A stretch of DNA of 64,000 bases, from positions 1 to 64,000 of the forward strand of contig SCUE01000025.1 in assembly GCA_004297775.1 (NCBI GenBank). Reading direction: 5' to 3'. The stretch comes from Chloroflexota bacterium. Lineage in GTDB: Bacteria > Chloroflexota > UBA6077 > FW602-bin22. The position numbers were made by a program, and so were the translations under genes. Shown one piece after another: positions 1 through 64,000 of this stretch. Each line of letters begins with the position of its first letter. Positions within the stretch are counted from its first letter, which is position 1. The notes under the pieces were generated by a model, which saw nothing but the letters and a program-made list of their open reading frames with translations, did not search any database and was not told the DNA's origin.

Positions 1-15
1 GAGCGTGTCGGTCAT
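1..15 (-). CDS. 5' end of a leftward gene cut by the window edge
   Basis: Read on the minus strand, an ATG at position 15 follows a purine-rich AAGAGGAGA about nine bases upstream, a good ribosome binding site. Only the first five codons (M-T-D-T-L) are inside the window, so no function can be assigned. The call rests on the ribosome binding site alone. Confidence 0.3.
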
Positions 16-40
16 CGTGTCGGTTCTCCTCTTGGCGAAA

Positions 41-190
41 TCAAGCATCCCAATGAGAACCGCGCGGTGGCCGTCTGTCAACGGCCTCCGCTTCTACACA
101 CATCCGGGGACACGACCTCCAGCCGAGCAGCGTGAAGTGGCTCTTCTTGCCTTTTCGGTCGAGATCAAACTGAATCGGCGGCAATTTCAT
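41..190 (-). CDS. possible 49-residue protein of unknown function
   Basis: A short leftward reading frame starts at ATG 190 and begins MKLPPIQFDLDRKGKK, which looks protein-like. Its second half is rich in Arg, Pro and Cys and less convincing, so the frame may be shifted or decayed around position 110. It lies just upstream of the leftward gene leaving the window at position 1. No family is recognised. Confidence 0.22.
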   Translation of the reverse strand: MKLPPIQFDLDRKGKKSHFTLLGWRSCPRMCVEAEAVDRRPPRGSHWDA

Positions 191-443
191 CTCAGGTGCT
201 CTCGCGCTGATTCTGCGTCACGTGCTGCACGCCACCCCGATTATGGTACGGACTATGCGCTGAGGAGATTGTCTATTCGCGGCAACGTACCATCGCTGCC
301 CGGTGCCTTTCCGCCGGCCCTCGGAGCGCGCGCGTGGGGCGCTAGCTCGATTTCAGACCTTCGTCCGTCTCGCGACGGAAACCGCGAATAACGATCACCG
401 AAACCGCCATCGTGTATTCTGGCGACGGAGACTCCCGGATGAG

Positions 444-1316
444 GTGAGCGCTTTCGGACGAAATGAAACCCGCGCGTACCTGACGGACTCGGCCTACTCG
501 ATCGCGGAAGCCACACGGCTCGTAGAAGCATCGCCTTCGATCGTGGGGCGCTGGCTTCATCGCGACGCCGAACCCGCCGACTGGACGCATCCTGTCCGCC
601 GTGATTACGGTCGCGACGGGCTGTGCTTCCTCGACCTCGTTGAGTTGGCGTTCGCCGTGACGTTGCGGCGCGACGGAATGGATTGGGCAGCCATCGCCAA
701 CGCACACGAGCGAATTCTCGCCGCCGAAAGAGGTCAATCGAGCGGTGGTCGTGACGTCGATCGATCGACGCCCGATCTCGCCCAGAATGAAATCTCTGCC
801 TCGTCCGAGCGAGCGGAACGGAACGCCACGCTGGCACCGATGGCGCGGCGAACCCTTCAACCCTACGGCGCCGACGATAAGGTAGGTGGGCCGCCGAGAG
901 GCGTCCGCGAAGTCTCGCCGCCCTACGGCGACGACGATCCCGACCCGCGCTCTTTCGCTTTCGCGCGGTTGCCGATTGATGTGCCGCCGGCGCCGACGCC
1001 CACCCTCGTCTTCGAGTACGCGGCCTTTCACGGCGCGCTGCCGCGGATCGGGGCGATCGCCCGGCGGGCCGAACAATTCGACTACGAGGCAGGTGTGGCG
1101 GTCAAGTGGCACCCACGCGGTCGTGACAGCGCCGTGGTCGTGAACCCACGGGTGTCATTCGGCTCACCTTCGGTGCAGGGCGTCTCGACCTACGTCCTTC
1201 GTGGACGCTTTCTGGCTGGAGAGGCCGTCGAGGTGACCGCTGACGACTTCGACATTCCTCTCGATGAACTCACCGACGCACTCGCTTTGGAGGGCCTCAC
1301 GCGGAACATCGCGTAA
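444..1316 (+). CDS. DUF433-like antitoxin/DNA-binding protein
   Basis: The first part (AYSIAEATRLVEASPSIVGRW) looks like a helix-turn-helix. The C-terminal part carries WHPRGR followed by a VVVNPRVSFGSP segment, like the WHPRGRGVPIIVDP region of the DUF433 protein at 20733-21437. Such proteins usually precede a PIN-like (DUF5615/VapC45-type) toxin, and a broken one follows here directly. GTG 444 is chosen because upstream residues are Arg-rich and low complexity; an ATG at 303 keeps the same frame. The middle (about residues 95-150) is disordered-looking and longer than in the second copy. The antitoxin role is inferred from context. Confidence 0.5.
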   Translation: MSAFGRNETRAYLTDSAYSIAEATRLVEASPSIVGRWLHRDAEPADWTHPVRRDYGRDGLCFLDLVELAFAVTLRRDGMDWAAIANAHERILAAERGQSSGGRDVDRSTPDLAQNEISASSERAERNATLAPMARRTLQPYGADDKVGGPPRGVREVSPPYGDDDPDPRSFAFARLPIDVPPAPTPTLVFEYAAFHGALPRIGAIARRAEQFDYEAGVAVKWHPRGRDSAVVVNPRVSFGSPSVQGVSTYVLRGRFLAGEAVEVTADDFDIPLDELTDALALEGLTRNIA

Positions 1317-1321
1317 CTACC

Positions 1322-1715
1322 GTCTTCTTCGACCGCGCGATTGGGAAGCGCGTCCCTGAGGAGTTGCGTCGTCGCGGTCTGACCGTGGAGGCACACTGGG
1401 CCCACTTCCCGCACGACGAGGAGGACGCGACCTGGCTGCCCATCGTCGGACAACATGGTTGCATCGTCATCAGCGTCGATTAAGAAAGTTCGTAACCGGC
1501 CGTGCGAACACGATGCCATCGTCGCCAGCGATGTCGGATACTTCTATCTGGCGAACAACAACCAAAGCTGGCGTGAGAAACTTGACACGATTCTCGCCGC
1601 CTGAGATCGGATTCAAGAAATCGCCGCGACGGTGCCGCGCCCATTCGTCCACGTGATCCACACAGATGGACGTATCGAAAGGCGCGAGGGAGGGCCACGC
1701 GGTGCGCGCCAGTAG
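1322..1715 (+). pseudogene. decayed PIN-like (DUF5615/VapC45-type) toxin
   Basis: The segment begins VFFDRAIGKRVPEELRRRGL and continues through HFPHDEEDATWLPIVG, the usual N-terminal half of PIN-like toxins. It then hits TAA at 1481. Moving one base forward at about 1478 restores the family sequence (IKKVRNRPCEHDAIV) until TGA at 1602. Beyond that stop, in the same frame, comes DRIQEIAATVPRPFVHVIH to TAG 1713, the expected C-terminus, with TGA standing where Trp is expected. No good start codon exists in the first frame. One frameshift, one nonsense codon and a lost start indicate a dead gene paired with the antitoxin-like gene upstream. Confidence 0.72.
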
Positions 1716-1754
1716 GCGCCAGGAGGCCAACTTGGAGCGAAAGGAACTGCGCCT

Positions 1755-3281
1755 CTACATCAGACGCTGGTTCAGCAGGAGATGCGTCGCGATCGAGGCG
1801 ACATAGCCGAGCGCGATCGCCCAGGTCCATTTCAGGTGGGCGACGAACGTGTAGCTGCCGCGAGCCTGGCCCATGAGCGCGATGCCGGCGGCGCTGCCGA
1901 TTGAGAGCAGCGATCCGCCGACGCCGGTCGTAAGCGTCAGAAGCAACCACTGTCCAGTCGACATCGTCGGCCCCATGCCGAGGACGGCAAACATGACTGG
2001 CACGTTGTCGATGATCGCTGACGCGAGACCGACCAGGATGTTCGCCGTCAAGGGTCCCAGGCCGACGTACAGCGCTGTCGACGCGAGTGCGAGGTAGCCG
2101 AGCACACCGAGCGCCCCGACCGCCATGATGACGCCGTAGAAGAAGATGAGCGTGTCCCACTCGATCTTCTCCATCAGTTGGAACGTTTCCAGCGGCCGGC
2201 GCGCTCTCGAGAAACGCCCTCGCTGAGGCTCCGGCGTGCTCGCAATACGCGCGACGCTCTGGGTGATGCCGCCGGGCGCGGGCTCCAGTAGGTTCACGGT
2301 GCCGCCGATGGCGTGAGCAATAGGCCCCGAGTCGGCCTCGGTTACCACGGTTTCCGGTCTATCACGCGCACGCTCGTCGATCGCCGGCGTCGCGAACACA
2401 TTGTCGAGTTCGTTCGCGAGATCCGTTACCTGGTAGCCTGAGCGGTTGAATCCGTAGCTGTAAAGCTTCAAGAGACCGAGGCCAAACATCATGCCCAACG
2501 CTGGCGGCAGATGCAGGACATTCTGCAGAGCGACGGTCAGCGCGATCGTGCCGAGGAACAGAGCGATGACCGCGATCGCGCCGTCCTCCATCTCGGTGCG
2601 CTCGCGCAAGCGCGGCGGCGCGCCGGGTCCGATCGTGACCGACATCGCGATCGCCGGGACGAGCCAGTTCACCAGCGACGGAACGAACAGCGGCAGGAAT
2701 CCCTCGAAGGGGATCCGACCACTCTGCCAGACGAGAAGCGTCGTGATGTCGCCAAACGGGCTGAAGACGCCGCCAGCGTTCGACGCGACGACGACGTTGA
2801 TGCAGGCGAGCGCCGCGAAGCGCGGATTGCTCCGGCCAAGCGCCACGACGACCGACCCGAGCACGAGGGCGACGGTCAGATTCGGTGCGACCGCCGAAAT
2901 CGCAAACGCGATCAAACCGGTCACCCAGAAGAGACCGCGCCACGATAGTCCCGACTCAACGAGCCGTCCGTGAACGGCCGCGAAGACGCCGCGCTCCGTC
3001 AGCGTATTGATGTAGGTGATGGCGACGAGGAGGAAGAGAAACAGCTCGGCGAAGTCGAGGATCGTGTGACGGGCGGCCTCGACGGTGACCGCGGTCGCCC
3101 CTTCCCACGCGAGGACCGATCCGACGAGCAACCACATGACACCGGCCGCGGCCAACGCCGGGACCGACTTGCGCAGGTGCAACTGTTCCTCGGCCATGAT
3201 CGCGACATAGGCGACGACGAACACGGCCACGGACAGGAGACCGGCCCAGTGGCCAGTGAAGTCGACGTGCGACGAACTCAA
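1755..3281 (-). CDS. NhaD/ArsB-type Na+/H+ antiporter family membrane protein
   Basis: This 508-residue protein has many hydrophobic segments and motifs of the ion transporter superfamily (CitMHS/NhaD/ArsB), such as ITYINTLTERGVF, the ASNAGGVFSPFGDITTLLVW segment and DNVPVMFAV near the C-terminus. NhaD proteins exchange Na+ or Li+ for H+ at the inner membrane. A hydrophilic insert of about 100 residues (about 275-375) between the two transporter halves is unusual. ATG 3281 places a first membrane segment right after the start. The substrate is inferred; a related anion permease role is possible. Confidence 0.8.
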   Translation of the reverse strand: MSSSHVDFTGHWAGLLSVAVFVVAYVAIMAEEQLHLRKSVPALAAAGVMWLLVGSVLAWEGATAVTVEAARHTILDFAELFLFLLVAITYINTLTERGVFAAVHGRLVESGLSWRGLFWVTGLIAFAISAVAPNLTVALVLGSVVVALGRSNPRFAALACINVVVASNAGGVFSPFGDITTLLVWQSGRIPFEGFLPLFVPSLVNWLVPAIAMSVTIGPGAPPRLRERTEMEDGAIAVIALFLGTIALTVALQNVLHLPPALGMMFGLGLLKLYSYGFNRSGYQVTDLANELDNVFATPAIDERARDRPETVVTEADSGPIAHAIGGTVNLLEPAPGGITQSVARIASTPEPQRGRFSRARRPLETFQLMEKIEWDTLIFFYGVIMAVGALGVLGYLALASTALYVGLGPLTANILVGLASAIIDNVPVMFAVLGMGPTMSTGQWLLLTLTTGVGGSLLSIGSAAGIALMGQARGSYTFVAHLKWTWAIALGYVASIATHLLLNQRLM

Positions 3282-3516
3282 AGTCCTGCCTTCTCACGCG
3301 CATCTGATCGCATCGCCCGGTCAGACCCGACCATGACGGTTCCGACCGACTTGGACGCGGTCCTGGCTGGCGTCATCAAGCGATGATATCGACTGGGACT
3401 CCGCAACCATCAGGCTGACAGCCGCGCGCCGGCCGCGAACGGCGGCGAAGGATGCTCCAGAGAACAGGCGCCGGCTCGGTGGCGGCTCACGTGAACCGCG
3501 CTGATATACATGGCGC

Positions 3517-4314
3517 GTGGGCTTCACACCCTACCGCGACGTGAATGCGCTGATCGACACGCTCGATTCCGAAATCGCGCGGGTGCTCGGCCCGCGGCTG
3601 GTCGGCCTCTATCTTGTCGGCTCGCTCGTGACCGGCGATTTCGATCACCACGTCAGCGATATCGACCTCATCGCGGTGGCCGCGACCGAGATCCCGAACG
3701 ACGAGTTGACCGATCTTCATCGGATGCACCGGGCGATCGCGGCGGCTCATCCGATCTGGGATAACCGGGTCGAGGTCATCTACGTGACGCGTGAAGCGCT
3801 TCAAACCTTTCGCGTCGAGCGGTACACCCTCGCGGTTGTCAGCCCAGGCGAGCCGTTTCACACCCTCGAGGCCGGCACCGACTGGCTCATCAACTGGTAT
3901 CTGCTGCGCACGCGCGGCATCGCCGTCCGTGGCCCTTCACCCGCCGCGTTTCTCGAACCGTTCACGACCGATGATCTGGTCGACGCCGCGATCGGCATCG
4001 CGCGCGATCTGGCCGGTCGGGTGCGCACGGTGACACGCCGCAATCCCGGCGTCTACATGGTCCTGACCGGCTGTCGCGCACTTCACAGCGTCACGCTCCG
4101 CGCATTCACGTCGAAGAGGCGCGCCGCCGCGTGGGCGATGGACGCTATGCCCGACCACGCGCCGACGATCGCGGACGCGCTCCGGATTTGGCGGACCGAC
4201 TGGTACAACTCCGAGACAGACAACGCCGGACCCCTGGCCGGCGCGGTCGATTTCGCCGACGCGGTCGTTCTTCGGACTGACACTCTGCGAAAGAACCAGA
4301 TGACGACCGGGTAA
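3517..4314 (+). CDS. aminoglycoside-adenylyltransferase-like nucleotidyltransferase
   Basis: Residues 33-52 carry the polymerase-beta-type nucleotidyltransferase signature, GS at 35-36 followed by D48 and D50 as metal ligands. The rest resembles the C-terminal helical domain of ANT(3'')/(9)-like proteins. Such enzymes transfer AMP to aminoglycosides or other acceptors; the acceptor here is unknown and resistance should not be assumed. The start is GTG 3517. A polysaccharide deacetylase gene starts 35 bases after it ends. Confidence 0.7.
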   Translation: MGFTPYRDVNALIDTLDSEIARVLGPRLVGLYLVGSLVTGDFDHHVSDIDLIAVAATEIPNDELTDLHRMHRAIAAAHPIWDNRVEVIYVTREALQTFRVERYTLAVVSPGEPFHTLEAGTDWLINWYLLRTRGIAVRGPSPAAFLEPFTTDDLVDAAIGIARDLAGRVRTVTRRNPGVYMVLTGCRALHSVTLRAFTSKRRAAAWAMDAMPDHAPTIADALRIWRTDWYNSETDNAGPLAGAVDFADAVVLRTDTLRKNQMTTG

Positions 4315-4348
4315 GATGCCCGGGCGGCCGCACCGCCAGGAGGATTCG

Positions 4349-5197
4349 ATGCCATTCGAGCGTATGACATGGCCGAACGGCGCGCGCTGCGCCGTCGCGC
4401 TCACCTTCGACAACTTCGGCGAATCGCTCGATCTGCTGAAGTTCGGCCACGCCGGCGGCGCCCTGGCTGATGGCGTCTACGCGCCGCGTCGAGGCGTCGA
4501 GCGCATCCTCGACATCCTCGATCGACACGGCATCCCGGGGACATTCTTCGTCGAAGGATGGAACGCGCGTAAGTACGCCTACCTCTTGCGCAACGTGGCC
4601 GAACGCGGTCACGAAGTCGGCGCCCACGGCTGGATGCACGAAACATGGGACAAGCTTGAGCCCAAACAAGAACAGGCGCTCATCGCGCGCACGACCGACG
4701 CGCTCGCGGCGGTCCTCGGCCGCGTGCCGCGCGGGTGGCGCTCCCCCGGCGGCTTGACGACGACCGCGACCCTCCCGCTGCTTCTCGACGCGGGTTATCG
4801 ATACGACAGCTCCTTTGGCGACGAGGACGTGCCGTACCACATGGCCGTGACGGCGGATCGGCCGCGCGATGCCATTGTCGAACTACCGTGGACGTGGCAG
4901 CTCGACGACGCGGTGTTCTACGGGCACAACAGCGCGCGCATCAGTTCGGCCGAGACCGTGCTTGGGCTCTGGAAGGAGGAGTTCGATGCCGCCTACGCGA
5001 TGACCGGTTTCTATATGCCGGTCTGCCATCCGCGGTTCAGCGGACGCCCGGCGCGCGCGATCACACTCGATCGACTCGTCGCGTACATTCGCCAGCACGA
5101 CGGCGTTTGGTTCGCGCGCTGCGAAGAGATCGCCGACCACGTTCGCGGCCTCGCGATCACGCCAAGATACCAGGCTCCAGAGGCGCTGCCGGAATGA
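4349..5197 (+). CDS. polysaccharide deacetylase (NodB-type) family protein
   Basis: The 282-residue protein has the NodB fold motifs: ALTFDNFGES near residue 18 (usual TFDD, here D21-N22), EVGAHGWMH (metal-binding histidines), GWRSPGG and a C-terminal MPVCHPRFSGR. The family removes N-acyl groups from glycans; some members act on amides such as allantoin. ATG 4349 is chosen because AGGAGG lies five bases upstream at 4338-4343, although the frame is open to 4316. The Asp-to-Asn change occurs in some subfamilies and leaves the substrate open. There is no signal peptide, suggesting a cytoplasmic role. Confidence 0.8.
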   Translation: MPFERMTWPNGARCAVALTFDNFGESLDLLKFGHAGGALADGVYAPRRGVERILDILDRHGIPGTFFVEGWNARKYAYLLRNVAERGHEVGAHGWMHETWDKLEPKQEQALIARTTDALAAVLGRVPRGWRSPGGLTTTATLPLLLDAGYRYDSSFGDEDVPYHMAVTADRPRDAIVELPWTWQLDDAVFYGHNSARISSAETVLGLWKEEFDAAYAMTGFYMPVCHPRFSGRPARAITLDRLVAYIRQHDGVWFARCEEIADHVRGLAITPRYQAPEALPE

Positions 5198-5423
5198 TTT
5201 GGGAGCCCAAACGGATCCCCGGCGCGGCCGAGCCGGCGATCGCGGCTGCCTCAACCCGGAAACTCAGCGCCAGGCTGACTGACTTCGTGGGCTCAATGCC
5301 GTCTCCTGAGGCGATACGTGCCAACCGTTCGACGAGCGCGTCCGTGCCGAGATTGAGAACAAACGCCGGCATTGGGATCGTCTGCGCGACCCTGGCTGAC
5401 GCTAGCGCAGTCGTTTCGCTCAT
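5157..5423 (-). CDS. possible small protein downstream of nitroreductase
   Basis: An 88-residue leftward frame starts with an ATGA overlap at the nitroreductase stop, suggesting translational coupling. The sequence (FVLNLGTDALVERLARIASG) is protein-like with a helical centre, but no family is recognised. Its last 41 bases overlap the end of the convergent deacetylase gene, which weakens the call. Confidence 0.33.
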   Translation of the reverse strand: MSETTALASARVAQTIPMPAFVLNLGTDALVERLARIASGDGIEPTKSVSLALSFRVEAAAIAGSAAPGIRLGSQIIPAAPLEPGILA

Positions 5424-5944
5424 TCCAGCCGCGCTCCGTACCGCTCGCGCGACGCAACCTCGCCGAGCGCCTTCCGCTTCTTCTTGCCCCTCCCGAGCGA
5501 CGCGACCGGGTAGCCAAACGCCACCAGCGCCAGGACCGATAGTTCGGCTGGGATAGCGAGCGGGGCCTTGACCGGGTCGAGCATCCCGGCGAAGCCAGCC
5601 CAGTTCGATCCGATCCCTTCCGACCAGGCGGCCAGCATCATCGACTGAATGGCGCGGCTCCCATCCGAAACGCCGAAGCGGTTGTCAACGACCGCGACGG
5701 CAATCGCGAACGCTGCGTCTCCGACAAACGCGCGTCCCGAGAGCGCGGCGATCTCGCGGAGCCTGTCTCGGTTCTCGACGACGACGAAATGCCATGGCTG
5801 CGCGTTGCGCGCGCTGCCGGTCATTCGGCCCGCATCGACGATCCGTCGAATCGCTTCGGCCGGCACCGGTCGATCCTGGTAGGCGCGCACGGCCAGCATC
5901 GTGCGAACCGCGTCATGAACGTCCACCGCCGGATCCTCCTTCAA
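5420..5944 (-). CDS. FMN-dependent nitroreductase family protein
   Basis: Starting MKEDPAVDVHDAVRTMLAVRAY, it has the nitroreductase order: R-A-Y start motif, GRMTGSARNAQPW (FMN/substrate loop), a middle WSEGIGSNWAGFAG segment and a C-terminal VLALVAFGYPVASLGRGKKKRK tail. At 174 residues it is a short member. Such flavoproteins reduce nitro groups, quinones or other acceptors with NAD(P)H, usually as dimers. The physiological substrate is unknown. Confidence 0.8.
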   Translation of the reverse strand: MKEDPAVDVHDAVRTMLAVRAYQDRPVPAEAIRRIVDAGRMTGSARNAQPWHFVVVENRDRLREIAALSGRAFVGDAAFAIAVAVVDNRFGVSDGSRAIQSMMLAAWSEGIGSNWAGFAGMLDPVKAPLAIPAELSVLALVAFGYPVASLGRGKKKRKALGEVASRERYGARLE

Positions 5945-6201
5945 ATGTCAGCGCGTCGCGACATTCGTCGCCACTACTCAAACGATAGGGAGTCTACCGA
6001 ACTCGCCGCGATCGGGCGCCGATAACCTCCGCGCGCTGATCGATGCGGCGTCATCGCTCTGTCGTCAGCCACGCCGTCAGTTTGACGTTTGCCGCGGGCT
6101 GGCGCGTCCGTCGTGTCCGCCCGCGCACACGCTACCCACCCACCGCCGGCGACGAAAGCATCGCGCGGCCAAGACGCGGCCGATGAACGGGGGCACGATC
6201 G

Positions 6202-6822
6202 ATGGGCAGCACGCTGGCGCAATTGCGCGCGTCGCTCCGTCAGGAACTGCGCGACGAGGATACCGCGGCATACACCTGGCCGGACACCATCCTGGATCGA
6301 CACCTCCAGCGCGCAATCGCCGAAACGCAGGCCGCCGCGCCGACGATCGTCAGCATCATCGCGACGATGCCGAACCCGGCCAGTCCGCGCCTGAACCTGT
6401 CTTCGCTGATCTCCGAAAGCGCACATCTCTGGTTCGACGCGATCGAGTATCCGCTCGACTGCTATCCGCGGCAGTGGCTGCCGTTTCGCGAGGAGCCTTC
6501 GCGGGTTATGTTTCTTCTTGCGGAAGAAGTGCCCGCGTCCGGTGAGGACATCCGTGTCTGGTACGCGCGACCGTTCACCGTCTCGGCCGGGTCGAGCGAC
6601 ATGCCGACCGAGTACGACCCAATGGTGCTCGATGGCGCGGCCGTTTTCGCCCTGACCGATCAGGCGGTCGACCTCGCGCCGAAGCTCGTCGGGCGTGACG
6701 CGCCCGCTCTGTACGAAGCGCTAGCCGAGGCGCGCGCCGCCCGATTCTCCGCCGCGCTCGCGGCGCTCCGGTTGCGCTCGGCGACGCCGATGTGGCGACC
6801 GTCGTGGCGGTTGCCTCGGTAA
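6202..6822 (+). CDS. phage-like structural protein (possible head-tail connector)
   Basis: First gene of a compact rightward module. The 206-residue protein begins MGSTLAQLRASLRQELRDED, typical of small phage connector-like proteins that start with a helical bundle, and ends with an Ala-rich helix. No catalytic motif is seen. The placement next to other phage-like genes is the main support; similarity to a named family is not certain. Confidence 0.45.
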   Translation: MGSTLAQLRASLRQELRDEDTAAYTWPDTILDRHLQRAIAETQAAAPTIVSIIATMPNPASPRLNLSSLISESAHLWFDAIEYPLDCYPRQWLPFREEPSRVMFLLAEEVPASGEDIRVWYARPFTVSAGSSDMPTEYDPMVLDGAAVFALTDQAVDLAPKLVGRDAPALYEALAEARAARFSAALAALRLRSATPMWRPSWRLPR

Positions 6823-6902
6823 TGCGTCGGCGTGGCATCACGATCCACGTCGGCGGCAGTGCCAGCGCAGATGACCAACCCAGTTTCCGAAGGAGGACGC
6901 TC

Positions 6903-7679
6903 GTGACGATCATCGCGACCCAGGATGGCCAGCCGGTCGCGGCCGGCAACCGCTTCCCGGTCGAGCTCTACGGACCCAACGGCGCCCCGCTCTTCCCCGC
7001 CAAGCGCCTCGCCGCCGACAACCTCGCCCTACCCACCACCATCGACGTCCTCGCCACCCTGCTCGGCTACAACGGCGCCACCCTCGACATGATCCGGACC
7101 GCCGCCGCCTACCTCAACGGCGCAACCCCGGAAACAGCCGGCGTCGCGCGCGTCAACGCCGGTCTCGTCGTCCAGGGATCCGACGGCACCAACCGCAGCG
7201 TCCAGGCCGCAAACACCGACGGCCTCTCTCTCGAGTTCGCCCTCGCCGTCGGCGAGCGCCTCTACAACGGCACCAATTCCGATCGCCGACGCGGCAACAC
7301 CGAAGGCACCCTGCTCGCCAGCGCCGCGCGCGCGGCCACGACCGCCACCGCCGCGCAGACCAACCACAACGCCCAGGGACTCATCGTCTTCCTGAACATC
7401 ACAATCGCCGGCGCATCCGGCGGACTCACAACGCAAATCATCGCCGTCGATCCCGTCGGCGCCGGATCAACCATCCTCCTTCAATCCGGCCTCATCTCCG
7501 CGACCGGCCTCTACGCCTACGAACTGCGACCCGGCGCCGATACCGCCGCGCTCGGCGGCGGCTCCGGAAACCTCACCGTCCGCAACTCCGGATCCCTCCC
7601 CCGAACCTTCAAGGTCCAGATCGCCCACACACTCGCCGATTCGTGGACCTACTCCGTCGGCTACGCCCTGCTCGTCTAG
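6903..7679 (+). CDS. phage-like tail/structural protein
   Basis: GTG 6903 is chosen because AGGAGG at 6891-6896 lies six bases upstream. The 258-residue protein starts with an FPVELYGPNGAPLFPAKRL segment and continues with Ala/Gly/Thr-rich beta-prone sequence ending WTYSVGYALLV, as in virion surface or tail proteins. Codons end in C far more often than in flanking chromosomal genes. No enzymatic motif was found, so the structural role is inferred from composition and context. Confidence 0.5.
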   Translation: MTIIATQDGQPVAAGNRFPVELYGPNGAPLFPAKRLAADNLALPTTIDVLATLLGYNGATLDMIRTAAAYLNGATPETAGVARVNAGLVVQGSDGTNRSVQAANTDGLSLEFALAVGERLYNGTNSDRRRGNTEGTLLASAARAATTATAAQTNHNAQGLIVFLNITIAGASGGLTTQIIAVDPVGAGSTILLQSGLISATGLYAYELRPGADTAALGGGSGNLTVRNSGSLPRTFKVQIAHTLADSWTYSVGYALLV

Positions 7680-7748
7680 CCACGACGCACGTCCTGTAAG
7701 CAAGTCGAAAACCTTCACCGGGGCCGGTTATAAGGAGGCTACCAACCA

Positions 7749-8066
7749 ATGCCATCAGCCAAGATCGTCACTTCCTGGCAGGACCGAAACGCCGCCCACA
7801 TCGCCATCCGCGTCGAAGCCGACACCACCGACAGCAACGGCGCGCCCGCCGCGGTCGAGTACATCGGAACCATCGCCCTCGACCAGCTGATCGACCCCGC
7901 CACCGGCCAGCCGGTCGCGCCCACCTTCGCCGGCGCCGTCGCCTTCTCGAACCTCACAATGGCGCAGAAGAAGCTCGCCCTCGTCGCGGCCGCCAGGGCC
8001 ATCCGCGACGCCGGCCGCGCGCCGACATCCGCCCCCGTCGCCATCACCGGAACCGTCACGGTCTGA
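7749..8066 (+). CDS. small phage-like protein
   Basis: A 105-residue protein with a strong AAGGAGG site just upstream of ATG 7749. It begins MPSAKIVTSWQDRNAAH and has a C-terminal Ala-rich helix (MAQKKLALVAAARAIRDAG). It overlaps the next gene in a TGATG junction, so the two are translated together. Function unknown; probably a virion or assembly component. Confidence 0.5.
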   Translation: MPSAKIVTSWQDRNAAHIAIRVEADTTDSNGAPAAVEYIGTIALDQLIDPATGQPVAPTFAGAVAFSNLTMAQKKLALVAAARAIRDAGRAPTSAPVAITGTVTV

Positions 8067-8284
8067 TGACAGACGCGCAAATCACCCGACACCTGTGCAC
8101 CGAATGCGCGCGCGTCGGCGCGTCCTACGCGATCCGACTCGACTACCTTCCCGGCAGCGTCGGGCCGTTCTGCAAGGCCTGCGCCACCATATGGCTGAAG
8201 AACTACCTGGAAAGCCTCACCGCTTCACCGCCGCGATTTACCACCCCCACAGAAAGCCGTGGCGACGCCGGCCGTCCCACGTAG
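8066..8284 (+). CDS. small zinc-ribbon-like protein in phage module
   Basis: This 72-residue protein has CTEC near residue 11 and CKAC near residue 37, two CxxC pairs typical of a zinc ribbon. Its ATG overlaps the previous stop, and its stop (TAG) overlaps a GTG of the next small frame. A nucleic-acid or protein-binding role is possible but not shown. Confidence 0.5.
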   Translation: MTDAQITRHLCTECARVGASYAIRLDYLPGSVGPFCKACATIWLKNYLESLTASPPRFTTPTESRGDAGRPT

Positions 8285-8385
8285 TGGAACGACTGATCAC
8301 CGGCGCCGCCGCGGCCCCATCAATACAGCCCCACCGCCCAACGCTCGCGTCGGTCGCGCTCGCACCCCGTAGCCGAGGCATCTGA
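8284..8385 (+). CDS. possible 33-residue peptide in phage module
   Basis: A GTG overlapping the preceding TAG opens a 33-codon frame that ends in TGA exactly before the TTG start of the large tail gene. The perfect packing supports translation, while the short Ala/Pro-rich sequence gives no family clue. Confidence 0.35.
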   Translation: MERLITGAAAAPSIQPHRPTLASVALAPRSRGI

Positions 8386-10476
8386 TTGCACACCCTCACA
8401 TCCACCCTTCAGACAGAGATCCGCAAGCCATCGCGCACCCTCGCACTCTCCGCGATCGTCACCGGCCAGCCGCCCGAAGCCCACGGATGGGAGTTCGCCG
8501 CCCTCCACACCGACGCCCTCGCCGACACAGCCCACGGCTCCACCATCGCCCCATCCGGCGCCCTCTACCAGGTCCGCCTCGACGGCTCCACCGTCAAGGC
8601 CCGCCGCATCGCCGATCCCTCCGCCGTCGCCGACTGGACCGGATCCACATGGATCACCATCGCCACGTCAGGAACCGCGACCCCCGGCGTCGCCATCGCC
8701 AGCGATCCCACCCTCGGCACCGATAGCGTCTACGTCTTCTGGGTCGATTCCACCGACGGCCGCACCATCCGCGCCTCCGTCTCCACCGATGGCGTCACCT
8801 GGACGAACGAAGTCGTCATCGTCGAGAACGCCGCCTACCAGGTCCGCCACGTCGCCGGTGTCCTCACCGCCGGCGAGATTCATTGCGTCTACGTGCTCGA
8901 TCAGCAGTCCGGCGCGCCCGATGAGTTCCTCGTGTCCATCGAGCGCGTCGCCGCCGTGTGGGGAACGCGCGTTCTACAGGCCACCGCCCGATACAACTGC
9001 AACGGCATCGGCGCCGCCAGGGGAGAAGGTCTCACCGATATCCACGTCGTCGTTGCCGACGGCGAGGGTACCAACGGCCTCGAACGGCGTCTCTCCGTCG
9101 CCACCTTCGATACCGTCGGCAACACCTGGACCGCCGCGTCATCCGCCATCATCAAGCACAGCAGCGGGTCCGGGTTCGACTTCCGCCGCCCGCGCCTGGC
9201 CATGCCGACCACCGCGTCACCGCGCCACGCCCTCACCTGGGTCGAGTCATACGCCGGCTCGGGCGCGACCCCGGCCTACGAGCGGCCCATGCTCTGTCTC
9301 TCACCCTCGCGTCTCTGGTTTCCCGAATGGGTCCCCTGGGACCAGGCCACACAGTACGGCTTCGACCTGCTCCGCGCCGCGGCCGCTGTCTGGTACCTCG
9401 TCGGCGCCAAGTACGTCCACCGCGCCCCGTCCGACGCCATCACCCTCGCCGCCAACCGCGTCGACGTTTCGGCCGACGTTGCCTCGATCCGCATTGACAC
9501 CGCCCGCGCGAACGGACCGACCACGGCCCACGTCAGGCTCGACGATCGCGGCACCTACACCACGGCGGCAGTGAGCGGCGCCACAAAGATCGTCCGCCCG
9601 GGCTCGCGCCTCTCCATCAAGCTCGGCTACCGCACATCCGCCGGCGCCGAGGGTATCTGGCAAGCGCCCCTCTGGATCGATCGCGTCGATCATGTGTTCG
9701 CCGACGATCGCTGGTGGCTCGATATCCGCGCGATCGACGCCTGGTCCATCCTCGATCGCTTGCACCCCGCCATCACCACGCAGTTCACCGCCGCCACCAC
9801 GATTCAAGCCCTGTTGGAGCGCATCCTCTGGCGCGTCGTCGCCGTCGCCCCGACGACCCCGACAAGCCTCAACATCTCTTTGTCGGGCGCCATCTGGAAC
9901 CCCTCGCGAAACTTCGCCGACATCGCCCGCGAGCTGCTCGACCTCGCCGGCACGCGCCTCCGCTTCCGCACCGACCAGGCCGCCACCGACGGCGCGGGTT
10001 GGGCCAGCGCGCTCGCCCAGGCCCTCGAAACGACCGCCCAGGCCTCCACCTACACCTACGGCACCGATCACCCCATCCTCGCCCTCACCGCCACCCTGGG
10101 CGGCCAAAGAATCAACCACGTGGCCGCCGCGGGCGCCACCGCCGGCCCCTACCTCACCGATAGCCACGATCACACCGCCATCCGCCGATGGTGGCGCCGG
10201 TTGACGAGCGCCCTCGTCGATCGACGCATCGGCTCCCTCGCCAATGTCCAGACCGCCGGCGACGCCGCCTTGCGCCAGGACCAGGCCGCCGACGAAGGCG
10301 ATAGTCTCGAGGTACCGCTCAACCCGGCGCAGGAGATCGGCGACACCATCGCCATCACGTCCGCCCGCGCCGGTCTCTCCGCCGCCCTCTACGTCATCGT
10401 CGGCCAGCGCATCAGCGTCGTCCGCATCGGCAACCGCCCACACGCCACCAGCCGCTACGACCTCGCCGCCCTCTGA
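8386..10476 (+). CDS. large phage-tail-like protein
   Basis: The 696-residue protein is the largest of the module. The first third has repeated beta-strand units such as TWITIATSGTATPGVAIA and VSTDGVTW, resembling beta-propeller (BNR/sialidase-like) blades used in tail fibres. The later part (from about 420) has DDRWWLDIRAIDAWSILDRL and ends with a beta-rich DTIAITSARAGLSAALYVIV segment, like tail hub or tip proteins. The start is TTG 8386 with GAGG upstream. Ligand binding or host recognition would fit but is inferred. Confidence 0.5.
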   Translation: MHTLTSTLQTEIRKPSRTLALSAIVTGQPPEAHGWEFAALHTDALADTAHGSTIAPSGALYQVRLDGSTVKARRIADPSAVADWTGSTWITIATSGTATPGVAIASDPTLGTDSVYVFWVDSTDGRTIRASVSTDGVTWTNEVVIVENAAYQVRHVAGVLTAGEIHCVYVLDQQSGAPDEFLVSIERVAAVWGTRVLQATARYNCNGIGAARGEGLTDIHVVVADGEGTNGLERRLSVATFDTVGNTWTAASSAIIKHSSGSGFDFRRPRLAMPTTASPRHALTWVESYAGSGATPAYERPMLCLSPSRLWFPEWVPWDQATQYGFDLLRAAAAVWYLVGAKYVHRAPSDAITLAANRVDVSADVASIRIDTARANGPTTAHVRLDDRGTYTTAAVSGATKIVRPGSRLSIKLGYRTSAGAEGIWQAPLWIDRVDHVFADDRWWLDIRAIDAWSILDRLHPAITTQFTAATTIQALLERILWRVVAVAPTTPTSLNISLSGAIWNPSRNFADIARELLDLAGTRLRFRTDQAATDGAGWASALAQALETTAQASTYTYGTDHPILALTATLGGQRINHVAAAGATAGPYLTDSHDHTAIRRWWRRLTSALVDRRIGSLANVQTAGDAALRQDQAADEGDSLEVPLNPAQEIGDTIAITSARAGLSAALYVIVGQRISVVRIGNRPHATSRYDLAAL

Positions 10477-10504
10477 TCGAAGACCAGCAATGAAAGGACC
10501 AGCC

Positions 10505-10633
10505 ATGAAAGTACACATCCTGTTCGAGCCTCGCGACCTCTGGATCGGCGTCTATTGGGACCGCCAGCGCGGGATCTACCTCTGCATCATCCCGTGCTTC
10601 CCGATCCACATCACCTTCACGCGCGCGAGCTGA
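10505..10633 (+). CDS. 42-residue hydrophobic/aromatic small protein
   Basis: ATG 10505 follows GAAAGGACC; an in-frame ATG at 10490 is an alternative. The product (MKVHILFEPRDLWIGVYWD start, two Cys, many Ile/Phe) is too short for a stable membrane protein but may form a beta hairpin or embed in a larger structure. It lies between the large tail gene and the last gene of the module. Confidence 0.45.
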   Translation: MKVHILFEPRDLWIGVYWDRQRGIYLCIIPCFPIHITFTRAS

Positions 10634-10723
10634 TCGCCCGCGATCCAATGCGACCGACTTTTCGTTTCGTGTCGGCGATAATCGAGAACCGTCGGCGCCC
10701 CACTGCACCGAAAGGACACCAGC

Positions 10724-10936
10724 ATGGCCGAAATCTCGCGCGGTACCCTCCGCGCCTACGACGCCGGAACCCACACCGCCACCGTCCAGCTCCACGAGAG
10801 CCGCTCCAGCTACGCCACGTCCATCCCCGTCAACCGCGCCATTCTCGCCGCGGATATGACCGCCGGCCGCGCCTGCCTCGTCGTCTTCCCCAACCCCGGA
10901 GACGCCAGCGACGCCCAGCTCATCTCCATCTACTGA
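10724..10936 (+). CDS. small beta-rich phage-like protein
   Basis: Seventy residues, start MAEISRGTLRAYDAGTHTATVQL, with alternating hydrophobic residues typical of a small beta barrel such as OB-fold baseplate proteins. A GAAAGGA site precedes ATG 10724. It is the last gene of the rightward module and ends 55 bases before the convergent sensor gene. Confidence 0.5.
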   Translation: MAEISRGTLRAYDAGTHTATVQLHESRSSYATSIPVNRAILAADMTAGRACLVVFPNPGDASDAQLISIY

Positions 10937-10990
10937 CGCCAGCACCGATCCGGCGACGTCGTCCGCGAACGGGCTCCGCCCACCGAGGAA

Positions 10991-12199
10991 TCAGCCGACA
11001 GTCTCGACCGGGGTGGCGTCGGAATCGGCGTCGCCGGTGGACGCCTGCAAGTCGAGCATCATCTGACCGCCGAACTCGACTTCCTCGAATCGGATGATGC
11101 GCTGAAGCAGATGGAGGGTCTCGCTGGCCCGGAGAGCGCCGACCTGGACACGTTCGGCCATCTCGCTAGCCGGGCCGTCGACGAGATTCGTCAGCAGCTC
11201 GCCGTAGCCGACGACCAACGAGAGACGATTGTTCAGTTCGTGCGACACGCGCCGGGCGGTCTTGACCGCGCCATCGAGGCGGGCGGCATCGGCGATGCCG
11301 CGACGGAGATCGGTGATGTCGCGCGCGATCACGACCGCGGCGATCTGACCACCCTCGATGACCGGCGCGGCGCTGACGTGCAGGTGGCGACGCGAGCCAT
11401 CGGCGGTGACGAGATCGAGATCGCCGATTGACGCGCTGCCGGCCAGGGCGCGGCCGATGATATCGGTATCCTCGCTGGCGGTTCGCGATGGACGGAAGAA
11501 CTCGCGAAACGCCGCGAACGACGCCGGGACGTACCCGAGGTGGCTGGCAAGCCATCCACGCGCCGCGCCGTTCGCGCGCAGCAACTCGCCGGACGCTCCG
11601 ATGAGTAGGATCACATCGGTCGCCGCCTCGAAGACCGCTTCGAGCTGCTCGGTGGCGGCCCGACTCTCCTCAATCAGGCGATTGGTGCTGATGACGATCG
11701 CGGCATGGCTGGCGAGTGCCTCGATGGCTGCCAGTTCATCCGGATGAAGGTTTCGCTCGGTCGTCCAGTCGGCGAACATCACGCCGACGAGCGAAAGATC
11801 GGCCCCTGGCCCGAGCAACGGCACCGCCAGCGACGACACGACGGTTGGGAAATCGGCCTTCATCGATGCCGGCACGCGTGAATCGCCCTGGAAGTCGCGC
11901 GCGAAGAGCGCGCGCCGGGTGGCGATCGCCTCGGTCATGAAGCGGCTGGATTGGAGCACCTTGCCGGCCTGGGCGTGCGGCGAGCCAGAACGCGATAGCT
12001 GATTGCCCTTGCGAATGATCAGCGTGTTCGTTCCGGGAACCGCAACGTGAAGCGACACGCCGTCGGCGCCGACCAATCCGCGCACTTGCTCGGACACGAC
12101 ATCAAGCACGCCGTCGAGCGCGCCACCGGTCGAGGCCGCGACCACGCGCGTCGCGTCGATCAGCGCGCGCAACAACCCCACCGAGTCAGGTGACCCCAT
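10991..12199 (-). CDS. GAF-PAS protein with a histidine-kinase-like DHp segment but no ATPase domain
   Basis: The 402-residue cytoplasmic protein has an N-terminal GAF domain (about 20-180), a PAS domain (about 195-310) and then RRVSHELNNRLSLVVGYGELL, a dimerisation/phosphoacceptor helix with the H-box His. After about 60 more residues it ends; the HATPase_c domain (N, G1, F, G2 boxes) is absent. It could be a truncated kinase or a phosphotransfer/scaffold protein. No response regulator is adjacent. The minus-strand upstream region is shared with the ThDP enzyme gene. Confidence 0.75.
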   Translation of the reverse strand: MGSPDSVGLLRALIDATRVVAASTGGALDGVLDVVSEQVRGLVGADGVSLHVAVPGTNTLIIRKGNQLSRSGSPHAQAGKVLQSSRFMTEAIATRRALFARDFQGDSRVPASMKADFPTVVSSLAVPLLGPGADLSLVGVMFADWTTERNLHPDELAAIEALASHAAIVISTNRLIEESRAATEQLEAVFEAATDVILLIGASGELLRANGAARGWLASHLGYVPASFAAFREFFRPSRTASEDTDIIGRALAGSASIGDLDLVTADGSRRHLHVSAAPVIEGGQIAAVVIARDITDLRRGIADAARLDGAVKTARRVSHELNNRLSLVVGYGELLTNLVDGPASEMAERVQVGALRASETLHLLQRIIRFEEVEFGGQMMLDLQASTGDADSDATPVETVG

Positions 12200-12277
12200 C
12201 CCCGGACCCTATGCGCTGGAAATCGGGTCCGTCAATCGATTGATGGGATCTGCAACGATACCGCAACAATTCCGCGA

Positions 12278-13912
12278 CTACCGGAAGATCGACGCCTCGA
12301 TCTCCTTTTCCGTAATGAATTCGAGGAGCGCCGGCTTTCCATCCTGGTTCGCCGCCAGTCCGCGATGGATCGCCGGAACGATCTGCCCGGGCTCCGTAAT
12401 GCGCTCGCCATGCCCGCCGAACGCGCGCGCCATCGCCGCGTAGTCGCCACTGATGTCGGTGGAGCGGTACTTGGCGGTCGCCGTCTGCATGATCGGCAAC
12501 TCGATCGCCATGCAGAAGTTGTTCATGAGAATGGAGAGGATCGGAATGCGCTCGCGCGCGGCGGTCTCGAAATCCATCCCGGTGAAACCGATCGCGGCGT
12601 CGCCCCAGACGTTGACGCAGGTCTTGTTCGGATGCGCCAGCTTCGCGCCCATGGCCAGTCCGAGGCCGTAGCCAAGCTGCGTCGTCTTGCCCCAGCCGAT
12701 GTACGAGAGCGGTGTCGTCGGCTGCCAGAAGGGCGAAATCTGGTCGCGCGGGCTGCCGGCATCGTGCGTGATGATCGTGTTTGGCACGTCGAGCGTGTGC
12801 ATCAGGTCCCAGATGACGCGGTACGGCGAGAGCGGCTCGGAATCCTTCGTGAGCTTCGACATCCACTTGGCCATCCACGCGCCATTGATGCGGGCGATCT
12901 CGCCGGCGACCGCGGCGGCGTTGCCGCGCGGCTTCTTGATGCGGTCGCGGATGGCCGCGATCAGCGCTTCGAGCGTCAGGCGCGCATCGCCGATGAGCGC
13001 GTGATCGGCCGGAATGTCCTTGTTGAGGTCGGCCGGATCGAGCGTCGCGTGGACGTAGGTCTTACCCTTCGGGAACTGAATGCCGAAGTTCGTTCGCGAT
13101 AAGCTGCAGCCGATTCCGAAGATGACGTCTGATTCCTGGAGGAACTGGTAGACGGCCGCTGGCATTGCGCGACCGCCCGAGCCAAGCGCGAGCGGGTGAT
13201 TCTCCGGGAAGGCGCTCTTGCCTTCGAGGCTGGTCGTGACCGGCGCTTCGAGTAGCTCGGCCAGCTCGCGTAGCGCGTCCCAACCCTTGGCATAGTGGAC
13301 GCCCTGGCCGGCGTAGATGACGAGCCGCTTCGCGCCAACCAGCACCGCTGCGACGCGATCGACCTCGAGGGGATCCGGGCCGAAGCGGTGGCGCTGTGAC
13401 GGGACGTAGTCGGTCGGCTCGGGGATGTCCTCGCCGTACACGTCGCTCGGGATTTCGATGACGGCCGGCCGCGGGCGGCCGTTTTTCACCTGCGTGAAGG
13501 CGCGGCGCATCGCATCCGGAACGACCGAGGCCAGATTGACCTGCTCGACCCACTTGGCCGTGTGCTGGAAGTTGAGGTAGGCGCTGAAGTTCGGCGGCAG
13601 ACTATTGATGTGGCGCGGGTAGCCCCCCGGCAGGACGACGATCGGGACCGACTCGCTGTACGCCTGAGCGACGCCGCCGAAAGCGTTCTCGGTGCCTGGA
13701 CCGCTCTGCATCGTGAAGACGCCGATCTTGTCGGCCGAGGTGACGCGACTGACCGCGTCGGCCATATGGAGGCCGGTACGCTCCTGCCGAACCATGATCG
13801 TGCGGATGTCGGCCTCGGCGGCCGCCTCGATGATCGGGTTGACCGGGTAGCCGATCAGGAACTCGACACCCTCTTTCTTGAGAATCTGTGCGATCGCGGC
13901 CGAAACCTTCAC
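12278..13912 (-). CDS. thiamine-diphosphate-dependent enzyme of the acetolactate synthase family
   Basis: 544 residues with the three ThDP-enzyme domains: PYR (YPVNPIIEAAAEADI then MVRQERTGLHMADA, where the Glu is the catalytic one), a central Rossmann-like domain (AKRLVIYAGQGVHYAKG) and PP (GDAAIGFTGMDFETAARERIPILSILMNN, a GDx...N diphosphate/Mg2+ motif). The family decarboxylates 2-oxo acids or joins two-carbon units; FAD-binding and the real substrate cannot be read. No ilvN-like small subunit is adjacent, so an anabolic acetolactate synthase is unlikely. Confidence 0.82.
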   Translation of the reverse strand: MKVSAAIAQILKKEGVEFLIGYPVNPIIEAAAEADIRTIMVRQERTGLHMADAVSRVTSADKIGVFTMQSGPGTENAFGGVAQAYSESVPIVVLPGGYPRHINSLPPNFSAYLNFQHTAKWVEQVNLASVVPDAMRRAFTQVKNGRPRPAVIEIPSDVYGEDIPEPTDYVPSQRHRFGPDPLEVDRVAAVLVGAKRLVIYAGQGVHYAKGWDALRELAELLEAPVTTSLEGKSAFPENHPLALGSGGRAMPAAVYQFLQESDVIFGIGCSLSRTNFGIQFPKGKTYVHATLDPADLNKDIPADHALIGDARLTLEALIAAIRDRIKKPRGNAAAVAGEIARINGAWMAKWMSKLTKDSEPLSPYRVIWDLMHTLDVPNTIITHDAGSPRDQISPFWQPTTPLSYIGWGKTTQLGYGLGLAMGAKLAHPNKTCVNVWGDAAIGFTGMDFETAARERIPILSILMNNFCMAIELPIMQTATAKYRSTDISGDYAAMARAFGGHGERITEPGQIVPAIHRGLAANQDGKPALLEFITEKEIEASIFR

Positions 13913-14076
13913 CTGACGCCCTCCCAGAATGTTCGCGAGAGCTTATCCCAGGTGAGGACTCGGCGGAGCCGGCGGCGGCGAAGAGTCGGACACCTGAGGC
14001 GAGGCATTGTGAGATCGCGTCACTCTGCGCGACGGCCACGGCTTCCGCGAAGTCGCATCCGTACAATCGCCGGGAA

Positions 14077-14658
14077 ATGGTTCAAGCCCGCGATATCGCC
14101 GCGCCGCCGGAAATCGAACGGTGGCGATGGACGGTCAATCACTTTCGGAAACTGGGTGAGAGCGGCGCGCTGCCGGCCGATGCGCGGGTCGAGCTCATCG
14201 GCGGCGAGATCGTGATGGCGACCGCGCCGGGACGACGCCACCTGACGCGGCTCGATACGCTCATCGATCAGTTTCGTCGGCCGGAGGCGCTTCACACCCT
14301 CGCCTGGCGTGACGGCTGGCTGCGACTGAGCGCCAACGACGAGGCGCGCGTCGATCTGATTGTGTTGCCGAAACCGGCTCGCGAGCCGGCGCCCGAGCCG
14401 CGGTCGCGCGACGTACTCCTGCTGGTGGAGGTCGCCGACGCCTCGCGCGCCTACGACCTGCAGTTCAAAGCCGATCTCTACGGGCGCGCCGGCGTCCCGG
14501 AGTACTGGGTCCTCGATCTCGTCGACCGGTGGGTGGTGTCGTTTCGCGAGCCGGGACCGAAGGGGTATCGGCTGCGGCAGGTGACACTGCCCGGCGCGTC
14601 ACTCGCGCCGCGCGCGCTACCTGAGCTTTCGATCGCGGTCGCGACGCTGGTGTCGTGA
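14077..14658 (+). CDS. Uma2 family (DUF820) restriction-endonuclease-like protein
   Basis: 193 residues with the PD-(D/E)xK-type core: ARVELIGGEIVMA, ARVDLIVL (Asp), LLLVEVAD (Glu) and a nearby Lys in DLQFKADLYGRAGVPEYWVLDL. The family is abundant in cyanobacteria and Chloroflexota; its biological role is unsettled. ATG 14077 is chosen as the frame upstream overlaps the divergent ThDP gene start. It stands alone before a VapBC-type pair. Confidence 0.8.
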   Translation: MVQARDIAAPPEIERWRWTVNHFRKLGESGALPADARVELIGGEIVMATAPGRRHLTRLDTLIDQFRRPEALHTLAWRDGWLRLSANDEARVDLIVLPKPAREPAPEPRSRDVLLLVEVADASRAYDLQFKADLYGRAGVPEYWVLDLVDRWVVSFREPGPKGYRLRQVTLPGASLAPRALPELSIAVATLVS

Positions 14659-14702
14659 GCGCGCCGTTTCCTGCACGCCAAGGCGCGACCCGGAGAGCCT
14701 CA

Positions 14703-14722
14703 GTGGACTAACATTAGTTCAC
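14703..14722. promoter_or_regulatory. imperfect palindrome, likely antitoxin operator
   Basis: The half-site GTGrACTAAy occurs in inverted orientation (GTGGACTAAC / ATTAGTTCAC) just upstream of the GGAGGTG ribosome binding site of the Phd-type antitoxin at 14739. Type II antitoxins commonly repress their own promoter through such palindromes. Binding is inferred. Confidence 0.5.
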
Positions 14723-14738
14723 CGGAGGTGAATCGGCC

Positions 14739-15005
14739 ATGTCGATCAATATCCACGAAGCGAAGACGCATCTGTCCCGCCTGGTTGAACGCGCCGCCGC
14801 CGGCGAAGAGATCATCATCGCAAAGGCTGGTCGCCCGATGGCGCGACTCATGCCTCTGAAATCGCTGGAGCCGCGTCGTCCGCTGGGCGGGATGGAAGGT
14901 CTGATCTGGATGTCCGACGATTTCGATGCGCCGATGGACCCGGAGTGGCTCGCGATGTTTTACGGCGAAGACAAGCCGATCGAAGACTTTGGGATCACAC
15001 GTTGA
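14739..15005 (+). CDS. Phd/YefM-type antitoxin
   Basis: 88 residues beginning MSINIHEAKTHLSRLVERAA with GEEIIIAKAGRPMARLMPL, the classic Phd/YefM N-terminal DNA-binding fold. The C-terminal tail (DDFDAPMDPEWLAMFYGED) is acidic and would wrap the toxin. It overlaps the PIN toxin start by four bases. A palindrome upstream is a likely self-repression site. Confidence 0.88.
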   Translation: MSINIHEAKTHLSRLVERAAAGEEIIIAKAGRPMARLMPLKSLEPRRPLGGMEGLIWMSDDFDAPMDPEWLAMFYGEDKPIEDFGITR

Positions 15006-15394
15006 GGCTGCTGCTCGACACGAACGCGCTCCTCTGGTGCCTCTATCAGCCGGATCGTCTCACCGCCGATGTTCGGGACGCGATCACCGACCCCAACAAT
15101 GACGTGTACGTCAGCATCGTGTCGGGATGGGAGATTGCCATCAAAGTCTCGAGCGGGCGGCTACACGCGCCACGGGACGTGGCCACGTGGCTGCCATCCG
15201 CGCTCTTCGTGCATCGCTTCACGAGCCGGAGCGTCGAACTTCGGCATGTCCTGGCCGTCGAACACCTACCGCGACACCACGGCGATCCGTTTGATCGCCT
15301 GCTGATTGCCGAGGCCATCGCCGATGGATTGACGATCGTCACCAGCGACCGCGTCTTCGCGGCGTACCCCGTTCCGATCGTGAGATGCTGGTAA
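15002..15394 (+). CDS. vapC: PIN-domain toxin (VapC type)
   Basis: 130 residues starting LRLLLDTNALLW from TTG 15002, overlapping the antitoxin stop. The four acidic PIN residues are visible: D6, the Glu of WEIAIK, the Asp of HGDPFDRLLIAEA and the Asp of TSDRVF. VapC proteins are Mg2+-dependent RNases that cut tRNA or rRNA. A 9-base-stem hairpin at 15451 may end the operon. Confidence 0.88.
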   Translation: MRLLLDTNALLWCLYQPDRLTADVRDAITDPNNDVYVSIVSGWEIAIKVSSGRLHAPRDVATWLPSALFVHRFTSRSVELRHVLAVEHLPRHHGDPFDRLLIAEAIADGLTIVTSDRVFAAYPVPIVRCW

Positions 15395-15450
15395 CCCATC
15401 GCCGGCGCCATAACCCATCGGTCCCTGTCATACTCTGCGCCGGCGACGTC

Positions 15451-15471
15451 CCTTCTCCCTCTGGGAGAAGG
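15451..15471 (+). terminator. hairpin after the VapBC-type pair
   Basis: A perfect 9-base inverted repeat, CCTTCTCCC / GGGAGAAGG with a TCT loop. There is no following T tract, so it may be a weak terminator, an mRNA-end stabiliser or a dispersed palindromic unit. Confidence 0.4.
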
Positions 15472-15512
15472 TTTGGATGAGGGCGTGGCCGGACCGTTCG
15501 GGAGGAAGGTGC

Positions 15513-16538
15513 ATGGCAGTCGAGATCGAAGCGACATCACGCGCACCGGCAACCGCTCGGCGCATGGCCGAGGCGGCGCGGGCATTCCTAGCCACGCTGA
15601 ACGAAGCGCAGCGGAAGGCGGCGACCTTCCCATTGTTCGGCGACGAACGCTACAAGTGGAACTACCGCCCGCTGGAGAACATGCCGCGCAACGGCCTCTG
15701 GCTCATCGCGATGACCGCCGAGCAGAGGCGCGCCGCGTTGGCGCTCCTCGAATCCGGTACGAGCGCGCGCGGCAACGATCGATCGATTCGGATCATGGGT
15801 CGCGAAACGACGTTGCGCGAACACGAACGCGCCGACGGAATGGTTTCCATGTTGATTCGCGATCCTGAGTTGTATTGGTGGAGCGTCTTCGGCGAGCCCG
15901 GTGACCACGAGCCGTGGGGCTGGCGCGTCAGCGGACACCACCTGGGGTTGCACTTCACGATCGTTGGCGGCGACCTCGTCTCGGCAACGCCGTTCTTCCT
16001 GGGCGCCAACCCAGCCGAGAGCCGGCTGCCGCCGAACATCGGCGACCGCATCCTGCCGGACGAAGAGGACATGGCCCGCGCCCTGGTTGGCTCGCTCGAC
16101 ACGCCGCGGAAGGCGCAGGCGGTCATCAGTCCGATCGCGCCGCGCGACATTCTGACCGACGTCAACCGCCGCGTCTGGCCGGGCGTCATCCCGCGCGGGC
16201 TACGAATGGGCGAGATGGCCGAGCCCCAGCGGCGCGGCCTCTCGGATCTCATTCGCGTCTACATGGGCCGCGCCAGCGACGAGATCGCCAACGTGGCCTG
16301 GGCGAAGGCCGAGCGCGCCGGACTCGATGGCGTGACCTTCGCCTGGTCTGGACCCGAGGCGCGGGGCGCCGGCCACTACTACGCGATCAGCGGGCCGACA
16401 TTCATGATCGAGTACGACAACGTACAGAACAACGGCAACCATATTCACTCCGTCTGGCGCGAATGGGACGGCGACTGGGGCGAAGACGTCCTGGCCGCGC
16501 ACTACCGCGAGGCGAACGGCCACCACCACGGCCACTGA
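15513..16538 (+). CDS. DUF3500 family protein
   Basis: The 341-residue protein has DUF3500 features: FLATLNEAQRKAATFPL, RWKWNYRP-like ERYKWNYRPLEN, RVSGHHLGLHFTIV, FFLGANPAE and near the end the YYAISGPTFMIEYDNVQNN segment. It ends in a His-rich tail (HHHGH). Function of the family is unknown. ATG 15513 follows GGAGGAAGG. It is seven bases upstream of a DUF1080 protein, suggesting a shared operon related to carbohydrate breakdown. Confidence 0.85.
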   Translation: MAVEIEATSRAPATARRMAEAARAFLATLNEAQRKAATFPLFGDERYKWNYRPLENMPRNGLWLIAMTAEQRRAALALLESGTSARGNDRSIRIMGRETTLREHERADGMVSMLIRDPELYWWSVFGEPGDHEPWGWRVSGHHLGLHFTIVGGDLVSATPFFLGANPAESRLPPNIGDRILPDEEDMARALVGSLDTPRKAQAVISPIAPRDILTDVNRRVWPGVIPRGLRMGEMAEPQRRGLSDLIRVYMGRASDEIANVAWAKAERAGLDGVTFAWSGPEARGAGHYYAISGPTFMIEYDNVQNNGNHIHSVWREWDGDWGEDVLAAHYREANGHHHGH

Positions 16539-16545
16539 GGTAACG

Positions 16546-17238
16546 ATGACCGAGCCGGCCAATCTGTTCGACGGCACGACGCTGGCCGGCTGGGCGTTCA
16601 AGACGCGCCGCGACGGCGCCTGGATTCCGGCCAGCGAGCATAACTGGACGGTCGTGGCCGACGCCCGTCCCGGTGGCGAGGAGAACCGCGAGTTGATCCC
16701 CCAGGCCGGGATCGGCGCCTTCGCGAACGGCGCGCGCGGGCGGACGGCCGACATCCACACGACGATCGAACACGGCAGTTGCGAGCTTCACGTCGAGTTT
16801 CTGATTCCGGCCAAATCGAATTCGGGCGTCTATCTCATGGGACAGTACGAGATTCAGGTCGTCGACTCGTACGGCCTCGCCGACTGCGATCTCAAGTCGG
16901 GCTCCTGCGGCGGCATCTACGCGCGCTGGGTCGAGGAAACGAAGCTGCCGTACGACGGCCACCCGCCGCTTCTGAACGCCTCACAACCAAGCGGCGAATG
17001 GCAGAGCTTCGACGTGACATTTCATGGGCCGCGTTTCGATGGGTACGGCCGCAAGATCGCCAACGCGCGGTTCGAGCGGGTGCTGTTCAATGGAACTCTC
17101 ATCCATCGCGACGTCGAGTGCACGGGCCCGACGCGCGGATCGTGGAAGCCGATCGACGTGGCGCGCGGACCGCTGCGGCTACAGGGCGATCACGGTCCGG
17201 TCGCCTATCGTAACGTGCGAATGCGCCAGTTGGACTGA
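16546..17238 (+). CDS. DUF1080 (3-keto-disaccharide hydrolase) domain protein
   Basis: 230 residues forming one concanavalin-like DUF1080 domain: NLFDGTTLAGW at the start, then FLIPAKSNSGVYLMGQYEIQ, and near the end GPLRLQGDHGPVAYRNVRMR. Members hydrolyse 3-keto-glycosides or bind glycans. No signal peptide is seen, which is unusual for the family. It follows the DUF3500 gene by seven bases. Confidence 0.85.
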   Translation: MTEPANLFDGTTLAGWAFKTRRDGAWIPASEHNWTVVADARPGGEENRELIPQAGIGAFANGARGRTADIHTTIEHGSCELHVEFLIPAKSNSGVYLMGQYEIQVVDSYGLADCDLKSGSCGGIYARWVEETKLPYDGHPPLLNASQPSGEWQSFDVTFHGPRFDGYGRKIANARFERVLFNGTLIHRDVECTGPTRGSWKPIDVARGPLRLQGDHGPVAYRNVRMRQLD

Positions 17239-17336
17239 CGGCCTACGGTAGTCTGGCGCTACGCGCCGCCTCGGCCAGCCAACAACGAGGATCGCCGCCG
17301 GGGAAGACGAATCCGAATTTCAACGGCAGCGACCCC

Positions 17337-17759
17337 TCAGCGCGGAGTCGCCCCGCGCTCGACGATCTCGACCGTGCCGTCGGCTGGCGAGACGCGAACG
17401 CGGTCGCCGGTGCGAATCGTCGTCACCGGGTCGGGATCGAGCCGATCCATGAGCGCAATGCCGGCCAGCACCGCGCCCTGCACCATGATCGGGTTCGTCA
17501 CGCGGAAGATCAGTCCCGCCGGCGCGACGCCACGCGCTTTCATGTCGAGCAGTGCCCAGGCCGTCGCGACGCCACCCTTGGCGGTGTTGAACACGCAGAC
17601 CTTGCCGACCAGACTGACGCCGAAGAGCGCGTGCGACTCGCGCGAGAACACCCCGGTGCGGCGATTGACGTCGTAGCGCGCACTGAAATTGTCGTCGCAG
17701 ACGAGCGCCTCGGCCTCGACCGGCGCGCCGACACCGGGATGGCCGCGCAGGATCACCAC
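17337..17759 (-). CDS. aconitase X swivel (small) subunit, DUF126
   Basis: About 140 residues, from GTG 17759 (or 17756), overlapping the large-subunit stop. It carries SLVGKVCVFNTAKGGVATAW and VTNPIMVQGAVLAG, matching the DUF126 swivel domain that closes over the aconitase X active site. Where many members have a Ser-rich GSS stretch this one has GGVATAW, which may change the chemistry. It works with the catalytic subunit directly upstream. Confidence 0.8.
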   Translation of the reverse strand: MVILRGHPGVGAPVEAEALVCDDNFSARYDVNRRTGVFSRESHALFGVSLVGKVCVFNTAKGGVATAWALLDMKARGVAPAGLIFRVTNPIMVQGAVLAGIALMDRLDPDPVTTIRTGDRVRVSPADGTVEIVERGATPR

Positions 17760-18997
17760 GCCAGCCGCCCGGTAACGGCCGCGTCGATGCACACCTCGGT
17801 CGGGCGGAAGACCGGGTTGTAGTCGTACCCGGCGATGATGTTGGCCAGCTTGGAGGAGTCGGTCAAGATGACGCGCCAGCCGTGCTTCTCGCGCAGTTCG
17901 CGCGGCGTCATGAGATAGAAGCAGGTCCCCGCGGCGACGATGCCGCCAGCTCGGCGGATCGTCGCGAGGTAGCCGAGCTTCTCGGCCAGCGCGCAGTTCT
18001 GATCGTTCGTCGTCACGATGAGCGTCACGTCGGCCTGGACGCGCCGGCCGCGCAGCGCATTCGCCAGGTCGCGCAACTCGAAGAGCGAATATTGCGGGGC
18101 GCTGAAGACGACCAGGTCGGGCTTCTCGCGTTCGGCCACGAACGATCGGTACGTGTCGTCGATGTCGCGCGGCGCGATCGCAAAGCGACGCGACGGCGGT
18201 GCTCCATCGAACGCGGCCGCGACCGTCGGCGCCTCGGGCGTGACGCCGACCATATGAAACATCGCCAGCGAGCCGTAGCTGGCGAGCGCGGCGCCGAGAT
18301 GCTTCAGATCCTCGCTTGTCGGGCGGAGCGCGGCCAGACCATCCAGGACCGGTACCTGCCAGTAATCGCTCACCTTGCGCCCGATCGCGCAGCCGAGCGC
18401 GCTCCAATCGGCGCGGGATCGCGGGGCCGCGGTCACGTCGACCAGAACGGTGCCGCGTCGCTGCTCGTCGAGGTGGTAGCCGTAGCGCGCGGTCCGACCG
18501 GTGATGCCGGCCGCGAGTGCGACCGGGCCGCCCTCGAAATTCGTTCGGGCGCCGGCGACGCTGTTGGCGAAGATGACCGTGCCGGTGTCGCCCCAGGCGT
18601 GGTGCTCGCCGAAGCGCGGCGGCTGAATCGTCTGGTAATTGATGCACGTGTTCGCGACCGCGACGCCGCACGCTTCCAGCGCGCGCGTCAACCGCTCCTC
18701 GCTGACGACCTGCGCCTCGTCCTGACCGAGATCGCGCCAGATGGCCGGATCGACGCTGCGTGGGTTGCACGTCGTTGGCACGCGGACCTGCGCGCCGAGT
18801 TCGGCCATCGCCTCGACGAAACGCAAGCCCGCCTCGCCCATCGACTCGATCTCGGCCATCATGTGCGCCGACGCGACCGGCACGAAATCGAGAGCGTCGA
18901 AGAACTCGCCGACCGACCGCTGCATCGCCAGCGCGCGCCGCACGGCCGGCCCCGCCTCGCCGCCGAGAATCGCCTGGTCGTCCGGGGAGAGGTTCAC
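17753..18997 (-). CDS. aconitase X catalytic (large) subunit
   Basis: 414 residues from GTG 18997 (VNLSPDDQAILGGEAGPA, the family N-terminus); the frame runs open to an ATG at 19105. Further family segments are VPTTCNPRSVDP, ANTCINYQTIQPPRFGEHHAWGDTGT and TNFEGGPVALAAGITGRT; the cysteines in the first two may bind Fe-S or metal. Known aconitase X enzymes dehydrate cis-3-hydroxy-L-proline or phosphomevalonate. No proline or mevalonate gene is nearby, so the substrate is open. Confidence 0.82.
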   Translation of the reverse strand: MNLSPDDQAILGGEAGPAVRRALAMQRSVGEFFDALDFVPVASAHMMAEIESMGEAGLRFVEAMAELGAQVRVPTTCNPRSVDPAIWRDLGQDEAQVVSEERLTRALEACGVAVANTCINYQTIQPPRFGEHHAWGDTGTVIFANSVAGARTNFEGGPVALAAGITGRTARYGYHLDEQRRGTVLVDVTAAPRSRADWSALGCAIGRKVSDYWQVPVLDGLAALRPTSEDLKHLGAALASYGSLAMFHMVGVTPEAPTVAAAFDGAPPSRRFAIAPRDIDDTYRSFVAEREKPDLVVFSAPQYSLFELRDLANALRGRRVQADVTLIVTTNDQNCALAEKLGYLATIRRAGGIVAAGTCFYLMTPRELREKHGWRVILTDSSKLANIIAGYDYNPVFRPTEVCIDAAVTGRLAW

Positions 18998-19017
18998 GGT
19001 CGCGGGAGGGTAGCCGA
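18986..19017. repeat. dispersed 32-base repeat, copy 1
   Basis: GGAGAGGTTCA, five variable bases, then GCGGGAGGGTAGCCGA. The same arrangement recurs at 29713-29744. This copy overlaps the probable start region of the aconitase X large subunit. Nature unknown. Confidence 0.5.
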
Positions 19018-19154
19018 TGGTTGACACACTTGCAGCTCCCGCCTCAATCCACCCCGCACCGTCCCCGGCGAGGAACGCGGACAAGACCATCCAGTCGACT
19101 GTCACGACCCAATCGCGCGCGAGTCGTCAGACCTTCGGACTCATTCTCGACAGG

Positions 19155-19970
19155 CTACACGAAGCGTGGCGGTCCCTGCCGCACTCGCCGAAGAATGTCG
19201 TCCGGACCATTCGGCGCAAGCCACATCGCTTCGAGCCACCAGGTCGCTCCGCGCAATACGAATGGCGTGACGGTCGCGGCCGCGGCGGCCCGATCGTCGC
19301 CAGGCGTCCGACCCTCGACGACGTAGTCGAACGGACCTTCCTGGCGCCGCGCGGCGAGAATCGGGTCCAGACCGCGCCAGTCGGCGTCGGATTCGACCCG
19401 ATTCGGTAGCAGTCCATCCCAGCGCAGCGCGCGGGCGAGCGAGCGCTGGCTGCTCCAGATCCCCGCGACCCAGATCGGAATACGCGGGCGCTGGACGATC
19501 GGTGGCAGGAACGTCATCTCGCCGACCTGAAAGTGCTGGCCCGAGAACGAGAACGGGTGACCGGTCCAGAGGCCGGTGATGATTGCGAGCGACTCATCGA
19601 GCATCTCCGCGCGAGTCCGCCGATCGGTCGCCTCGCCGACGGCGCCGAACCCGGCGTCATCGAGCGCGCCGAGGCCGACCGAGAGGATGAGGCGCCCGTT
19701 CGACAGATGATCGAGGCTCATCGTTTCGCGCGCGACCTTCCACGGGCGGCGACGGGAGAGCGGCGTCCGCATCGGCCCGAGTCGCACGCGTTCGGTCCGC
19801 ATCGCCATCGCCGCGAGCGCCACCCACGGATCGAACGTCGGGCCGTTCGCGACCGTTATGTGAATGCAGTCCGGAATGAAAACGCCATCCCAGCCGTGAT
19901 CCTCGGCGATGCGAGCCGCCTCGGACAGCCATCGCGGATCACCGTAGGGGAAGACGAAGCCGTAGTTCAC
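19155..19970 (-). CDS. LLM-class (luciferase-like, F420-type) flavin oxidoreductase
   Basis: 271 residues with the bacterial-luciferase TIM-barrel pattern: WLSEAARIAEDHGWDGVFIPD, MAMRTERVRLGPMRTPLSRRRPWKVARE, LDHLSNGRLILSVGLGA and RIPIWVAGIWSSQRSLARALRWDG. Such enzymes use F420H2 or FMNH2; which one is not readable. The start is GTG 19970 behind GGCAGGAGCG. The substrate is unknown. Confidence 0.85.
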   Translation of the reverse strand: MNYGFVFPYGDPRWLSEAARIAEDHGWDGVFIPDCIHITVANGPTFDPWVALAAMAMRTERVRLGPMRTPLSRRRPWKVARETMSLDHLSNGRLILSVGLGALDDAGFGAVGEATDRRTRAEMLDESLAIITGLWTGHPFSFSGQHFQVGEMTFLPPIVQRPRIPIWVAGIWSSQRSLARALRWDGLLPNRVESDADWRGLDPILAARRQEGPFDYVVEGRTPGDDRAAAAATVTPFVLRGATWWLEAMWLAPNGPDDILRRVRQGPPRFV

Positions 19971-20058
19971 GTGGTGTCAGCGCTCCTGCCAGGGAGTTGC
20001 CCACTCGCAATTGAGCGTTGAATTGCTGGCACCTCCTTCAAGTCGCGAAGTCAGGACC

Positions 20059-20472
20059 GTGGAATCAGAGACGATCGGCCTCGTCCTCATCGGCCGCCAC
20101 AACGGGCAGCTTGCCGAACACGTCATCGATGCCGTCACGAACGTGGAGTTTTCGGATCGCGTCCGCGATTTCCTCCGCCGCAAGGGCAAGAGCGACCTGA
20201 TCGCGCACCGCTTCCGATTCGCCGACCCCGTGACGATCATCGACATCGCTGATCCAATCGTTCTCGACCATCTGATTCTTACCTCTGGCAGTCCTGAGCC
20301 TTCGCACCCGCGGTCGGCGGGGAGCCGCGCTGGATCGGTGACGTACCGAATCCAGCGACAGATCCTCACGCTTCAGGTGGCCGTTCAGGGCGACCCGGAA
20401 CGCGAAGGGTCGGGTCTCGGTCTGCCACGCCAATTCGAGACAGTCCCAGCGGGACAGGATCAACCTCAGTAA
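20059..20472 (+). CDS. questionable ORF opposite the PIN-like gene tail
   Basis: A rightward frame (GTG 20059, or TTG 20011) begins with plausible protein (ETIGLVLIGRHNGQLAEHVID) and shows somewhat higher third-position GC than the opposite frame up to about 20300. After that it becomes low quality and overlaps the clear PIN-like gene. Either this is a small real gene with a damaged 3' end, or it is a shadow. Confidence 0.25.
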   Translation: MESETIGLVLIGRHNGQLAEHVIDAVTNVEFSDRVRDFLRRKGKSDLIAHRFRFADPVTIIDIADPIVLDHLILTSGSPEPSHPRSAGSRAGSVTYRIQRQILTLQVAVQGDPEREGSGLGLPRQFETVPAGQDQPQ

Positions 20473-20736
20473 CGCCAATGCGGAGAGGTGTTGGGGAAGC
20501 AGAACCAGCGCCGCCTTGTTCTCAATCAGGATCTGGCGCTCGAACCGCGGCGCGAGCATTTGACTGTTGCGCGACAGGATAAGCCGGTTTTCGCGAGTGA
20601 TGCGCGGAATCCACTCGATATCTGGAGTCCCCGGCGTCACAAACCCATCGCGCGCAACCAACGCACAGTCGACTCCAACCTGTCGGAGAGCGCGACCGAC
20701 GCTGGCTCCGGTGTCTTCGTCGACGAACAGTTTCAC
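20065..20736 (-). CDS. PIN-like (DUF5615/VapC45-type) toxin with a long C-terminal extension
   Basis: The first 125 residues (MKLFVDEDTGASVGRALRQVG, then PGTPDIEWIPRITRENRLILSRN) fit the PIN-like toxin family, with D6 and E7 as likely metal ligands. Family members normally end near NGHLKREDLSL (about residue 127). Here the frame runs on for roughly 95 residues to 20065. An internal ATG at 20277 preceded by AGAGG could start a separate 70-residue protein. The gene overlaps the DUF433 antitoxin gene by four bases, forming a toxin-antitoxin-like pair. Confidence 0.68.
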   Translation of the reverse strand: MKLFVDEDTGASVGRALRQVGVDCALVARDGFVTPGTPDIEWIPRITRENRLILSRNSQMLAPRFERQILIENKAALVLLPQHLSALALLRLILSRWDCLELAWQTETRPFAFRVALNGHLKREDLSLDSVRHRSSAAPRRPRVRRLRTARGKNQMVENDWISDVDDRHGVGESEAVRDQVALALAAEEIADAIRKLHVRDGIDDVFGKLPVVAADEDEADRL

Positions 20737-21437
20737 GCGGCCCTGGAGACCGCCTGCACCGCTCTCTCGATCGCAGCTCGCGACAGATCGTAATCGACCG
20801 CGAGTTCATCGAACGACTCACCAGCCGCCCAGCGCCGCTGCATGGTCTCAATCGTGATTCCATGCCCTTCGAGCACCGGCCGACCACCCGCTATGTAGGG
20901 ATCGACAATGATGGGCACGCCGCGCCCGCGTGGGTGCCAGACGCCCGCGAACCCGTCGCGGTAATCCACATTCCGATCTAGCTCACTCTGCACAAGTCCC
21001 GGCAGGGTTGGGTGACCCGCCATGTCCAGCGCTATCCAGTCCGCCACGTGAACGGCGGTCTCGATGTCGAAATGATGGAGTACGTGGCCGCCAAGCTGAA
21101 GCAGCTTCAGGCTTGCAAACGGGTGCAGCGTTCCGAACTCGGTGCCAGCAAAGGCATGTGCGCGCGCGATGCGCTCGACCTTGACCGGATTCGGCTGGGC
21201 ACGGAAGCGAGCGAAGACGACTAGTTCAATCAACTCAAAGAACGAAAGCAACAGATCGGGATCACGCACCTCGGCGTGATCGCGCCCGATCGCGGCCAGC
21301 CACCGCCGAGCCGTGGCGGCACTGATTCCAGCCAGTCTCGCAGCCTGACCGATCGTGTACGCCTTCTCCGATCGAAGATCCACCCGCAGTGGGCCACCGT
21401 CGCGGTTCGCCTCAGCCACCTTGCGTCTTTCTCTCAT
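20733..21437 (-). CDS. DUF433 domain antitoxin-like regulator
   Basis: 234 residues: an N-terminal helix-turn-helix (YTIGQAARLAGISAATARRW), a middle helical region and a C-terminal DUF433 domain (PIIVDPYIAGGRPVLEGHGI ... MQRRWAAGESFDELAVDYDL). ATG 21437 is chosen as upstream codons give low-complexity sequence, though the frame opens at 21509. It overlaps the PIN-like toxin in an ATGA junction. The DNA-binding and neutralising roles are inferred from similar pairs. Confidence 0.75.
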   Translation of the reverse strand: MRERRKVAEANRDGGPLRVDLRSEKAYTIGQAARLAGISAATARRWLAAIGRDHAEVRDPDLLLSFFELIELVVFARFRAQPNPVKVERIARAHAFAGTEFGTLHPFASLKLLQLGGHVLHHFDIETAVHVADWIALDMAGHPTLPGLVQSELDRNVDYRDGFAGVWHPRGRGVPIIVDPYIAGGRPVLEGHGITIETMQRRWAAGESFDELAVDYDLSRAAIERAVQAVSRAA

Positions 21438-21667
21438 CCGATGCGGGAACATTGCCGAGCGCGCGCAGTCAAGACGCAGGATACCACCGCGCGAGCCACG
21501 ATGTCCCAACGCGAACGCCCTCCGTCATGTGACACAATGACCGTTGGGATGGAGAATGAACTCTGTCGCGGCGGCGCGGCGAGCGACTGTAATCGACAGC
21601 GCTCAGGCGGCGACGTTCGGCGCGGACGCAACGTCGCGTGACCATAGCGGCTGAACGGGGGCACTGA

Positions 21668-24199
21668 ATGGCCGAGAAGGAAGCCGTCGCCCGGATCAAG
21701 ATCAACAAGCTTCTCGAAGCGGCCGGCTGGCGATTCTTCGCCGACGGCGTCGCGCCCGCCAACATTCGCCTTGAGTCCCATATCACGATCAAGAAATCCG
21801 ACCTCGACGCGCTCGGTGACAACTTCGAGAAAGCCGGCAAGGGTTTCGTCGACTTCCTGCTGCTCGATACGAAGGGCTTCCCGCTGATCGTCCTCGAGGC
21901 CAAGGCGGAGGACAAGAACCCTCTTTCCGCGAAAGAGCAGACCCGAAAATACGCCCGCTCCCTGAACTGTCGATTCATCATCCTGTCGAACGGCAACCTG
22001 CACTATTTCTGGGATCTCGAACGCGGAAGCCCCTACATCATCACCACGTTCCCGACACCCGCGTCGGTCATCGGGTATCAGAAGGTCACACCCAATCCAC
22101 AGCGTCTCATCGAGGAGCATGTCGATCACGACTACATCGCACTGACCCAGCGTCCGACCTACCGATCTGAGGCCGGATGGCGAAACGAAGCCGAGCGCTC
22201 CGGGTACATCCAGGCCAACAAGCTTCGCTTCCTTCGGCCGTATCAACTGCAGGCCATCCAAAGCCTGCGGGCCGCCGTCAAGGAGGGCAAGGATCGCTTT
22301 CTTTTCGAAATGGCGACCGGAACTGGCAAGACCCTCGTCGCCGCCGCTGTCATCAAGCTCTTTCTACGTTCCAGCAACGCAACGCGCGTCCTGTTCCTGG
22401 TGGATCGACTCGAGCTGGAGGACCAGACAAAGAAGCAATTCATCGCCCTGCTGTCGGCCGATTTCAAGACCGTGGTCTACAAGGAGAAGCGAGACGACTG
22501 GCGTCGTGCCGAGATCGTCGTCACCACGGTGCAGTCGCTGCTCGTCAACAACAAGTATCGGGGGCTCTTCTCGCCGACCGATTTCGACCTGATCATCTCC
22601 GACGAAGCTCACCGCTCGATCGGCGGCAATGCCCGCGCCGTCTTCGACTATTTCGTCGGGTACAAGCTCGGACTGACCGCTACGCCGCGCGACTACCTCA
22701 GGCGTTTCGACAAGTCCAATCCGACCAGTCGCGATCCGCGTGAGGCGGAGCGCCGCCTACTCCTGGACACGTACCGCACGTTTGGCTGCGAAGACAGTCA
22801 GCCTACCTTCCGGTACTCGCTGCTCGATGGCGTGAAGGACGGCTTCCTCATCAATCCCACGGTGGTGGACGCCCGTACCGAGATCACGACCGACCTTCTT
22901 TCCAAGGACGGATTCGTCGTCTCGTTCACGGACGACACCGGTGAGGATCAAGAACAGACTTTCAAGCAGCGCGAGTTCGAGAAGCGCTTCTTCGCCGAAG
23001 CCACCAACCAGCTTCTCTGCAAGACCTTTCTCGAAAACGCATTGCGCGATCCGGTCAGCGGTGAGATCGGCAAGGCGATCGTCTTCGCGGTCAGCCAGGA
23101 CCACGCCGCCAAGTTGGCGCAGATCCTCAACCAGATGGCCGACCGCATGTTTCCTGGCAAGTACCAGTCGGACTTCGCCGTGCAGGTGACCTCGCAGATT
23201 CCCGACGCGCAGCAGTTCACCGGCAACTTCAGCAACAACAACTTGCTTGGATCGGGCAACTTCATCGCCGCGTACAAGACGAGCAAGGCGCGCGTCTGCG
23301 TGACGGTCGGCATGATGACCACCGGCTACGACTGCACGGACATTCTCAATCTCGGCCTGTTCCGCCCGATCTTTTCGCCGACCGATTTCATCCAGATCAA
23401 GGGGCGCGGCACGCGCCGACACAACTTCCTGGAACAGCTCTTCGATGACAGCCTCCGCGACGGCGTCCGAAACCCGATCAAGACGGCGTTTAAGCTCTTC
23501 GACTACTTCGCCAACTGCGAGTATTTCGAAGAGGAGTTCGACTACGACGAGGTGTTGAAACTCCCACCGATCGGAAGAAAGGGCGACGGGGATCAGCCCC
23601 CACCGCCCTTCGGGGGAACCTACGAGCACCTCGGTGCCGACATCCTCGCATCAGTCAAGGAACACACGGTCGACTACGGCGGAATGAAGATCGACCGCAT
23701 GTTCTTCGAGAAGTTCGAGGACACCGTGCGCACGAACGATGTGATCGCCACCGCTGTCGAAGCCGGTCAATGGGACCGCGTCATCGACTACGTGAATCGC
23801 GAAGTGTTCGAGAAGCCGGAGGAGTACTACACGCTCGACAAGCTGCGGAAGGCCGCGGCCGTCGACCGGCGCCTCACGCTTCGTGAGATCCTGGAGAAGG
23901 TCTTCGGCCTGATACCTCGGTTCAAATCCAAGGATGAATTGCTCGAGGACGAGTTCAGCAAGTTCATCTCGAATGTCAGACCCGAAGAGGCGGAGGCAAT
24001 TCCGGCGATCAAGACGTACTTCAAGGCGTACGTCACCAGCAATCAGGTGCGTCACATTATTGAGGATCGATCATTCACCGATCTCGCCACGAATGCGGCG
24101 TTCTCGTCTCGTGACTTCAAGGCCGTGCCCAGGAGATACCGAACGCTCGTTCCGGATTACGTTAAGGACTATGTCTCCTTGCACCAGTTCGCCGCTTGA
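21668..24199 (+). CDS. hsdR: type I restriction enzyme R subunit (nuclease-helicase)
   Basis: 843 residues. The N-terminal nuclease domain shows FVDFLLLDTKGFPLIVLEAKAE (PD-ExK type). The SF2 motor has Walker A ATGTGKT at 216-222, DEAH at 312-315, TATP at 337-340 and a C-terminal helicase lobe with a TTGYDCTDI and QIKGRGTRR segment. The subunit cuts and translocates DNA together with M and S. It ends 10 bases before the fused M-S gene, so both are one operon. Confidence 0.92.
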   Translation: MAEKEAVARIKINKLLEAAGWRFFADGVAPANIRLESHITIKKSDLDALGDNFEKAGKGFVDFLLLDTKGFPLIVLEAKAEDKNPLSAKEQTRKYARSLNCRFIILSNGNLHYFWDLERGSPYIITTFPTPASVIGYQKVTPNPQRLIEEHVDHDYIALTQRPTYRSEAGWRNEAERSGYIQANKLRFLRPYQLQAIQSLRAAVKEGKDRFLFEMATGTGKTLVAAAVIKLFLRSSNATRVLFLVDRLELEDQTKKQFIALLSADFKTVVYKEKRDDWRRAEIVVTTVQSLLVNNKYRGLFSPTDFDLIISDEAHRSIGGNARAVFDYFVGYKLGLTATPRDYLRRFDKSNPTSRDPREAERRLLLDTYRTFGCEDSQPTFRYSLLDGVKDGFLINPTVVDARTEITTDLLSKDGFVVSFTDDTGEDQEQTFKQREFEKRFFAEATNQLLCKTFLENALRDPVSGEIGKAIVFAVSQDHAAKLAQILNQMADRMFPGKYQSDFAVQVTSQIPDAQQFTGNFSNNNLLGSGNFIAAYKTSKARVCVTVGMMTTGYDCTDILNLGLFRPIFSPTDFIQIKGRGTRRHNFLEQLFDDSLRDGVRNPIKTAFKLFDYFANCEYFEEEFDYDEVLKLPPIGRKGDGDQPPPPFGGTYEHLGADILASVKEHTVDYGGMKIDRMFFEKFEDTVRTNDVIATAVEAGQWDRVIDYVNREVFEKPEEYYTLDKLRKAAAVDRRLTLREILEKVFGLIPRFKSKDELLEDEFSKFISNVRPEEAEAIPAIKTYFKAYVTSNQVRHIIEDRSFTDLATNAAFSSRDFKAVPRRYRTLVPDYVKDYVSLHQFAA

Positions 24200-24209
24200 A
24201 GGAGACCAC

Positions 24210-26753
24210 GTGCTCGATACCGATACCAAGCGCCGCATAGATACGGCCCGCGACATCCTCGTCGGCAAGGTGCCGGACCCCAAGTCTCAGGTCGAGCAGA
24301 TCACGATCGCGCTGATCTACAAGTTCATGGATGACATCGACGCCGAATCCGAAGAACTCGGCGGCCAGCGCAAATTCTTCGCCGACGACTTTGCCCGCTA
24401 CGGCTGGGCCAAGCTCATGCGCTCCCGCCTCGGCGGGTTCGAGACGCTGAACCTTTACGCTGAGGCGATCGGCAAGATGCCGGAGAACCCCGGCATCCCA
24501 CCACTCTTCCGCGACATTTTCAAGAACGCCTATTTGCCGTACCGCGACCCGGAGACTCTGCGCGCCTTCCTCAAGATCATCGACGAGTTCGAATACGACC
24601 ACTCCGAACGCCTGGGCGACGCCTTCGAGTACCTGCTCTCCGTCCTTGGCTCGCAGGGCGACGCCGGGCAATTCCGGACCCCACGCCACATCATCGACTT
24701 CATGGTCGCCATCATCGACCCGAAGAAGAACGAGCGGGTGCTCGACCCCGCCTGCGGTACCGCCGGGTTCCTCATCTCGTCCTATAAGCACATCCTCAAG
24801 GCCAACACCGACGCCAGGGGAAACAGCACGCTGACGCCCGACGACAAGGGCCGCCTCGCGCAGAACTTCAGCGGCTACGACATCTCACCGGACATGGTGC
24901 GCCTATCGCAGGTGAACCTCTACCTGCACGGCTTCATCGCCCCGCACATCGCCGAGTACGACACGCTCACGTCGCAGGAAAAGTGGAATGAGCACGCCGA
25001 CGTCATCCTCGCGAATCCGCCCTTCATGTCGCCGAAGGGCGGCATCCAACCGCACAACCGCTTTTCGGTGCAGTCCAAACGCAGCGAAGTGCTGTTCGTG
25101 GATTACATGGCCGAGCATCTAACATCCCAGGGGCGCGCCGGGATCATCGTCCCGGAAGGCGTCATCTTCCAGAGTCAGACGGCACACACGGACCTGCGCC
25201 GCATGCTGGTCGAGAACTACCTCGTCGCGGTCGTGTCGCTGCCGGCTGGCGTGTTCAATCCCTACTCTGGCGTGAAGACCTCGATCCTTATCCTCGACAG
25301 GTCGATCGCCCGGCAGAGCGACACGATCGGCTTCTTCAAGATCGAGAACGACGGCTTCGGCCTCGGCGCCCAGCGCCGCGCGGTCGAGAAGAACGATCTG
25401 CCACAGGCACGAGCCGAGATTGCTGACTATCTCCGCCGCCTGCGCGCTCGTGAATCGCTTGACGGTTTCCAGCCGACCCTCGGCCTGATCGTTTCCAAGG
25501 CGAAGATTGCCGCGAACGGGGAGTACAACCTCAGCGGAGAGCGCTATCGCGAGATCAGCGATAGGCCGCTCGCTTTTCCGCGAATGCGCATCGGCAGCAT
25601 TTGCGCGATCAACCCGCCCAAGAGCGAGGTGCGGGAACTTCCTTCGGATACGCGAGTCTCGTTCGTACCGATGGCAGACCTCGATCAGAATCGGATGTCG
25701 TTCAAACCTCGCGCGGAGAACCGCATTTCGGAGATTTCCGCAAGCTACACGTTCTTCATGAACAACGATGTATTACTCGCGAAGGTGACGCCTTGCTTTG
25801 AGAACGGCAAGGCAGGAATCGCGAGAGACCTCACAAATGGCCTCGGGTTTGGCTCCAGCGAGTTCTATGTCCTGCGATCGTCGGAATCGGTGCTGTCCGA
25901 ATGGCTCTACTTTTGTGTGACTCACCCAACTTTCCGGGGATCCGCCATCGCGCAAATGACAGGCACGGGCGGCCTGCAACGCGTACCCCGCCGATTCGTC
26001 GAGGATTTTGAAATACCCCTGCCGCCTCTGGAGGTGCAGCAGGAGATCGTGGCGGAGATCGAGGGCTACCAGAAAGTCATCGACGGCGCCCGCGGCGTCC
26101 TCGACAACTACCGCCCCCACATTCCCATCCACCCCGACTGGCCGACAGTAGACCTAGCGACGGTCATCAAAGACAAGCCGAAGAACGGCTACTCCGGCAA
26201 GCCTGTCGATCGCGTCACGCCTCTAAAGGTTCTGACTCTCAGCGCGACAACGCCGGGCAGGCTCGACCTCAGCAAGCACAAGTATCTGGACGAAGACATT
26301 CCGCCCGGAGCTGGATGTCGCTGCCGAAAGGGTGATATCTACCTACAGCGCGGAAACACTGCGGAGTTGGTCGGCACAGCAGTCTTATTCGACGTTGACG
26401 AAACTAACTACATCTATCCCGATTTGATGATTCGAGTTCGCGCTGACGAGAGCAAGGTCGACAGCCGTTACCTCTTGACGGCGTTGCAGAGTCAGCCGGT
26501 GCGCGACTACCTCATGAGAAACGCTGTCGGTGCGGCGGGGAGTATGCCGAAGATCAATCAATCCATTGTTGAACGCACTCCGATCCCCCTCGCACCCCTC
26601 GCCACGCAGCAAGCCATCGTCGCCGAGATCGAGGCCGAGCAAGCGCTGGTCAATGCCAACCGCGAACTGATCGCCCGCTTCGAGAAGAAGATTCAGGCCA
26701 CCCTCGCGCGCGTCTGGGGCGAGGACGAACCGGTAACGGCGGGTCCGAGCTGA
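24210..26753 (+). CDS. hsdM: fused type I methyltransferase-specificity subunit (HsdM-HsdS)
   Basis: GTG 24210 behind GAAGGAG. The 847-residue protein has the HsdM N-terminal helical region, the SAM motif DPACGTAG (about 179-186) and the N6-adenine motif NPPF at 269-272, followed from about residue 460 by two HsdS-like target recognition domains, each ending in a PLPPLEVQQEIVAEIE or PLAPLATQQAIVAEIE helix. It should methylate adenine in a bipartite site and guide HsdR. No separate hsdS is present. The C-terminal 104 bases overlap the convergent HEPN/Toprim gene. Confidence 0.92.
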   Translation: MLDTDTKRRIDTARDILVGKVPDPKSQVEQITIALIYKFMDDIDAESEELGGQRKFFADDFARYGWAKLMRSRLGGFETLNLYAEAIGKMPENPGIPPLFRDIFKNAYLPYRDPETLRAFLKIIDEFEYDHSERLGDAFEYLLSVLGSQGDAGQFRTPRHIIDFMVAIIDPKKNERVLDPACGTAGFLISSYKHILKANTDARGNSTLTPDDKGRLAQNFSGYDISPDMVRLSQVNLYLHGFIAPHIAEYDTLTSQEKWNEHADVILANPPFMSPKGGIQPHNRFSVQSKRSEVLFVDYMAEHLTSQGRAGIIVPEGVIFQSQTAHTDLRRMLVENYLVAVVSLPAGVFNPYSGVKTSILILDRSIARQSDTIGFFKIENDGFGLGAQRRAVEKNDLPQARAEIADYLRRLRARESLDGFQPTLGLIVSKAKIAANGEYNLSGERYREISDRPLAFPRMRIGSICAINPPKSEVRELPSDTRVSFVPMADLDQNRMSFKPRAENRISEISASYTFFMNNDVLLAKVTPCFENGKAGIARDLTNGLGFGSSEFYVLRSSESVLSEWLYFCVTHPTFRGSAIAQMTGTGGLQRVPRRFVEDFEIPLPPLEVQQEIVAEIEGYQKVIDGARGVLDNYRPHIPIHPDWPTVDLATVIKDKPKNGYSGKPVDRVTPLKVLTLSATTPGRLDLSKHKYLDEDIPPGAGCRCRKGDIYLQRGNTAELVGTAVLFDVDETNYIYPDLMIRVRADESKVDSRYLLTALQSQPVRDYLMRNAVGAAGSMPKINQSIVERTPIPLAPLATQQAIVAEIEAEQALVNANRELIARFEKKIQATLARVWGEDEPVTAGPS

Positions 26754-28005
26754 ACACGCGGAACAGCATCGCGCACAGAGCATCGATCCCGGTCCAGTCG
26801 TGAGTGGAGGAGTCCACGGAGCCCGCCACGATGCCGTCCAGCAGGTCCGAGTACCGGGATTGGACGGCGTGCTTGTCCCGAAGCTCGCCCTGGTACTCCC
26901 GTGACCCGCGATCCTGTCCACCCCACTCGATCGGATCGAGGGATCCGTCAGGGCCCCGAAGCACGTCTGCCCCGAAGTAAAGCTCGACGCCCGCGGCCCG
27001 GCCGTTCACGTTCATTGTCAGGCTGCCTTGGGCACCAACCCTCGGGTAGCGACGCGCCAGCTTCAGGTCCGGCAGACGGCGCACCTGCACGTTCGGCGGG
27101 AGATGCACAGGTTCGAGCGCCTGCAAAGCCACCTTCCCAGCGGTGTCATTGTCGAAGAGGCCGATCACGGGATTGCGAACCCCGGCCGCTACGAACGCCT
27201 TGATGGTGTTCACGAGCGCCGCTGCGCCGCCGGGCGCCTTCCCGGCGGCGAAGTCCGGGAAGCGGTAGTATCCCGCCAGATGCGGGTACCGCAGGGCGAT
27301 GCTCTTGGCGATCAGGGCGGCGTCGCTCGTGCCCTCGGTCAGGATGATGATCACGTCGTCGGCCAGATAGCCGCCAGGGCGAGGTGGTGGCTCCCAAGTG
27401 AGCCTCGCCGCCGGGTCGTAATACCCGCTCCCGACCAGGTCGGTGTAGTCGAGCACGACGAGTGCATCGGGAGTGGCGGCCTCAAGTAGCGCCCGGAGAA
27501 AGAACCGCTCGTCCGGCGCGTCTGGGTCACCGAATGCGCTGCCCTCGGTGTGAAACCAGCGCAAGTTAGGCAGCCGGGCTGGGGAGCTCAATGCCGCTAC
27601 GTCCTGGGTCAGGACGGCCCGTGCCCCTTCGATCCATCGCCCGAAGGTCAGCCTGCGCAGGACAGCCGCGTCGGTTTGATACCACCCGAAGCCGAACTGC
27701 ATGCGTTCGTAGTGCGCAAGCTGCTCGCGCTTCGCGCGCTGAAACAACTGCCTGACTCGTGGCAGGGTGAAGCCCATGATATCCAGGCGGTCGATGATCT
27801 GCCGCACTGTCGCAACATACTTGTGGGCGGTCTCGGGCTCGTCGGCGTGGTCGGGTTCGACCACGCGGTTCGGCTGGTCCCCACCCCCGCGCTCGTAGAC
27901 ACGCCGGTCACTTTCGAGGAACAGGGAGGTCCCGCTTCGGTCAACGTAAGACTTCCACGACCACACCTGGAAAGCGCCGACGTAAAGCTCCGCGTAACTG
28001 CCCAT
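26650..28005 (-). CDS. HEPN/Toprim-associated domain protein (putative defence protein)
   Basis: 451 residues. The N-terminus (MGSYAELYVGAFQVWSWKSYVD) matches the HEPN/Toprim N-terminal domain. A Toprim domain follows: conserved Glu at 224 in ILTEGTSD and DND at 285-287 in IGLFDNDTAG. Toprim folds bind Mg2+ and cleave or join nucleic acids. The last ~30 residues (Arg/Pro/Ser-rich) are antisense to the end of the M-S gene, so the native C-terminus may have been lost. Next to a restriction operon, a nucleic-acid defence role is inferred. Confidence 0.72.
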   Translation of the reverse strand: MGSYAELYVGAFQVWSWKSYVDRSGTSLFLESDRRVYERGGGDQPNRVVEPDHADEPETAHKYVATVRQIIDRLDIMGFTLPRVRQLFQRAKREQLAHYERMQFGFGWYQTDAAVLRRLTFGRWIEGARAVLTQDVAALSSPARLPNLRWFHTEGSAFGDPDAPDERFFLRALLEAATPDALVVLDYTDLVGSGYYDPAARLTWEPPPRPGGYLADDVIIILTEGTSDAALIAKSIALRYPHLAGYYRFPDFAAGKAPGGAAALVNTIKAFVAAGVRNPVIGLFDNDTAGKVALQALEPVHLPPNVQVRRLPDLKLARRYPRVGAQGSLTMNVNGRAAGVELYFGADVLRGPDGSLDPIEWGGQDRGSREYQGELRDKHAVQSRYSDLLDGIVAGSVDSSTHDWTGIDALCAMLFRVFSSDPPLPVRPRPRRARGWPESSSRSGRSVRGWH

Positions 28006-28424
28006 TAGGTCCGCTCCGTTCGCTCTTGGCTGGGGCCACAGGGTGGCTCACCCTCGATAACCCATATGCTAGTCGTGACGAGGGAGTCATCTCTGAACCG
28101 AACGGATCCCGTGCTGCTGCCCGGCCGACGCCGTGGCAGTAGTGATCTCCGCCGCTCCAAGACATCAGCCAGATGGCGACGCTCTCGCCCGCGCGCGACC
28201 ATCTGCTCGTGACGAGCGGCGGCCCGGCGTCGGAGTTCCTCGACGACATGCTGGAGCGCTGACGAGGATCACGACCTGTCTTCGCTTCGGTCCGCGATTC
28301 AGACACCGGAACTTCGTCGCCACGATTGACCGAGCATCCGAATCTGTAGCCGGTTCCGTCGGTACCCGATACTATGGTCGCGAACCGAGGAGCGTGCCGA
28401 GTCAGGCGAAAGGGGGGCGGAATC
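28006..28424. other. 419-base gap with degraded coding traces
   Basis: No intact gene is seen. On the plus strand one frame reads TLDNPYASRDEGVISEPNGS, meets TAG-TGA near 28139, then continues SPPLQDISQMATLSPARDHL to TGA near 28262, as if a gene 3' end had decayed. The divergent promoters of the HEPN/Toprim gene and the gene at 28425 must lie here. Confidence 0.35.
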
Positions 28425-29210
28425 GTGGCAACCATACGACTGATACTCGAAGGCGACCCCGGCAACATCTCCTTTCACTCCTTCGTCACGGTCGTGAATA
28501 GCTCCTTGAAGATCGTCACCGAGTTGGATGCGGCCATCTCCCGCGAACACGGCGGTCTCCTTGAGTGGAAAATCAGTGATCTCACCGCGGGCAGTCTCAT
28601 CATCGAGGCTCGCTCTTTCAGTCGCGCCGACGATCGTGATCCCGGGCCAGAAGTCGCGCGTGCCTTCGTCGAAGGGATGCGGCAAATCGAGGTCGATGGA
28701 ACCACTCCACCGTATCTCAGCCAAGCGGGCCTTACCTATGCCAAGCGACTCATCAAAGTAGTCGGCGCAAATGGCACGCGCGGATTGCGCATTTCCGACT
28801 TGCAGGAAACTGTCGAACTCACCGCCAGCGCTCGCGCCAACGTCGACGATCTCCTGAAGGTTCGGCGCCGAGGCATTGGCTCTATCGAGGGAAGGCTCGA
28901 CACGATCTCCGTCCACGGTCCCCCGCGGTTCATCGTCTATGAAAGTCGAACGCGCAAGGCGATCACCTGTCGCTTCGACCAGACGCAACTTCTGGAGGTG
29001 GCGAAGGCCGCCCTCGGACAGCGTGTCTACGTTGCGGGCATCGTAGCCGATAACGGTCGAGGCGAACCTGTCAGCATCGAGGTAAAGCGCCTGCGCAGGC
29101 TGGGAACCACGGATGAATTGCCTTCGATCGCCGACTTGACCGGGAGCGATCCGCAATTCACGGGCGGCGTTCGAACCGAAGCATACCTGCAAGAAATGCG
29201 CGGTGCCTGA
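28425..29210 (+). CDS. unknown 261-residue protein paired with a PIN protein
   Basis: GTG 28425 follows a G-rich AGGGGGGCGG; an in-frame GTG/ATG start at 28374 is also possible. The protein starts VATIRLILEGDPGNISFHSF, has LLEWKISDLTAGSLIIEARS and a C-terminal RVYVAGIVADNGRGEPVSIEVKRL beta-rich part. No family is recognised. It overlaps the PIN gene by eight bases, so it is probably the antitoxin or a partner that senses a signal. Confidence 0.6.
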   Translation: MATIRLILEGDPGNISFHSFVTVVNSSLKIVTELDAAISREHGGLLEWKISDLTAGSLIIEARSFSRADDRDPGPEVARAFVEGMRQIEVDGTTPPYLSQAGLTYAKRLIKVVGANGTRGLRISDLQETVELTASARANVDDLLKVRRRGIGSIEGRLDTISVHGPPRFIVYESRTRKAITCRFDQTQLLEVAKAALGQRVYVAGIVADNGRGEPVSIEVKRLRRLGTTDELPSIADLTGSDPQFTGGVRTEAYLQEMRGA

Positions 29211-29694
29211 CCCGCGCGTTTCCTATCGCGCGCCGTACTTCGACTCGTCGGTGTGGATCGCGTGGGTCATGGGCGAGGTCATCGATGGGGTGAACCGGGC
29301 CGACATCGCGCGGCACCTTCTCGTTGTGGCTCAGTCGGGCGTCTTCAAGATTCATACGTCGACCTGGACGATGGCTGAAGTTCACAAGAAACGGCATTTC
29401 CGACTTCTGGAAACCGAACAGGACCAGACCATTCTGCGGTTCTTCGAGCAGGAGTTCATCGCGCTGATTGAGCTCGACCGAGAAATCGGCGAGCGCGCCA
29501 ACCAGATTGCCCGTGACTTCGGCATCGCTCCGGGCGACGCGGTTCACCGGGCGACGGCGATCCGAGCCGAATGCGATGTCGTGCTCGCCTGGGACGGACC
29601 GTTGACCGGTCGGACAGACCTGCCGATTCCGGTCGAGGAACCGCGAATGCTCGGACAGCTGACCCTACCGCTTGACAGGACGCCCGATACCTGA
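29203..29694 (+). CDS. PIN-domain protein (putative RNase toxin)
   Basis: 163 residues from GTG 29203. PIN-like acidic residues sit in YFDSSVWIAW (Asp14), TMAEVHKKRHF (Glu) and APGDAVHRATAI (Asp). It overlaps an unknown 261-residue protein by eight bases, so the pair is coexpressed. RNase activity is expected from the family; no direct evidence of toxicity can be read. Confidence 0.75.
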   Translation: MPDPRVSYRAPYFDSSVWIAWVMGEVIDGVNRADIARHLLVVAQSGVFKIHTSTWTMAEVHKKRHFRLLETEQDQTILRFFEQEFIALIELDREIGERANQIARDFGIAPGDAVHRATAIRAECDVVLAWDGPLTGRTDLPIPVEEPRMLGQLTLPLDRTPDT

Positions 29695-29712
29695 CTCGTA
29701 CCGGGATCTGGA

Positions 29713-29744
29713 GGAGAGGTTCAGTGTAGCGGGAGGGTAGCCGA
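29713..29744. repeat. dispersed 32-base repeat, copy 2
   Basis: Same layout as 18986-19017: GGAGAGGTTCA, five variable bases (GTGTA), GCGGGAGGGTAGCCGA. This copy lies in the intergenic space after the PIN gene ending at 29694. Confidence 0.5.
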
Positions 29745-29815
29745 CCGCACGTCCGATGATCGCATCGTCGCTCGGACACGGCGCCAAGGCCGGAGGCGGC
29801 ATGGCCCGCCTGGAA

Positions 29816-29847
29816 GGTGGTGTATACGCCGCTGGTGGTGGTGTATA
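29816..29847. promoter_or_regulatory. paired direct repeats, likely RHH antitoxin operator
   Basis: GGTGGTGTATA occurs at 29816-29826 and 29837-29847, 21 bases apart, i.e. two helical turns, directly upstream of the ribbon-helix-helix gene start at 29856. Such spacing suits side-by-side RHH dimers. Binding is inferred. Confidence 0.45.
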
Positions 29848-29855
29848 TTGATCTC

Positions 29856-30068
29856 GTGAAGCGTGTACAGATCTATATCGAGCCCGAGATGGATCGCGCC
29901 CTCGCTGCAGCCGCCGCACGCGAGCGAATATCGAAAGCCGCACTGATCCGTCGATACGTTGCCGAACGCATAGGGTTTCCCAGAGTTGACTCCGGAACGC
30001 TAGACGACCTCGTTGGCGCCTACGATGAGGCGCCCGGATCGATCGACGAAGTAGTCTACGGAAGGTGA
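29856..30068 (+). CDS. ribbon-helix-helix (CopG-type) antitoxin
   Basis: GTG 29856 gives VKRVQIYIEPEMDRAL as the beta strand plus first helix and RERISKAALIRRYVAE as the second helix of a ribbon-helix-helix. The tail (SGTLDDLVGAYDEAPGSIDEVVYG) is acidic and probably binds the PIN toxin. The stop overlaps the toxin start by four bases. An upstream direct repeat is a candidate operator. Confidence 0.82.
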   Translation: MKRVQIYIEPEMDRALAAAAARERISKAALIRRYVAERIGFPRVDSGTLDDLVGAYDEAPGSIDEVVYGR

Positions 30069-30469
30069 AGTTCGTCGATACGTCGTTCTGGGTCGCGTTG
30101 CAGTTCGTGCGCGATGCACATCATGAAGCAGCGGAACGGATCTGGAACGGACGATCCGACGGTCTCATTACGACGAACCACGTGATCGGCGAGACGTGGA
30201 CGTTCCTCCGGCGTCGGCTCGGATTCGCCGCCGCAACGGCGTTCGTCGACCGCGTACCGACGACCGCTGGACTCATCGTCCGACACGCGGATGAAGGGAT
30301 CGAGCGAGAGGCCTGGGACTGGCTGCGCCGGCACGACGAGCGCGAGTTCTCATTCGTCGACGCGGTCAGCTTTGGATTCATGCGGCGGCACAGACTGCTG
30401 GAGGCAATGGCGTTCGACGGCGATTTTTCGGCCGCCGGATTCATCGAAGTGCGACCGGCCCTTCCGTAG
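30065..30469 (+). CDS. vapC: PIN-domain toxin (VapC type)
   Basis: 134 residues starting MKFVDTSFWVAL (Asp5). The other PIN carboxylates are in HVIGETWTFLRRR (Glu), EFSFVDAVSFGFMRRH (Asp) and AFDGDFSAAGF (Asp). It is translated with the RHH antitoxin through a four-base overlap. VapC toxins cleave tRNA or rRNA; target unknown here. Confidence 0.86.
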   Translation: MKFVDTSFWVALQFVRDAHHEAAERIWNGRSDGLITTNHVIGETWTFLRRRLGFAAATAFVDRVPTTAGLIVRHADEGIEREAWDWLRRHDEREFSFVDAVSFGFMRRHRLLEAMAFDGDFSAAGFIEVRPALP

Positions 30470-30543
30470 TCGGTCTGTCGCGGGCGCGCTGGACGACTCG
30501 ACGGCCCAGTGAGCGGCCGAGCCGGACGCCAGGCGTGACCCGT

Positions 30544-30618
30544 GACAGGTAGAACCGCATAGTCCGCTGAGCGGACCGCCCGTTTTCGAGATGCGCGACA
30601 GGAAGAACTGCAAAGTCC
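30544..30618. repeat. two near-identical 22-base direct repeats flanking a palindrome
   Basis: GACAGGwAGAACyGCAwAGTCC occurs at 30544-30565 and 30597-30618 with three differences. Between them is GTCCGCT-G-AGCGGAC (30562-30576). They fill part of the 300-base gap between the VapC gene and the methyltransferase; nothing else recognisable is in that gap. Confidence 0.5.
30562..30576 (+). terminator. possible intrinsic terminator of the RHH-PIN operon
   Basis: GTCCGCT / AGCGGAC pair around a single G. CGCCCGTTTT follows shortly, giving a short T run some bases off the stem. It is 93 bases after the VapC stop. The T run is short, so efficiency is doubtful. Confidence 0.35.
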
Positions 30619-30769
30619 CACCGAGACGACGTAATGGCGAAATCTGGGACCATCCGCCACGGGTATCGCCGCGGGCGGCCGCTCGTACCCCAGCCGAAGC
30701 GGACCGAGGCCAGCTACCAATGTGACGCCGTTCGCGACGAGCGCGCCGTTTGCCAGGTATCCTCACCGT

Positions 30770-31609
30770 ATGATGACGGAGATCGATTGGGTCGCGCGCT
30801 GGCGGGCGCTGGTCGAGGCGCGGCACGAGCAAGGACAGCGGCTCGATCGCGCGCACGGTCGGCCGGATGTCTGGGGTGGCGGGCGCGCGGCGCGGTTCAG
30901 CGCCCACGCTCGCGAGTCGAACACCGACGATCCGATCTTGCGACACGCGATCGCGCTCGCGAAAGACGCGGTCGTTCTCGACGTGGGATCCGGACCGGGA
31001 CGCCACACGCTTCCGTTGGCGCGGGTCGCGCGCCGGGTTATCGCCCTCGATACCTCGCCATCTATGCTCGCCTTGCTGCGCGAGAATGTCGCGCGCGAGG
31101 AATTGACGAACGTCGACATCGTCGAGGGCGGCTGGCCGGATGTCGCGGACGCGGCCGGAATCGCCGATGTCGTGATCTGCTCGCACGCGCTGTACGGGAC
31201 CAGCGAGGTCGAGCCGTTCATCCGCGCGCTCGATCGCGCCGCCAGGGTCGCGGTATTCGTCCAGATGTGGCTCGGCCAGCGCGATGGACCGTGGCTCGAT
31301 CTCTTCGCGCGGGTATGGAACGAGCCACGTCGCCTCGCGCCGAACGCGATCGACCTGTTCAACGTCGCGCATTCGCTCGGGTACGCGTCGAACTTCGAGG
31401 TGACGCCGACCCGCACCTGGCGTCAGTTCCGCGACCTGGACGACGCGGTCGCGCAATCGCGCCAGGAGGTGCTCAACCCGGAGGGCGACGGCATCGACGC
31501 GCTCGTGCGTGAGGTGATCGAGCCGACGCTGACGACGACGCCGGATGGCGTGGCTTTCGCGCGGCACATTCTGAGATCGGGGATCGTCTGGTGGCGGAAG
31601 GAACAGTGA
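30770..31609 (+). CDS. class I SAM-dependent methyltransferase
   Basis: 279 residues from ATG 30770. The Rossmann SAM motif is VVLDVGSGPGRHTLPLA, followed by VIALDTSPSMLALLREN (motif with the acidic ribose ligand) and DVVICSHALYG. The substrate is unknown. It overlaps a DUF1653 protein by 19 bases. The upstream frame to 30722 is rejected because it lacks a ribosome binding site. Confidence 0.82.
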   Translation: MMTEIDWVARWRALVEARHEQGQRLDRAHGRPDVWGGGRAARFSAHARESNTDDPILRHAIALAKDAVVLDVGSGPGRHTLPLARVARRVIALDTSPSMLALLRENVAREELTNVDIVEGGWPDVADAAGIADVVICSHALYGTSEVEPFIRALDRAARVAVFVQMWLGQRDGPWLDLFARVWNEPRRLAPNAIDLFNVAHSLGYASNFEVTPTRTWRQFRDLDDAVAQSRQEVLNPEGDGIDALVREVIEPTLTTTPDGVAFARHILRSGIVWWRKEQ

Positions 31610-31827
31610 AGCTCGGCCGATACCGACACTACAAGGGGAATCCGTACGAGGTGATCGGCGTCGCGCGCCACAGCGAGACGCTCGAAGAGCTGGTGGTGTA
31701 CCGGGCGCTCTACATCTCGCCTCAGTTCGGCCCGGACTCACTCTGGGTTCGCCCGAAGGCAATGTTCCTGGAGAACGTCACGCTCGAGGGCCGGTCAGTG
31801 CCGCGATTCGCGCCGGCGGAGGCGTAG
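31591..31827 (+). CDS. DUF1653 domain protein
   Basis: 78 residues with LGRYRHYKGNPYEVIGVARHSETLEELVVYRAL, the DUF1653 core, and LWVRPKAMFLENV near the end. The small beta-rich domain has no established function. GTG 31591 overlaps the methyltransferase gene, suggesting cotranslation. Confidence 0.88.
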   Translation: MAEGTVKLGRYRHYKGNPYEVIGVARHSETLEELVVYRALYISPQFGPDSLWVRPKAMFLENVTLEGRSVPRFAPAEA

Positions 31828-31895
31828 TCCCGGCGGGCGCTCCGCATCGTCACCTCAATGGCCGGAAGCGCGCTCTGCGTGATACAGTTACCCAT

Positions 31896-32144
31896 ATGAA
31901 GACGACCGTCAATATTGCTGACGCGCTCCTTCAGGAGGCCAGGACCGTGGCCGCGGCCGAGGGCACGACCTTGCGCGATCTGATCGAGCAAGGGCTTCGC
32001 GTCTCACTCGAATCACGCCGTGGTCGGCGGCCAGGCTTTTGCCTGCGCGATGCTTCGTTTCGTGGGAACGGATTGCAGCCCGGCATCAAGGAAGGATCGT
32101 GGGAGACGATCCGCGACCTGATCTACCAGGGTCGGGGCGCGTGA
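31896..32144 (+). CDS. vapB: VapB-type antitoxin
   Basis: 82 residues, MKTTVNIADALLQEARTVAA then GTTLRDLIEQGLRVSLE, a ribbon-helix-helix typical of VapB/DUF2191 proteins. The C-terminus (GSWETIRDLIYQGRG) fits the toxin-binding tail. The gene overlaps the PIN toxin at GTGA. Confidence 0.88.
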   Translation: MKTTVNIADALLQEARTVAAAEGTTLRDLIEQGLRVSLESRRGRRPGFCLRDASFRGNGLQPGIKEGSWETIRDLIYQGRGA

Positions 32145-32578
32145 TCGCGATCGACACCAATATTCTTGTCTATGCGCATCGATTCGAGTCGGAGTGGCAC
32201 GAGGCCGCGGCCCGATCTGTGCGTGAACTCGCCCAAGGGTGGACTCCCTGGGCGATTCCGTGGCCCTGCATTCACGAATTCCTGGCCGTCGTGACCAATC
32301 CTCGGATCTATGCGCCGCCCACACCACTCGCCGACGCGATCGCCCAGATCGACGCCTGGTTCGAGTCACCGTCACTGGTCACACTATCGGAAGACGGAGA
32401 CTACTGGGTAGAGCTCAAATCGAATTTGACCACTGGCCAGTCCGCCGGTGCGGCCGTCCATGACGCGCGTATCGCGGCCTTGTGTCGGCACCACGGTGTC
32501 CGGGAAATGTGGACCGCCGATCGCGACATCAATCGCTTCCCACACCTGTCGATACGTAATCCGCTCGTCCGCCGGTGA
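32141..32578 (+). CDS. vapC: PIN-domain toxin (VapC type)
   Basis: 145 residues from GTG 32141 (VIAIDTNILVYAHRFES, Asp5). The other conserved acids sit in CIHEFLAVVTNPR (Glu), AAVHDARIAALCRHHG (Asp) and MWTADRDINRFP (Asp). This fits the VapC group related to tRNA or rRNA cleavage. Coupled to VapB by overlap. Confidence 0.88.
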   Translation: MIAIDTNILVYAHRFESEWHEAAARSVRELAQGWTPWAIPWPCIHEFLAVVTNPRIYAPPTPLADAIAQIDAWFESPSLVTLSEDGDYWVELKSNLTTGQSAGAAVHDARIAALCRHHGVREMWTADRDINRFPHLSIRNPLVRR

Positions 32579-32714
32579 AGAGTGACTGCTTCCCAGTCCC
32601 ACGTGGTGCTCGCTCAGCAGTAGCCAATTATGGTGATTGGGTGGTTTTCCCACTGCGTCGCGGCGCCGAACCTGTCGATTATGGCAACAGCAAGGACGCG
32701 GGGAGATTCCACGG

Positions 32715-33200
32715 ATGGCAACGCATGCGAGGCCGCCACGTTTGGAGTCGCACCGAAACGCGGCCGATCGAGCGACGCGGCGGCAGGCGGCGATCGAGAC
32801 TCGACAGCTCCAGCATTTTGCGCGACAACTCGGGCAGGTAACGCACGAGGCGATGCGGGCGCGCCAGGATTTCCTGGCCCAGTTCGCCCGGCTCGATGCC
32901 GAGCCGGCCCTGGCCGCGACGCGCGCTCGTCGGCTTGGCGTCGAGTACGGACGCCTCTTCGAACAGCTCCGGATCGCGCTCCGCGTCGTACCGGCGCCGA
33001 TGACGGCCCGTCCTTGCGTCGACGCGTTCGATGCCTGGCTCGAGCGCCATCTGGCCGCCTGTGACTCCCTGGCCCGCATCGGCCTGAACGGCGAAACGAG
33101 TCAGATCGGTCTGGCTGCTCGCATGCTGGCCGAGGCGCGCGTGGCCGCCCGTCGCTTCAATCAGGCGCATCGCGAGATCGGTCTGGCTCGCGCGGCGTAA
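32715..33200 (+). CDS. helical/coiled-coil protein of unknown function
   Basis: 161 residues from ATG 32715 with a GGGGAGA upstream. The sequence is Ala/Arg/Gln-rich and almost all helical (RQLGQVTHEAMRARQDFLAQF), with no transmembrane segment. Overlapping frames on both strands are poorer. Family and role are not recognised. Confidence 0.5.
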   Translation: MATHARPPRLESHRNAADRATRRQAAIETRQLQHFARQLGQVTHEAMRARQDFLAQFARLDAEPALAATRARRLGVEYGRLFEQLRIALRVVPAPMTARPCVDAFDAWLERHLAACDSLARIGLNGETSQIGLAARMLAEARVAARRFNQAHREIGLARAA

Positions 33201-33215
33201 CCGCCCGCGCGGCGC

Positions 33216-34373
33216 CTACGTCGGATTCGGCTGAAGCGTCGTTGGGCGCGGGGTCGGTCCGCTCGGGCGGCCGTAATCGCGGAAGAGGCCACCCCAGGCG
33301 GTGCGCTCGAAGGCGCGGATCATCCGCTGGCCGACGGTCGGATACCAGAGCGCGTCGTGGTAGAAGTTCGACGCGAACGGCGCCCACACCATCAGCGGCG
33401 AGTGCAGCGCGATCTTCTCCAGGAAGCGCAGGCGCCCCTTCCGCAGCATCTGATCGCCCCAGATGACGAGCGACTTCTTGACGACGAACTTTGGATTCAT
33501 CTCGGGGACCTCGTCGCCGACGATCTCGATCTGGCGCGGATCGGCCACTCCGAGCCCGCGCTCGTGGCACATCCGCAGATACGGGATCTCCATCGGGTCG
33601 AAGCCCATGATTTTGGCGGCGATCGCGTCGATCGCGACCTGATCGGCCGAGGCCAGGATCACGTTACCGATCCGCGGAATCATCGTGCGCGGACCGGCGC
33701 CGTCGCCGGCGACGGTCCCATCCATCACCGCGAACATCGCCGGGTGCAGCTCGCGCTGCATCAACACGAGATCGACCAGGACTTCGTGCATGTGCTTGTG
33801 GCAATGGTGACGGACCTCGCGCAGCAGGCCGCCGAACGCGTTCTTGATCGCGCCGGTCGTCGTGGCGTGGCCGTGCGTCTTGACCGTCGGAAGGTGGATG
33901 ATCTGGCGATCCTTGAACATGCTGGGGACGTTGATTCCCTCGGGGAAGATGCGATCGATGACGGTCAGGGGCGTCGCGAATGTGTGGACGGCCCACTCGA
34001 CCTCGGTCAGCGGCTGGAACTTCAAGCCGTGCTTCTCCAGCACCGGCAGCCATCGATTGTTTTCGGCGCCCTTCCACGGGTCGGTGACGACCGTCTTGTT
34101 CTCGATCGGAATCAGCCGGTCGCGACGGTAGCCGTCGCCGACCAGCGTGCCGACGACGCCGTCGACCTGCCACGGCTCGCTCGAACAGGCCGGGAAGTAC
34201 TTGGTCCAGGATAGATTCAGCTTGATGAGCGTGTCACGCTCGGGCGAGATGGTGTCCTGATAGTTCGCCAGATGCATGAGTCGCCGGTAGTCATCGACGA
34301 CTGTCTCCGGTCGGGTGCGCAGAACCGCGACGCGCGGCGCCGGCTGGCGAAACTCGGGATGCTCGTGTCCCAC
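33216..34373 (-). CDS. DUF362 domain protein
   Basis: 385 residues from GTG 34373 behind AGAGAGG. DUF362-type segments include TLIKLNLSW, IIHLPTVKTHGHATTTGAIKNAFGGLLRE, MFAVMDGTVAGDGAGPRTM and VILASADQVAIDAIAAKIMGFDP. Some members are Fe-S linked, but no CxxCxxC cluster is seen here. It follows hemQ by 71 bases in the same direction, so it may be cotranscribed with the heme operon; role unknown. Confidence 0.8.
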   Translation of the reverse strand: MGHEHPEFRQPAPRVAVLRTRPETVVDDYRRLMHLANYQDTISPERDTLIKLNLSWTKYFPACSSEPWQVDGVVGTLVGDGYRRDRLIPIENKTVVTDPWKGAENNRWLPVLEKHGLKFQPLTEVEWAVHTFATPLTVIDRIFPEGINVPSMFKDRQIIHLPTVKTHGHATTTGAIKNAFGGLLREVRHHCHKHMHEVLVDLVLMQRELHPAMFAVMDGTVAGDGAGPRTMIPRIGNVILASADQVAIDAIAAKIMGFDPMEIPYLRMCHERGLGVADPRQIEIVGDEVPEMNPKFVVKKSLVIWGDQMLRKGRLRFLEKIALHSPLMVWAPFASNFYHDALWYPTVGQRMIRAFERTAWGGLFRDYGRPSGPTPRPTTLQPNPT

Positions 34374-34444
34374 TACGACCTCTCTGTCGGAATGCCTCAA
34401 AACATTGTAACGACGCGCCGGCGCCGCGGCCGTGAATACGGGGG

Positions 34445-35206
34445 TCAGTCGAGCCGAACTCCGGTCACGCCCGACAACACATCGGCGATCGATCCCGCGA
34501 CGCACGAGAAGATCGGCGTATCGCGCTCGGTGTACGGGCGCTGCTCAGCCGAACGCAGCTTCATCACCAGATCGACGAATTCGCCGGGATCGGACGCCTC
34601 AAAGGCGACGACGAACTCCTGGTCGTCGAGACCAAACGAGTAGGTCGTGTTGATCTTGATGCTCGGGAACTCATGGCCGACCTTGATGTGTTCGTCCATC
34701 ATCCGCTGCCGCTCGGGGAACGGGAGCTGATACCAGGCGTGCGTCTTCACGAACGGGTAGACGAAGAGGTACGGTGCGCCGGCCGGTGTGACTCGCTCGC
34801 GACGGCCATCCTGTCCCTCGTGACGATGGCTGTCGATGTACATCGAGCGCCGTGTGATCGCGAGGTAGCGGTGCGGGCTGGTCAGGTAGGCGCCCAGATC
34901 GGTCGCGGCCAGGGCCGAGGCGTAGTCGCGCAGCGCTTCCAGCGTCGGCGCGACCTGCCAGAGGAGGAAATCAACGTCGCCGCGCAGACCCATCGTGGAA
35001 TAGGCACGCGTGACCAGACCCTCCGGCGGTGCCTCAGCGACGTCGCGGAACGCGCGCGCCTGATCCGCGCGGAGATCCGTCGGAAGCCGCCGCCAGGTGG
35101 GGTCGAGACGAAAGAACGCGAACGAAACGATCTGTCGCGCGCCTTTCGGACGATCTGCCTGAGGCTGACCGGCGGTTTCGGGCGTGAGTCGTTCGGTCGC
35201 CGTCAT
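34445..35206 (-). CDS. hemQ: coproheme decarboxylase / chlorite dismutase-like heme protein
   Basis: 253 residues from ATG 35206, ATGA-overlapping the hemH stop. The HemQ core shows YLFVYPFVKTHAWYQLP (catalytic Tyr region) and MMDEHIKVGHEFPSIKINTTYSFGLDDQEFVVAFE (proximal His). HemQ removes two propionate carboxyls from coproheme III to give protoheme with H2O2. Its presence at the end of the heme operon points to the coproporphyrin-dependent route. No coproporphyrinogen oxidase is in view. Confidence 0.9.
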   Translation of the reverse strand: MTATERLTPETAGQPQADRPKGARQIVSFAFFRLDPTWRRLPTDLRADQARAFRDVAEAPPEGLVTRAYSTMGLRGDVDFLLWQVAPTLEALRDYASALAATDLGAYLTSPHRYLAITRRSMYIDSHRHEGQDGRRERVTPAGAPYLFVYPFVKTHAWYQLPFPERQRMMDEHIKVGHEFPSIKINTTYSFGLDDQEFVVAFEASDPGEFVDLVMKLRSAEQRPYTERDTPIFSCVAGSIADVLSGVTGVRLD

Positions 35207-36144
35207 CGCGTCGCTCCGGCCGGCGTCGCCAGCCACTGGTCCGCGAACTCGCGCGCGACCGATGCCAGCGCCTGGCAGATGTCGTCGTCGGAGTTCGGCG
35301 CCGGGACACGGGCGAAGTGCGTGATTCCACCCGCCTCGGCCTGTTCCTTGCCCGCGATGTCGATATCGTAGAGCGTCTCGAGATGATCGCCGAAGAACTG
35401 GACCGGCGCGACCAGCGCATGGCGATGACCGCGCGATGCGAGTTCCGGCAGCACCGCGAGCATGTCGGGCTTGAGCCATTCCTCGGGTGAGTGTCCGGCG
35501 CTCTGGTAGCAGAAGTGCCAGCGTTCTCTGGGTAATCCGGCCGCGGAGGCGATGAGCTGGGCGGTTTCCCTGAGATCGTCGACGAATCCCGGCTCGCGAT
35601 CGACGACCCGCTTCGGCAGGCTGTGCGCCGTCATCAGGACCGGCACGCGATCGCGTGCCTCGACCGGGAAGCGTTCGAGGCCAGCGATGACGCGGCGCGC
35701 CATCGCGGCGATGAACGCTGGTTCGCGGTGCCAGCCTGGCACGACGCGGGCGGGCACGCCCAGTTCGTCCGAGACGGCCTTGAGAGCCGCGTCGTAGCCA
35801 CCCATGATGATCGGCGAATACTGTGGTGAGATGATGATGCCGACGATCGATGTCGCGCCGCGCGCCACCAGCGAGCGGGCGACCTCCAGGATCGACGGAT
35901 CGGAGAAGCGCATGCCCGCGCCAGCGACGGCTTCGCCATCGAGGATGCGCTCGACCCTGGCGGCCTGGGCCTGGGTGATCCGAATCAGCGGCGACCCGCC
36001 GATGATCTGATAGCGACGGCGGAAGTCGGCGACGGTCTCGTCAGCCGGCACGCGACCGCCGCGAACGCGGGTCATGTACGACGCGACGTCATCGTCGTTG
36101 GCGGGCGATCCGTAGGTCATCAGCAGAACACCGTACGTGCTCAC
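35203..36144 (-). CDS. hemH: ferrochelatase (coproporphyrin or protoporphyrin)
   Basis: 313 residues from GTG 36144, overlapping the hemE stop by GTGA. Conserved sites are VLMTAHSLPKRV (His metal ligand), LLMTYGSP near the start and WHFCYQSAGHSPEEWLKPD. It inserts Fe2+ into a porphyrin; because HemQ follows, coproporphyrin III is the likely substrate (CpfC role). The enzyme is presumably soluble or membrane-associated. Confidence 0.9.
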   Translation of the reverse strand: MSTYGVLLMTYGSPANDDDVASYMTRVRGGRVPADETVADFRRRYQIIGGSPLIRITQAQAARVERILDGEAVAGAGMRFSDPSILEVARSLVARGATSIVGIIISPQYSPIIMGGYDAALKAVSDELGVPARVVPGWHREPAFIAAMARRVIAGLERFPVEARDRVPVLMTAHSLPKRVVDREPGFVDDLRETAQLIASAAGLPRERWHFCYQSAGHSPEEWLKPDMLAVLPELASRGHRHALVAPVQFFGDHLETLYDIDIAGKEQAEAGGITHFARVPAPNSDDDICQALASVAREFADQWLATPAGATR

Positions 36145-37196
36145 GACCGCGCACCCTCCGTGTGAACGAAATCGACGAGGCGGCGGAGGACATCCGGGTC
36201 GGTATCCGGCATGACCCCGTGGCCGAGATTGAAGATGTGGCCGGGACGTCCGGCGACCGTCGACATCAGCTCGCGCGCGCCGACCAGCGTCGGTTCCCAA
36301 CCGGCCACTGGGCGCGCCGAGTCGAGATTTCCCTGAATCGCGCGGTCGTAGCCAAACCGGCGCCACGCATCCTCGAAGTCAACCCGCCAGTCGATCGAGA
36401 CGACGTCGCTGCCGGCCATCCGCGTCAGGTCGAGCAAGTGGGCGTTGGCGGTCGCGAACGACACGCTCGGGACACCCGTCTCACGCACGGCGTCGAAGAT
36501 CCGCCTGTTCCACGGCAGGACCGACCGCGCGTAGTCGGCCGGGCTGAGCGAGCCACCCCAGCTATCGAAGAGCTGAACGACCTGCGCCCCGGCGGTCACC
36601 TGCGCCTTCAAGTAGACGATCGTTGCGTCGGTCAGGCGGTCCATCAGCGCGACCCACAGATCCGGCTGGCCGAACATCATCGCGCGCGCGGCTGTGAAAT
36701 CGCGGGACGGCCGCCCCTCGATCAGGTAGCAGGCCAGCGTAAATGGCGCGCCGGCGAATCCGATCACCGCCGCCCGACCGTTCAGTTCCTGCCGGATCAT
36801 CCGAATCGCGTCGAGCACGAATGGGACATCAGCTTCAGGGTTGAGCGGGCGCAGTCGCTCGACGTCGGCGATCGACCGGATCGGCCGCTCGATGACCGGG
36901 CCAACGTCGGCAACGATGTCGACCCCGACGCCCATTCCCGCGATCGGCAGAACGATGTCGGCGAAGATGACCGCGCCATCGACGCCGAGCTGCTCGACCG
37001 GCATAAGGCTGACCCGCGCCGCCAGTTCCGGCGTTCGCGCGATCTCGAGAATCGCGTGCCTCTGGCGTAACTTCCGGTAGTCGGGGAGACAGCGTCCCGC
37101 CTGCCGCATGAACCAGACCGGGGTCGTGTCGGTTTTCGCGACACGACAGGCCGCCAGCATACGCTCGGCGTCGGTCGTCGTCGGTGAGAGTGTCAC
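36141..37196 (-). CDS. hemE: uroporphyrinogen decarboxylase
   Basis: 351 residues; signature [20 protein letters not shown] near residue 28 (the RQAGR substrate loop), [15 protein letters not shown] and [13 protein letters not shown]. It makes coproporphyrinogen III by removing four carboxyls. Overlaps hemL by four bases and hemH by four bases, so tightly coupled. Confidence 0.94.
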
Positions 37197-38485
37197 AGTT
37201 GGGCAAATCCTCTCCGAGCGTGGTCGATCGCCTCGTCGATCGTCGCGTCGTCGTGCGCGCGCGAGACGAAGAACGCCTCGAACGCGGCCGGGGCGAGGTA
37301 AGTCCCGGCCGAGAGCATCCGCTGGAAGAACTTGGCATACGTCTCACGGCTGGCCCGCATCGCCGACGCGTAATCGACGACTGGTTCGTTCGTGAAGAAC
37401 ATCGTCGCCATCGATCCGACGCGATTGATCTGAACCGGGTGGCCGTTGGAATGAGCCGCCTCGGCGAGCGCGCTGGTCAGACGAGCCGTGCGTCGATCGA
37501 GCTCAGCGTAGAGCGCGTCGTCGAGCGCGTTCAGTGTCGCGAGGCCGGCCGCCATCGCCAGCGGATTGCCCGAGAGCGTCCCGGCCTGGTAGACACTTCC
37601 CGACGGCGCAACAAGCGACATGATGTCGCGGCGTCCGCCGTAGGCGCCGACCGGCAGGCCACCGCCGACGATCTTGCCGAGCAACGTCAAATCCGGTCGG
37701 ACCCCACACCGCGCCTGCGCGCCGCCGCGGCCGATCCGGAAGCCGGTGATGACCTCGTCGAAGATGAGCAGTGCGCCGTGTCGATCGCAGATCGACCGCA
37801 GGCCGGCGAGGAATCCTTCCGCCGGTGGGACGACGCCCATGTTTCCGGCGATCGGCTCAACGATGATCGCGGCGATCGTGGAGCCGCGCTCGGCGAAGAT
37901 CGCCTCGACCGCGGCCAGATCGTTGTACGGCGCGACGAGCGTGTCGGCCGCCCAGTGAGCCGGAACCCCCGGCGAATCCGGCAGGGCAAGCGTCGCGACG
38001 CCCGATCCGGCCTGGACGAGCAGCGCGTCGACGTGGCCGTGGTAGCAGCCGGCAAACTTGACGACGCGGTCGCGCCCGGTGAAGGCACGCGCGAGCCGCA
38101 GCGCGCTCATCGACGCCTCGGTGCCGGAATTGACGAATCTCACCATCTCGACGGATGGCATCGCCCGCGTGATGACCTCGGCCAGGGCGACCTCACGCGC
38201 GGTCGGGGCGCCAAACGTCGTGCCGGTGGACGCCGCGCCCATGATCGCGTCGACCACTTCCGGTGGCGCGTGGCCGAGGATGAGCGGACCCCACGACATC
38301 ACGAAGTCGATGAAGCTGTTGCCATCCTCATCCCAGATTCGAGCGCCCTTGCCGCGCGCGATGAAGCGTGGCATGCCGCCAACCGATCGGAACGCGCGGA
38401 CCGGGCTGTTCACACCCCCGGGCGTGACCGCGCAAGCGCGCGCGAAGAGCTTTGCGGACTGAGTCGTTACCGCGAGCGAAGCCAT
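37193..38485 (-). CDS. hemL: glutamate-1-semialdehyde 2,1-aminomutase
   Basis: 430 residues. PLP enzyme of class III aminotransferase fold: [17 protein letters not shown] at the start, [16 protein letters not shown] (Asp contacting PLP), [17 protein letters not shown] (Schiff-base Lys) and [13 protein letters not shown]. It converts glutamate-1-semialdehyde to 5-aminolevulinate, the step after HemA. Start overlaps hemB. Confidence 0.94.
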
Positions 38486-39462
38486 GACGCTGCCTCCAGT
38501 GCGTGGTAGGTGACGATGAGGTCCGCGCCGGCCCGTCGAAATGCCGTCAGACTCTCGAGAACGATGCTGCGCTCGTCGATCCAGCCGTTCGCGGCGGCGG
38601 CCTTGACCATCGCGTACTCGCCGCTGACGGAGTACGCGGCCAGAGGTACGTCGAAGCGATCGCGCGCGCGCGCCAGCACATCCAGGTAGGCGAGACCCGG
38701 CTTGACGAGGACGATGTCGGCGCCCTGCTCGATGTCGAGTTCGATCTCGCGAAGCGCCTCGCGCCCGTTGCGGGGATCCATCTGGTGCGACCGCCGATCG
38801 CCGAACGTCGGTGCGGATCCGGCCGCTTCACGAAACGGACCGTAGAAGGCGGAGGCGAACTTGGCGGCGTACGAGACGATCGGAAGATGGCTGAATCCGG
38901 CGCCGTCGAGCGAGCGGCGAATCGCGCCGATGCGACCGTCGAACATGTCCGATGGCGCGATGAGATCGGCCCCGGCGGCGGCGTGACTCGTCGCGACCCG
39001 ACAGAGCGCCGCCACGCTCGCGTCATTGACCGGGTTCTCCGGCGCTCCGTCGGGAACGAATCCGCAGTGCCCGTGGCTGGTGTACTCGCAGAGGCACACG
39101 TCGGTGATGACGACCAGATCGGGCGCAACCTGTTTGATCCGACGGACCGCCCGTTGGACGACACCGGCGTCGTCCCAGGCCCCGCGACCATCGTCGTGCT
39201 TCTCATCGGGCACACCAAACAGGAGCACCGCGCCGATACCGGCATTGGCGGCGGCCTCGACAATGCGCGGAAGTGCCGCGAGCGACCAGCGTTCGACGCC
39301 GGGCATCGATGTGATTGGGCGCGTTCCACTGGCGGCCTCATCGATGAAGAGCGGCCGGATGAGATTGCGCGGCGCGATGTCGACCTCGGCGATCAGGTTG
39401 CGTAGCGCGGCCGTTCGTCGAAGTCGGCGCGGTCGATGGATCAGATCGAGTTGCTCGGTCAC
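38467..39462 (-). CDS. hemB: delta-aminolevulinic acid dehydratase (porphobilinogen synthase)
   Basis: 331 residues. Zinc-type cysteines appear in [14 protein letters not shown], and [11 protein letters not shown] carries a Schiff-base Lys. Condenses two 5-aminolevulinates to porphobilinogen in the cytoplasm. It overlaps hemL by 19 bases and hemD by four bases. Confidence 0.94.
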
Positions 39463-40217
39463 GTCGCGAGCGCCTCACTCGGCGGTAGAAACGGCGCGAC
39501 CGCGTCGAGGAATCCGTGCAGATCGACCGACCGAGACACGCGCGCCGGCGGGAGACCCAGCTCGATCGCGGCCGCTCCGGTGGTCGGGCCGATCGCGACG
39601 ATCGGCGCGCGACAGCAGGCATCGTGCCCGACCGCGACGATGAGGCCGCGAACGGCGCTCGGACTCGACACGACGATCGCCCGCACGCGATCGGCGAGCA
39701 GATCGCGTCGAAACCTGGGTGATTTTCGCGCGCGTACGGTCGTGCGGTACGCCTCGATCGCGTGTACGGTCGCGCCACGTCGGACGAGGATGCTCGGCAC
39801 TTGATCGTCGGCGCGATCGCCGCGTGGAAGAAGGATCGACTCCCGTTCGTCGATCGGCATCGTCTCGGCCAGGCTGACGCCGGTCGCTCGTCGCGGCGTC
39901 CAGATGTCGGTCCATCCGGCGCGTCTGGCCGCGCGCGCGGTCGCCGGACCGACCGCTGCGACGCGCGTTTCGCGGGACGATCCGTTGGCGTACGGCCGAA
40001 ACGCCGCGACCGCGTTGACGCTGGTGAACACGATCCAGTCGAACTCGGCGAGCCGCGTCGCGACGTCGACCAGTTGCGATGGATCGCTCGGTGGCGACAC
40101 ATCGAGAACACTCAGGCAGCGCGCCTCGACGCCCCGATCGCCGAGCGCATCGACCAGATGCCGGGCGCGGCCGCGCGGGCGCGCGATCAGAATGTACTGA
40201 CCGGATTCTCTCGTCAC
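39459..40217 (-). CDS. hemD: uroporphyrinogen-III synthase
   Basis: 252 residues from GTG 40217, GTGA-overlapping the fusion gene stop. HemD is poorly conserved; visible support is the two-lobe pattern with FDWIVFTSVNAVAAF, VAAVGPATARAARR, DLLADRVRAIVVSSPSAV and IVAIGPTTGAAAIELG. It closes hydroxymethylbilane with inversion of ring D. Position between hemC and hemB agrees. Confidence 0.86.
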   Translation of the reverse strand: MTRESGQYILIARPRGRARHLVDALGDRGVEARCLSVLDVSPPSDPSQLVDVATRLAEFDWIVFTSVNAVAAFRPYANGSSRETRVAAVGPATARAARRAGWTDIWTPRRATGVSLAETMPIDERESILLPRGDRADDQVPSILVRRGATVHAIEAYRTTVRARKSPRFRRDLLADRVRAIVVSSPSAVRGLIVAVGHDACCRAPIVAIGPTTGAAAIELGLPPARVSRSVDLHGFLDAVAPFLPPSEALAT

Positions 40218-42355
40218 GGAGTTACCTCCACGTTGGTCGCGAAGCAGCCGCAAGGCGTGGCAAGGGCCGCGATAACGCGCGCCGCCGCCGTGACCCCGAG
40301 GCGGAAGCCGTCGTCCGCCGCCCCATCGACAACGATCGTCGCGCGCCGATCGCCGTCGGCCGCGAACGCGCGCACGTGCATCGACTCGCGATTGATTCGG
40401 GCATAGGCGCCGACGCCGAGCTCACAACCCGCGCCCATCGCCAAAAGGAATGCGCGCTCGGCTTCGACACAGCGCCGTGTCGAGCCGTCGTCGATGCGCC
40501 CGAGGATTTCGCGAACAGTCCAGTCGTCGGCCCGGCACTGAATGCCGAGTGCGCCCTGCCCGACCATCGGCACGAGACGCTCGGCGTCGATCGGATAGGT
40601 GACGCGATCGAGCCGCCCGAGCCGTTCGAGGCCGGCCATCGCCAGGATCAGCCCGTCCACATCGCCGCGATCGAGCTTGGTCAGTCGGGTATCGACGTTG
40701 CCGCGAATCTCGACCAGACGGAGATCGGGTCGAATCGCGCGAAGATGGCTGGCACGGCGGGGCGAACCGGTTCCGACGATCGCGCCACGCGGCAGTTCGG
40801 GCCACGGCGCCGGACCGCCGAGATCGCGCGCATCCGGCCGTAGCGCGAGGGCATCGCGCGGATCGCCGCGACGCGGAAACGCCGCGAAGACCAGTCCGGG
40901 GCGCTCGCCGGCGGGAACGTCTTTCAGACTGTGGACCGCGATGTCGACGCGACCGTCGCGTAGCGCGTTCTCGATCTCGGTCACAAACGCGCCGACGCCG
41001 CCGATTTCTCGAATCGGCGCCTCGGACTGGCGATCGCCGACCGAGGAGAGCGGCACGATCGTGACAGTCAGACCGGGCCGGGCGCGCCGGATGAGTTCGA
41101 CGACGATGTCGGTCTGCGCGCGGGCGAGCGCGCTCCGTCGCGTGCCAATGCGGATTGCGCGCTCGCGTGGGTTCAGCATTGGGCCGGTTCCGAGGTCGTG
41201 ACCGGATCCGCCGCGCAGGGCGACACTCGGGAGATGCAGCAGCGACGCCGCGACCTGCCGCGTCGCTCGATCGACCGCCGCGCGACCCTCGGGAGACAGA
41301 TTGCGTGACGCGCGGCGGGCGATGGCCGCGCGTCTGGTCTCAGCCGCCGTGTGGAGGGCCGCGATCGTCGAAGCCGCGGCCAGGACGCGCGTCCGGGTGG
41401 CGAAGGCCGCGACGTGATCGGCCACAATCGCACGGACCGCCGGCGCATCGATCATGCGTTCGCGCGACGTCTCCGCGGCCAGCGCGTGGACGGCGTCGAG
41501 GTCGATTAACGTCACACCCGGCAGTGCGCCGATGTCTGGATCGGTATCGCGCGGGACCGCCAGGTCGACGATCAATAGAGGACGCGCGCCGCGTCGCGCC
41601 ATCGATCGAGCGACGAGATCGCGATCCAGAACCCACGACGGCGCCGACGTCGCCGTGATGACGACAGTGGCCAGGGCAACGGCGGCCGAGAGGTCGTCGA
41701 GCCCGAGGGCGCGACCGGGCGCCCGCGCGACGGCAACGGCGCGATCCAGTGAGCGATTCGCGATGTCGATCCGCGGAACGCCGAGTCGGCGCAGCCCGGC
41801 CGCGATGAGCGTGCCGGTATGCCCGGCGCCCACGACGAGGGCGTGGTCGATCGGACCCGCAACGTGTTGCCGCGTCACGGCCAGCGCGGCCGCGCCAATC
41901 GAGGCCGGGCCTCGCGCGATGCCGGTTGTTGCGCGAGCGGCCCGGCCGGCGCGGATCGCCTCGGTGGCGAGCGCATCCAGAACCGGCCCAAGCGCGCCGC
42001 GCTCGCGCGCGATGGCGCGTGCGTGGGCTATTTGACCGAGGATTTCCGGCTCGCCGACCAGTTCGGACTCGAGCCCCGCCGCGACCGCCATCAGGTGCTC
42101 GGCTACGTCGAGCCCGGAGACGCGGTGTGAGGCGCGGTTCCAGGTGATCGCCGCGGCTGGCGTCGTTCCGCCACGAGACGCGAGCGTGTACAGCTCGACG
42201 CGGTGGCAGGTCACCAGCGCGAACGCCTCATCGACCGCGCCCTGGACCGACGCTAGGAGCGCCGCGGCGTCCCCAACGTCGCCCGCGACCCGATCGCGCT
42301 CGATCGCATCGAAGGCGCGCAGGTCGATCGCGCGCAGCGTGAGACGTTCGAGCAC
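40214..42355 (-). CDS. hemA: glutamyl-tRNA reductase fused to porphobilinogen deaminase (HemA-HemC)
   Basis: One frame of 713 residues. HemA part (about 1-375): nucleophilic C50 in VTCHRVELY, then AAGLESELVGEPEILGQ and the NADPH-binding ALVVGAGHTGTLIAAGL. A short linker leads to HemC (about 393-713): IRIGTRRSALARAQTD, VHSLKDVP, GTGSPRRASHLRAIRPD, EIRGNVDTRL and dipyrromethane-binding C644 in GCELGVGAY. M393 is a possible internal start giving a free HemC. The fusion joins the first and fourth steps from glutamyl-tRNA. Confidence 0.9.
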   Translation of the reverse strand: MLERLTLRAIDLRAFDAIERDRVAGDVGDAAALLASVQGAVDEAFALVTCHRVELYTLASRGGTTPAAAITWNRASHRVSGLDVAEHLMAVAAGLESELVGEPEILGQIAHARAIARERGALGPVLDALATEAIRAGRAARATTGIARGPASIGAAALAVTRQHVAGPIDHALVVGAGHTGTLIAAGLRRLGVPRIDIANRSLDRAVAVARAPGRALGLDDLSAAVALATVVITATSAPSWVLDRDLVARSMARRGARPLLIVDLAVPRDTDPDIGALPGVTLIDLDAVHALAAETSRERMIDAPAVRAIVADHVAAFATRTRVLAAASTIAALHTAAETRRAAIARRASRNLSPEGRAAVDRATRQVAASLLHLPSVALRGGSGHDLGTGPMLNPRERAIRIGTRRSALARAQTDIVVELIRRARPGLTVTIVPLSSVGDRQSEAPIREIGGVGAFVTEIENALRDGRVDIAVHSLKDVPAGERPGLVFAAFPRRGDPRDALALRPDARDLGGPAPWPELPRGAIVGTGSPRRASHLRAIRPDLRLVEIRGNVDTRLTKLDRGDVDGLILAMAGLERLGRLDRVTYPIDAERLVPMVGQGALGIQCRADDWTVREILGRIDDGSTRRCVEAERAFLLAMGAGCELGVGAYARINRESMHVRAFAADGDRRATIVVDGAADDGFRLGVTAAARVIAALATPCGCFATNVEVTP

Positions 42356-42374
42356 CAGTCGCGAATGCTACGGC

Positions 42375-42410
42375 TGAGGTGGTACCCAGACTCTCGCTGG
42401 GTAGTCCTCA
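42375..42410 (-). promoter_or_regulatory. hairpin between the two-component operon and hemAC
   Basis: TGAGG...CCTCA outer and TACCCAG...CTGGGTA inner stems with a seven-base loop and a small internal loop. It lies 20 bases upstream of the HemA-HemC start on the leftward transcript and 33 bases after the response regulator stop. It may be a terminator without T tract or a leader element. No ligand-binding motif is clear. Confidence 0.4.
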
Positions 42411-42441
42411 TGTTCGGGCGGGGATGACCCCCAATTCGGAG

Positions 42442-43092
42442 CTAGGGACGGGCGATCAAGCCATGTTCCTCGGCCGCGTGGACCAGTTGCTCGCGGTCGT
42501 GAACGTCGAGCTTGGCCATGAGGTTCGCGCGATGGTTCTCGACCGTCTTGACGCTGAGTGTCAGGCGATCGGCGATCGCGCGATTGGTCAGGCCGTCGGC
42601 GATGTGGCCCAGCACCTCGCGCTCGCGCGCGGTTAGCGTGACGCCGGTCGGCGCGTCATCGAGCCGCTTCAGGTAGTCGTCGATGACACGGCGCGCGATC
42701 GACGGGTACAGGAAAGCCTCGCCGGCATGGGCGGCGCGAATGGCCGTGCCAAGCTCCGAGGTGGCGGTTCGCTTCAGGACGTAGCCGCTCGCTCCGGCAC
42801 GCAGGAGGCGCGTGACGTACTCCTGGTTATCGTGCACGCTGAGGCCGATGACGCGGGTCGCCGGGTGGGATCGACGGATCTCAGCCGTCGCGTCGATGCC
42901 GTTCATGCCGGGCATACTGACGTCCATGAGAATGACGTCCGGCGCCAGACGAGCCACCAAGTCGACCGCGCCCCGTCCGTCGGCCGCCTCACCGACGACG
43001 TCCATGTCGCCGAGCGAGGTGAGGCAGGCCCGAATCCCCTCTCGCACCAGCGTGTGATCGTCCGCGATCGCGACGCGAATCCGCGCGCTCAC
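42442..43092 (-). CDS. NarL/FixJ-type response regulator
   Basis: 216 residues: receiver with phosphoacceptor D57 (VILMDVSMPGMNG) and C-terminal LuxR-type helix-turn-helix (LTAREREVLGHIADGLTNRAIADRLTLSVKTVENH). Follows its histidine kinase by seven bases. It probably regulates transcription; targets unknown. Confidence 0.9.
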   Translation of the reverse strand: MSARIRVAIADDHTLVREGIRACLTSLGDMDVVGEAADGRGAVDLVARLAPDVILMDVSMPGMNGIDATAEIRRSHPATRVIGLSVHDNQEYVTRLLRAGASGYVLKRTATSELGTAIRAAHAGEAFLYPSIARRVIDDYLKRLDDAPTGVTLTAREREVLGHIADGLTNRAIADRLTLSVKTVENHRANLMAKLDVHDREQLVHAAEEHGLIARP

Positions 43093-43099
43093 CGGCCAG

Positions 43100-44197
43100 T
43101 CATTTCGACGACGCCGAAGCGAGGACGCGCTCTGACCCGTTGTGGGCGGTCTTCACCGAAACGCCATCGCGGTGGGCGTCGGCCGGGATCGAGAAGCGCA
43201 GACGCGTGCCGCCCACCGCCCGCGGGCCGATTTCGAACTCACCGTTCAGGAGATACGCGCGCTCGGCGATGCCGAAGAGGCCGAGTCGCCGCGTGTCAGC
43301 GCGATCTCCCTCGACCGGCGCTATTCCCCGACCATCGTCCTCGACCAGAGCGACGAGTCGATCGGCATCACGCGCGAGACGGATCGTCACGCCGGTGGCC
43401 GCGGCATGCTTCACGACGTTTGTGAGCGCCTCCTGGACGACCCGGAACAGCGCGATTTCGATGTCGACGCCGAATCGTTCGCTCTCATCGACGCCGACGA
43501 CGACGAACTCGATCGCCAATCCGGACCGGGCCATGACCGCTCGCGCGTAGGAGCGAATCGCCGCGACCAGACCGAGATCGTCGAGAACTGACGGACGCAG
43601 ATCGATCGCGAGATTGCGAATCTCATCGAGCGTCGCGATAGCCATGTCGCGGAGACGTCGGACATTCGCGCGGGCGTCGGCCAGATGGTCGCCACGCATC
43701 TCGTTCTCGCCGCGTTCGAGACCGATGATCAGCGCGGTCAGGGCCTGGCCGGCCTCATCGTGCAGCTCCCGCGAGATGCGCTGTCGTTCGGCCTCTTGCG
43801 CGGCGATGACCTCGGTCGCCAGGACCCGCAGCCGGTCGTTCTGCTCGGCGACGCGCGCATTCGCTTGACTGAGCGCGGTCCAGAGATCGCCGACCGCGCG
43901 AGCGACCGCGCGCGTGTCCGGATCGCCGCCGGCGCCCGATGGCAGAACCATGTCCGCGCCGTTCGACCGAAATCGGTCGATCGCGACGCGGAGATCGCGC
44001 AATGGGCGGAATGTGTACTCGATGCCCCTCCACGTCACGAGAGCACTGACCGCCAGGGCAAAGCCAATCAAGGTGAGATGCATCGCGGTCGTGATCGCGC
44101 CCGGCTGGAGGAACCGAGTCGTGATCTCGGTCGCGAGCCAGCCACCACCCATGACGCAGACGAGATTCGTCAGGAAGATTCGCCAGAAGATCGGCAT
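43100..44197 (-). CDS. membrane sensor histidine kinase (HisKA_3 type)
   Basis: 365 residues with two N-terminal membrane segments (about 5-25 and 38-58), a short cytoplasmic linker with HAMP-like sequence, phosphoacceptor H146 in RISRELHDEAGQALTAL and an HATPase_c domain (VQEALTNVVKHA N-box, EDDGRGIAPV G1). The extracellular part is tiny, so it may sense within the membrane. It forms an operon with the NarL regulator and is divergent from the peptide/comQ-like locus, 199 bases away. Confidence 0.88.
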   Translation of the reverse strand: MPIFWRIFLTNLVCVMGGGWLATEITTRFLQPGAITTAMHLTLIGFALAVSALVTWRGIEYTFRPLRDLRVAIDRFRSNGADMVLPSGAGGDPDTRAVARAVGDLWTALSQANARVAEQNDRLRVLATEVIAAQEAERQRISRELHDEAGQALTALIIGLERGENEMRGDHLADARANVRRLRDMAIATLDEIRNLAIDLRPSVLDDLGLVAAIRSYARAVMARSGLAIEFVVVGVDESERFGVDIEIALFRVVQEALTNVVKHAAATGVTIRLARDADRLVALVEDDGRGIAPVEGDRADTRRLGLFGIAERAYLLNGEFEIGPRAVGGTRLRFSIPADAHRDGVSVKTAHNGSERVLASASSK

Positions 44198-44396
44198 GGC
44201 GCAAGCTTAGGCCGCGTCAGCGACGCGATGCGGGTGCCTTGCGAACCCGCGAACATTCGGATTGCTTTCCATGGGCATCAGGGGTATGAAACCTCGTACT
44301 TTCCCCAGTACACAGGTCGGCAGAATTACGCGAAGATTCGCCCACGCTGATGATCAGCGGGTCTCGCGTGGCGATACCCCGAGGGAGGACAGGCGA
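44198..44396. promoter_or_regulatory. divergent spacer with three inverted repeats
   Basis: Between the two signalling operons are GTACT-N6-AGTAC at 44296-44311 (NarL-like arrangement), GCGAA-GA-TTCGC at 44330-44341 and CGCTGA-TGA-TCAGCG at 44345-44359. The GGGAGGAC ribosome binding site of the peptide gene is at 44384-44391. They are candidate sites for the NarL/LuxR regulators or an mRNA hairpin near the rightward start. Promoter boxes cannot be placed with certainty. Confidence 0.4.
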
Positions 44397-44600
44397 ATGG
44401 ACACAGTTGCACTCCGGCATGCCGTTCGGGCCGCTGTTCGCGGCGGCGATGCATCGTCAACCGTGAAGGGTGCCGATCGGGCCGCGATCGTGGCCTGGCA
44501 GCGCAAGGCTCGGGCGGCCGGCTCGCCGGCGCGACTCGTGCCACCGACGATGGCCTTCATCTGGGTAGCTCCACCCGAAGGCGTTGCCGCCCCGGCCTAG
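44397..44600 (+). CDS. small Trp-containing peptide, candidate ComX-like pre-pheromone
   Basis: 67 residues from ATG 44397, GGGAGGAC upstream. An Ala/Arg-rich N-terminal part is followed by a Pro-rich tail, PPTMAFIWVAPPEGVAAPA, with a Trp 12 residues from the end. ComX pheromones are the C-terminal pieces of such short peptides, isoprenylated on Trp by ComQ. The gene overlaps the prenyl-synthetase-like gene by 17 bases and precedes a ComP-like kinase and a ComA-like regulator. There is no sequence match to Bacillus ComX that I can claim; the assignment rests on size, Trp, tail and locus. Confidence 0.5.
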   Translation: MDTVALRHAVRAAVRGGDASSTVKGADRAAIVAWQRKARAAGSPARLVPPTMAFIWVAPPEGVAAPA

Positions 44601-45600
44601 GACTTGGTTTGGCGCGGACGCGCGACTGCCCGACGTTCGGGAGCGCGTCCGCGCAACACTGACTGACGCGACCGATCTGGCGCCGTTTCGAGAGTTGCTG
44701 GCCGTGCTCCTCGCGCGCCCCGGACGTGTGCTTGCGCCGAATGGCGCGCCAAAGTGGCCGGCGTTCGTGCTTGACACGTGCCTCGTCCTTGGGGGCGATC
44801 TTGACGCCGCGGTCGAAGCGGCGGCCGCAGTCGACCTGATTGCGGCGGCAGCCGACGTGGTCGACGATCTGGTCGACGACGACTGGAACGGCCCGCCACG
44901 CGATGCGCATCGCGCCCTGAACGCGACCCTCGCTCTCACGTCCCTCGCGCAGATGCGCGCCTTCGGACTCGCCGATCGCCTCGGATCGGAACGCGCGGCG
45001 CGCATCGCCGCGATCCTGTCCGGATCGTTGACCGCGGCCGCGGCCGGCGAGGATCTCGACATTCGGCTCGAAGACGATCCGACGACTACCGAAGAAATCG
45101 CGCTGGACATGACATCCCGGAAGTCGGGCGAGCTGATATCGATGGCGTTTCAGGTTGGCGCCGCGATCGCCACCGATGACCGCGGCGTGATCGAGCAGTG
45201 TGGCGCGTTTGGTCGCCGCGTCGGGATCGTCGCGCAAGTCGTCAACGACATCGCCGGTATCGCCATCCTGGAGTCGGCGCGCGGTAGCGACCTGGCGCGG
45301 CGCAAGAAGACGCTCCCCGTCGCGTACGCGCTCCGCTGCGCCGAAGCCGAGGGCGTCTCGCCAATTCTGGCCTGGTACGGCCTGGCTGATGGGCACGCGA
45401 CCGAATCGGCGGTCGCCGCCGCCATCCAGGAACTCGGCGGCCATCACTACGCCTGGGTCGTCGCCGACGCGCATCGGCGCGAGGCGCTACGCATTCTCAG
45501 CAGGTTGACACGCGCAACTGGTCGGCGCGACATCCAGCACTTGCGGCGGCTGCTCCCTGACCTGACCGGAGGAGTCGTGCGCGCGAAAGCTGACGCGTGA
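44584..45600 (+). CDS. polyprenyl-synthetase-family enzyme, candidate ComQ-like isoprenyltransferase
   Basis: 338 residues from TTG 44584. All-alpha isoprenyl synthase: first Asp-rich motif DVVDDLVDDDW (about 98-108), second region VVNDIAGI where most synthases have DDxxD, and SDLARRKKTLPVAYAL. A degenerate second motif is typical of ComQ, which transfers a prenyl group to ComX Trp instead of extending chains. Coupled to the small peptide gene by overlap. An ordinary lipid prenyl synthase cannot be excluded. Confidence 0.7.
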   Translation: MPPRPRTWFGADARLPDVRERVRATLTDATDLAPFRELLAVLLARPGRVLAPNGAPKWPAFVLDTCLVLGGDLDAAVEAAAAVDLIAAAADVVDDLVDDDWNGPPRDAHRALNATLALTSLAQMRAFGLADRLGSERAARIAAILSGSLTAAAAGEDLDIRLEDDPTTTEEIALDMTSRKSGELISMAFQVGAAIATDDRGVIEQCGAFGRRVGIVAQVVNDIAGIAILESARGSDLARRKKTLPVAYALRCAEAEGVSPILAWYGLADGHATESAVAAAIQELGGHHYAWVVADAHRREALRILSRLTRATGRRDIQHLRRLLPDLTGGVVRAKADA

Positions 45601-45743
45601 ACGGCGCGCAGCCGTCGCGCGGGCAAGCGATGTCGGACGAACACCGCGACACCGTTTTCAATCTTCGCTCCGCGGCGTGCCGAGAATCGCCGACCAAGAA
45701 TGAAGCGGAACGTTGTAGGCTGTCGGGTCAGGTTGATTGACCG

Positions 45744-48113
45744 ATGAAACTGCGCGTGGAAAGTCCCGCGTCGATCTGGCGGCGCGCGGCTGGTAGACCG
45801 GCGATCGCGGTGATCGCGGTCTTGCTCCTTCTGGTCGCCGTCGACACCGCGTTCGAAGCCACGACGCGCCCGGCGGTGCTGGGCATTCGCGTGGCGATCG
45901 CCGATTCGTCCCCGACGCTGGCGTGGGTGGTGCCGGGAGCCGCGGCGTGGGATCAGGGAGCCCGACCCGGTGATCGCGTCGTTACGATCGAGGATCGGGC
46001 GATCGGAACCGATACATCGTCCGCGGCAATCGAATCGGCGCGCGCGTTAACGCTCCGATCGACCGATGGCGCCCTCACGCGCGTCTCGGTCGAGCAGCCG
46101 CACGCACTGGCAGGCTGGACCTACCGGCTCACATTCCTCTTGATCGCTATGGCCATCGCTGGTGTCGGCGTGGCCGTCTATGCGCTTTCGCGCCAACCGG
46201 GTATCGGGTTCATCTTCTTCGGGATGTCGTACTCAGCCGCGATGGCGCTGACGGCCGCGATCGCGACGCCGTTCGGCGTGGAGTGGGCAACCGCCGCGAC
46301 GTTCTTGTCGGTGCTCACGTTCGGGTTCTTCAGCGTCCTATTCGCGATGGTATTTCCGATCGATCGCACCGCGACCGCCTGGGGACGGTCGATCGTCTTG
46401 CTCGCGGGCGCTCTCACAGCGGTCCAATTCGCATTGCGAGTCATCGCTTTTGTGACGCCGGCCTTCTATGAGTTTGGCCGGCGCACGATGTTCGGGCTCG
46501 TCGGCCTGGAATTGGTCGGCGCGGGATTCTTCGGGGTGACGGCCCTACTCAGCGCCCGTCGGCGCGGCCGCGGCCGCCGCTCCCTGAGCATCATCGTGAT
46601 TGGCACGATCGCGGGTATCGCACCTCTCAGCATTCTCAGTCTGCTGCCACGCGCAATCGCCCAGGCCGAGATCGTGCCGCCAGAAGCGGCCGCGATCGGT
46701 CTCGCCTTGATTCCGCTCGTTTTCGGTGGAGCCATCTTGAGCCGACAGTTCCTGGGGATCGATCGATTGGTTCGACGCGGCACCATCGCGATCGCGGTCT
46801 GGCTCATTCTCATCGGGCTCTTCACGGTCGCGATCGAAGCCGCGCACGGTCCGTTTGATCGATTGCTCGGAGAGGGTCCCTTGTGGTCGCTCGTCGTGAC
46901 GGCATTCGTGACAGCCGCGTTCTGGCCGTTGCAGTCGCGGCTCCGGTTCCAGACCGAGCGCCTGCTCTTTCGCGACGTCTACGACTACGCCGAGACGGTT
47001 CAGCGGCTTGGGGCGGATCTTTCGCGCATGACCGGCATGGAGCGCATCGCCACGTACGTTCTGAAGCAGCTCGGGCAGGTCCTCGATCTCAAGTGGGCAT
47101 CGCTCTTGTTGAAAAGTGGTGACATCGTCGCCCGCTTCGAATGGAGTGCCGAGGTCGGAGGCTCCGCGCCGTCTATGGCAGCCGGGCCGGCGTCATCCGA
47201 GACCGCCGGCGGCGAATGGACGGCGCATCCAGGTCTGGAGGTACCGGACCGAAGGGTCGTCGACCTCATCAGCGAGGCAACTCCGGTGGGCTCGCTGGAA
47301 CTGGGACCGAAGCGGCACGACGTGCAGCTCTCGGCAACCGACGACTCGCTTCTCGCCGCGATCGTGCCACTCATCGCGACGACGCTTCGGAACGCCCTGC
47401 TGGTGGAGCGCCTCGAACGCCAGGTCGCGGCGCTGAAAGAGCGCGAGGAGGCGCTGGAGAAGCTAGGCGAGCGTTTCCAGAAAGTGCAGGACGACGAGCG
47501 GCGGGCGCTCGCGCTCGACCTGCACGACGACGCGCTCCAGCGAACGATCACGTTGGCGCGGCAGATCGACGCCGTGACGCTGCCCGGTGTGGCTGAACTG
47601 CGGCGCGAGGCAGAAGACATCGTCGCGTCGCTCCGGGCCATCTGCTCGGGACTCTGGCCGACGGTGCTCGATGATATCGGGCTGGCGGGGGGACTCCAGC
47701 AATTGGCGAACGATTGTCGAGCGCGATCTGAATTAGAAGTCGATGTCAACCTGCCAGACGCCGGTTCCGAACGACACACCGATGAGACATCGGAAATGCG
47801 ACTGGCTCTGTACCGCGTCGTACAGGAAGCGCTGAACAATACGATGAAGCACGCCAATGCCCGTCGCGCGATCGTCACGCTGGGCGGTGACCGTTCGACC
47901 GTTGTCGTCCGGGTCGAGGACGATGGGCGCGGGATCGCCGAACTCGACGAAGCATCGTCCGGCAAGCGCGCCGGCTACGGACTGCTGGGCATGCGCGCGC
48001 GTGTGCGGCCGTGGAACGGCTCGGTCGACGTTCGGCCGGGGCCGTTGGGCGGCACGGTCGTCGAAGCCAGGATCCGCTTCGATTGGTTTCGTCACACGGC
48101 CGCACCGACATGA
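45744..48113 (+). CDS. multi-pass sensor histidine kinase with PDZ-like N-terminus, candidate ComP-like receptor
   Basis: 789 residues. TM1 (19-37), PDZ-like domain (about 42-120, PGAAAWDQGARPGDRVVTIE), then about eight or nine more TM segments (127-396), a GAF-like domain (430-555), coiled coil (555-585), phosphoacceptor H594 in LALDLHDDALQRTI and HATPase_c (685-780; N-box QEALNNTMKHA, G1 DDGRGI). The layout and length resemble Bacillus ComP, which reads the ComX pheromone. Follows the ComQ-like gene by 143 bases and overlaps the regulator gene (ATGA). Confidence 0.82.
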   Translation: MKLRVESPASIWRRAAGRPAIAVIAVLLLLVAVDTAFEATTRPAVLGIRVAIADSSPTLAWVVPGAAAWDQGARPGDRVVTIEDRAIGTDTSSAAIESARALTLRSTDGALTRVSVEQPHALAGWTYRLTFLLIAMAIAGVGVAVYALSRQPGIGFIFFGMSYSAAMALTAAIATPFGVEWATAATFLSVLTFGFFSVLFAMVFPIDRTATAWGRSIVLLAGALTAVQFALRVIAFVTPAFYEFGRRTMFGLVGLELVGAGFFGVTALLSARRRGRGRRSLSIIVIGTIAGIAPLSILSLLPRAIAQAEIVPPEAAAIGLALIPLVFGGAILSRQFLGIDRLVRRGTIAIAVWLILIGLFTVAIEAAHGPFDRLLGEGPLWSLVVTAFVTAAFWPLQSRLRFQTERLLFRDVYDYAETVQRLGADLSRMTGMERIATYVLKQLGQVLDLKWASLLLKSGDIVARFEWSAEVGGSAPSMAAGPASSETAGGEWTAHPGLEVPDRRVVDLISEATPVGSLELGPKRHDVQLSATDDSLLAAIVPLIATTLRNALLVERLERQVAALKEREEALEKLGERFQKVQDDERRALALDLHDDALQRTITLARQIDAVTLPGVAELRREAEDIVASLRAICSGLWPTVLDDIGLAGGLQQLANDCRARSELEVDVNLPDAGSERHTDETSEMRLALYRVVQEALNNTMKHANARRAIVTLGGDRSTVVVRVEDDGRGIAELDEASSGKRAGYGLLGMRARVRPWNGSVDVRPGPLGGTVVEARIRFDWFRHTAAPT

Positions 48114-48712
48114 CGATACGCGTCGTGATCGTCGACGACCACCCGTCGCTGAGAGCCGGCACGCGCGCATTCTTCGGCGGCGCCTCCGACATCGAGGTCG
48201 TCGGCGAAGCAACGACCGGCGCCGAGGCCATCAGTCTGGCCACGAAGCTGGGACCCGATGTCGTCCTGCTCGATATTCAGCTACCGGACGTCAGCGGCGT
48301 CGAGGTGGCTCGTCAATTGCGCGACGCGGCGCCCCGCTCGGCCGTGATCGTGCTGACGGGACACAACACGGAGACGTACGCCACCGAATTGGCGAAGCTT
48401 CGGATCGTGGCGATTCTGGATAAGACGTCGACCGCGCGCGAGATCGTCATGGCGGTCCGCGAGGCCGCGTTCGGGCGGCGACAGATCGTTCGCCAGCGCG
48501 GCGAGGAGGATGGGCCAATCGTCGCGCTCACCGAGCGAGAACGGCAGGTCCTGACTCTCCTGGCCGGCGGCTATCGAAACAACCAGATCGGGGATGCGCT
48601 GGGTATGTCGGAACGGACCGCCGAGTTCCACGTCGGCAACGTGCTGGCCAAGCTGCACGCCAAGGGGCGCGGCGAAGCGGTCGCGATTGCGCGGCAGGAA
48701 GGGCTCCTGTAG
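48110..48712 (+). CDS. NarL/LuxR-type response regulator, candidate ComA-like output
   Basis: 200 residues from ATG 48110, overlapping the kinase stop. Receiver has D10-D11 and phosphoacceptor D55 (VVLLDIQLPDVSG); C-terminal LuxR helix-turn-helix LTERERQVLTLLAGGYRNNQIGDALGMSERTAEFH. Paired with the PDZ-type kinase; Bacillus ComA has the same domain order and also uses Asp55. Likely regulates the upstream peptide promoter or other targets. Confidence 0.85.
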   Translation: MTIRVVIVDDHPSLRAGTRAFFGGASDIEVVGEATTGAEAISLATKLGPDVVLLDIQLPDVSGVEVARQLRDAAPRSAVIVLTGHNTETYATELAKLRIVAILDKTSTAREIVMAVREAAFGRRQIVRQRGEEDGPIVALTERERQVLTLLAGGYRNNQIGDALGMSERTAEFHVGNVLAKLHAKGRGEAVAIARQEGLL

Positions 48713-48776
48713 CTCGTGCACTTCGGCGCGCCCGCGATCGACGGCGCGCGTGGATACCGAACCGAGCGGCGCTCGA

Positions 48777-50207
48777 CTACGCGATCAGATCCGCTGGCTC
48801 GATCAGCGTGACGCCTTCGGCCGAGGCGTGCTCGCGCAGACGCCGGTCGAAGCGGCGGCCGAAGAGAACGAGTTGCGTCTCCGCGCTCACCCCGGGTACG
48901 TGCCGAACGGTTTCGCGCAGGCGATTCAGGGCCGAGAACCCGACCGGCCCGTTCGACCATTTCGCCTCTCCGACGAGCACGACGTCCTTTCCGCGCACGG
49001 CGACGACCTCTAACTCGCGACTGACCGTCGCCCGCGGCCCGGCGTCGGCCGAATCCGGAATCTTCCCCCACCAGGATCCGACATCGTCGATCGGGCTCCG
49101 CCACCGCCCTCGATCGGCCTGTGCCAGCACCCAGTCGCGGCAAATCTCCTCGAATGCCGGCCGCGACACGAAGTGGTCGAGCGTCGGCGCGACCATCTCG
49201 GCATAGGCGCGATCGGGATCGGTCGCGCGCTCGAATCGCGCCTGGCGCGGCAGAACGTAGCGGAACCAGAAGCGCAGGTACGGATCCGTGATACGCCAGA
49301 CCGGTCGGCTCTTGCCGACGATCGAGGTGTGCGACTCGGCGAATCCGAGCGCAACCAGCATCTTGAGGTAGGCCGTGATATTCCCCGGCTCGTTCCCCGG
49401 GCGCACGCGACTGAGAATCTGCCCGTATTCCGTGCACCCATCGTCGATCGCGCGCAAGATCGAGAAGTAGAGTCCGGGATCGCGCAGTTCCTCGCGGACG
49501 ACGAGTTCGGCCTCTTCGAAAAGCGCGGCGCCCTTCCGCGTGACTCGGTTGGCGATGTTCCACGCCAGGCCGCGCGATAGATCGAACTGACTCAGGTAGT
49601 ACGGAATCCCGCCCAGCACGGCGTACGCGCGAATGCGATCCTCGGCGCTCCAGGCGGGAAAGAATAGGCTGGCATCGGCGCATTTGAGCGGTGAGAGCTT
49701 CCAGATCCCGGTGTTCCGCCCGTACATCGGCCCGTTCAGCACCTTCCGCTCGAAGAGGCGGACGTAGCTCCCGCAGATGACGAAGTAGAGCGGAATCGGC
49801 CCGGCCTCGATCTCGCGCGACCACCACCGCTGGACCACGCTTGCCAGCGAATCGTCGGCCTCGGCCGCGTACTGGTACTCGTCGATGACGAAGAGGAGCG
49901 GCTCGCGCGCGGCCAGGCGCGCGACGTAGGCGAGCGCGGCCGACCAATTCGGCAACGGTCCGGCGCGCAGAACCGGGTCGTCGGCGAATTCGGCGAGCGT
50001 GGCGGTCAGGTCGCGCAGGTGGTCGGCGGTGGTTCCCTCGGCCGCCTGGTAGACGATCGAGCGGCGCCCGGCCGCGAACGCGTCGATCAGCGCTGACTTC
50101 CCAATTCGGCGACGCCCGTACAGGATGCGAAACTGTGGCTGTCCGTTCCAACCCTCGTTCAGCCAGCGCGTCTCCGCGGCTCGATCGAGGAACGTTGCCC
50201 GCTTCAT
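48777..50207 (-). CDS. archaeal-type AAA ATPase with DUF234-like C-terminal nuclease domain
   Basis: 476 residues from ATG 50207 (MKRATFLDRAAETRWL). Walker A is ILYGRRRIGKSALI, Walker B LLFVIDEYQYAAEAD, a sensor-like VICGSYVRLFERK, a winged-helix centre (TEYGQILSRVRPGNEPGNITAYLKMLVALGF) and a C-terminal ELEVVAVRGKDVVLVGEAKWS, the PD-ExK-like DUF234 part. Members are found near mobile or TA-like loci; role unresolved. Four palindromes lie directly upstream. Confidence 0.85.
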   Translation of the reverse strand: MKRATFLDRAAETRWLNEGWNGQPQFRILYGRRRIGKSALIDAFAAGRRSIVYQAAEGTTADHLRDLTATLAEFADDPVLRAGPLPNWSAALAYVARLAAREPLLFVIDEYQYAAEADDSLASVVQRWWSREIEAGPIPLYFVICGSYVRLFERKVLNGPMYGRNTGIWKLSPLKCADASLFFPAWSAEDRIRAYAVLGGIPYYLSQFDLSRGLAWNIANRVTRKGAALFEEAELVVREELRDPGLYFSILRAIDDGCTEYGQILSRVRPGNEPGNITAYLKMLVALGFAESHTSIVGKSRPVWRITDPYLRFWFRYVLPRQARFERATDPDRAYAEMVAPTLDHFVSRPAFEEICRDWVLAQADRGRWRSPIDDVGSWWGKIPDSADAGPRATVSRELEVVAVRGKDVVLVGEAKWSNGPVGFSALNRLRETVRHVPGVSAETQLVLFGRRFDRRLREHASAEGVTLIEPADLIA

Positions 50208-50211
50208 TTGC

Positions 50212-50311
50212 ACAATCGTGATTGTGACAATCGTGATTGTCATTTGTCAACGGTTCCGGCGGCCGGTCCTCGTATATCGCGCACAATCGTGATTGTCACA
50301 ATCACGATTGT
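50212..50311. repeat. four copies of the palindrome ACAATC-NN-GATTGT
   Basis: Copies at 50212-50225, 50227-50240, 50283-50296 and 50298-50311. Within each pair the starts are 15 bases apart, and the pairs are 71 bases apart. The central pair is GT three times and AC once. They end five bases before the start codon of the ATPase gene on the minus strand. Probably operator DNA for a dimeric regulator, possibly the ATPase itself. Confidence 0.6.
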
Positions 50312-50374
50312 GCTCGCCGAGCGTTCGGAATGCGGCGTCCGGACTGGGTCCGGTGCAAGATCATCCCTGGGGGA

Positions 50375-50393
50375 CGCGGGTATCTTGCCCGCG
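50375..50393. repeat. REP-like hairpin
   Basis: CGCGGG / CCCGCG arms around a seven-base loop, within a GC-rich intergenic stretch (50312-50446) that also holds GGCGGGTTACCCCGC-like sequence. It looks like a repetitive extragenic palindrome. Nothing else is seen in this gap. Confidence 0.4.
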
Positions 50394-50446
50394 GCGCGAT
50401 ACCCACTGTCCCAGTCGGGTCCGCGGTTCGCCAGGATGCCGGCGGG

Positions 50447-51385
50447 TTACCCCGCGGGAAGTGGCTCCAGGCGCGCGTTTGCCTCAACCGGGGCGCGATT
50501 CTCCTCGGCCTCCAGGATCGGCGATAGCGCCGCGATCGCGACCGCGATCTGCGCCAGATCCGGCTCGCGCGTCGTCAGTCGCTGCACGATCAGTCCGGGT
50601 GCCATCAGGGCACGGATCGCCGCGTTCGTGGCGTACCGCGCGCCGGCCCAGCGAATGAACTCGTAGGCGATTCCGGCGATCAGTGGAATCAGCAGGATCC
50701 GCGAGGCGATCCGCAATTCGATGGCCGGCCGACCCAGCAGCGAGAAGACGACGAACGAGATGATCACGACGATGATGAGGAACGTCGTCCCGCAGCGCGG
50801 GTGCTCGAGCGGGAACCGCTTCACCGACTCGGGCGTCAGCGGCGCGCCGGCCTCGTAGGCGTTGATCGTCTTGTGCTCGGCGCCGTGATACTGGAACACC
50901 CGCCGGATTTCGTCCATCTGGCCGATCAGCGCCATGTAGCCGAGGATCATCCCCAAGCGGATCACCTTCTCGACCAGGTTGCTGACGATGTCGGAGGCGA
51001 TGAACTGGTCGAGCCAGCCCATCGCCAGGACCGGCACCACGAAGAACAGGCCGAGCGCGCCACCGACCGCCACGATCATGGTCGTCCACATCGCGACCTT
51101 CGGCAGGCCGCCCTCGCTGGTCGTCGCGGTATCATCCGGATCGCGCGCCGCGATGTCGGCCGCGAACATGAGCGCGCGAACGCCGAGCGCGAGTGTGTCC
51201 CAGATCATCAGGGCGCCGCGCAAGAGGGGAATGCGCGTCAGACGGCTCGTGTAGATCGCGCCGACGAGCGGCTCGCAGTGGACAATCGTCTGCCCGTTCG
51301 GCGCCCGGCACGCCACCGCGATGTTGCGGCGACCGCGCATCATCACACCCTCGATGACCGCCTGGCCGCCGTAGACGTTTGCCAG
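50447..51385 (-). CDS. DUF1385 (YqhQ-like) membrane protein
   Basis: 312 residues if read from CTG 51385, which is 10 bases after the rpmE stop and follows AGGGAT. This restores the conserved N-terminus NVYGGQAVIEGVMMRGRR; the first GTG/ATG at 51346 would cut it. Four or more membrane segments, a conserved YHGAEHKTINAYEAG and HPRCGTTF motif follow. Function of DUF1385 is unknown; it is often next to rpmE. Confidence 0.85.
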   Translation of the reverse strand: MANVYGGQAVIEGVMMRGRRNIAVACRAPNGQTIVHCEPLVGAIYTSRLTRIPLLRGALMIWDTLALGVRALMFAADIAARDPDDTATTSEGGLPKVAMWTTMIVAVGGALGLFFVVPVLAMGWLDQFIASDIVSNLVEKVIRLGMILGYMALIGQMDEIRRVFQYHGAEHKTINAYEAGAPLTPESVKRFPLEHPRCGTTFLIIVVIISFVVFSLLGRPAIELRIASRILLIPLIAGIAYEFIRWAGARYATNAAIRALMAPGLIVQRLTTREPDLAQIAVAIAALSPILEAEENRAPVEANARLEPLPAG

Positions 51386-51395
51386 TGAGTTATCC

Positions 51396-51614
51396 CTACG
51401 TCGGCGAGGCGGTCTGGCGCTGCCGCATTCGCCGCATGAACCGCTCGACCTGGCCGGCGGTGTCGACGATACGCATATTACCGGTGTAGAAGGGGTGGCA
51501 CTTCGAGCAAAGCTCGACGCGCAATACCGGCTTCGTCGCGTGGCTGGTGAACGATTCGCCGCAGACGCACGTGACCGCGGCCTCGTGCCACTCGGGGTGG
51601 ATGCCCTTCTTCAC
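51396..51614 (-). CDS. rpmE: 50S ribosomal protein L31
   Basis: 72 residues from GTG 51614: VKKGIHPEWHEAAVTCVCGESF then LCSKCHPFYTG, the zinc-type L31 with four cysteines. Lies in a leftward cluster after rpmA. Confidence 0.94.
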   Translation of the reverse strand: MKKGIHPEWHEAAVTCVCGESFTSHATKPVLRVELCSKCHPFYTGNMRIVDTAGQVERFMRRMRQRQTASPT

Positions 51615-51618
51615 GGAG

Positions 51619-51903
51619 TTATCCCGCCGCCGCGAGGACCGGCTGAGCCGCCGCATAGACGCTGACTTTCTTTTGGTCCGGCTTGCGATACCACTCGAAC
51701 TTCACCTCGCCGTCGATCAGCGAATACAGCGTGTGATCCTTGCCGCAGCCAACATTCGTGCCCGGATGCACCTTCGTGCCGCGCTGTCGAATGATGATCG
51801 TACCGGCGCGCACCGCCTCGCCGCCAAATCGCTTGACGCCGAGCCGCTGAGCATTGCTGTCGCGCCCGTTTCTCGAGCTGCCGACGCCTTTCTTGTGAGC
51901 CAT
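51619..51903 (-). CDS. rpmA: 50S ribosomal protein L27
   Basis: 94 residues: [33 protein letters not shown] and [12 protein letters not shown], all standard for L27. It is next to rplU as in most bacteria. The N-terminal tail lacks the Firmicute cleavage extension. Confidence 0.95.
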
Positions 51904-51940
51904 GTCCGCCTCCGAACTGAGTTGACGATCGTCGTACCGG

Positions 51941-52267
51941 CTACTCGCCGGCGACGATCTCCTTGACGACGAGCTGCGTGTAGTGCTGGCGATGGCCGGT
52001 CTTCCGGCGATATCGCGTCTTCGACTTGTACTTGAAGATGATGAGTTTCTTGCCCTTGGCGTCGGGATCGACGACCTCGGTCACGACCTTCGCGCCCGGC
52101 ACAGTCGGGCGGCCGATCACGGTCGCGTCATCGTGACCGATCGCCAGCACCTGATCGAGCTCGACCGTCGCGCCGGTTTCGGACGCGCCATCGATCAAAT
52201 TGACCAGAATGGTCTGTCCGACGGCGACCTTGTGCTGTTGGCCACCGGTCTGGACGACTGCGTACAC
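51941..52267 (-). CDS. rplU: 50S ribosomal protein L21
   Basis: 108 residues: [20 protein letters not shown] at the N-terminus and [25 protein letters not shown] sequence near the C-terminus. First gene of the leftward rplU-rpmA-rpmE run. The 54-base gap to the divergent GH4 gene must hold both promoters. Confidence 0.95.
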
Positions 52268-52321
52268 GACTAAGTACCCTCCGGGGGTTCGAGTGAACTT
52301 GGCGATTATAGAGGAGCCCCG

Positions 52322-53656
52322 ATGAGCGGACCACGCATTGCGATGATTGGCGCCGGGTCGGTCGTATTCGCCCGTGCCCTGACGAGCGACATTCTATCGT
52401 TCCCTGAACTCGCCAATGCCCAGATTCGATTGCACGACATCGATCGGCGACGTCTCGAGACGGCCGAGATGATGGTTCGATCGGTCGCGAAGACGCTCGG
52501 GGCCAACCCGACGATCGTCAGTTCGCTCGATCGCAAGGCCGCCCTGCGCGATGCCGACTACGTCATCAACTCGATCCAGGTCGGTGGCCACGACGCGACG
52601 CTGCGCGATTTCGACATTCCGAAGAAATACGGCCTGCGTCAGACGATCGCCGACACGCTCGGCATCGGCGGCATCTTCCGGGCGCTACGAACGATCCCGG
52701 TGATGCTCGACATCTGCGCCGACATGCGCGCCGAGTGTCCGGACGCGCTGCTCCTCAATTACACGAACCCGATGGTGATGCTCTGCCTGGCGGTCGAGCG
52801 CTTCGGCGGCGTGCCGGTCGTCGGTCTCTGCCACTCCGTGCAACACACCGCGCGCGTCCTGGCCGACTTCGCCGGCGTCGCGCGAGACGATGTCTGGTAT
52901 CGCGTCGCCGGCATCAACCACATGAGCTGGTTCCTTGATTTCCGCCGTCGGAACGGCGAGGACCTCTACCCGCGCCTCTGGGAAGCGTTGGATGATCCGG
53001 CCCGCTTTGGCAAGGACGCGGTCCGCTTCGAGATGATGCGGCGGCTCGGCTACTTCGTCACCGAGTCGAGCGAGCATATGTCGGAGTACCTGCCGTACTT
53101 CATCAAGCGGCAGTCCGAGGTCGATCGGCTGAACATCCCGATCGACGAGTACATCCGCCGCTCCGAGCGTAATCTCAACCGGGCCGAAGAGGAGCGTGCG
53201 CGCCTCGATCGTGGCGAGGCGGTCGAGGTCAAGAAGAGCGACGAGTTCGCCGCCTACATCATTCATTCGATCGTCGCGAACAAGGACTGGTCGTTCCACG
53301 GCAACGTCCTGAATCGCGGCCTGATCGACAATCTCCCGTCTGACACCGTCGTCGAGGTGCCGATCCTCGTCAACGCCGCGGGGCTACAGCCGTGCCACGT
53401 CGGCGCGCTGCCGCCGCAGTTGGCCGGCCTCAATCGCACCAACATCGCCACGCAGCAGCTCGTCGTCGAAGCGGCGGTCACCGGCAACCGCGACCACGTC
53501 TACCACGCGGCCATGCTCGATCCGCACACATCGTCGATGCTGACGCTGGATGAGATCTGGCACATGGTCGACGACCTCATCGACGCGCACGGCTCGCTGC
53601 TGCCGAGGATGACGAGCAAGCGGCTGCAGACGTTCGTGCCGGCCGCGGCGAGGTAG
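52322..53656 (+). CDS. melA: family 4 glycosidase (alpha-galactosidase/alpha-glucosidase-like)
   Basis: 444 residues. NAD-binding IAMIGAGSVVFA at the start, TNPMVMLCLAVERFGGVPVVGLCHSVQH (Cys and His metal ligands) and VAGINHMSWFLDFRR are the GH4 signatures. Members use NAD+ and Mn2+ to cleave glycosidic bonds by oxidation-elimination. MelA is the closest call; a glucuronidase or glucosidase is possible. Cytoplasmic, no signal peptide. Confidence 0.82.
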   Translation: MSGPRIAMIGAGSVVFARALTSDILSFPELANAQIRLHDIDRRRLETAEMMVRSVAKTLGANPTIVSSLDRKAALRDADYVINSIQVGGHDATLRDFDIPKKYGLRQTIADTLGIGGIFRALRTIPVMLDICADMRAECPDALLLNYTNPMVMLCLAVERFGGVPVVGLCHSVQHTARVLADFAGVARDDVWYRVAGINHMSWFLDFRRRNGEDLYPRLWEALDDPARFGKDAVRFEMMRRLGYFVTESSEHMSEYLPYFIKRQSEVDRLNIPIDEYIRRSERNLNRAEEERARLDRGEAVEVKKSDEFAAYIIHSIVANKDWSFHGNVLNRGLIDNLPSDTVVEVPILVNAAGLQPCHVGALPPQLAGLNRTNIATQQLVVEAAVTGNRDHVYHAAMLDPHTSSMLTLDEIWHMVDDLIDAHGSLLPRMTSKRLQTFVPAAAR

Positions 53657-53741
53657 CGGGCCACGGGCGGACAATTCGCCAGCCATGCAAGCGACACCGG
53701 CGAGTGACTTCAATCGTACTTCAATGAATCGCGTATCGCGA

Positions 53742-54416
53742 TCAAACAGCTATGCCGCGCGCGAGTCCTTGGAGATGCTCGATCAACTCGCTAAAATGAG
53801 GGCAAGCCGCCCGTAGTCGCTCGATGCCTATGTGGCCACAAATCGCGGGGCCAGCGATCGCCTTGAGACGCTCATAGTCGGGGATGTGTCGGATGAGTCG
53901 CTTTGACGGTGCGGTGCGGATGCCATCATCCACTTCCTCGGAAGCGAAGCTCCCGATCTCGCGTCGCAGATTCCGAAGCGTGCCCGACACATTGCTATCG
54001 GGGAACTCGCGCGGCAACTGATCCAGATCAACCAGCACAAGAGCCTCGAACTCGTGGACCTGAACGTACGGGATGAATCCATGGCTGGGCAGGCCGGTGG
54101 CCATTGCCTTTTCGATTCGGGCGACGCGATCGTAGGCCGGCTCGCCAGCTCTCTTATCCTGGTCAGGGAATCCTCGGAGCCCGTAGAGATCGACCATCGT
54201 CGTGACATACTGGTGATCGCGGCGTCGGCCGAGGTCGTTCTTGATAGCCCCCCGCATCGTCTCGAACGAGACGACACCGCTAACAGAAGGCCTGGCCGTG
54301 AGAGTCGTCCCCTTGGCGAAAACACGATGACCTCGCAGATATGGGCCGAGCACCTGGCTGACGAAGTTCTGCTCGGTCGGGCCTTCACAAAGAACCGTGA
54401 GTTCGACCGCTCTCAC
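53742..54416 (-). CDS. DUF4276 protein, Toprim-like partner of the ATPase
   Basis: 224 residues from GTG 54416: ELTVLCEGPTEQNFVSQVL at the start (Glu of a Toprim-like fold), TMVDLYGLRGFPDQ and VQVHEFEALVLVD. DUF4276 is regularly found with an AAA ATPase and is suspected in defence. The start overlaps the corrected stop of the ATPase gene by GTGA, so they are coupled. Confidence 0.8.
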   Translation of the reverse strand: MRAVELTVLCEGPTEQNFVSQVLGPYLRGHRVFAKGTTLTARPSVSGVVSFETMRGAIKNDLGRRRDHQYVTTMVDLYGLRGFPDQDKRAGEPAYDRVARIEKAMATGLPSHGFIPYVQVHEFEALVLVDLDQLPREFPDSNVSGTLRNLRREIGSFASEEVDDGIRTAPSKRLIRHIPDYERLKAIAGPAICGHIGIERLRAACPHFSELIEHLQGLARGIAV

Positions 54417-55559
54417 CGGGGCGCGCCACCTGTCACGTTCATTTCATAGAGCGCGCCGATATCGAAGTCTTCGAGCCAAGATCCCAGGTCTTCGGCGGAA
54501 AGCTGCCTGAGGTTCGACTCCCCCGTATCCCATCTCGTCCTCGTCACGCTCGACGACGACCACGTCTCCTGGCTCGAACTCGGACAGGAGCCGTGGCGAC
54601 TGCGTCGCGACGAGTACCTGCCGCTTCTCGGCCACCGCGCGAATCAATTGGCCAATCAATCCAACCGCGTTCGGATGCAGCCCTAGCTCGGGTTCGTCGA
54701 TGACGATGAGCGATGGGAGCAGTTCCTCAGGCTGCAAGAGCGCGGTGATCAATGCGATCGCGCGCAGCGATCCATCGGAAAGCTGATGCGGGCCAAACTC
54801 ATAGTCTGGATTGCGATCGCGCCACCGAAGCGAGATCGACCCAGGGTTTAGAGGATTCGGGGTCAGCTCGAACTCTTGTAGGTATGGAACGGCCAGCCGC
54901 ACAGTCGACATGATGCGTTCGAAATGGATCGGGTGGACAGACTGCAGCATATGGAGAAATGACGCAATGTTACCGCCGTCACTCATCAGATAAGCATTGC
55001 GATCGATGTCCTGAGACGTCCGCATATGAGCGGTTGCCGATGTATCGTGGAAATGATAGACCTGTAAATCTCGCAATCTCATACGGAACACACGAGATAC
55101 TGTGTGGCGAGCTGAATCGCCTTTCTCTCGCGCGTACTGGAGAAGATCGGTCTCCAGTTGCCCCACGCCGAGAAGATCTTTATACGGTCGTAGATCGTCC
55201 GTGCGCTGGAATGCAACCTCTTCTCGAGTGAATATCAACCGATCTGGCGCCGCGAAAGACAAAGACATAGCGTAATTGCTAGTCCGAGTAGTACCTTCAA
55301 AGGTGAGTTCCGCCGTCAAATCCTGAGATCGCTTTGGGCCGTAATGCAGAACTGAACTTCCACCACCCTTCCGTCCAATGTACAACTGGAGACTTCCAGA
55401 TAACATGAAGCTCAGCATTTCGAAGAAGTCGACCAAGTTCGATTTGCCAGAGCCATTTGCTCCGACTAAGACAGTTAAGTCTGCGAGCTTCAGATCGAGC
55501 TGGCGGAAGGATCGGAAACCAGCGACCTTCAGATGCGTCAGTCTTTCCGGTTTTGGCAT
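54413..55559 (-). CDS. AAA ATPase (SMC/RecF-like) with an apparent frameshift near its end
   Basis: Begins MPKPERLTHLKVAGFRSFRQLDL with Walker A VGANGSGKSNL (about 33-43), signature QLSDGSLRAIALITAL and Walker B LIVIDEPELGLHPNA, D-loop and switch His follow. As written the frame ends at 54444. Skipping one G in the five-base run 54520-54524 restores ESNLRQLSAEDLGSWLEDFD, the usual C-terminus, ending at 54413 with a GTGA overlap to DUF4276. The frameshift is therefore probably a homopolymer error or variable site. Strong GAGGAGG precedes ATG 55559. Confidence 0.8.
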
Positions 55560-55737
55560 TTCCGTCCTCCTCTGTTCCGTCCGCGGAATGCAGTCGCCAT
55601 ACTATCGACCGCGATCGATGGTTGGCCAAACGGGAATGAGTGTGGCGCGGAGCGGGCTGCGCCGGCAGCGAGCGGCAGCCTGATCGATATTGGCATTGGC
55701 TCCACGATGGGCTTGCCCCAACCCGCGCCGCGCTGGG

Positions 55738-56592
55738 TCAGACGTACTGCCGCAGAAATCGCCCCGCCAAGGCCAGGCCTTCGAGCGTCGTCGGAACGTC
55801 CTCGCGCCAGCCGTACGTGTCGTCCTCGTGCTCGACCGCCAGGACGCCGTCGTAGCCAATCTCCCGCAGCGTGCCGATGTAGCGACCCCAGTCGACGACG
55901 CCGCGCCCGGGGAGGGTGTAGCGCCACCAGCCGGTTTCGCCGCCGATCGCGCGTTGGCCGAAATCCGGCGCCATGATGCCACCGTCATAGAGGCCTTCCG
56001 AGAGAAGTTCGGTGTCCTTGGCGTGGGCGTAGTAGACGCGGTCGCCGAACTCCCGCAGCGCGCGCAGGTAGTCGATGCCGAGCACGACCAGGTGCGAGGG
56101 GTCGAAGCAGAGCCCGAGCGCCGGCGACGGAACCGCCTCGAAAAGTCGCCGCCAGTTGCGCGGCGACACGGCGAAGTTGTTGCCGCGGCCGTGCCAGTGC
56201 TCGATCACGAGCTTCACTCCGCGCTCCTCGGCCCGTTTGGCGACCGGCGTCAGTCCGAGCCGCGCGTACTCGAGTGTCTCGTCGTCGCTCGCGCCAGCCG
56301 GTCGGGCGTGCAGGATCTGGATGAGCTCGTGCCCGGTGTCGGCGAGGACCTCGATGCGCGCGATCGCGGACGCGACATTTCGCGCGCGCTCGGCCGGGTC
56401 GGCGATGAACAGCTGCGGCATACCGCCGCCGGACGCGACCTCGAGCCTATGCTGTCGAGCAACGGCTGCGCCATCGGACCGATTCGTCGGCGTATCGATC
56501 GCGCCGTACCCGTTCGCGACCGCCCAACGACAGAGCTCCGCGAAATCCGCCCGCGACCCGAGAACCCCGGCCAGCACGATGCCCAGTTTCAT
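55738..56592 (-). CDS. sugar phosphate isomerase/epimerase-like TIM-barrel protein
   Basis: 284 residues from ATG 56592 (MKLGIVLAGVLGSRADFAELCRW). AP-endonuclease-2 type TIM barrel: GVKLVIEHWHGRGN, LGLCFDPSHLVVLG (metal ligands), RVYYAHAKDTELL and YDGVLAVEHEDD near the end. Such proteins isomerise sugars or inositols; the substrate is unknown. Confidence 0.82.
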   Translation of the reverse strand: MKLGIVLAGVLGSRADFAELCRWAVANGYGAIDTPTNRSDGAAVARQHRLEVASGGGMPQLFIADPAERARNVASAIARIEVLADTGHELIQILHARPAGASDDETLEYARLGLTPVAKRAEERGVKLVIEHWHGRGNNFAVSPRNWRRLFEAVPSPALGLCFDPSHLVVLGIDYLRALREFGDRVYYAHAKDTELLSEGLYDGGIMAPDFGQRAIGGETGWWRYTLPGRGVVDWGRYIGTLREIGYDGVLAVEHEDDTYGWREDVPTTLEGLALAGRFLRQYV

Positions 56593-56728
56593 GTCGTCAT
56601 TCTCTCCATCGAACGCGCTTCGTCGGACCACAAATGCCGATCGTCGATGCCGGATCGTATCAGCGTGCGATAATGGCGCGTGGCTGCGAAGGATCGTGGG
56701 TCAACGATCCGAAGTATTGGGGCGACCG

Positions 56729-56956
56729 ATGAGCGTCGCGAACACGTCGGTCATCACAATCGAACCGGGCAAGCGCGGCGGTAAGCCGTGCGTTCGCGGT
56801 ATGCGGATCACGGTCTATGACGTGCTGTCGTACCTGACCGCGGGAATGCAGCCTCGGGAAATCCTTGAGGAATTCCCGTACTTGACGGCGGACGATATTC
56901 AAGCCTGTCTCGCCTACGCGGCCGATCGCGAGCGGCTTACGCTGGTGAGCCGCTGA
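56729..56956 (+). CDS. DUF433 domain antitoxin-like protein
   Basis: 75 residues: VITIEPGKRGGKPCVRGMRITVYDVLSYLTAGM and ILEEFPYLTADDIQACLAYA, the whole DUF433 domain. Usually followed by a DUF5615 PIN-like toxin; here a HicB-like gene follows and no PIN-like gene is seen, so it may be orphan. Confidence 0.85.
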   Translation: MSVANTSVITIEPGKRGGKPCVRGMRITVYDVLSYLTAGMQPREILEEFPYLTADDIQACLAYAADRERLTLVSR

Positions 56957-57004
56957 GGGTCCAGCCGGGCGACCGCTGATAGCATAGGCACACGAGGTGA
57001 GTGG

Positions 57005-57217
57005 ATGCGCCAGGTCGTGATCTATCCGGGCGAGGATGGATTGTGGATTGCCGAGTGTCCGAGCCTTCCTGGGTGCGTCAGTCAAGGCACAACGCGCGAC
57101 GAAGCGATCGAGAATATTCGGGAGGCCATCCGTGGATACATTTTGGCCCTCGAACAAGACCACATCGCAGTTCCCGCGGAGCGATTTGAGACATCCGGCG
57201 CAGAAGCTACGGCTTGA
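57005..57217 (+). CDS. HicB-like antitoxin-fold protein
   Basis: 70 residues: VVIYPGEDGLWIAECPSLPGCVSQGTT and EAIENIREAIRGYI, a HicB/UPF0150 partial RNase H fold. No HicA toxin is adjacent and no DNA-binding tail is present. The last 11 bases overlap the convergent ligase gene. Confidence 0.82.
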   Translation: MRQVVIYPGEDGLWIAECPSLPGCVSQGTTRDEAIENIREAIRGYILALEQDHIAVPAERFETSGAEATA

Positions 57218-58409
57218 AGGTCAGCCCCATCACCCGACCGCCGAGGTCGATCAGGGTCGCGCGCGCCGAACCGACATCCCGCGTCGCGCGGCTGGAATCG
57301 ATCGTATCGGCCAGTTCGCGCAGCGTCTGGATCGCGGCTGGCGTGGCGAGGTCGTCCTCCAACGCGTTGATGAAGCGCGATCGATAGGACGAGGCGTCGA
57401 ACTCGGGCTTCCCGGCCGCGCTATCGGTCCCGGTCGCGGCGGCCGCGATCGCGCGCGCCCAGCCGATCGCCTCGGCGAACTCGGGCTCCCTCCAGTCCCA
57501 CACCTGGCGATAGTGATGGCTGGATAGATAGAGGCGCATGGCGTCGGACGAGGCGCGTCCGAGCACCTCTCGCGCCATCACGAGGTTGCCCAGTGATTTC
57601 GACATCTTGACGCCGTCGAGTTGCACCATCGCGGTGTGCATCCAGCAGCGCACGAACGGCTTGACGCCGCTGTAGTGCTCGGTCTGGGAGATTTCGCACG
57701 AATGGTGGGGAAAGAGCAAATCGGAGCCGCCGCCGTGGATATCGACGATGTCGCCCAGGTAGTGCGTCGACATCGCGCTGCATTCGATGTGCCAGCCGGG
57801 TCGACCGGGGCCCCAGGGGCTCTCCCAGGTCGGTTCTCCGGGCTGGGCAGCCTGCCAGAGCACGAAATCGAGCGGATCGCGCTTCTTGGGGTCGTCCGGG
57901 AAGTTGCCGCGCTCGTTGGCGATCGCCAGCGCCTCGTCGTAGCCAAGGCCGGCCAGCTGTCCGAACTCGGGATCCTTGCGGGCCTCGAAGTAGACGCTGC
58001 CATCCTTCACGTAGGCGTAGCCCTTGCTGATTAGTCCGGTCGCGATCCGGAGGATGCCCGGCACTTCCTGGGTTGCGAGTGGGTAGTGATCGGGCGCCAT
58101 CCAATTGAGGGCATCCATGTCCTGCCGAAACCGGGCCGTCTCGCTCTGGCCGAGCTCGAGCCAGGTCATCCCCACGAGTTTCGCCTTGCGCAGGATGTCG
58201 TCGTCGATGTCGGTCACGTTCTGGACGTAGGTGACACGCACGCCTTGATAGCGCAGGTAGCGAATCAGCACGTCGAACGAGATGTAGGTGAAGGCATGTC
58301 CGGCGTGGGTCGTGTCGTACGGCGTAACGCCGCAGACGTACATGCCGACGTGGCCGTCGCGTGGCTTGAACTCCTCTTTACGAAGCCCAAAACTGTTGGT
58401 CAGGTGCAT
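57207..58409 (-). CDS. class I cysteinyl-tRNA synthetase/MshC-like ligase
   Basis: 400 residues from ATG 58409 behind GGAGGG (ATG 58445 possible). HIGH-type motif [13 protein letters not shown] after [41 protein letters not shown] (Zn/Cys site) and [10 protein letters not shown]. [14 protein letters not shown] and absence of the C-terminal DALR/anticodon domain resemble MshC, which joins Cys to glucosaminyl-inositol for mycothiol; the CysS reading would make it a short CysS. The choice is open. Confidence 0.8.
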
Positions 58410-58539
58410 GCGGGACGGCCCTCCGGCGCGCGCGTCACTATTCAATGGTTAGTCGATAGCGGCGGCGGGCGCGATTCTAGCATTGGGTCGCGGCGGTGTC
58501 GGCCAGGCTGGGCCGCGTCGCGAACGGATTGTTTCAGCC

Positions 58540-59010
58540 TCAGGCGACATCGCCCGACCGCTTTTCAATGGTCCGCGAGAAATCGATCGGTTGACCTACT
58601 TCGCGGTTGAAGATCGCGGTCACCTTGGTGTTGGCGGCGACCAGATCCTCCGAGTTCGATTCGAATCGCCACCGGAGGGTGATGTCGAGTTCGAACTGCC
58701 GGTTTCCGATCTGAGGTCGCTGATTGACGATGTGCTTGATCATCCGGCCAGGACTGACCGAGATCTCGCAAGGTTTCAAAGGCTTTGCGAAGTGCTCGAC
58801 ATCGATCAGTTGTTTGAACTCGAAACCGCAATCGAGAATCGCCGCGATCCAGCCGAAACGCCGGATCGGTTCGTGCGACCGGATCTTGCACGCGATGCCG
58901 CTGACACTTGGAAGCTACAGCAAGTACGCAATTGGATTGCGACCCAATCGAAGGCAGCATCGGGTCAAGCGCTGCGCCACGGTCAAGGCGCGATCGATTC
59001 GCCAAGGTGA
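58540..59010. other. about 470 bases with competing weak frames
   Basis: On the minus strand 58540-58779 reads MIKHIVNQRPQIGNRQFELD and has GC-richer third positions than the plus frame. The plus strand is open from 58483 to 59010 with LTYFAVEDRGHLGVGGDQI. Neither is convincing. The stretch is less GC-rich than its neighbours, so it may be a recently acquired or decayed gene. Confidence 0.3.
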
Positions 59011-59099
59011 TTTCGGCTCTGGTGTCGTAGGTCGCTGAGCGCCAGCGGTCCGCGCCTTCGCATGTGCCTGCTCGCGATGCCTCATCTAGACTCCGCGCC

Positions 59100-60134
59100 G
59101 TGGACGACCTCGCCCTCTTCTTCCACGCCGACAGCTACGAGCACGACACCGGTTCGCATCCCGAGCGCGCGGCGCGCCTGCGCGCGATCGAGCAAGCTGG
59201 CCGCGATGATGGACTGTTCGATCTCGCTTCGCTCCGTGCGTTCGAGTCAGCCACGGTCGACGAGATCGCGCTCGTCCACGATCGCCGCTACATCGAGTCG
59301 ATCGCGGAGGTGTCGCGTCGCGGCGGCGGGCAACTCGACATCGACACGGCGCTGTCGGCCGGTTCGTATCACGCCGCGACGCGCGCGGCTGGTGGCGCCA
59401 TCGCCGCGGCCGACGCCGTTCTCACGGGCACGGCGCGGCAGGCGTTCGCGCTCGGTCGTCCGCCGGGGCACCACGCTCGTCCCGGCGCGGCGATGGGCTT
59501 CTGCCTCTTCAACAACGTCGCCATCGCGGCACAACACGCCCGAACCTCACGTGGCGTCGATCGCGTCGCGATCGTCGATATCGACGTCCACCACGGCAAC
59601 GGCACCCAGGAGAGCTTCTGGGAGGATCCGAGCGTCCTCTTCATTTCAACGCACCAGTACCCGTTCTATCCCGGCTCAGGCGCGATCGGCGAAATCGGCG
59701 GTGACGCCGGTGCGCGTGCCACGATCAACATCCCGCTTCCGGCCGGACACGGCGACGCCACGTACCTCGCCGCGATCGACCGGGTCGCGATTCCGGCGCT
59801 GGAACGGTTTCGACCGGACCTACTGCTCGTCTCGGCCGGGTTCGATGCCCACTGGGCGGATCCGCTCGCGTCGATGCACGTGACGACCAGCGGTCACGTC
59901 GCGATGATCGAGCGACTCTCGTCCGCCGCGAACGCCCTGTGCGGCGGTCGGCTCGCCCTCGTCCTCGAAGGCGGCTACAACCTGGAAGCGCTCGCGTTCG
60001 GCGTCATCGCGGTCAGCCGATCGCTTTTGGGTGTCCCGTGGAGCGATCCGCTCGGACCACCGCCACGCTCCTTCCCGATTCGGTCGGTCGATCCGATCCT
60101 GGACGCGGTGCGCGCGGCGCACGGCCTGGCGTGA
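59100..60134 (+). CDS. histone deacetylase family protein (acetoin utilization/acetylpolyamine hydrolase-like)
   Basis: 344 residues from GTG 59100; GTG 59064 is in the same frame. Catalytic features are FALGRPPGHHARPGAAMGFCLFNN (His pair), IVDIDVHHGNGTQ (Zn ligands), ISTHQYPFYPG and LLVSAGFDAHWADPLA. The enzyme is a Zn-dependent deacetylase of small acetylamines or acetyl-lysine. It overlaps the following broken glycosyltransferase gene by GTGA. Confidence 0.88.
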   Translation: MDDLALFFHADSYEHDTGSHPERAARLRAIEQAGRDDGLFDLASLRAFESATVDEIALVHDRRYIESIAEVSRRGGGQLDIDTALSAGSYHAATRAAGGAIAAADAVLTGTARQAFALGRPPGHHARPGAAMGFCLFNNVAIAAQHARTSRGVDRVAIVDIDVHHGNGTQESFWEDPSVLFISTHQYPFYPGSGAIGEIGGDAGARATINIPLPAGHGDATYLAAIDRVAIPALERFRPDLLLVSAGFDAHWADPLASMHVTTSGHVAMIERLSSAANALCGGRLALVLEGGYNLEALAFGVIAVSRSLLGVPWSDPLGPPPRSFPIRSVDPILDAVRAAHGLA

Positions 60135-62131
60135 CGCGGCCGGCCGTTCCGCCGGACGCCACGGTGGATGGGTCGGACGATCGCCGAGCGCCCATCGCGG
60201 CGCTGACTTTCGCCCTCGCGGTCGCGGCCGCGCTCCGGCTGTTCGACCTCGATCGACTCCCCGGCGGTCTCCACTTCGATCTCGGCGCCAACCTGCTCGA
60301 TGTCGCCGACATTCTGGACCGAGGCACACGGTCCGTCTATTTCACGCGCAACAACGGACGCGAGCCACTCATCGTTTATATGCAGGCGGTCAGCGCAGCC
60401 GCGATCGGCCTGACTCCGTTCGCGGCCTGACTCGTCACGGCGCTCCTTGGCATCCTCTCGGTCGCGGCGACAGCCTATGCCGCGCGCCAGATTCTGCTGA
60501 TCGCCCGCCCGACTGGCAGCCGCCTCATCGGTCACGCCTCGTGTGCCGCGGCGATGGTCGTCGCGACGCTGTAGTGGGGGACGCATTTCGACCGCTTTGG
60601 ATTACGCACCGCCGCGATTCCATTCTTCCTCGCGCTTGCGATGGGTTTCGCCGCGCGGACGATCGGAGAGATCCGTCGCGGCGAGAGCCGGTACCTCGCG
60701 TCGGCGATCATCTCCGGCGCCACGCTCGGATTGGCACTCGATAGCTACACCGGCGCGCGCCTGGCGCCGATCGCCCTTGTGGCCTCATTCGTATTGGCGT
60801 GGACGCTCGATCGCCGTCGCGCCTACGTCGTCGCGCTCGCGGCGCTGATTCTGGCGAGCGTCGTGACGGTAAGCCCGCTTGCGCTTCACTTCGCCGGCCA
60901 TCCCGGCGATCTCACGACACACACCTGGGACACGTCGTTTCTCAATCCGGCCAATCCGGGTGGCGGGACGATCTCGGCGGCCGCGCGGGGTGTGACGGCG
61001 ACGGTCGTCTCGTTCGTCTGGCGCGGCGATCCGAATGCCGGCGAAAACCTCCCCGGCCGTGCCCTGCTCGATCCACTCGGGGCGCTGGGCCTCCTCGTGG
61101 GAATCGTCGCGACGATCGCCTCGCTGGGTCGCCAGCGGCGCAGGAAGTCGGGCGCGTGGCTCGCGGCTGGCTTCGTTGCGATCTGGTTCGCCGTGATGAC
61201 GTTCCCGATGGCTCTTGCCTTACCGGTTCCGGCATTCGTCCGGATCAGCGGCGCGATCGTGCCACTGACGATCATCGTGGGCGCCGGCTGGGCGACACTG
61301 GCGCGACGTGTTGCCCCGTCGAGTATGACTGTCGGCATCGTGCTCCTGGGTCTCGGCAGCGCCACCTGGACCGCCTACGACTATTTCATCGTCTGGGGAA
61401 ACACGTACGCCTATCGCGGCGCGATGGTGGACAAGGCTGAGGCCGCGGCCGTGGCCGTATCGGCGCCGGAGACGCGCGTGTTCCTCGCGCCGCTCTGGGC
61501 GCGAGACTTCGGCGTCGAGTTTCTCGCGCGGAGACGTCCCCCGGAGACGTTTGCGACCGGGGCCGGCGCGATCGTGCCGACCGGCGCCGGTAGCGCCCTC
61601 TACCTCTTCCCGGGGGAGGACAGCGCGGCGGCCGATCGCATCGGCGCGCTTCTGCCCGGGCCGACGAAGCCAGAACCCATTCTGACCGCGCGCGATCCTT
61701 CCGCTCCGCTCCTCTGGATATTGCGGCTCGCCACTATCCCCGCGACCCCGACACCACGCTGGACGCTTGAGAACGGTATCGGTCTGCTCGATGCGACCCT
61801 CGATCGCTCGGGCGTCGCCCCTGAGGCAACGACCCGGTGGCTGGCCGTTCGGCGGCCGACCGTCGAGTACACCATCTTCGTGCAGGCGCGCATCGGCGAC
61901 CGAGTCGTGGGGCAGCGCGATGGCCCACCGCTCGACGGTTCCGTCCCGACGACGCGCTGGCAAACGGGCGACATCGCGATCGATCGTCGCCGAATCGAAC
62001 CGAGGCCAGGCGAGAGCCTCGCCGGCGCGAAGGTCTACGTCGGAATGTACGAAAGCACAAGCGGGCGTCGGTCGCGCGCTCTCGATGTCGGCGGCGCGCC
62101 GTCGACGACCGACGAAATCGTATTGGAATAG
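60131..62131 (+). pseudogene. membrane glycosyltransferase (GT39/ArnT-like) with two in-frame stops
   Basis: From GTG 60131, overlapping the deacetylase stop, one frame runs to 62131 (667 codons) but holds TGA at 60428 and TAG at 60572. Flanking sequence stays family-like across both (IGLTPFAA*LVTALLGIL and MVVATL*WGTHFDRFGL). N-terminal LPGGLHFDLGANLLDVADIL and the multi-TM pattern fit lipid-linked sugar transferases. No frameshift is seen elsewhere, so two nonsense changes, or unusual readthrough, broke a formerly intact gene. ATG 60641 could start a truncated product. Confidence 0.72.
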
Positions 62132-62182
62132 TGGCCTCGCGTCGCGCGGATGATTCGCCGGCGCGGCGCTTGGCGTTGCCGA

Positions 62183-62527
62183 TTACAGGTACTCGTCGCC
62201 CGGCGCCAGCGCGCCGCGGGTCGGTTCGAGCAAGCGATGGAGATGGGCCAGGATTGACTCGCGTGTGTGTCCGTTGGCAGCCTCGATGCGCGTGATCGTG
62301 GCGAACGCCGGCGTCGGAACACCCCAGTCCCAGGAGATGAGGCCAATCGGATCGCCCGCCGGCGTCGGCGGTAGTGCCGGCCGTGGTTTGCCCCAGATGA
62401 CGAGTGCCGAACCGCGCAGATCGTAGACGCCGCCGCGGGCAAGGCTTGCCTCGGCGGCGCGAGCGCAGGCGCGCTTGAGCGCACGACGATTGATGACGAT
62501 CCGTTCGTCGGTCGCCTGTCCGGTCAC
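62183..62527 (-). CDS. hypothetical protein
   Basis: 114 residues from GTG 62527 (VTGQATDERIVINRRALKRACARAA); ATG 62557 is in frame. It has a helical N-terminus, a Pro-rich centre and WGVPTPAFATITRIEAANGH followed by TRESILAHLHRLLEP. No family is recognised. Confidence 0.55.
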   Translation of the reverse strand: MTGQATDERIVINRRALKRACARAAEASLARGGVYDLRGSALVIWGKPRPALPPTPAGDPIGLISWDWGVPTPAFATITRIEAANGHTRESILAHLHRLLEPTRGALAPGDEYL

Positions 62528-62705
62528 GCGGCCTATTGTGCCGCAATCGGGGAACACGTCGGGTCAAGCTGGAGATGGCCGCGTCGGCTGAAAGGCTGTC
62601 GGATGATGTGGCGAGGTGAACCTGACAGGTGTATAGTCGCTTCATCCGTCCGTTGCGGGCGGGTTTCTTTTTGACCCGTCAGGCACCGGAGGAGGCAGAC
62701 ACTCG

Positions 62706-62918
62706 ATGCACGTGGCTCTGCGCGATGGAGAGACGCAAGAGGCTCTCCTCGGGCGCTTTACCAAGGGCGTTCAGCGTAGCGGAATCCTGAAAGAAGCGCG
62801 CGAGCACCGCTACTTCGTTCCGAAGCCGGAGAAACTGCGCATCGCCGCGCGCAAGGCCGCGCGCAAGGCCGCGCGCCGCGCCGCCCGCGCTGCCGCTCGG
62901 GCCGCCCGCAGCCGCTAA
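62706..62918 (+). CDS. rpsU: 30S ribosomal protein S21
   Basis: 70 residues with a GGAGGAGG site before ATG 62706. The core matches S21 (RDGETQEALLGRFTKGVQRSG ILKEAREHRYF) and the tail is Ala/Lys/Arg-rich (repeated AARKAARKAARR). The long basic tail is typical of S21. A TATAGT-like element about 75 bases upstream may be the -10 box. Confidence 0.9.
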   Translation: MHVALRDGETQEALLGRFTKGVQRSGILKEAREHRYFVPKPEKLRIAARKAARKAARRAARAAARAARSR

Positions 62919-62928
62919 GGCGCCGAAC

Positions 62929-64000
62929 CTGGCCACGAACATCCGCGCCGGCCTCGTCGGGGCCGGCTGGATGGGCCACGTTCACGCGCGATCGTGGACG
63001 GCCAACGCGCCGCGAGGACACATTACCGCCGTCTTCGACGTGTCCGAGGAGCGCGCTCGCGCACTGTCAGACCAGCACACCGGTGGCAAGGCGCGCGTGT
63101 ACCGCGATCTTGGCAGCCTGCTGGCCGATCCCGAGATCGACGCCATCGATATCTGTCTGCCGCACCACCTTCACGCCGACGCGGTCGTCCGCGCGGCCAA
63201 TGCCGGCAAGCACGTCATGTGCGAGAAGCCGATCTGCCTCACATTCGACGAATTGAAGTTGATCCGGCGCGCGATCGACGATGCCGGCGTCACGTTCGTC
63301 GCCGCGCACAATAACCTCTTCGCGCTTCCGCTCATCGAGGCGCGCCGAATGATCGGTGAGGGCGTCCTCGGACGACTCCACCACATCCGATCGAACGAGG
63401 TGGGGCGAAACAGTTCGATGCGAACGCGTCATGCGCCGGTTCGCCTCGCTGCCGGGGAGAGCACCTTCGCCTGGAGGCTCGATCCGGCCCGAATGGGCGG
63501 CGCCGAACTCCTCGATACCGGCTGGCACGGCGCCTATCGCATGCTCGCCCTCGCGGCGGCGGCGAACGACGAACAGGAAGATCGGCCGGTCGAGGTCGTG
63601 GCGTTGCTGAGCAACTACTACATGACCGAGCTCCTGCCGGGCGAAGACACCGCCTCGGTGCTGGTGCGTTTCGCTTCCGGCGCTCAGGGTGTGCTGGTCA
63701 CCAGTTGGGCCTTCGGCGGACCCATGCCGAACTGGCAGTTCGAGGTCGCTGGTCAGCACGGCACACTCGCCGGCAATGTGACGAGCCTCGTTCACGCCGC
63801 CCACGGTTGGGCGAGTGCCGCCGAGCGAAGTTGGGACACCGTCCACGGCGAAACGTACGTCCGCGAGGTCACGCATTTCCTGGATGTCCTGCTCGACGGT
63901 GCGACATCGCGGGCAAGCTGGCATCACGCCGCGCGCACGCTGCAGGTGATTCGCGGCGCCTACCGATCGGCCGAGGAGCGACGGATCATTCCTCTGCCAG
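62929..64000 (+). CDS. Gfo/Idh/MocA family oxidoreductase, cut by the window end
   Basis: Read from CTG 62929 with AAGGCG upstream, it starts LATNIRAGLVGAGWMGHVHAR, the Rossmann GxGxxG, then DICLPHHLHADAVVRAANAGKHVMCEKPICLT (family EKP motif). The first ATG at 62971 would remove part of the Rossmann motif, so CTG or a mis-sequenced start is likely. The frame is open to 64000. Follows rpsU by ten bases. Substrate unknown, probably a sugar or inositol. Confidence 0.82.
   Translation, partial: MATNIRAGLVGAGWMGHVHARSWTANAPRGHITAVFDVSEERARALSDQHTGGKARVYRDLGSLLADPEIDAIDICLPHHLHADAVVRAANAGKHVMCEKPICLTFDELKLIRRAIDDAGVTFVAAHNNLFALPLIEARRMIGEGVLGRLHHIRSNEVGRNSSMRTRHAPVRLAAGESTFAWRLDPARMGGAELLDTGWHGAYRMLALAAAANDEQEDRPVEVVALLSNYYMTELLPGEDTASVLVRFASGAQGVLVTSWAFGGPMPNWQFEVAGQHGTLAGNVTSLVHAAHGWASAAERSWDTVHGETYVREVTHFLDVLLDGATSRASWHHAARTLQVIRGAYRSAEERRIIPLP

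Follow-up and report, generated by a model that had tools for sequence, protein, structure and literature searches.

The window, a 64,000-nucleotide stretch of DNA from an uncultured bacterium, carries four adjacent genes – X-Q-P-A – whose enzyme and receptor are related to ComQ and ComP of Bacillus, and which very probably make and sense a Trp-prenylated peptide. Until now prenylated peptide pheromones have been regarded as peculiar to Bacillus and some other Firmicutes. The available text of the 2014 ComQXPA census (Dogsa et al.) records none outside the Firmicutes (PMC4008528), Chloroflexota are not mentioned in the main text of either the 2026 Trp-prenylation review (PMC13290415) or the PalQ paper (PMC10853753), and we found no earlier report of ComQXPA-type or Trp-prenylation signalling in Chloroflexota in the open-licence literature. 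A preliminary description of the locus had proposed a ComQXPA-like system in a Chloroflexota-like background, and our analysis supports that reading as essentially right.

The locus spans positions 44397-48712 of the + strand. X (44397..44600, +), an ORF with an ATG start that forms the 3′ part of a longer frame, encodes a 67-aa putative signal precursor peptide; its probable RBS, GGGAGG (44383..44388, +), can be read directly in the sequence, and SD-like sites precede most of the 19 X genes listed. Q (44584..45600, +; 338 aa) is ComQ-type and trans-isoprenyl-synthase-like, with an uncertain TTG start; if translation begins at TTG 44584 then Q overlaps X by 17 bases. P (45744..48113, +; ATG start; 789 aa) is a ComP-type membrane receptor histidine kinase, and A (48110..48712, +; 200 aa) a NarL/LuxR-type response regulator whose probable start (ATG 48110; the ORF list begins it earlier, at 48011) gives a four-base overlap with P (ATGA). 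The gene set and order of the preliminary description are as the sequence reads, with a NarL/LuxR regulator overlapping the kinase and, if the TTG is used, an isoprenyl-synthetase-like gene overlapping the peptide gene.

Evidence that this arrangement is not a product of chance comes from its recurrence. A search for Q in 101 genomes (the own genome and 100 relatives) found close matches beyond the own genome in G023 (50%) and G008 (47%), and on the contigs of these two, at the loci L034 and L035, X, Q, P and A stand in the same order and on the same strand, A having REC and GerE domains in both; the order is found again at L127. The concern that related loci might lack a Trp peptide was not borne out in the close relatives: both whose flanks could be read (2/2) have a fixed-Trp peptide directly upstream, followed by Q, P and A. 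The surroundings are less constant. On the minus strand upstream of X lies a second kinase and NarL-type pair (43100-44197 and 42442-43092), while in L034 the gene before X codes for a GGDEF-EAL protein and in L035 for a member of the type I phosphodiesterase family; because this gene differs, we regard the divergent pair as a neighbour and not as part of the locus. Other neighbours in the window are HemA-HemC and HemD, a DUF234 ATPase, DUF1385, a family 4 glycosyl hydrolase and DUF4276, and none of the six neighbouring window genes scanned belongs to an export/transporter or peptidase family.

The enzyme Q matches PF00348 (polyprenyl_synt) at 3.2e-19, and its AlphaFold2 model is an all-alpha synthase fold (pLDDT 93) with a first helix from residue 10; the best NCBIfam name, encapsulin-cargo polyprenyl transferase, scores 95 bits against a cut-off of 450. 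The first Asp-rich motif, or FARM, reads DDLVD (residues 94-98; 44863..44877, +). The second is degenerate, as had been noted: this pseudo-SARM reads NDIAG (residues 221-225; 45244..45258, +), so that Q does not show the two DDxxD motifs of a prenyl diphosphate synthase. Of 57 proteins returned by a protein search with Q, 54 – the window's own included – share at least 37% identity and were taken as the subfamily; one relative of Q bears the name Chloroflexota bacterium. In the alignment of these 54 rows (the window and 53 database proteins) Asp 1 and Asp 5 of the FARM are invariant (54/54), as are N221 and D222 of the pseudo-SARM (54/54) and Gln 218. These constraints recall those described for ComQ from mutagenesis in the accessible text of a ComQ review (PMC5331326), where Asp 1 and Asp 5 of the FARM are required and the pseudo-SARM must be NDxxx or GDxxx for Trp prenylation, DD being unsuitable for Trp.

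The own genome has two other PF00348 genes, both DD, and therefore contains ordinary synthases that could supply the prenyl donor. Among 16 PF00348 genes in four Firmicute genomes six are ND, all of them beside a sensor match, and ten are DD. A control for the motif that uses our 31 canonical loci is partly circular, these having been chosen by the presence of DD; tests free of this selection come from the 54-row subfamily, all three PF00348 genes in the own genome and the 16 from the four Firmicute genomes.

The relationship of Q to ComQ was examined by profiles and by trees. A comparison of the Q subfamily profile with that of ComQ (13 aligned proteins from a set of 19) gave a match of 98.9% with an E-value of 1.7e-17 over 216 columns at approximately 24% identity. 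When the ComQ profile was run against the whole own genome, Q was the sole match up to E 10, at 2.7e-7, the match being local (144 of 307 profile positions) and two candidates having been scored. In a tree of 74 rows, nine of them Firmicute synthases, a branch with 100/100 support parts 32 synthases from both phyla from 42 ComQ and Chloroflexota Q sequences; the same branch had 100/99 support in an earlier 74-row tree without the Firmicute synthases. Rows left out were the shortened Q of L122 and L126 (both trees) and a further five (earlier tree) or 14 (later tree), mostly near-duplicates; a DD-type Firmicute gene with no HDD found before the FARM (L171) was also kept out. Computation thus shows Q on the ComQ side of the tree, apart from the prenyl diphosphate synthases. 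The trees are unrooted; with the root among the synthases, ComQ and Q would make up a single clade. On the ComQ/Q side the Firmicute ComQ make a separate starred group and the window's Q falls in a starred group of 12, while five Chloroflexota Q (L090 and L138-L141) lie nearest the synthases; a close sister relationship between the window's Q and ComQ is not supported.

The receptor, P, contains a HATPase_c domain (1.4e-13) and a probable phospho-acceptor His, H594 (codon 47523..47525, +), which is invariant in 18 of 18 aligned kinases; HisKA_3 (PF07730) is below threshold in the window's P and reaches 2.5e-6 in the P of L035. Identity to the P of L034 and L035 is 39% and 34%, respectively. 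The predicted topology comprises one helix, a PDZ-like loop and then eight hydrophobic stretches, in agreement with the PDZ-plus-multi-TM kinase of 789 residues described previously. The loop (about residues 42-118; 45867..46097, +), between helices 1 and 2, matches PDZ_6 at 6.1e-4 in the whole protein and 6.3e-5 in the N-terminal piece, below the Pfam cut-off both times; its structure model shows a beta-alpha fold (pLDDT 75, pTM 0.50), and by comparison with ComP it would lie on the extracytoplasmic side. A published ComP model, in the text available, puts a PDZ domain in the corresponding loop (PMC9620489).

For comparison we fetched 21 ComQ-type loci of Bacillus and Paenibacillus (one named just Bacilli), 11 of which are complete as Q-X-P-A, the rest being incomplete or different; 13 of the 21 yielded 14 ComP sensors. 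In both sensor sets a crude hydropathy count gives one helix, then a loop some 85-115 residues long and after it seven to ten further hydrophobic stretches. Profile-profile alignment (hhalign) of Chloroflexota sensors with ComP gave 99.7% and an E-value of 3.2e-26 over 337 columns at 11% identity, the control for this match being whole-genome rankings rather than unrelated multi-helix proteins. Those rankings were made in both directions. The Firmicute ComP-sensor profile finds P as its sole significant match in the whole own genome (2.5e-7, a local match over 77 of 399 profile positions with five candidates scored; the next is at 0.55). Conversely, the Chloroflexota sensor profile has one match in the Bacillus mojavensis genome (G400), at 5.2e-26 and beside ComQ, and across four Firmicute genomes all eight stretches at or below 1.5e-7, which belong to seven proteins, have an ND-type gene no further than about 5 kb away, one of these stretches being in the second of two consecutive kinases; the next match, at 3.9e-7, is a 90-position stretch elsewhere, with weaker ones after it. 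P can thus be shown by computation to have the TM-PDZ-multiTM sensor of ComP. The regulator is less distinctive: A matches Response_reg (1.7e-25) and GerE (1.8e-17), shares 48% and 46% identity with its counterparts in L034 and L035 and 27-29% with two ComA, and a REC-GerE regulator of about 200 aa adjoining a kinase is a common architecture.

The tail of the peptide X, PPTMAFIWVAPPEGVAAPA plus stop (44541..44600, +), includes the putative prenylated Trp (codon 44562-44564), 12th from the C-terminus in the window and 11th in both L034 and L035. The peptides at the same position in those two loci are 48% and 27% identical to the window's X; W56 is invariant in all three, as are nine other columns. 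Both are letter for letter public hypothetical proteins of Chloroflexi bacterium, which supports a Chloroflexota placement for the relatives by their NCBI-identical X and for the window by kinship, and so bears out the background first proposed; a single-protein scan of genome contigs for named Chloroflexota loci returned none. No Pfam family matches X of the window, L034 or L035, the Pfam ComX family (PF05952) included, and no NCBIfam family matches the window's X; PF05952 itself finds a known Paenibacillus ComX at 1.6e-13 and a Bacillus one at 0.0022, under the cut-off. When X was compared with Firmicute ComX by hhalign the window clade gave a non-significant E of 0.28, all 19 X gave 0.011 and the set without the window clade 7e-4, values on which we claim no homology. 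The preliminary description had assigned the four proteins to the types of ComQ, ComX, ComP and ComA: homology to ComQ and ComP stands for Q and P, while sequence homology of X to ComX was not detected. A profile of X searched against 5.8 billion proteins recovered the three known X alone, the window's own among them, and hence none for the other database relatives of Q.

Two further features of X deserve comment. For X the dN/dS ratio is 0.07, 0.07 and 0.15 in three closely related pairs outside the window clade, which places it there under purifying selection; between the window and its relatives the ratio is 0.55-0.62 at high divergence. The position of the Trp is also unusual, in that 11-12 residues from the end is more distant than in most Bacillus ComX. 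The available text of the 2014 census gives 5-10 residues from the C-terminus for ComX (PMC4008528), and that of the ComQ review reports that one ComQ needs Trp 2-4 from the end in vitro, the natto pheromone being known to depart from the terminal position (PMC5331326).

Extension of the analysis to the phylum showed that Q and a ComP-type sensor are repeatedly found together. Scans with the Q profile hit 4 of 29 genomes of the class at 1e-40 and 75 of 400 genomes of the phylum at 1e-35; because these scans, below the top few matches among the loci read, reach mostly DD-type synthases, most Q-sensor pairs were found via the sensor profile, which matches 138 of the 400 genomes at 1e-10. Forty sensor stretches were fetched, picked by score and by closeness to Q matches: 18 have Q upstream on the same strand and 22, some cut by contig ends, are without Q, such sensors being common without it. 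Together with five loci found through Q (L034, L035, L087, L088 and L090) and the window this gives 24 Q-sensor loci. The ND motif is read in 21 of them, the exceptions being L122 (a gap), L126 (AD) and L127 (DD). L090 is cut by a contig end, and in 19 of the 23 checkable loci we read by eye a plausible upstream peptide with Trp near its C-terminus (the misses are L126, L129, L130 and L143). A mechanical count of ORFs of 45-115 aa with Trp in the last 12 residues gave 20/23, against 10/31 at DD-type synthase loci (Fisher p 8e-5), and 17/23 against 7/31 for Trp in the last six; the extra mechanical match, L130, looks spurious, as by eye do the control matches.

The receptors of these loci differ in their outputs. 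A kinase with a NarL-type regulator is found in the window, L034, L035 and L127; HisKA kinases, several with GAF, in L130, L134, L137, L142, L155, L156, L157, L158 and L161; hybrid kinases with REC in L122, L138, L139, L140 and L141; GGDEF-EAL in L126 and L129, neither with a clear X; and HD-GYP-type HD domains in L087, L088 (with GGDEF) and L090 (PF13487 at 3e-43, 3.1e-34 and 2.3e-39). We take the HHE motif of the last three to be HD-GYP-like; the cut locus L143 is left out of this listing. We think it probable that signalling by Trp-prenylated peptides is an ancient mode of communication throughout the Chloroflexota, with a conserved X-Q-sensor module wired to interchangeable outputs, c-di-GMP enzymes included, and with ComQXPA of Bacillus as one branch. 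If so, HD-GYP and GGDEF-EAL proteins would translate a lipidated peptide directly into a c-di-GMP level, and c-di-GMP-linked receptors would represent a new way of reading a peptide pheromone.

How the locus might operate can be outlined by reference to its parts. The two ordinary synthases of the genome would make an isoprenyl donor, and Q would move its C10-C20 group onto the indole of the Trp in the tail of X. After trimming of this precursor, the lipidated peptide would pass out of the cell and be bound by P on its outer face. Phosphotransfer from P to A would follow, and A would turn genes on or off as the amount of peptide changes. We infer each of these steps – Trp prenylation, trimming, export, sensing and phosphotransfer – from the kinds of protein encoded.

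Any such account must contend with the resemblance of Q to enzymes that do other things. One alternative holds that Q is merely a normal short-chain prenyl diphosphate synthase, placed by chance with a spurious ORF on one side and a two-component system of no relation to it on the other. The names given to its database relatives, mostly geranylgeranyl diphosphate or pyrophosphate synthase, favour this view, and so do its neighbours in the PDB, which by both sequence and structure are GGPP and other polyprenyl synthases; the structure-based search suggested in the preliminary description gave chain-length synthases as the closest solved structures, with the Trp prenyltransferase Ord1 also among the matches, and the fold alone does not separate the two. 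Yet in all 54 rows the second Asp motif is ND, and the tree places the homologues with ComQ, against the suspicion that they are ordinary synthases; the genome already possesses two DD synthases; the pairing of Q with a ComP-type sensor recurs, at 24 loci; and X is kept at the same place in relatives. We regard this as the least probable of the alternatives, and a very remote one.

Ord1 itself suggests a different possibility, namely that Q prenylates a small molecule (indole or free Trp) whose product is sensed by P, X being a mere translated leader or an unrelated peptide. Structural matches of the Q model include three Ord1 structures (9v4g, 9v4h and 9v4i), at a TM of about 0.7, and the accessible text of the 2026 review has Ord1 farnesylating free Trp (PMC13290415). 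Against it stand three observations on X: 19 of the 23 loci have a plausible form with Trp near the C-terminus ahead of Q, dN/dS is 0.07-0.15 in three close pairs, and some X of other clades give weak matches to RiPP-type leaders (Frankia_peptide 2.7e-6, LigA 1.8e-5, both under the cut-off). We hold the small-molecule explanation to be improbable, if the least so of the three. Those same leaders lend some weight to the idea that X is a prenylated RiPP antimicrobial autoregulated by P and A – a weapon that also induces its own production, as opposed to a dedicated signal – for which a precedent exists in PalX/PalQ/PalP of Paenibacillus alvei, where according to the available text a histidine kinase accompanies a prenylated RiPP of NHLP type (PMC10853753). 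But transporter, peptidase and immunity-type families are absent from the six window neighbours, from the gene before X in L034 and L035 and from two further L035 genes, and the receptor has the sensor architecture of ComP; we judge a weapon slightly less credible than a small-molecule product. Our preference remains for a peptide signal prenylated on Trp by Q and sensed by P.

Compared with ComQXPA of Bacillus and relatives, as set out in the available text of the census (PMC4008528), the locus has a homologous Q with an ND/GD pseudo-SARM and intact FARM, a homologous TM-PDZ-multiTM kinase, a NarL-type regulator and a short variable peptide with Trp in the tail, encoded by four adjacent genes on one strand. 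It differs in that X precedes Q in the window, L034, L035 and L127, whereas the known order is Q-X-P-A, in that X is without detectable sequence similarity to ComX and the window's Trp is 12th from the end, and in the low identity of Q to ComQ (about 24% over 216 profile columns). Judged by its sequence the locus is a variant of ComQXPA, departing from it in gene order and in the lack of a Pfam ComX match; by analogy, a locus with homologous core parts should work like ComQXPA.

Likenesses to other systems are more partial. We know of no peptide or receptor linkage for Ord1. This indole/Trp prenyltransferase (PDB 9v4g-9v4j) shares the all-alpha fold and has Trp or indole as its acceptor, unlike our proposal a small molecule. 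GGPP and polyprenyl diphosphate synthases (PF00348) share the fold and the FARM but have a DD second motif and a His before the FARM (34 compared), neither of which is present in Q. The PalX-PalQ-PalP cluster of Paenibacillus alvei, again from the text available (PMC10853753), likewise combines a trans-synthase-like Trp prenyltransferase, a small precursor and a histidine kinase, and the RiPP-type leader and terminal Trp of PalX resemble X of other Chloroflexota clades. PalQ, however, needs a C-terminal Trp, whereas the window's X does not end in Trp, and it belongs to a sequence cluster of its own, at most 25% identical to ComQ.

Since homology of both enzyme and receptor spans two phyla, the age and spread of the system become testable. 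The locus also provides a concrete candidate for cell-to-cell signalling in the Chloroflexota, a phylum known largely from uncultured members, and for enzymology our data yield numerous new candidate Trp prenyltransferases of the ND type, of which about 19 adjoin a possible substrate peptide.

A last observation concerns the DNA upstream of X. A regulator box common to these regions was sought and rejected: the matrix derived from L034, L035 and L123 misses the window promoter, and 216 of 639 window pieces score equally high. Upstream of X in L035 there is a perfect inverted repeat, GACTAGGGGAAACCCTAGTC, and in L034 AGGGTTAACCCT.

At several further Chloroflexota loci the ComP-type sensor is joined to domains of the c-di-GMP type. 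Immediately 3' of a ComQ-like gene there lies a fusion of such a sensor with an HD-GYP-type domain in L087 (8505-10751) and L090 (787-3150), and with an HD-GYP-type domain and GGDEF in L088 (4370-7711); the X peptides, the putative signal precursors, end in the letters GTLDWWWS in L087 and GTLGWWA in L088. A sensor with GGDEF-EAL behind it lies downstream of a Q-like gene in L126 (1698-5066) and L129 (4276-7143), and no clear X was found at either locus. At L122 (genome G192) Q itself is apparently shortened (6725-7408), and a gap of approximately 830 bases separates it from the receptor; the X frame there is open.

A ComP-type kinase together with a NarL-type regulator was also recovered in fetched stretches from which Q is absent, namely L123 (4441-7399), whose P shares 37% identity with that of the window, L131 and L133. 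These kinases may be listeners for the signal of other producers, or may sense unrelated ligands.

Upstream of X, on the minus strand (42442-44197), the window carries another pair made up of a HisKA_3 kinase and a NarL-type regulator, which points away from X; its place is taken by other genes in the close relatives' loci L034 and L035. Inverted repeats found 5' of X in these relatives (GACTAGGGGAAACCCTAGTC, L035 9702-9721; AGGGTTAACCCT, L034 4516-4527) are possible regulator sites; a counterpart was sought in the window promoter and not found. Elsewhere in the window, a single 713-aa frame (40214-42355, minus strand) encodes domains of glutamyl-tRNA reductase and of porphobilinogen deaminase together, and is adjoined by HemD (39459-40253).
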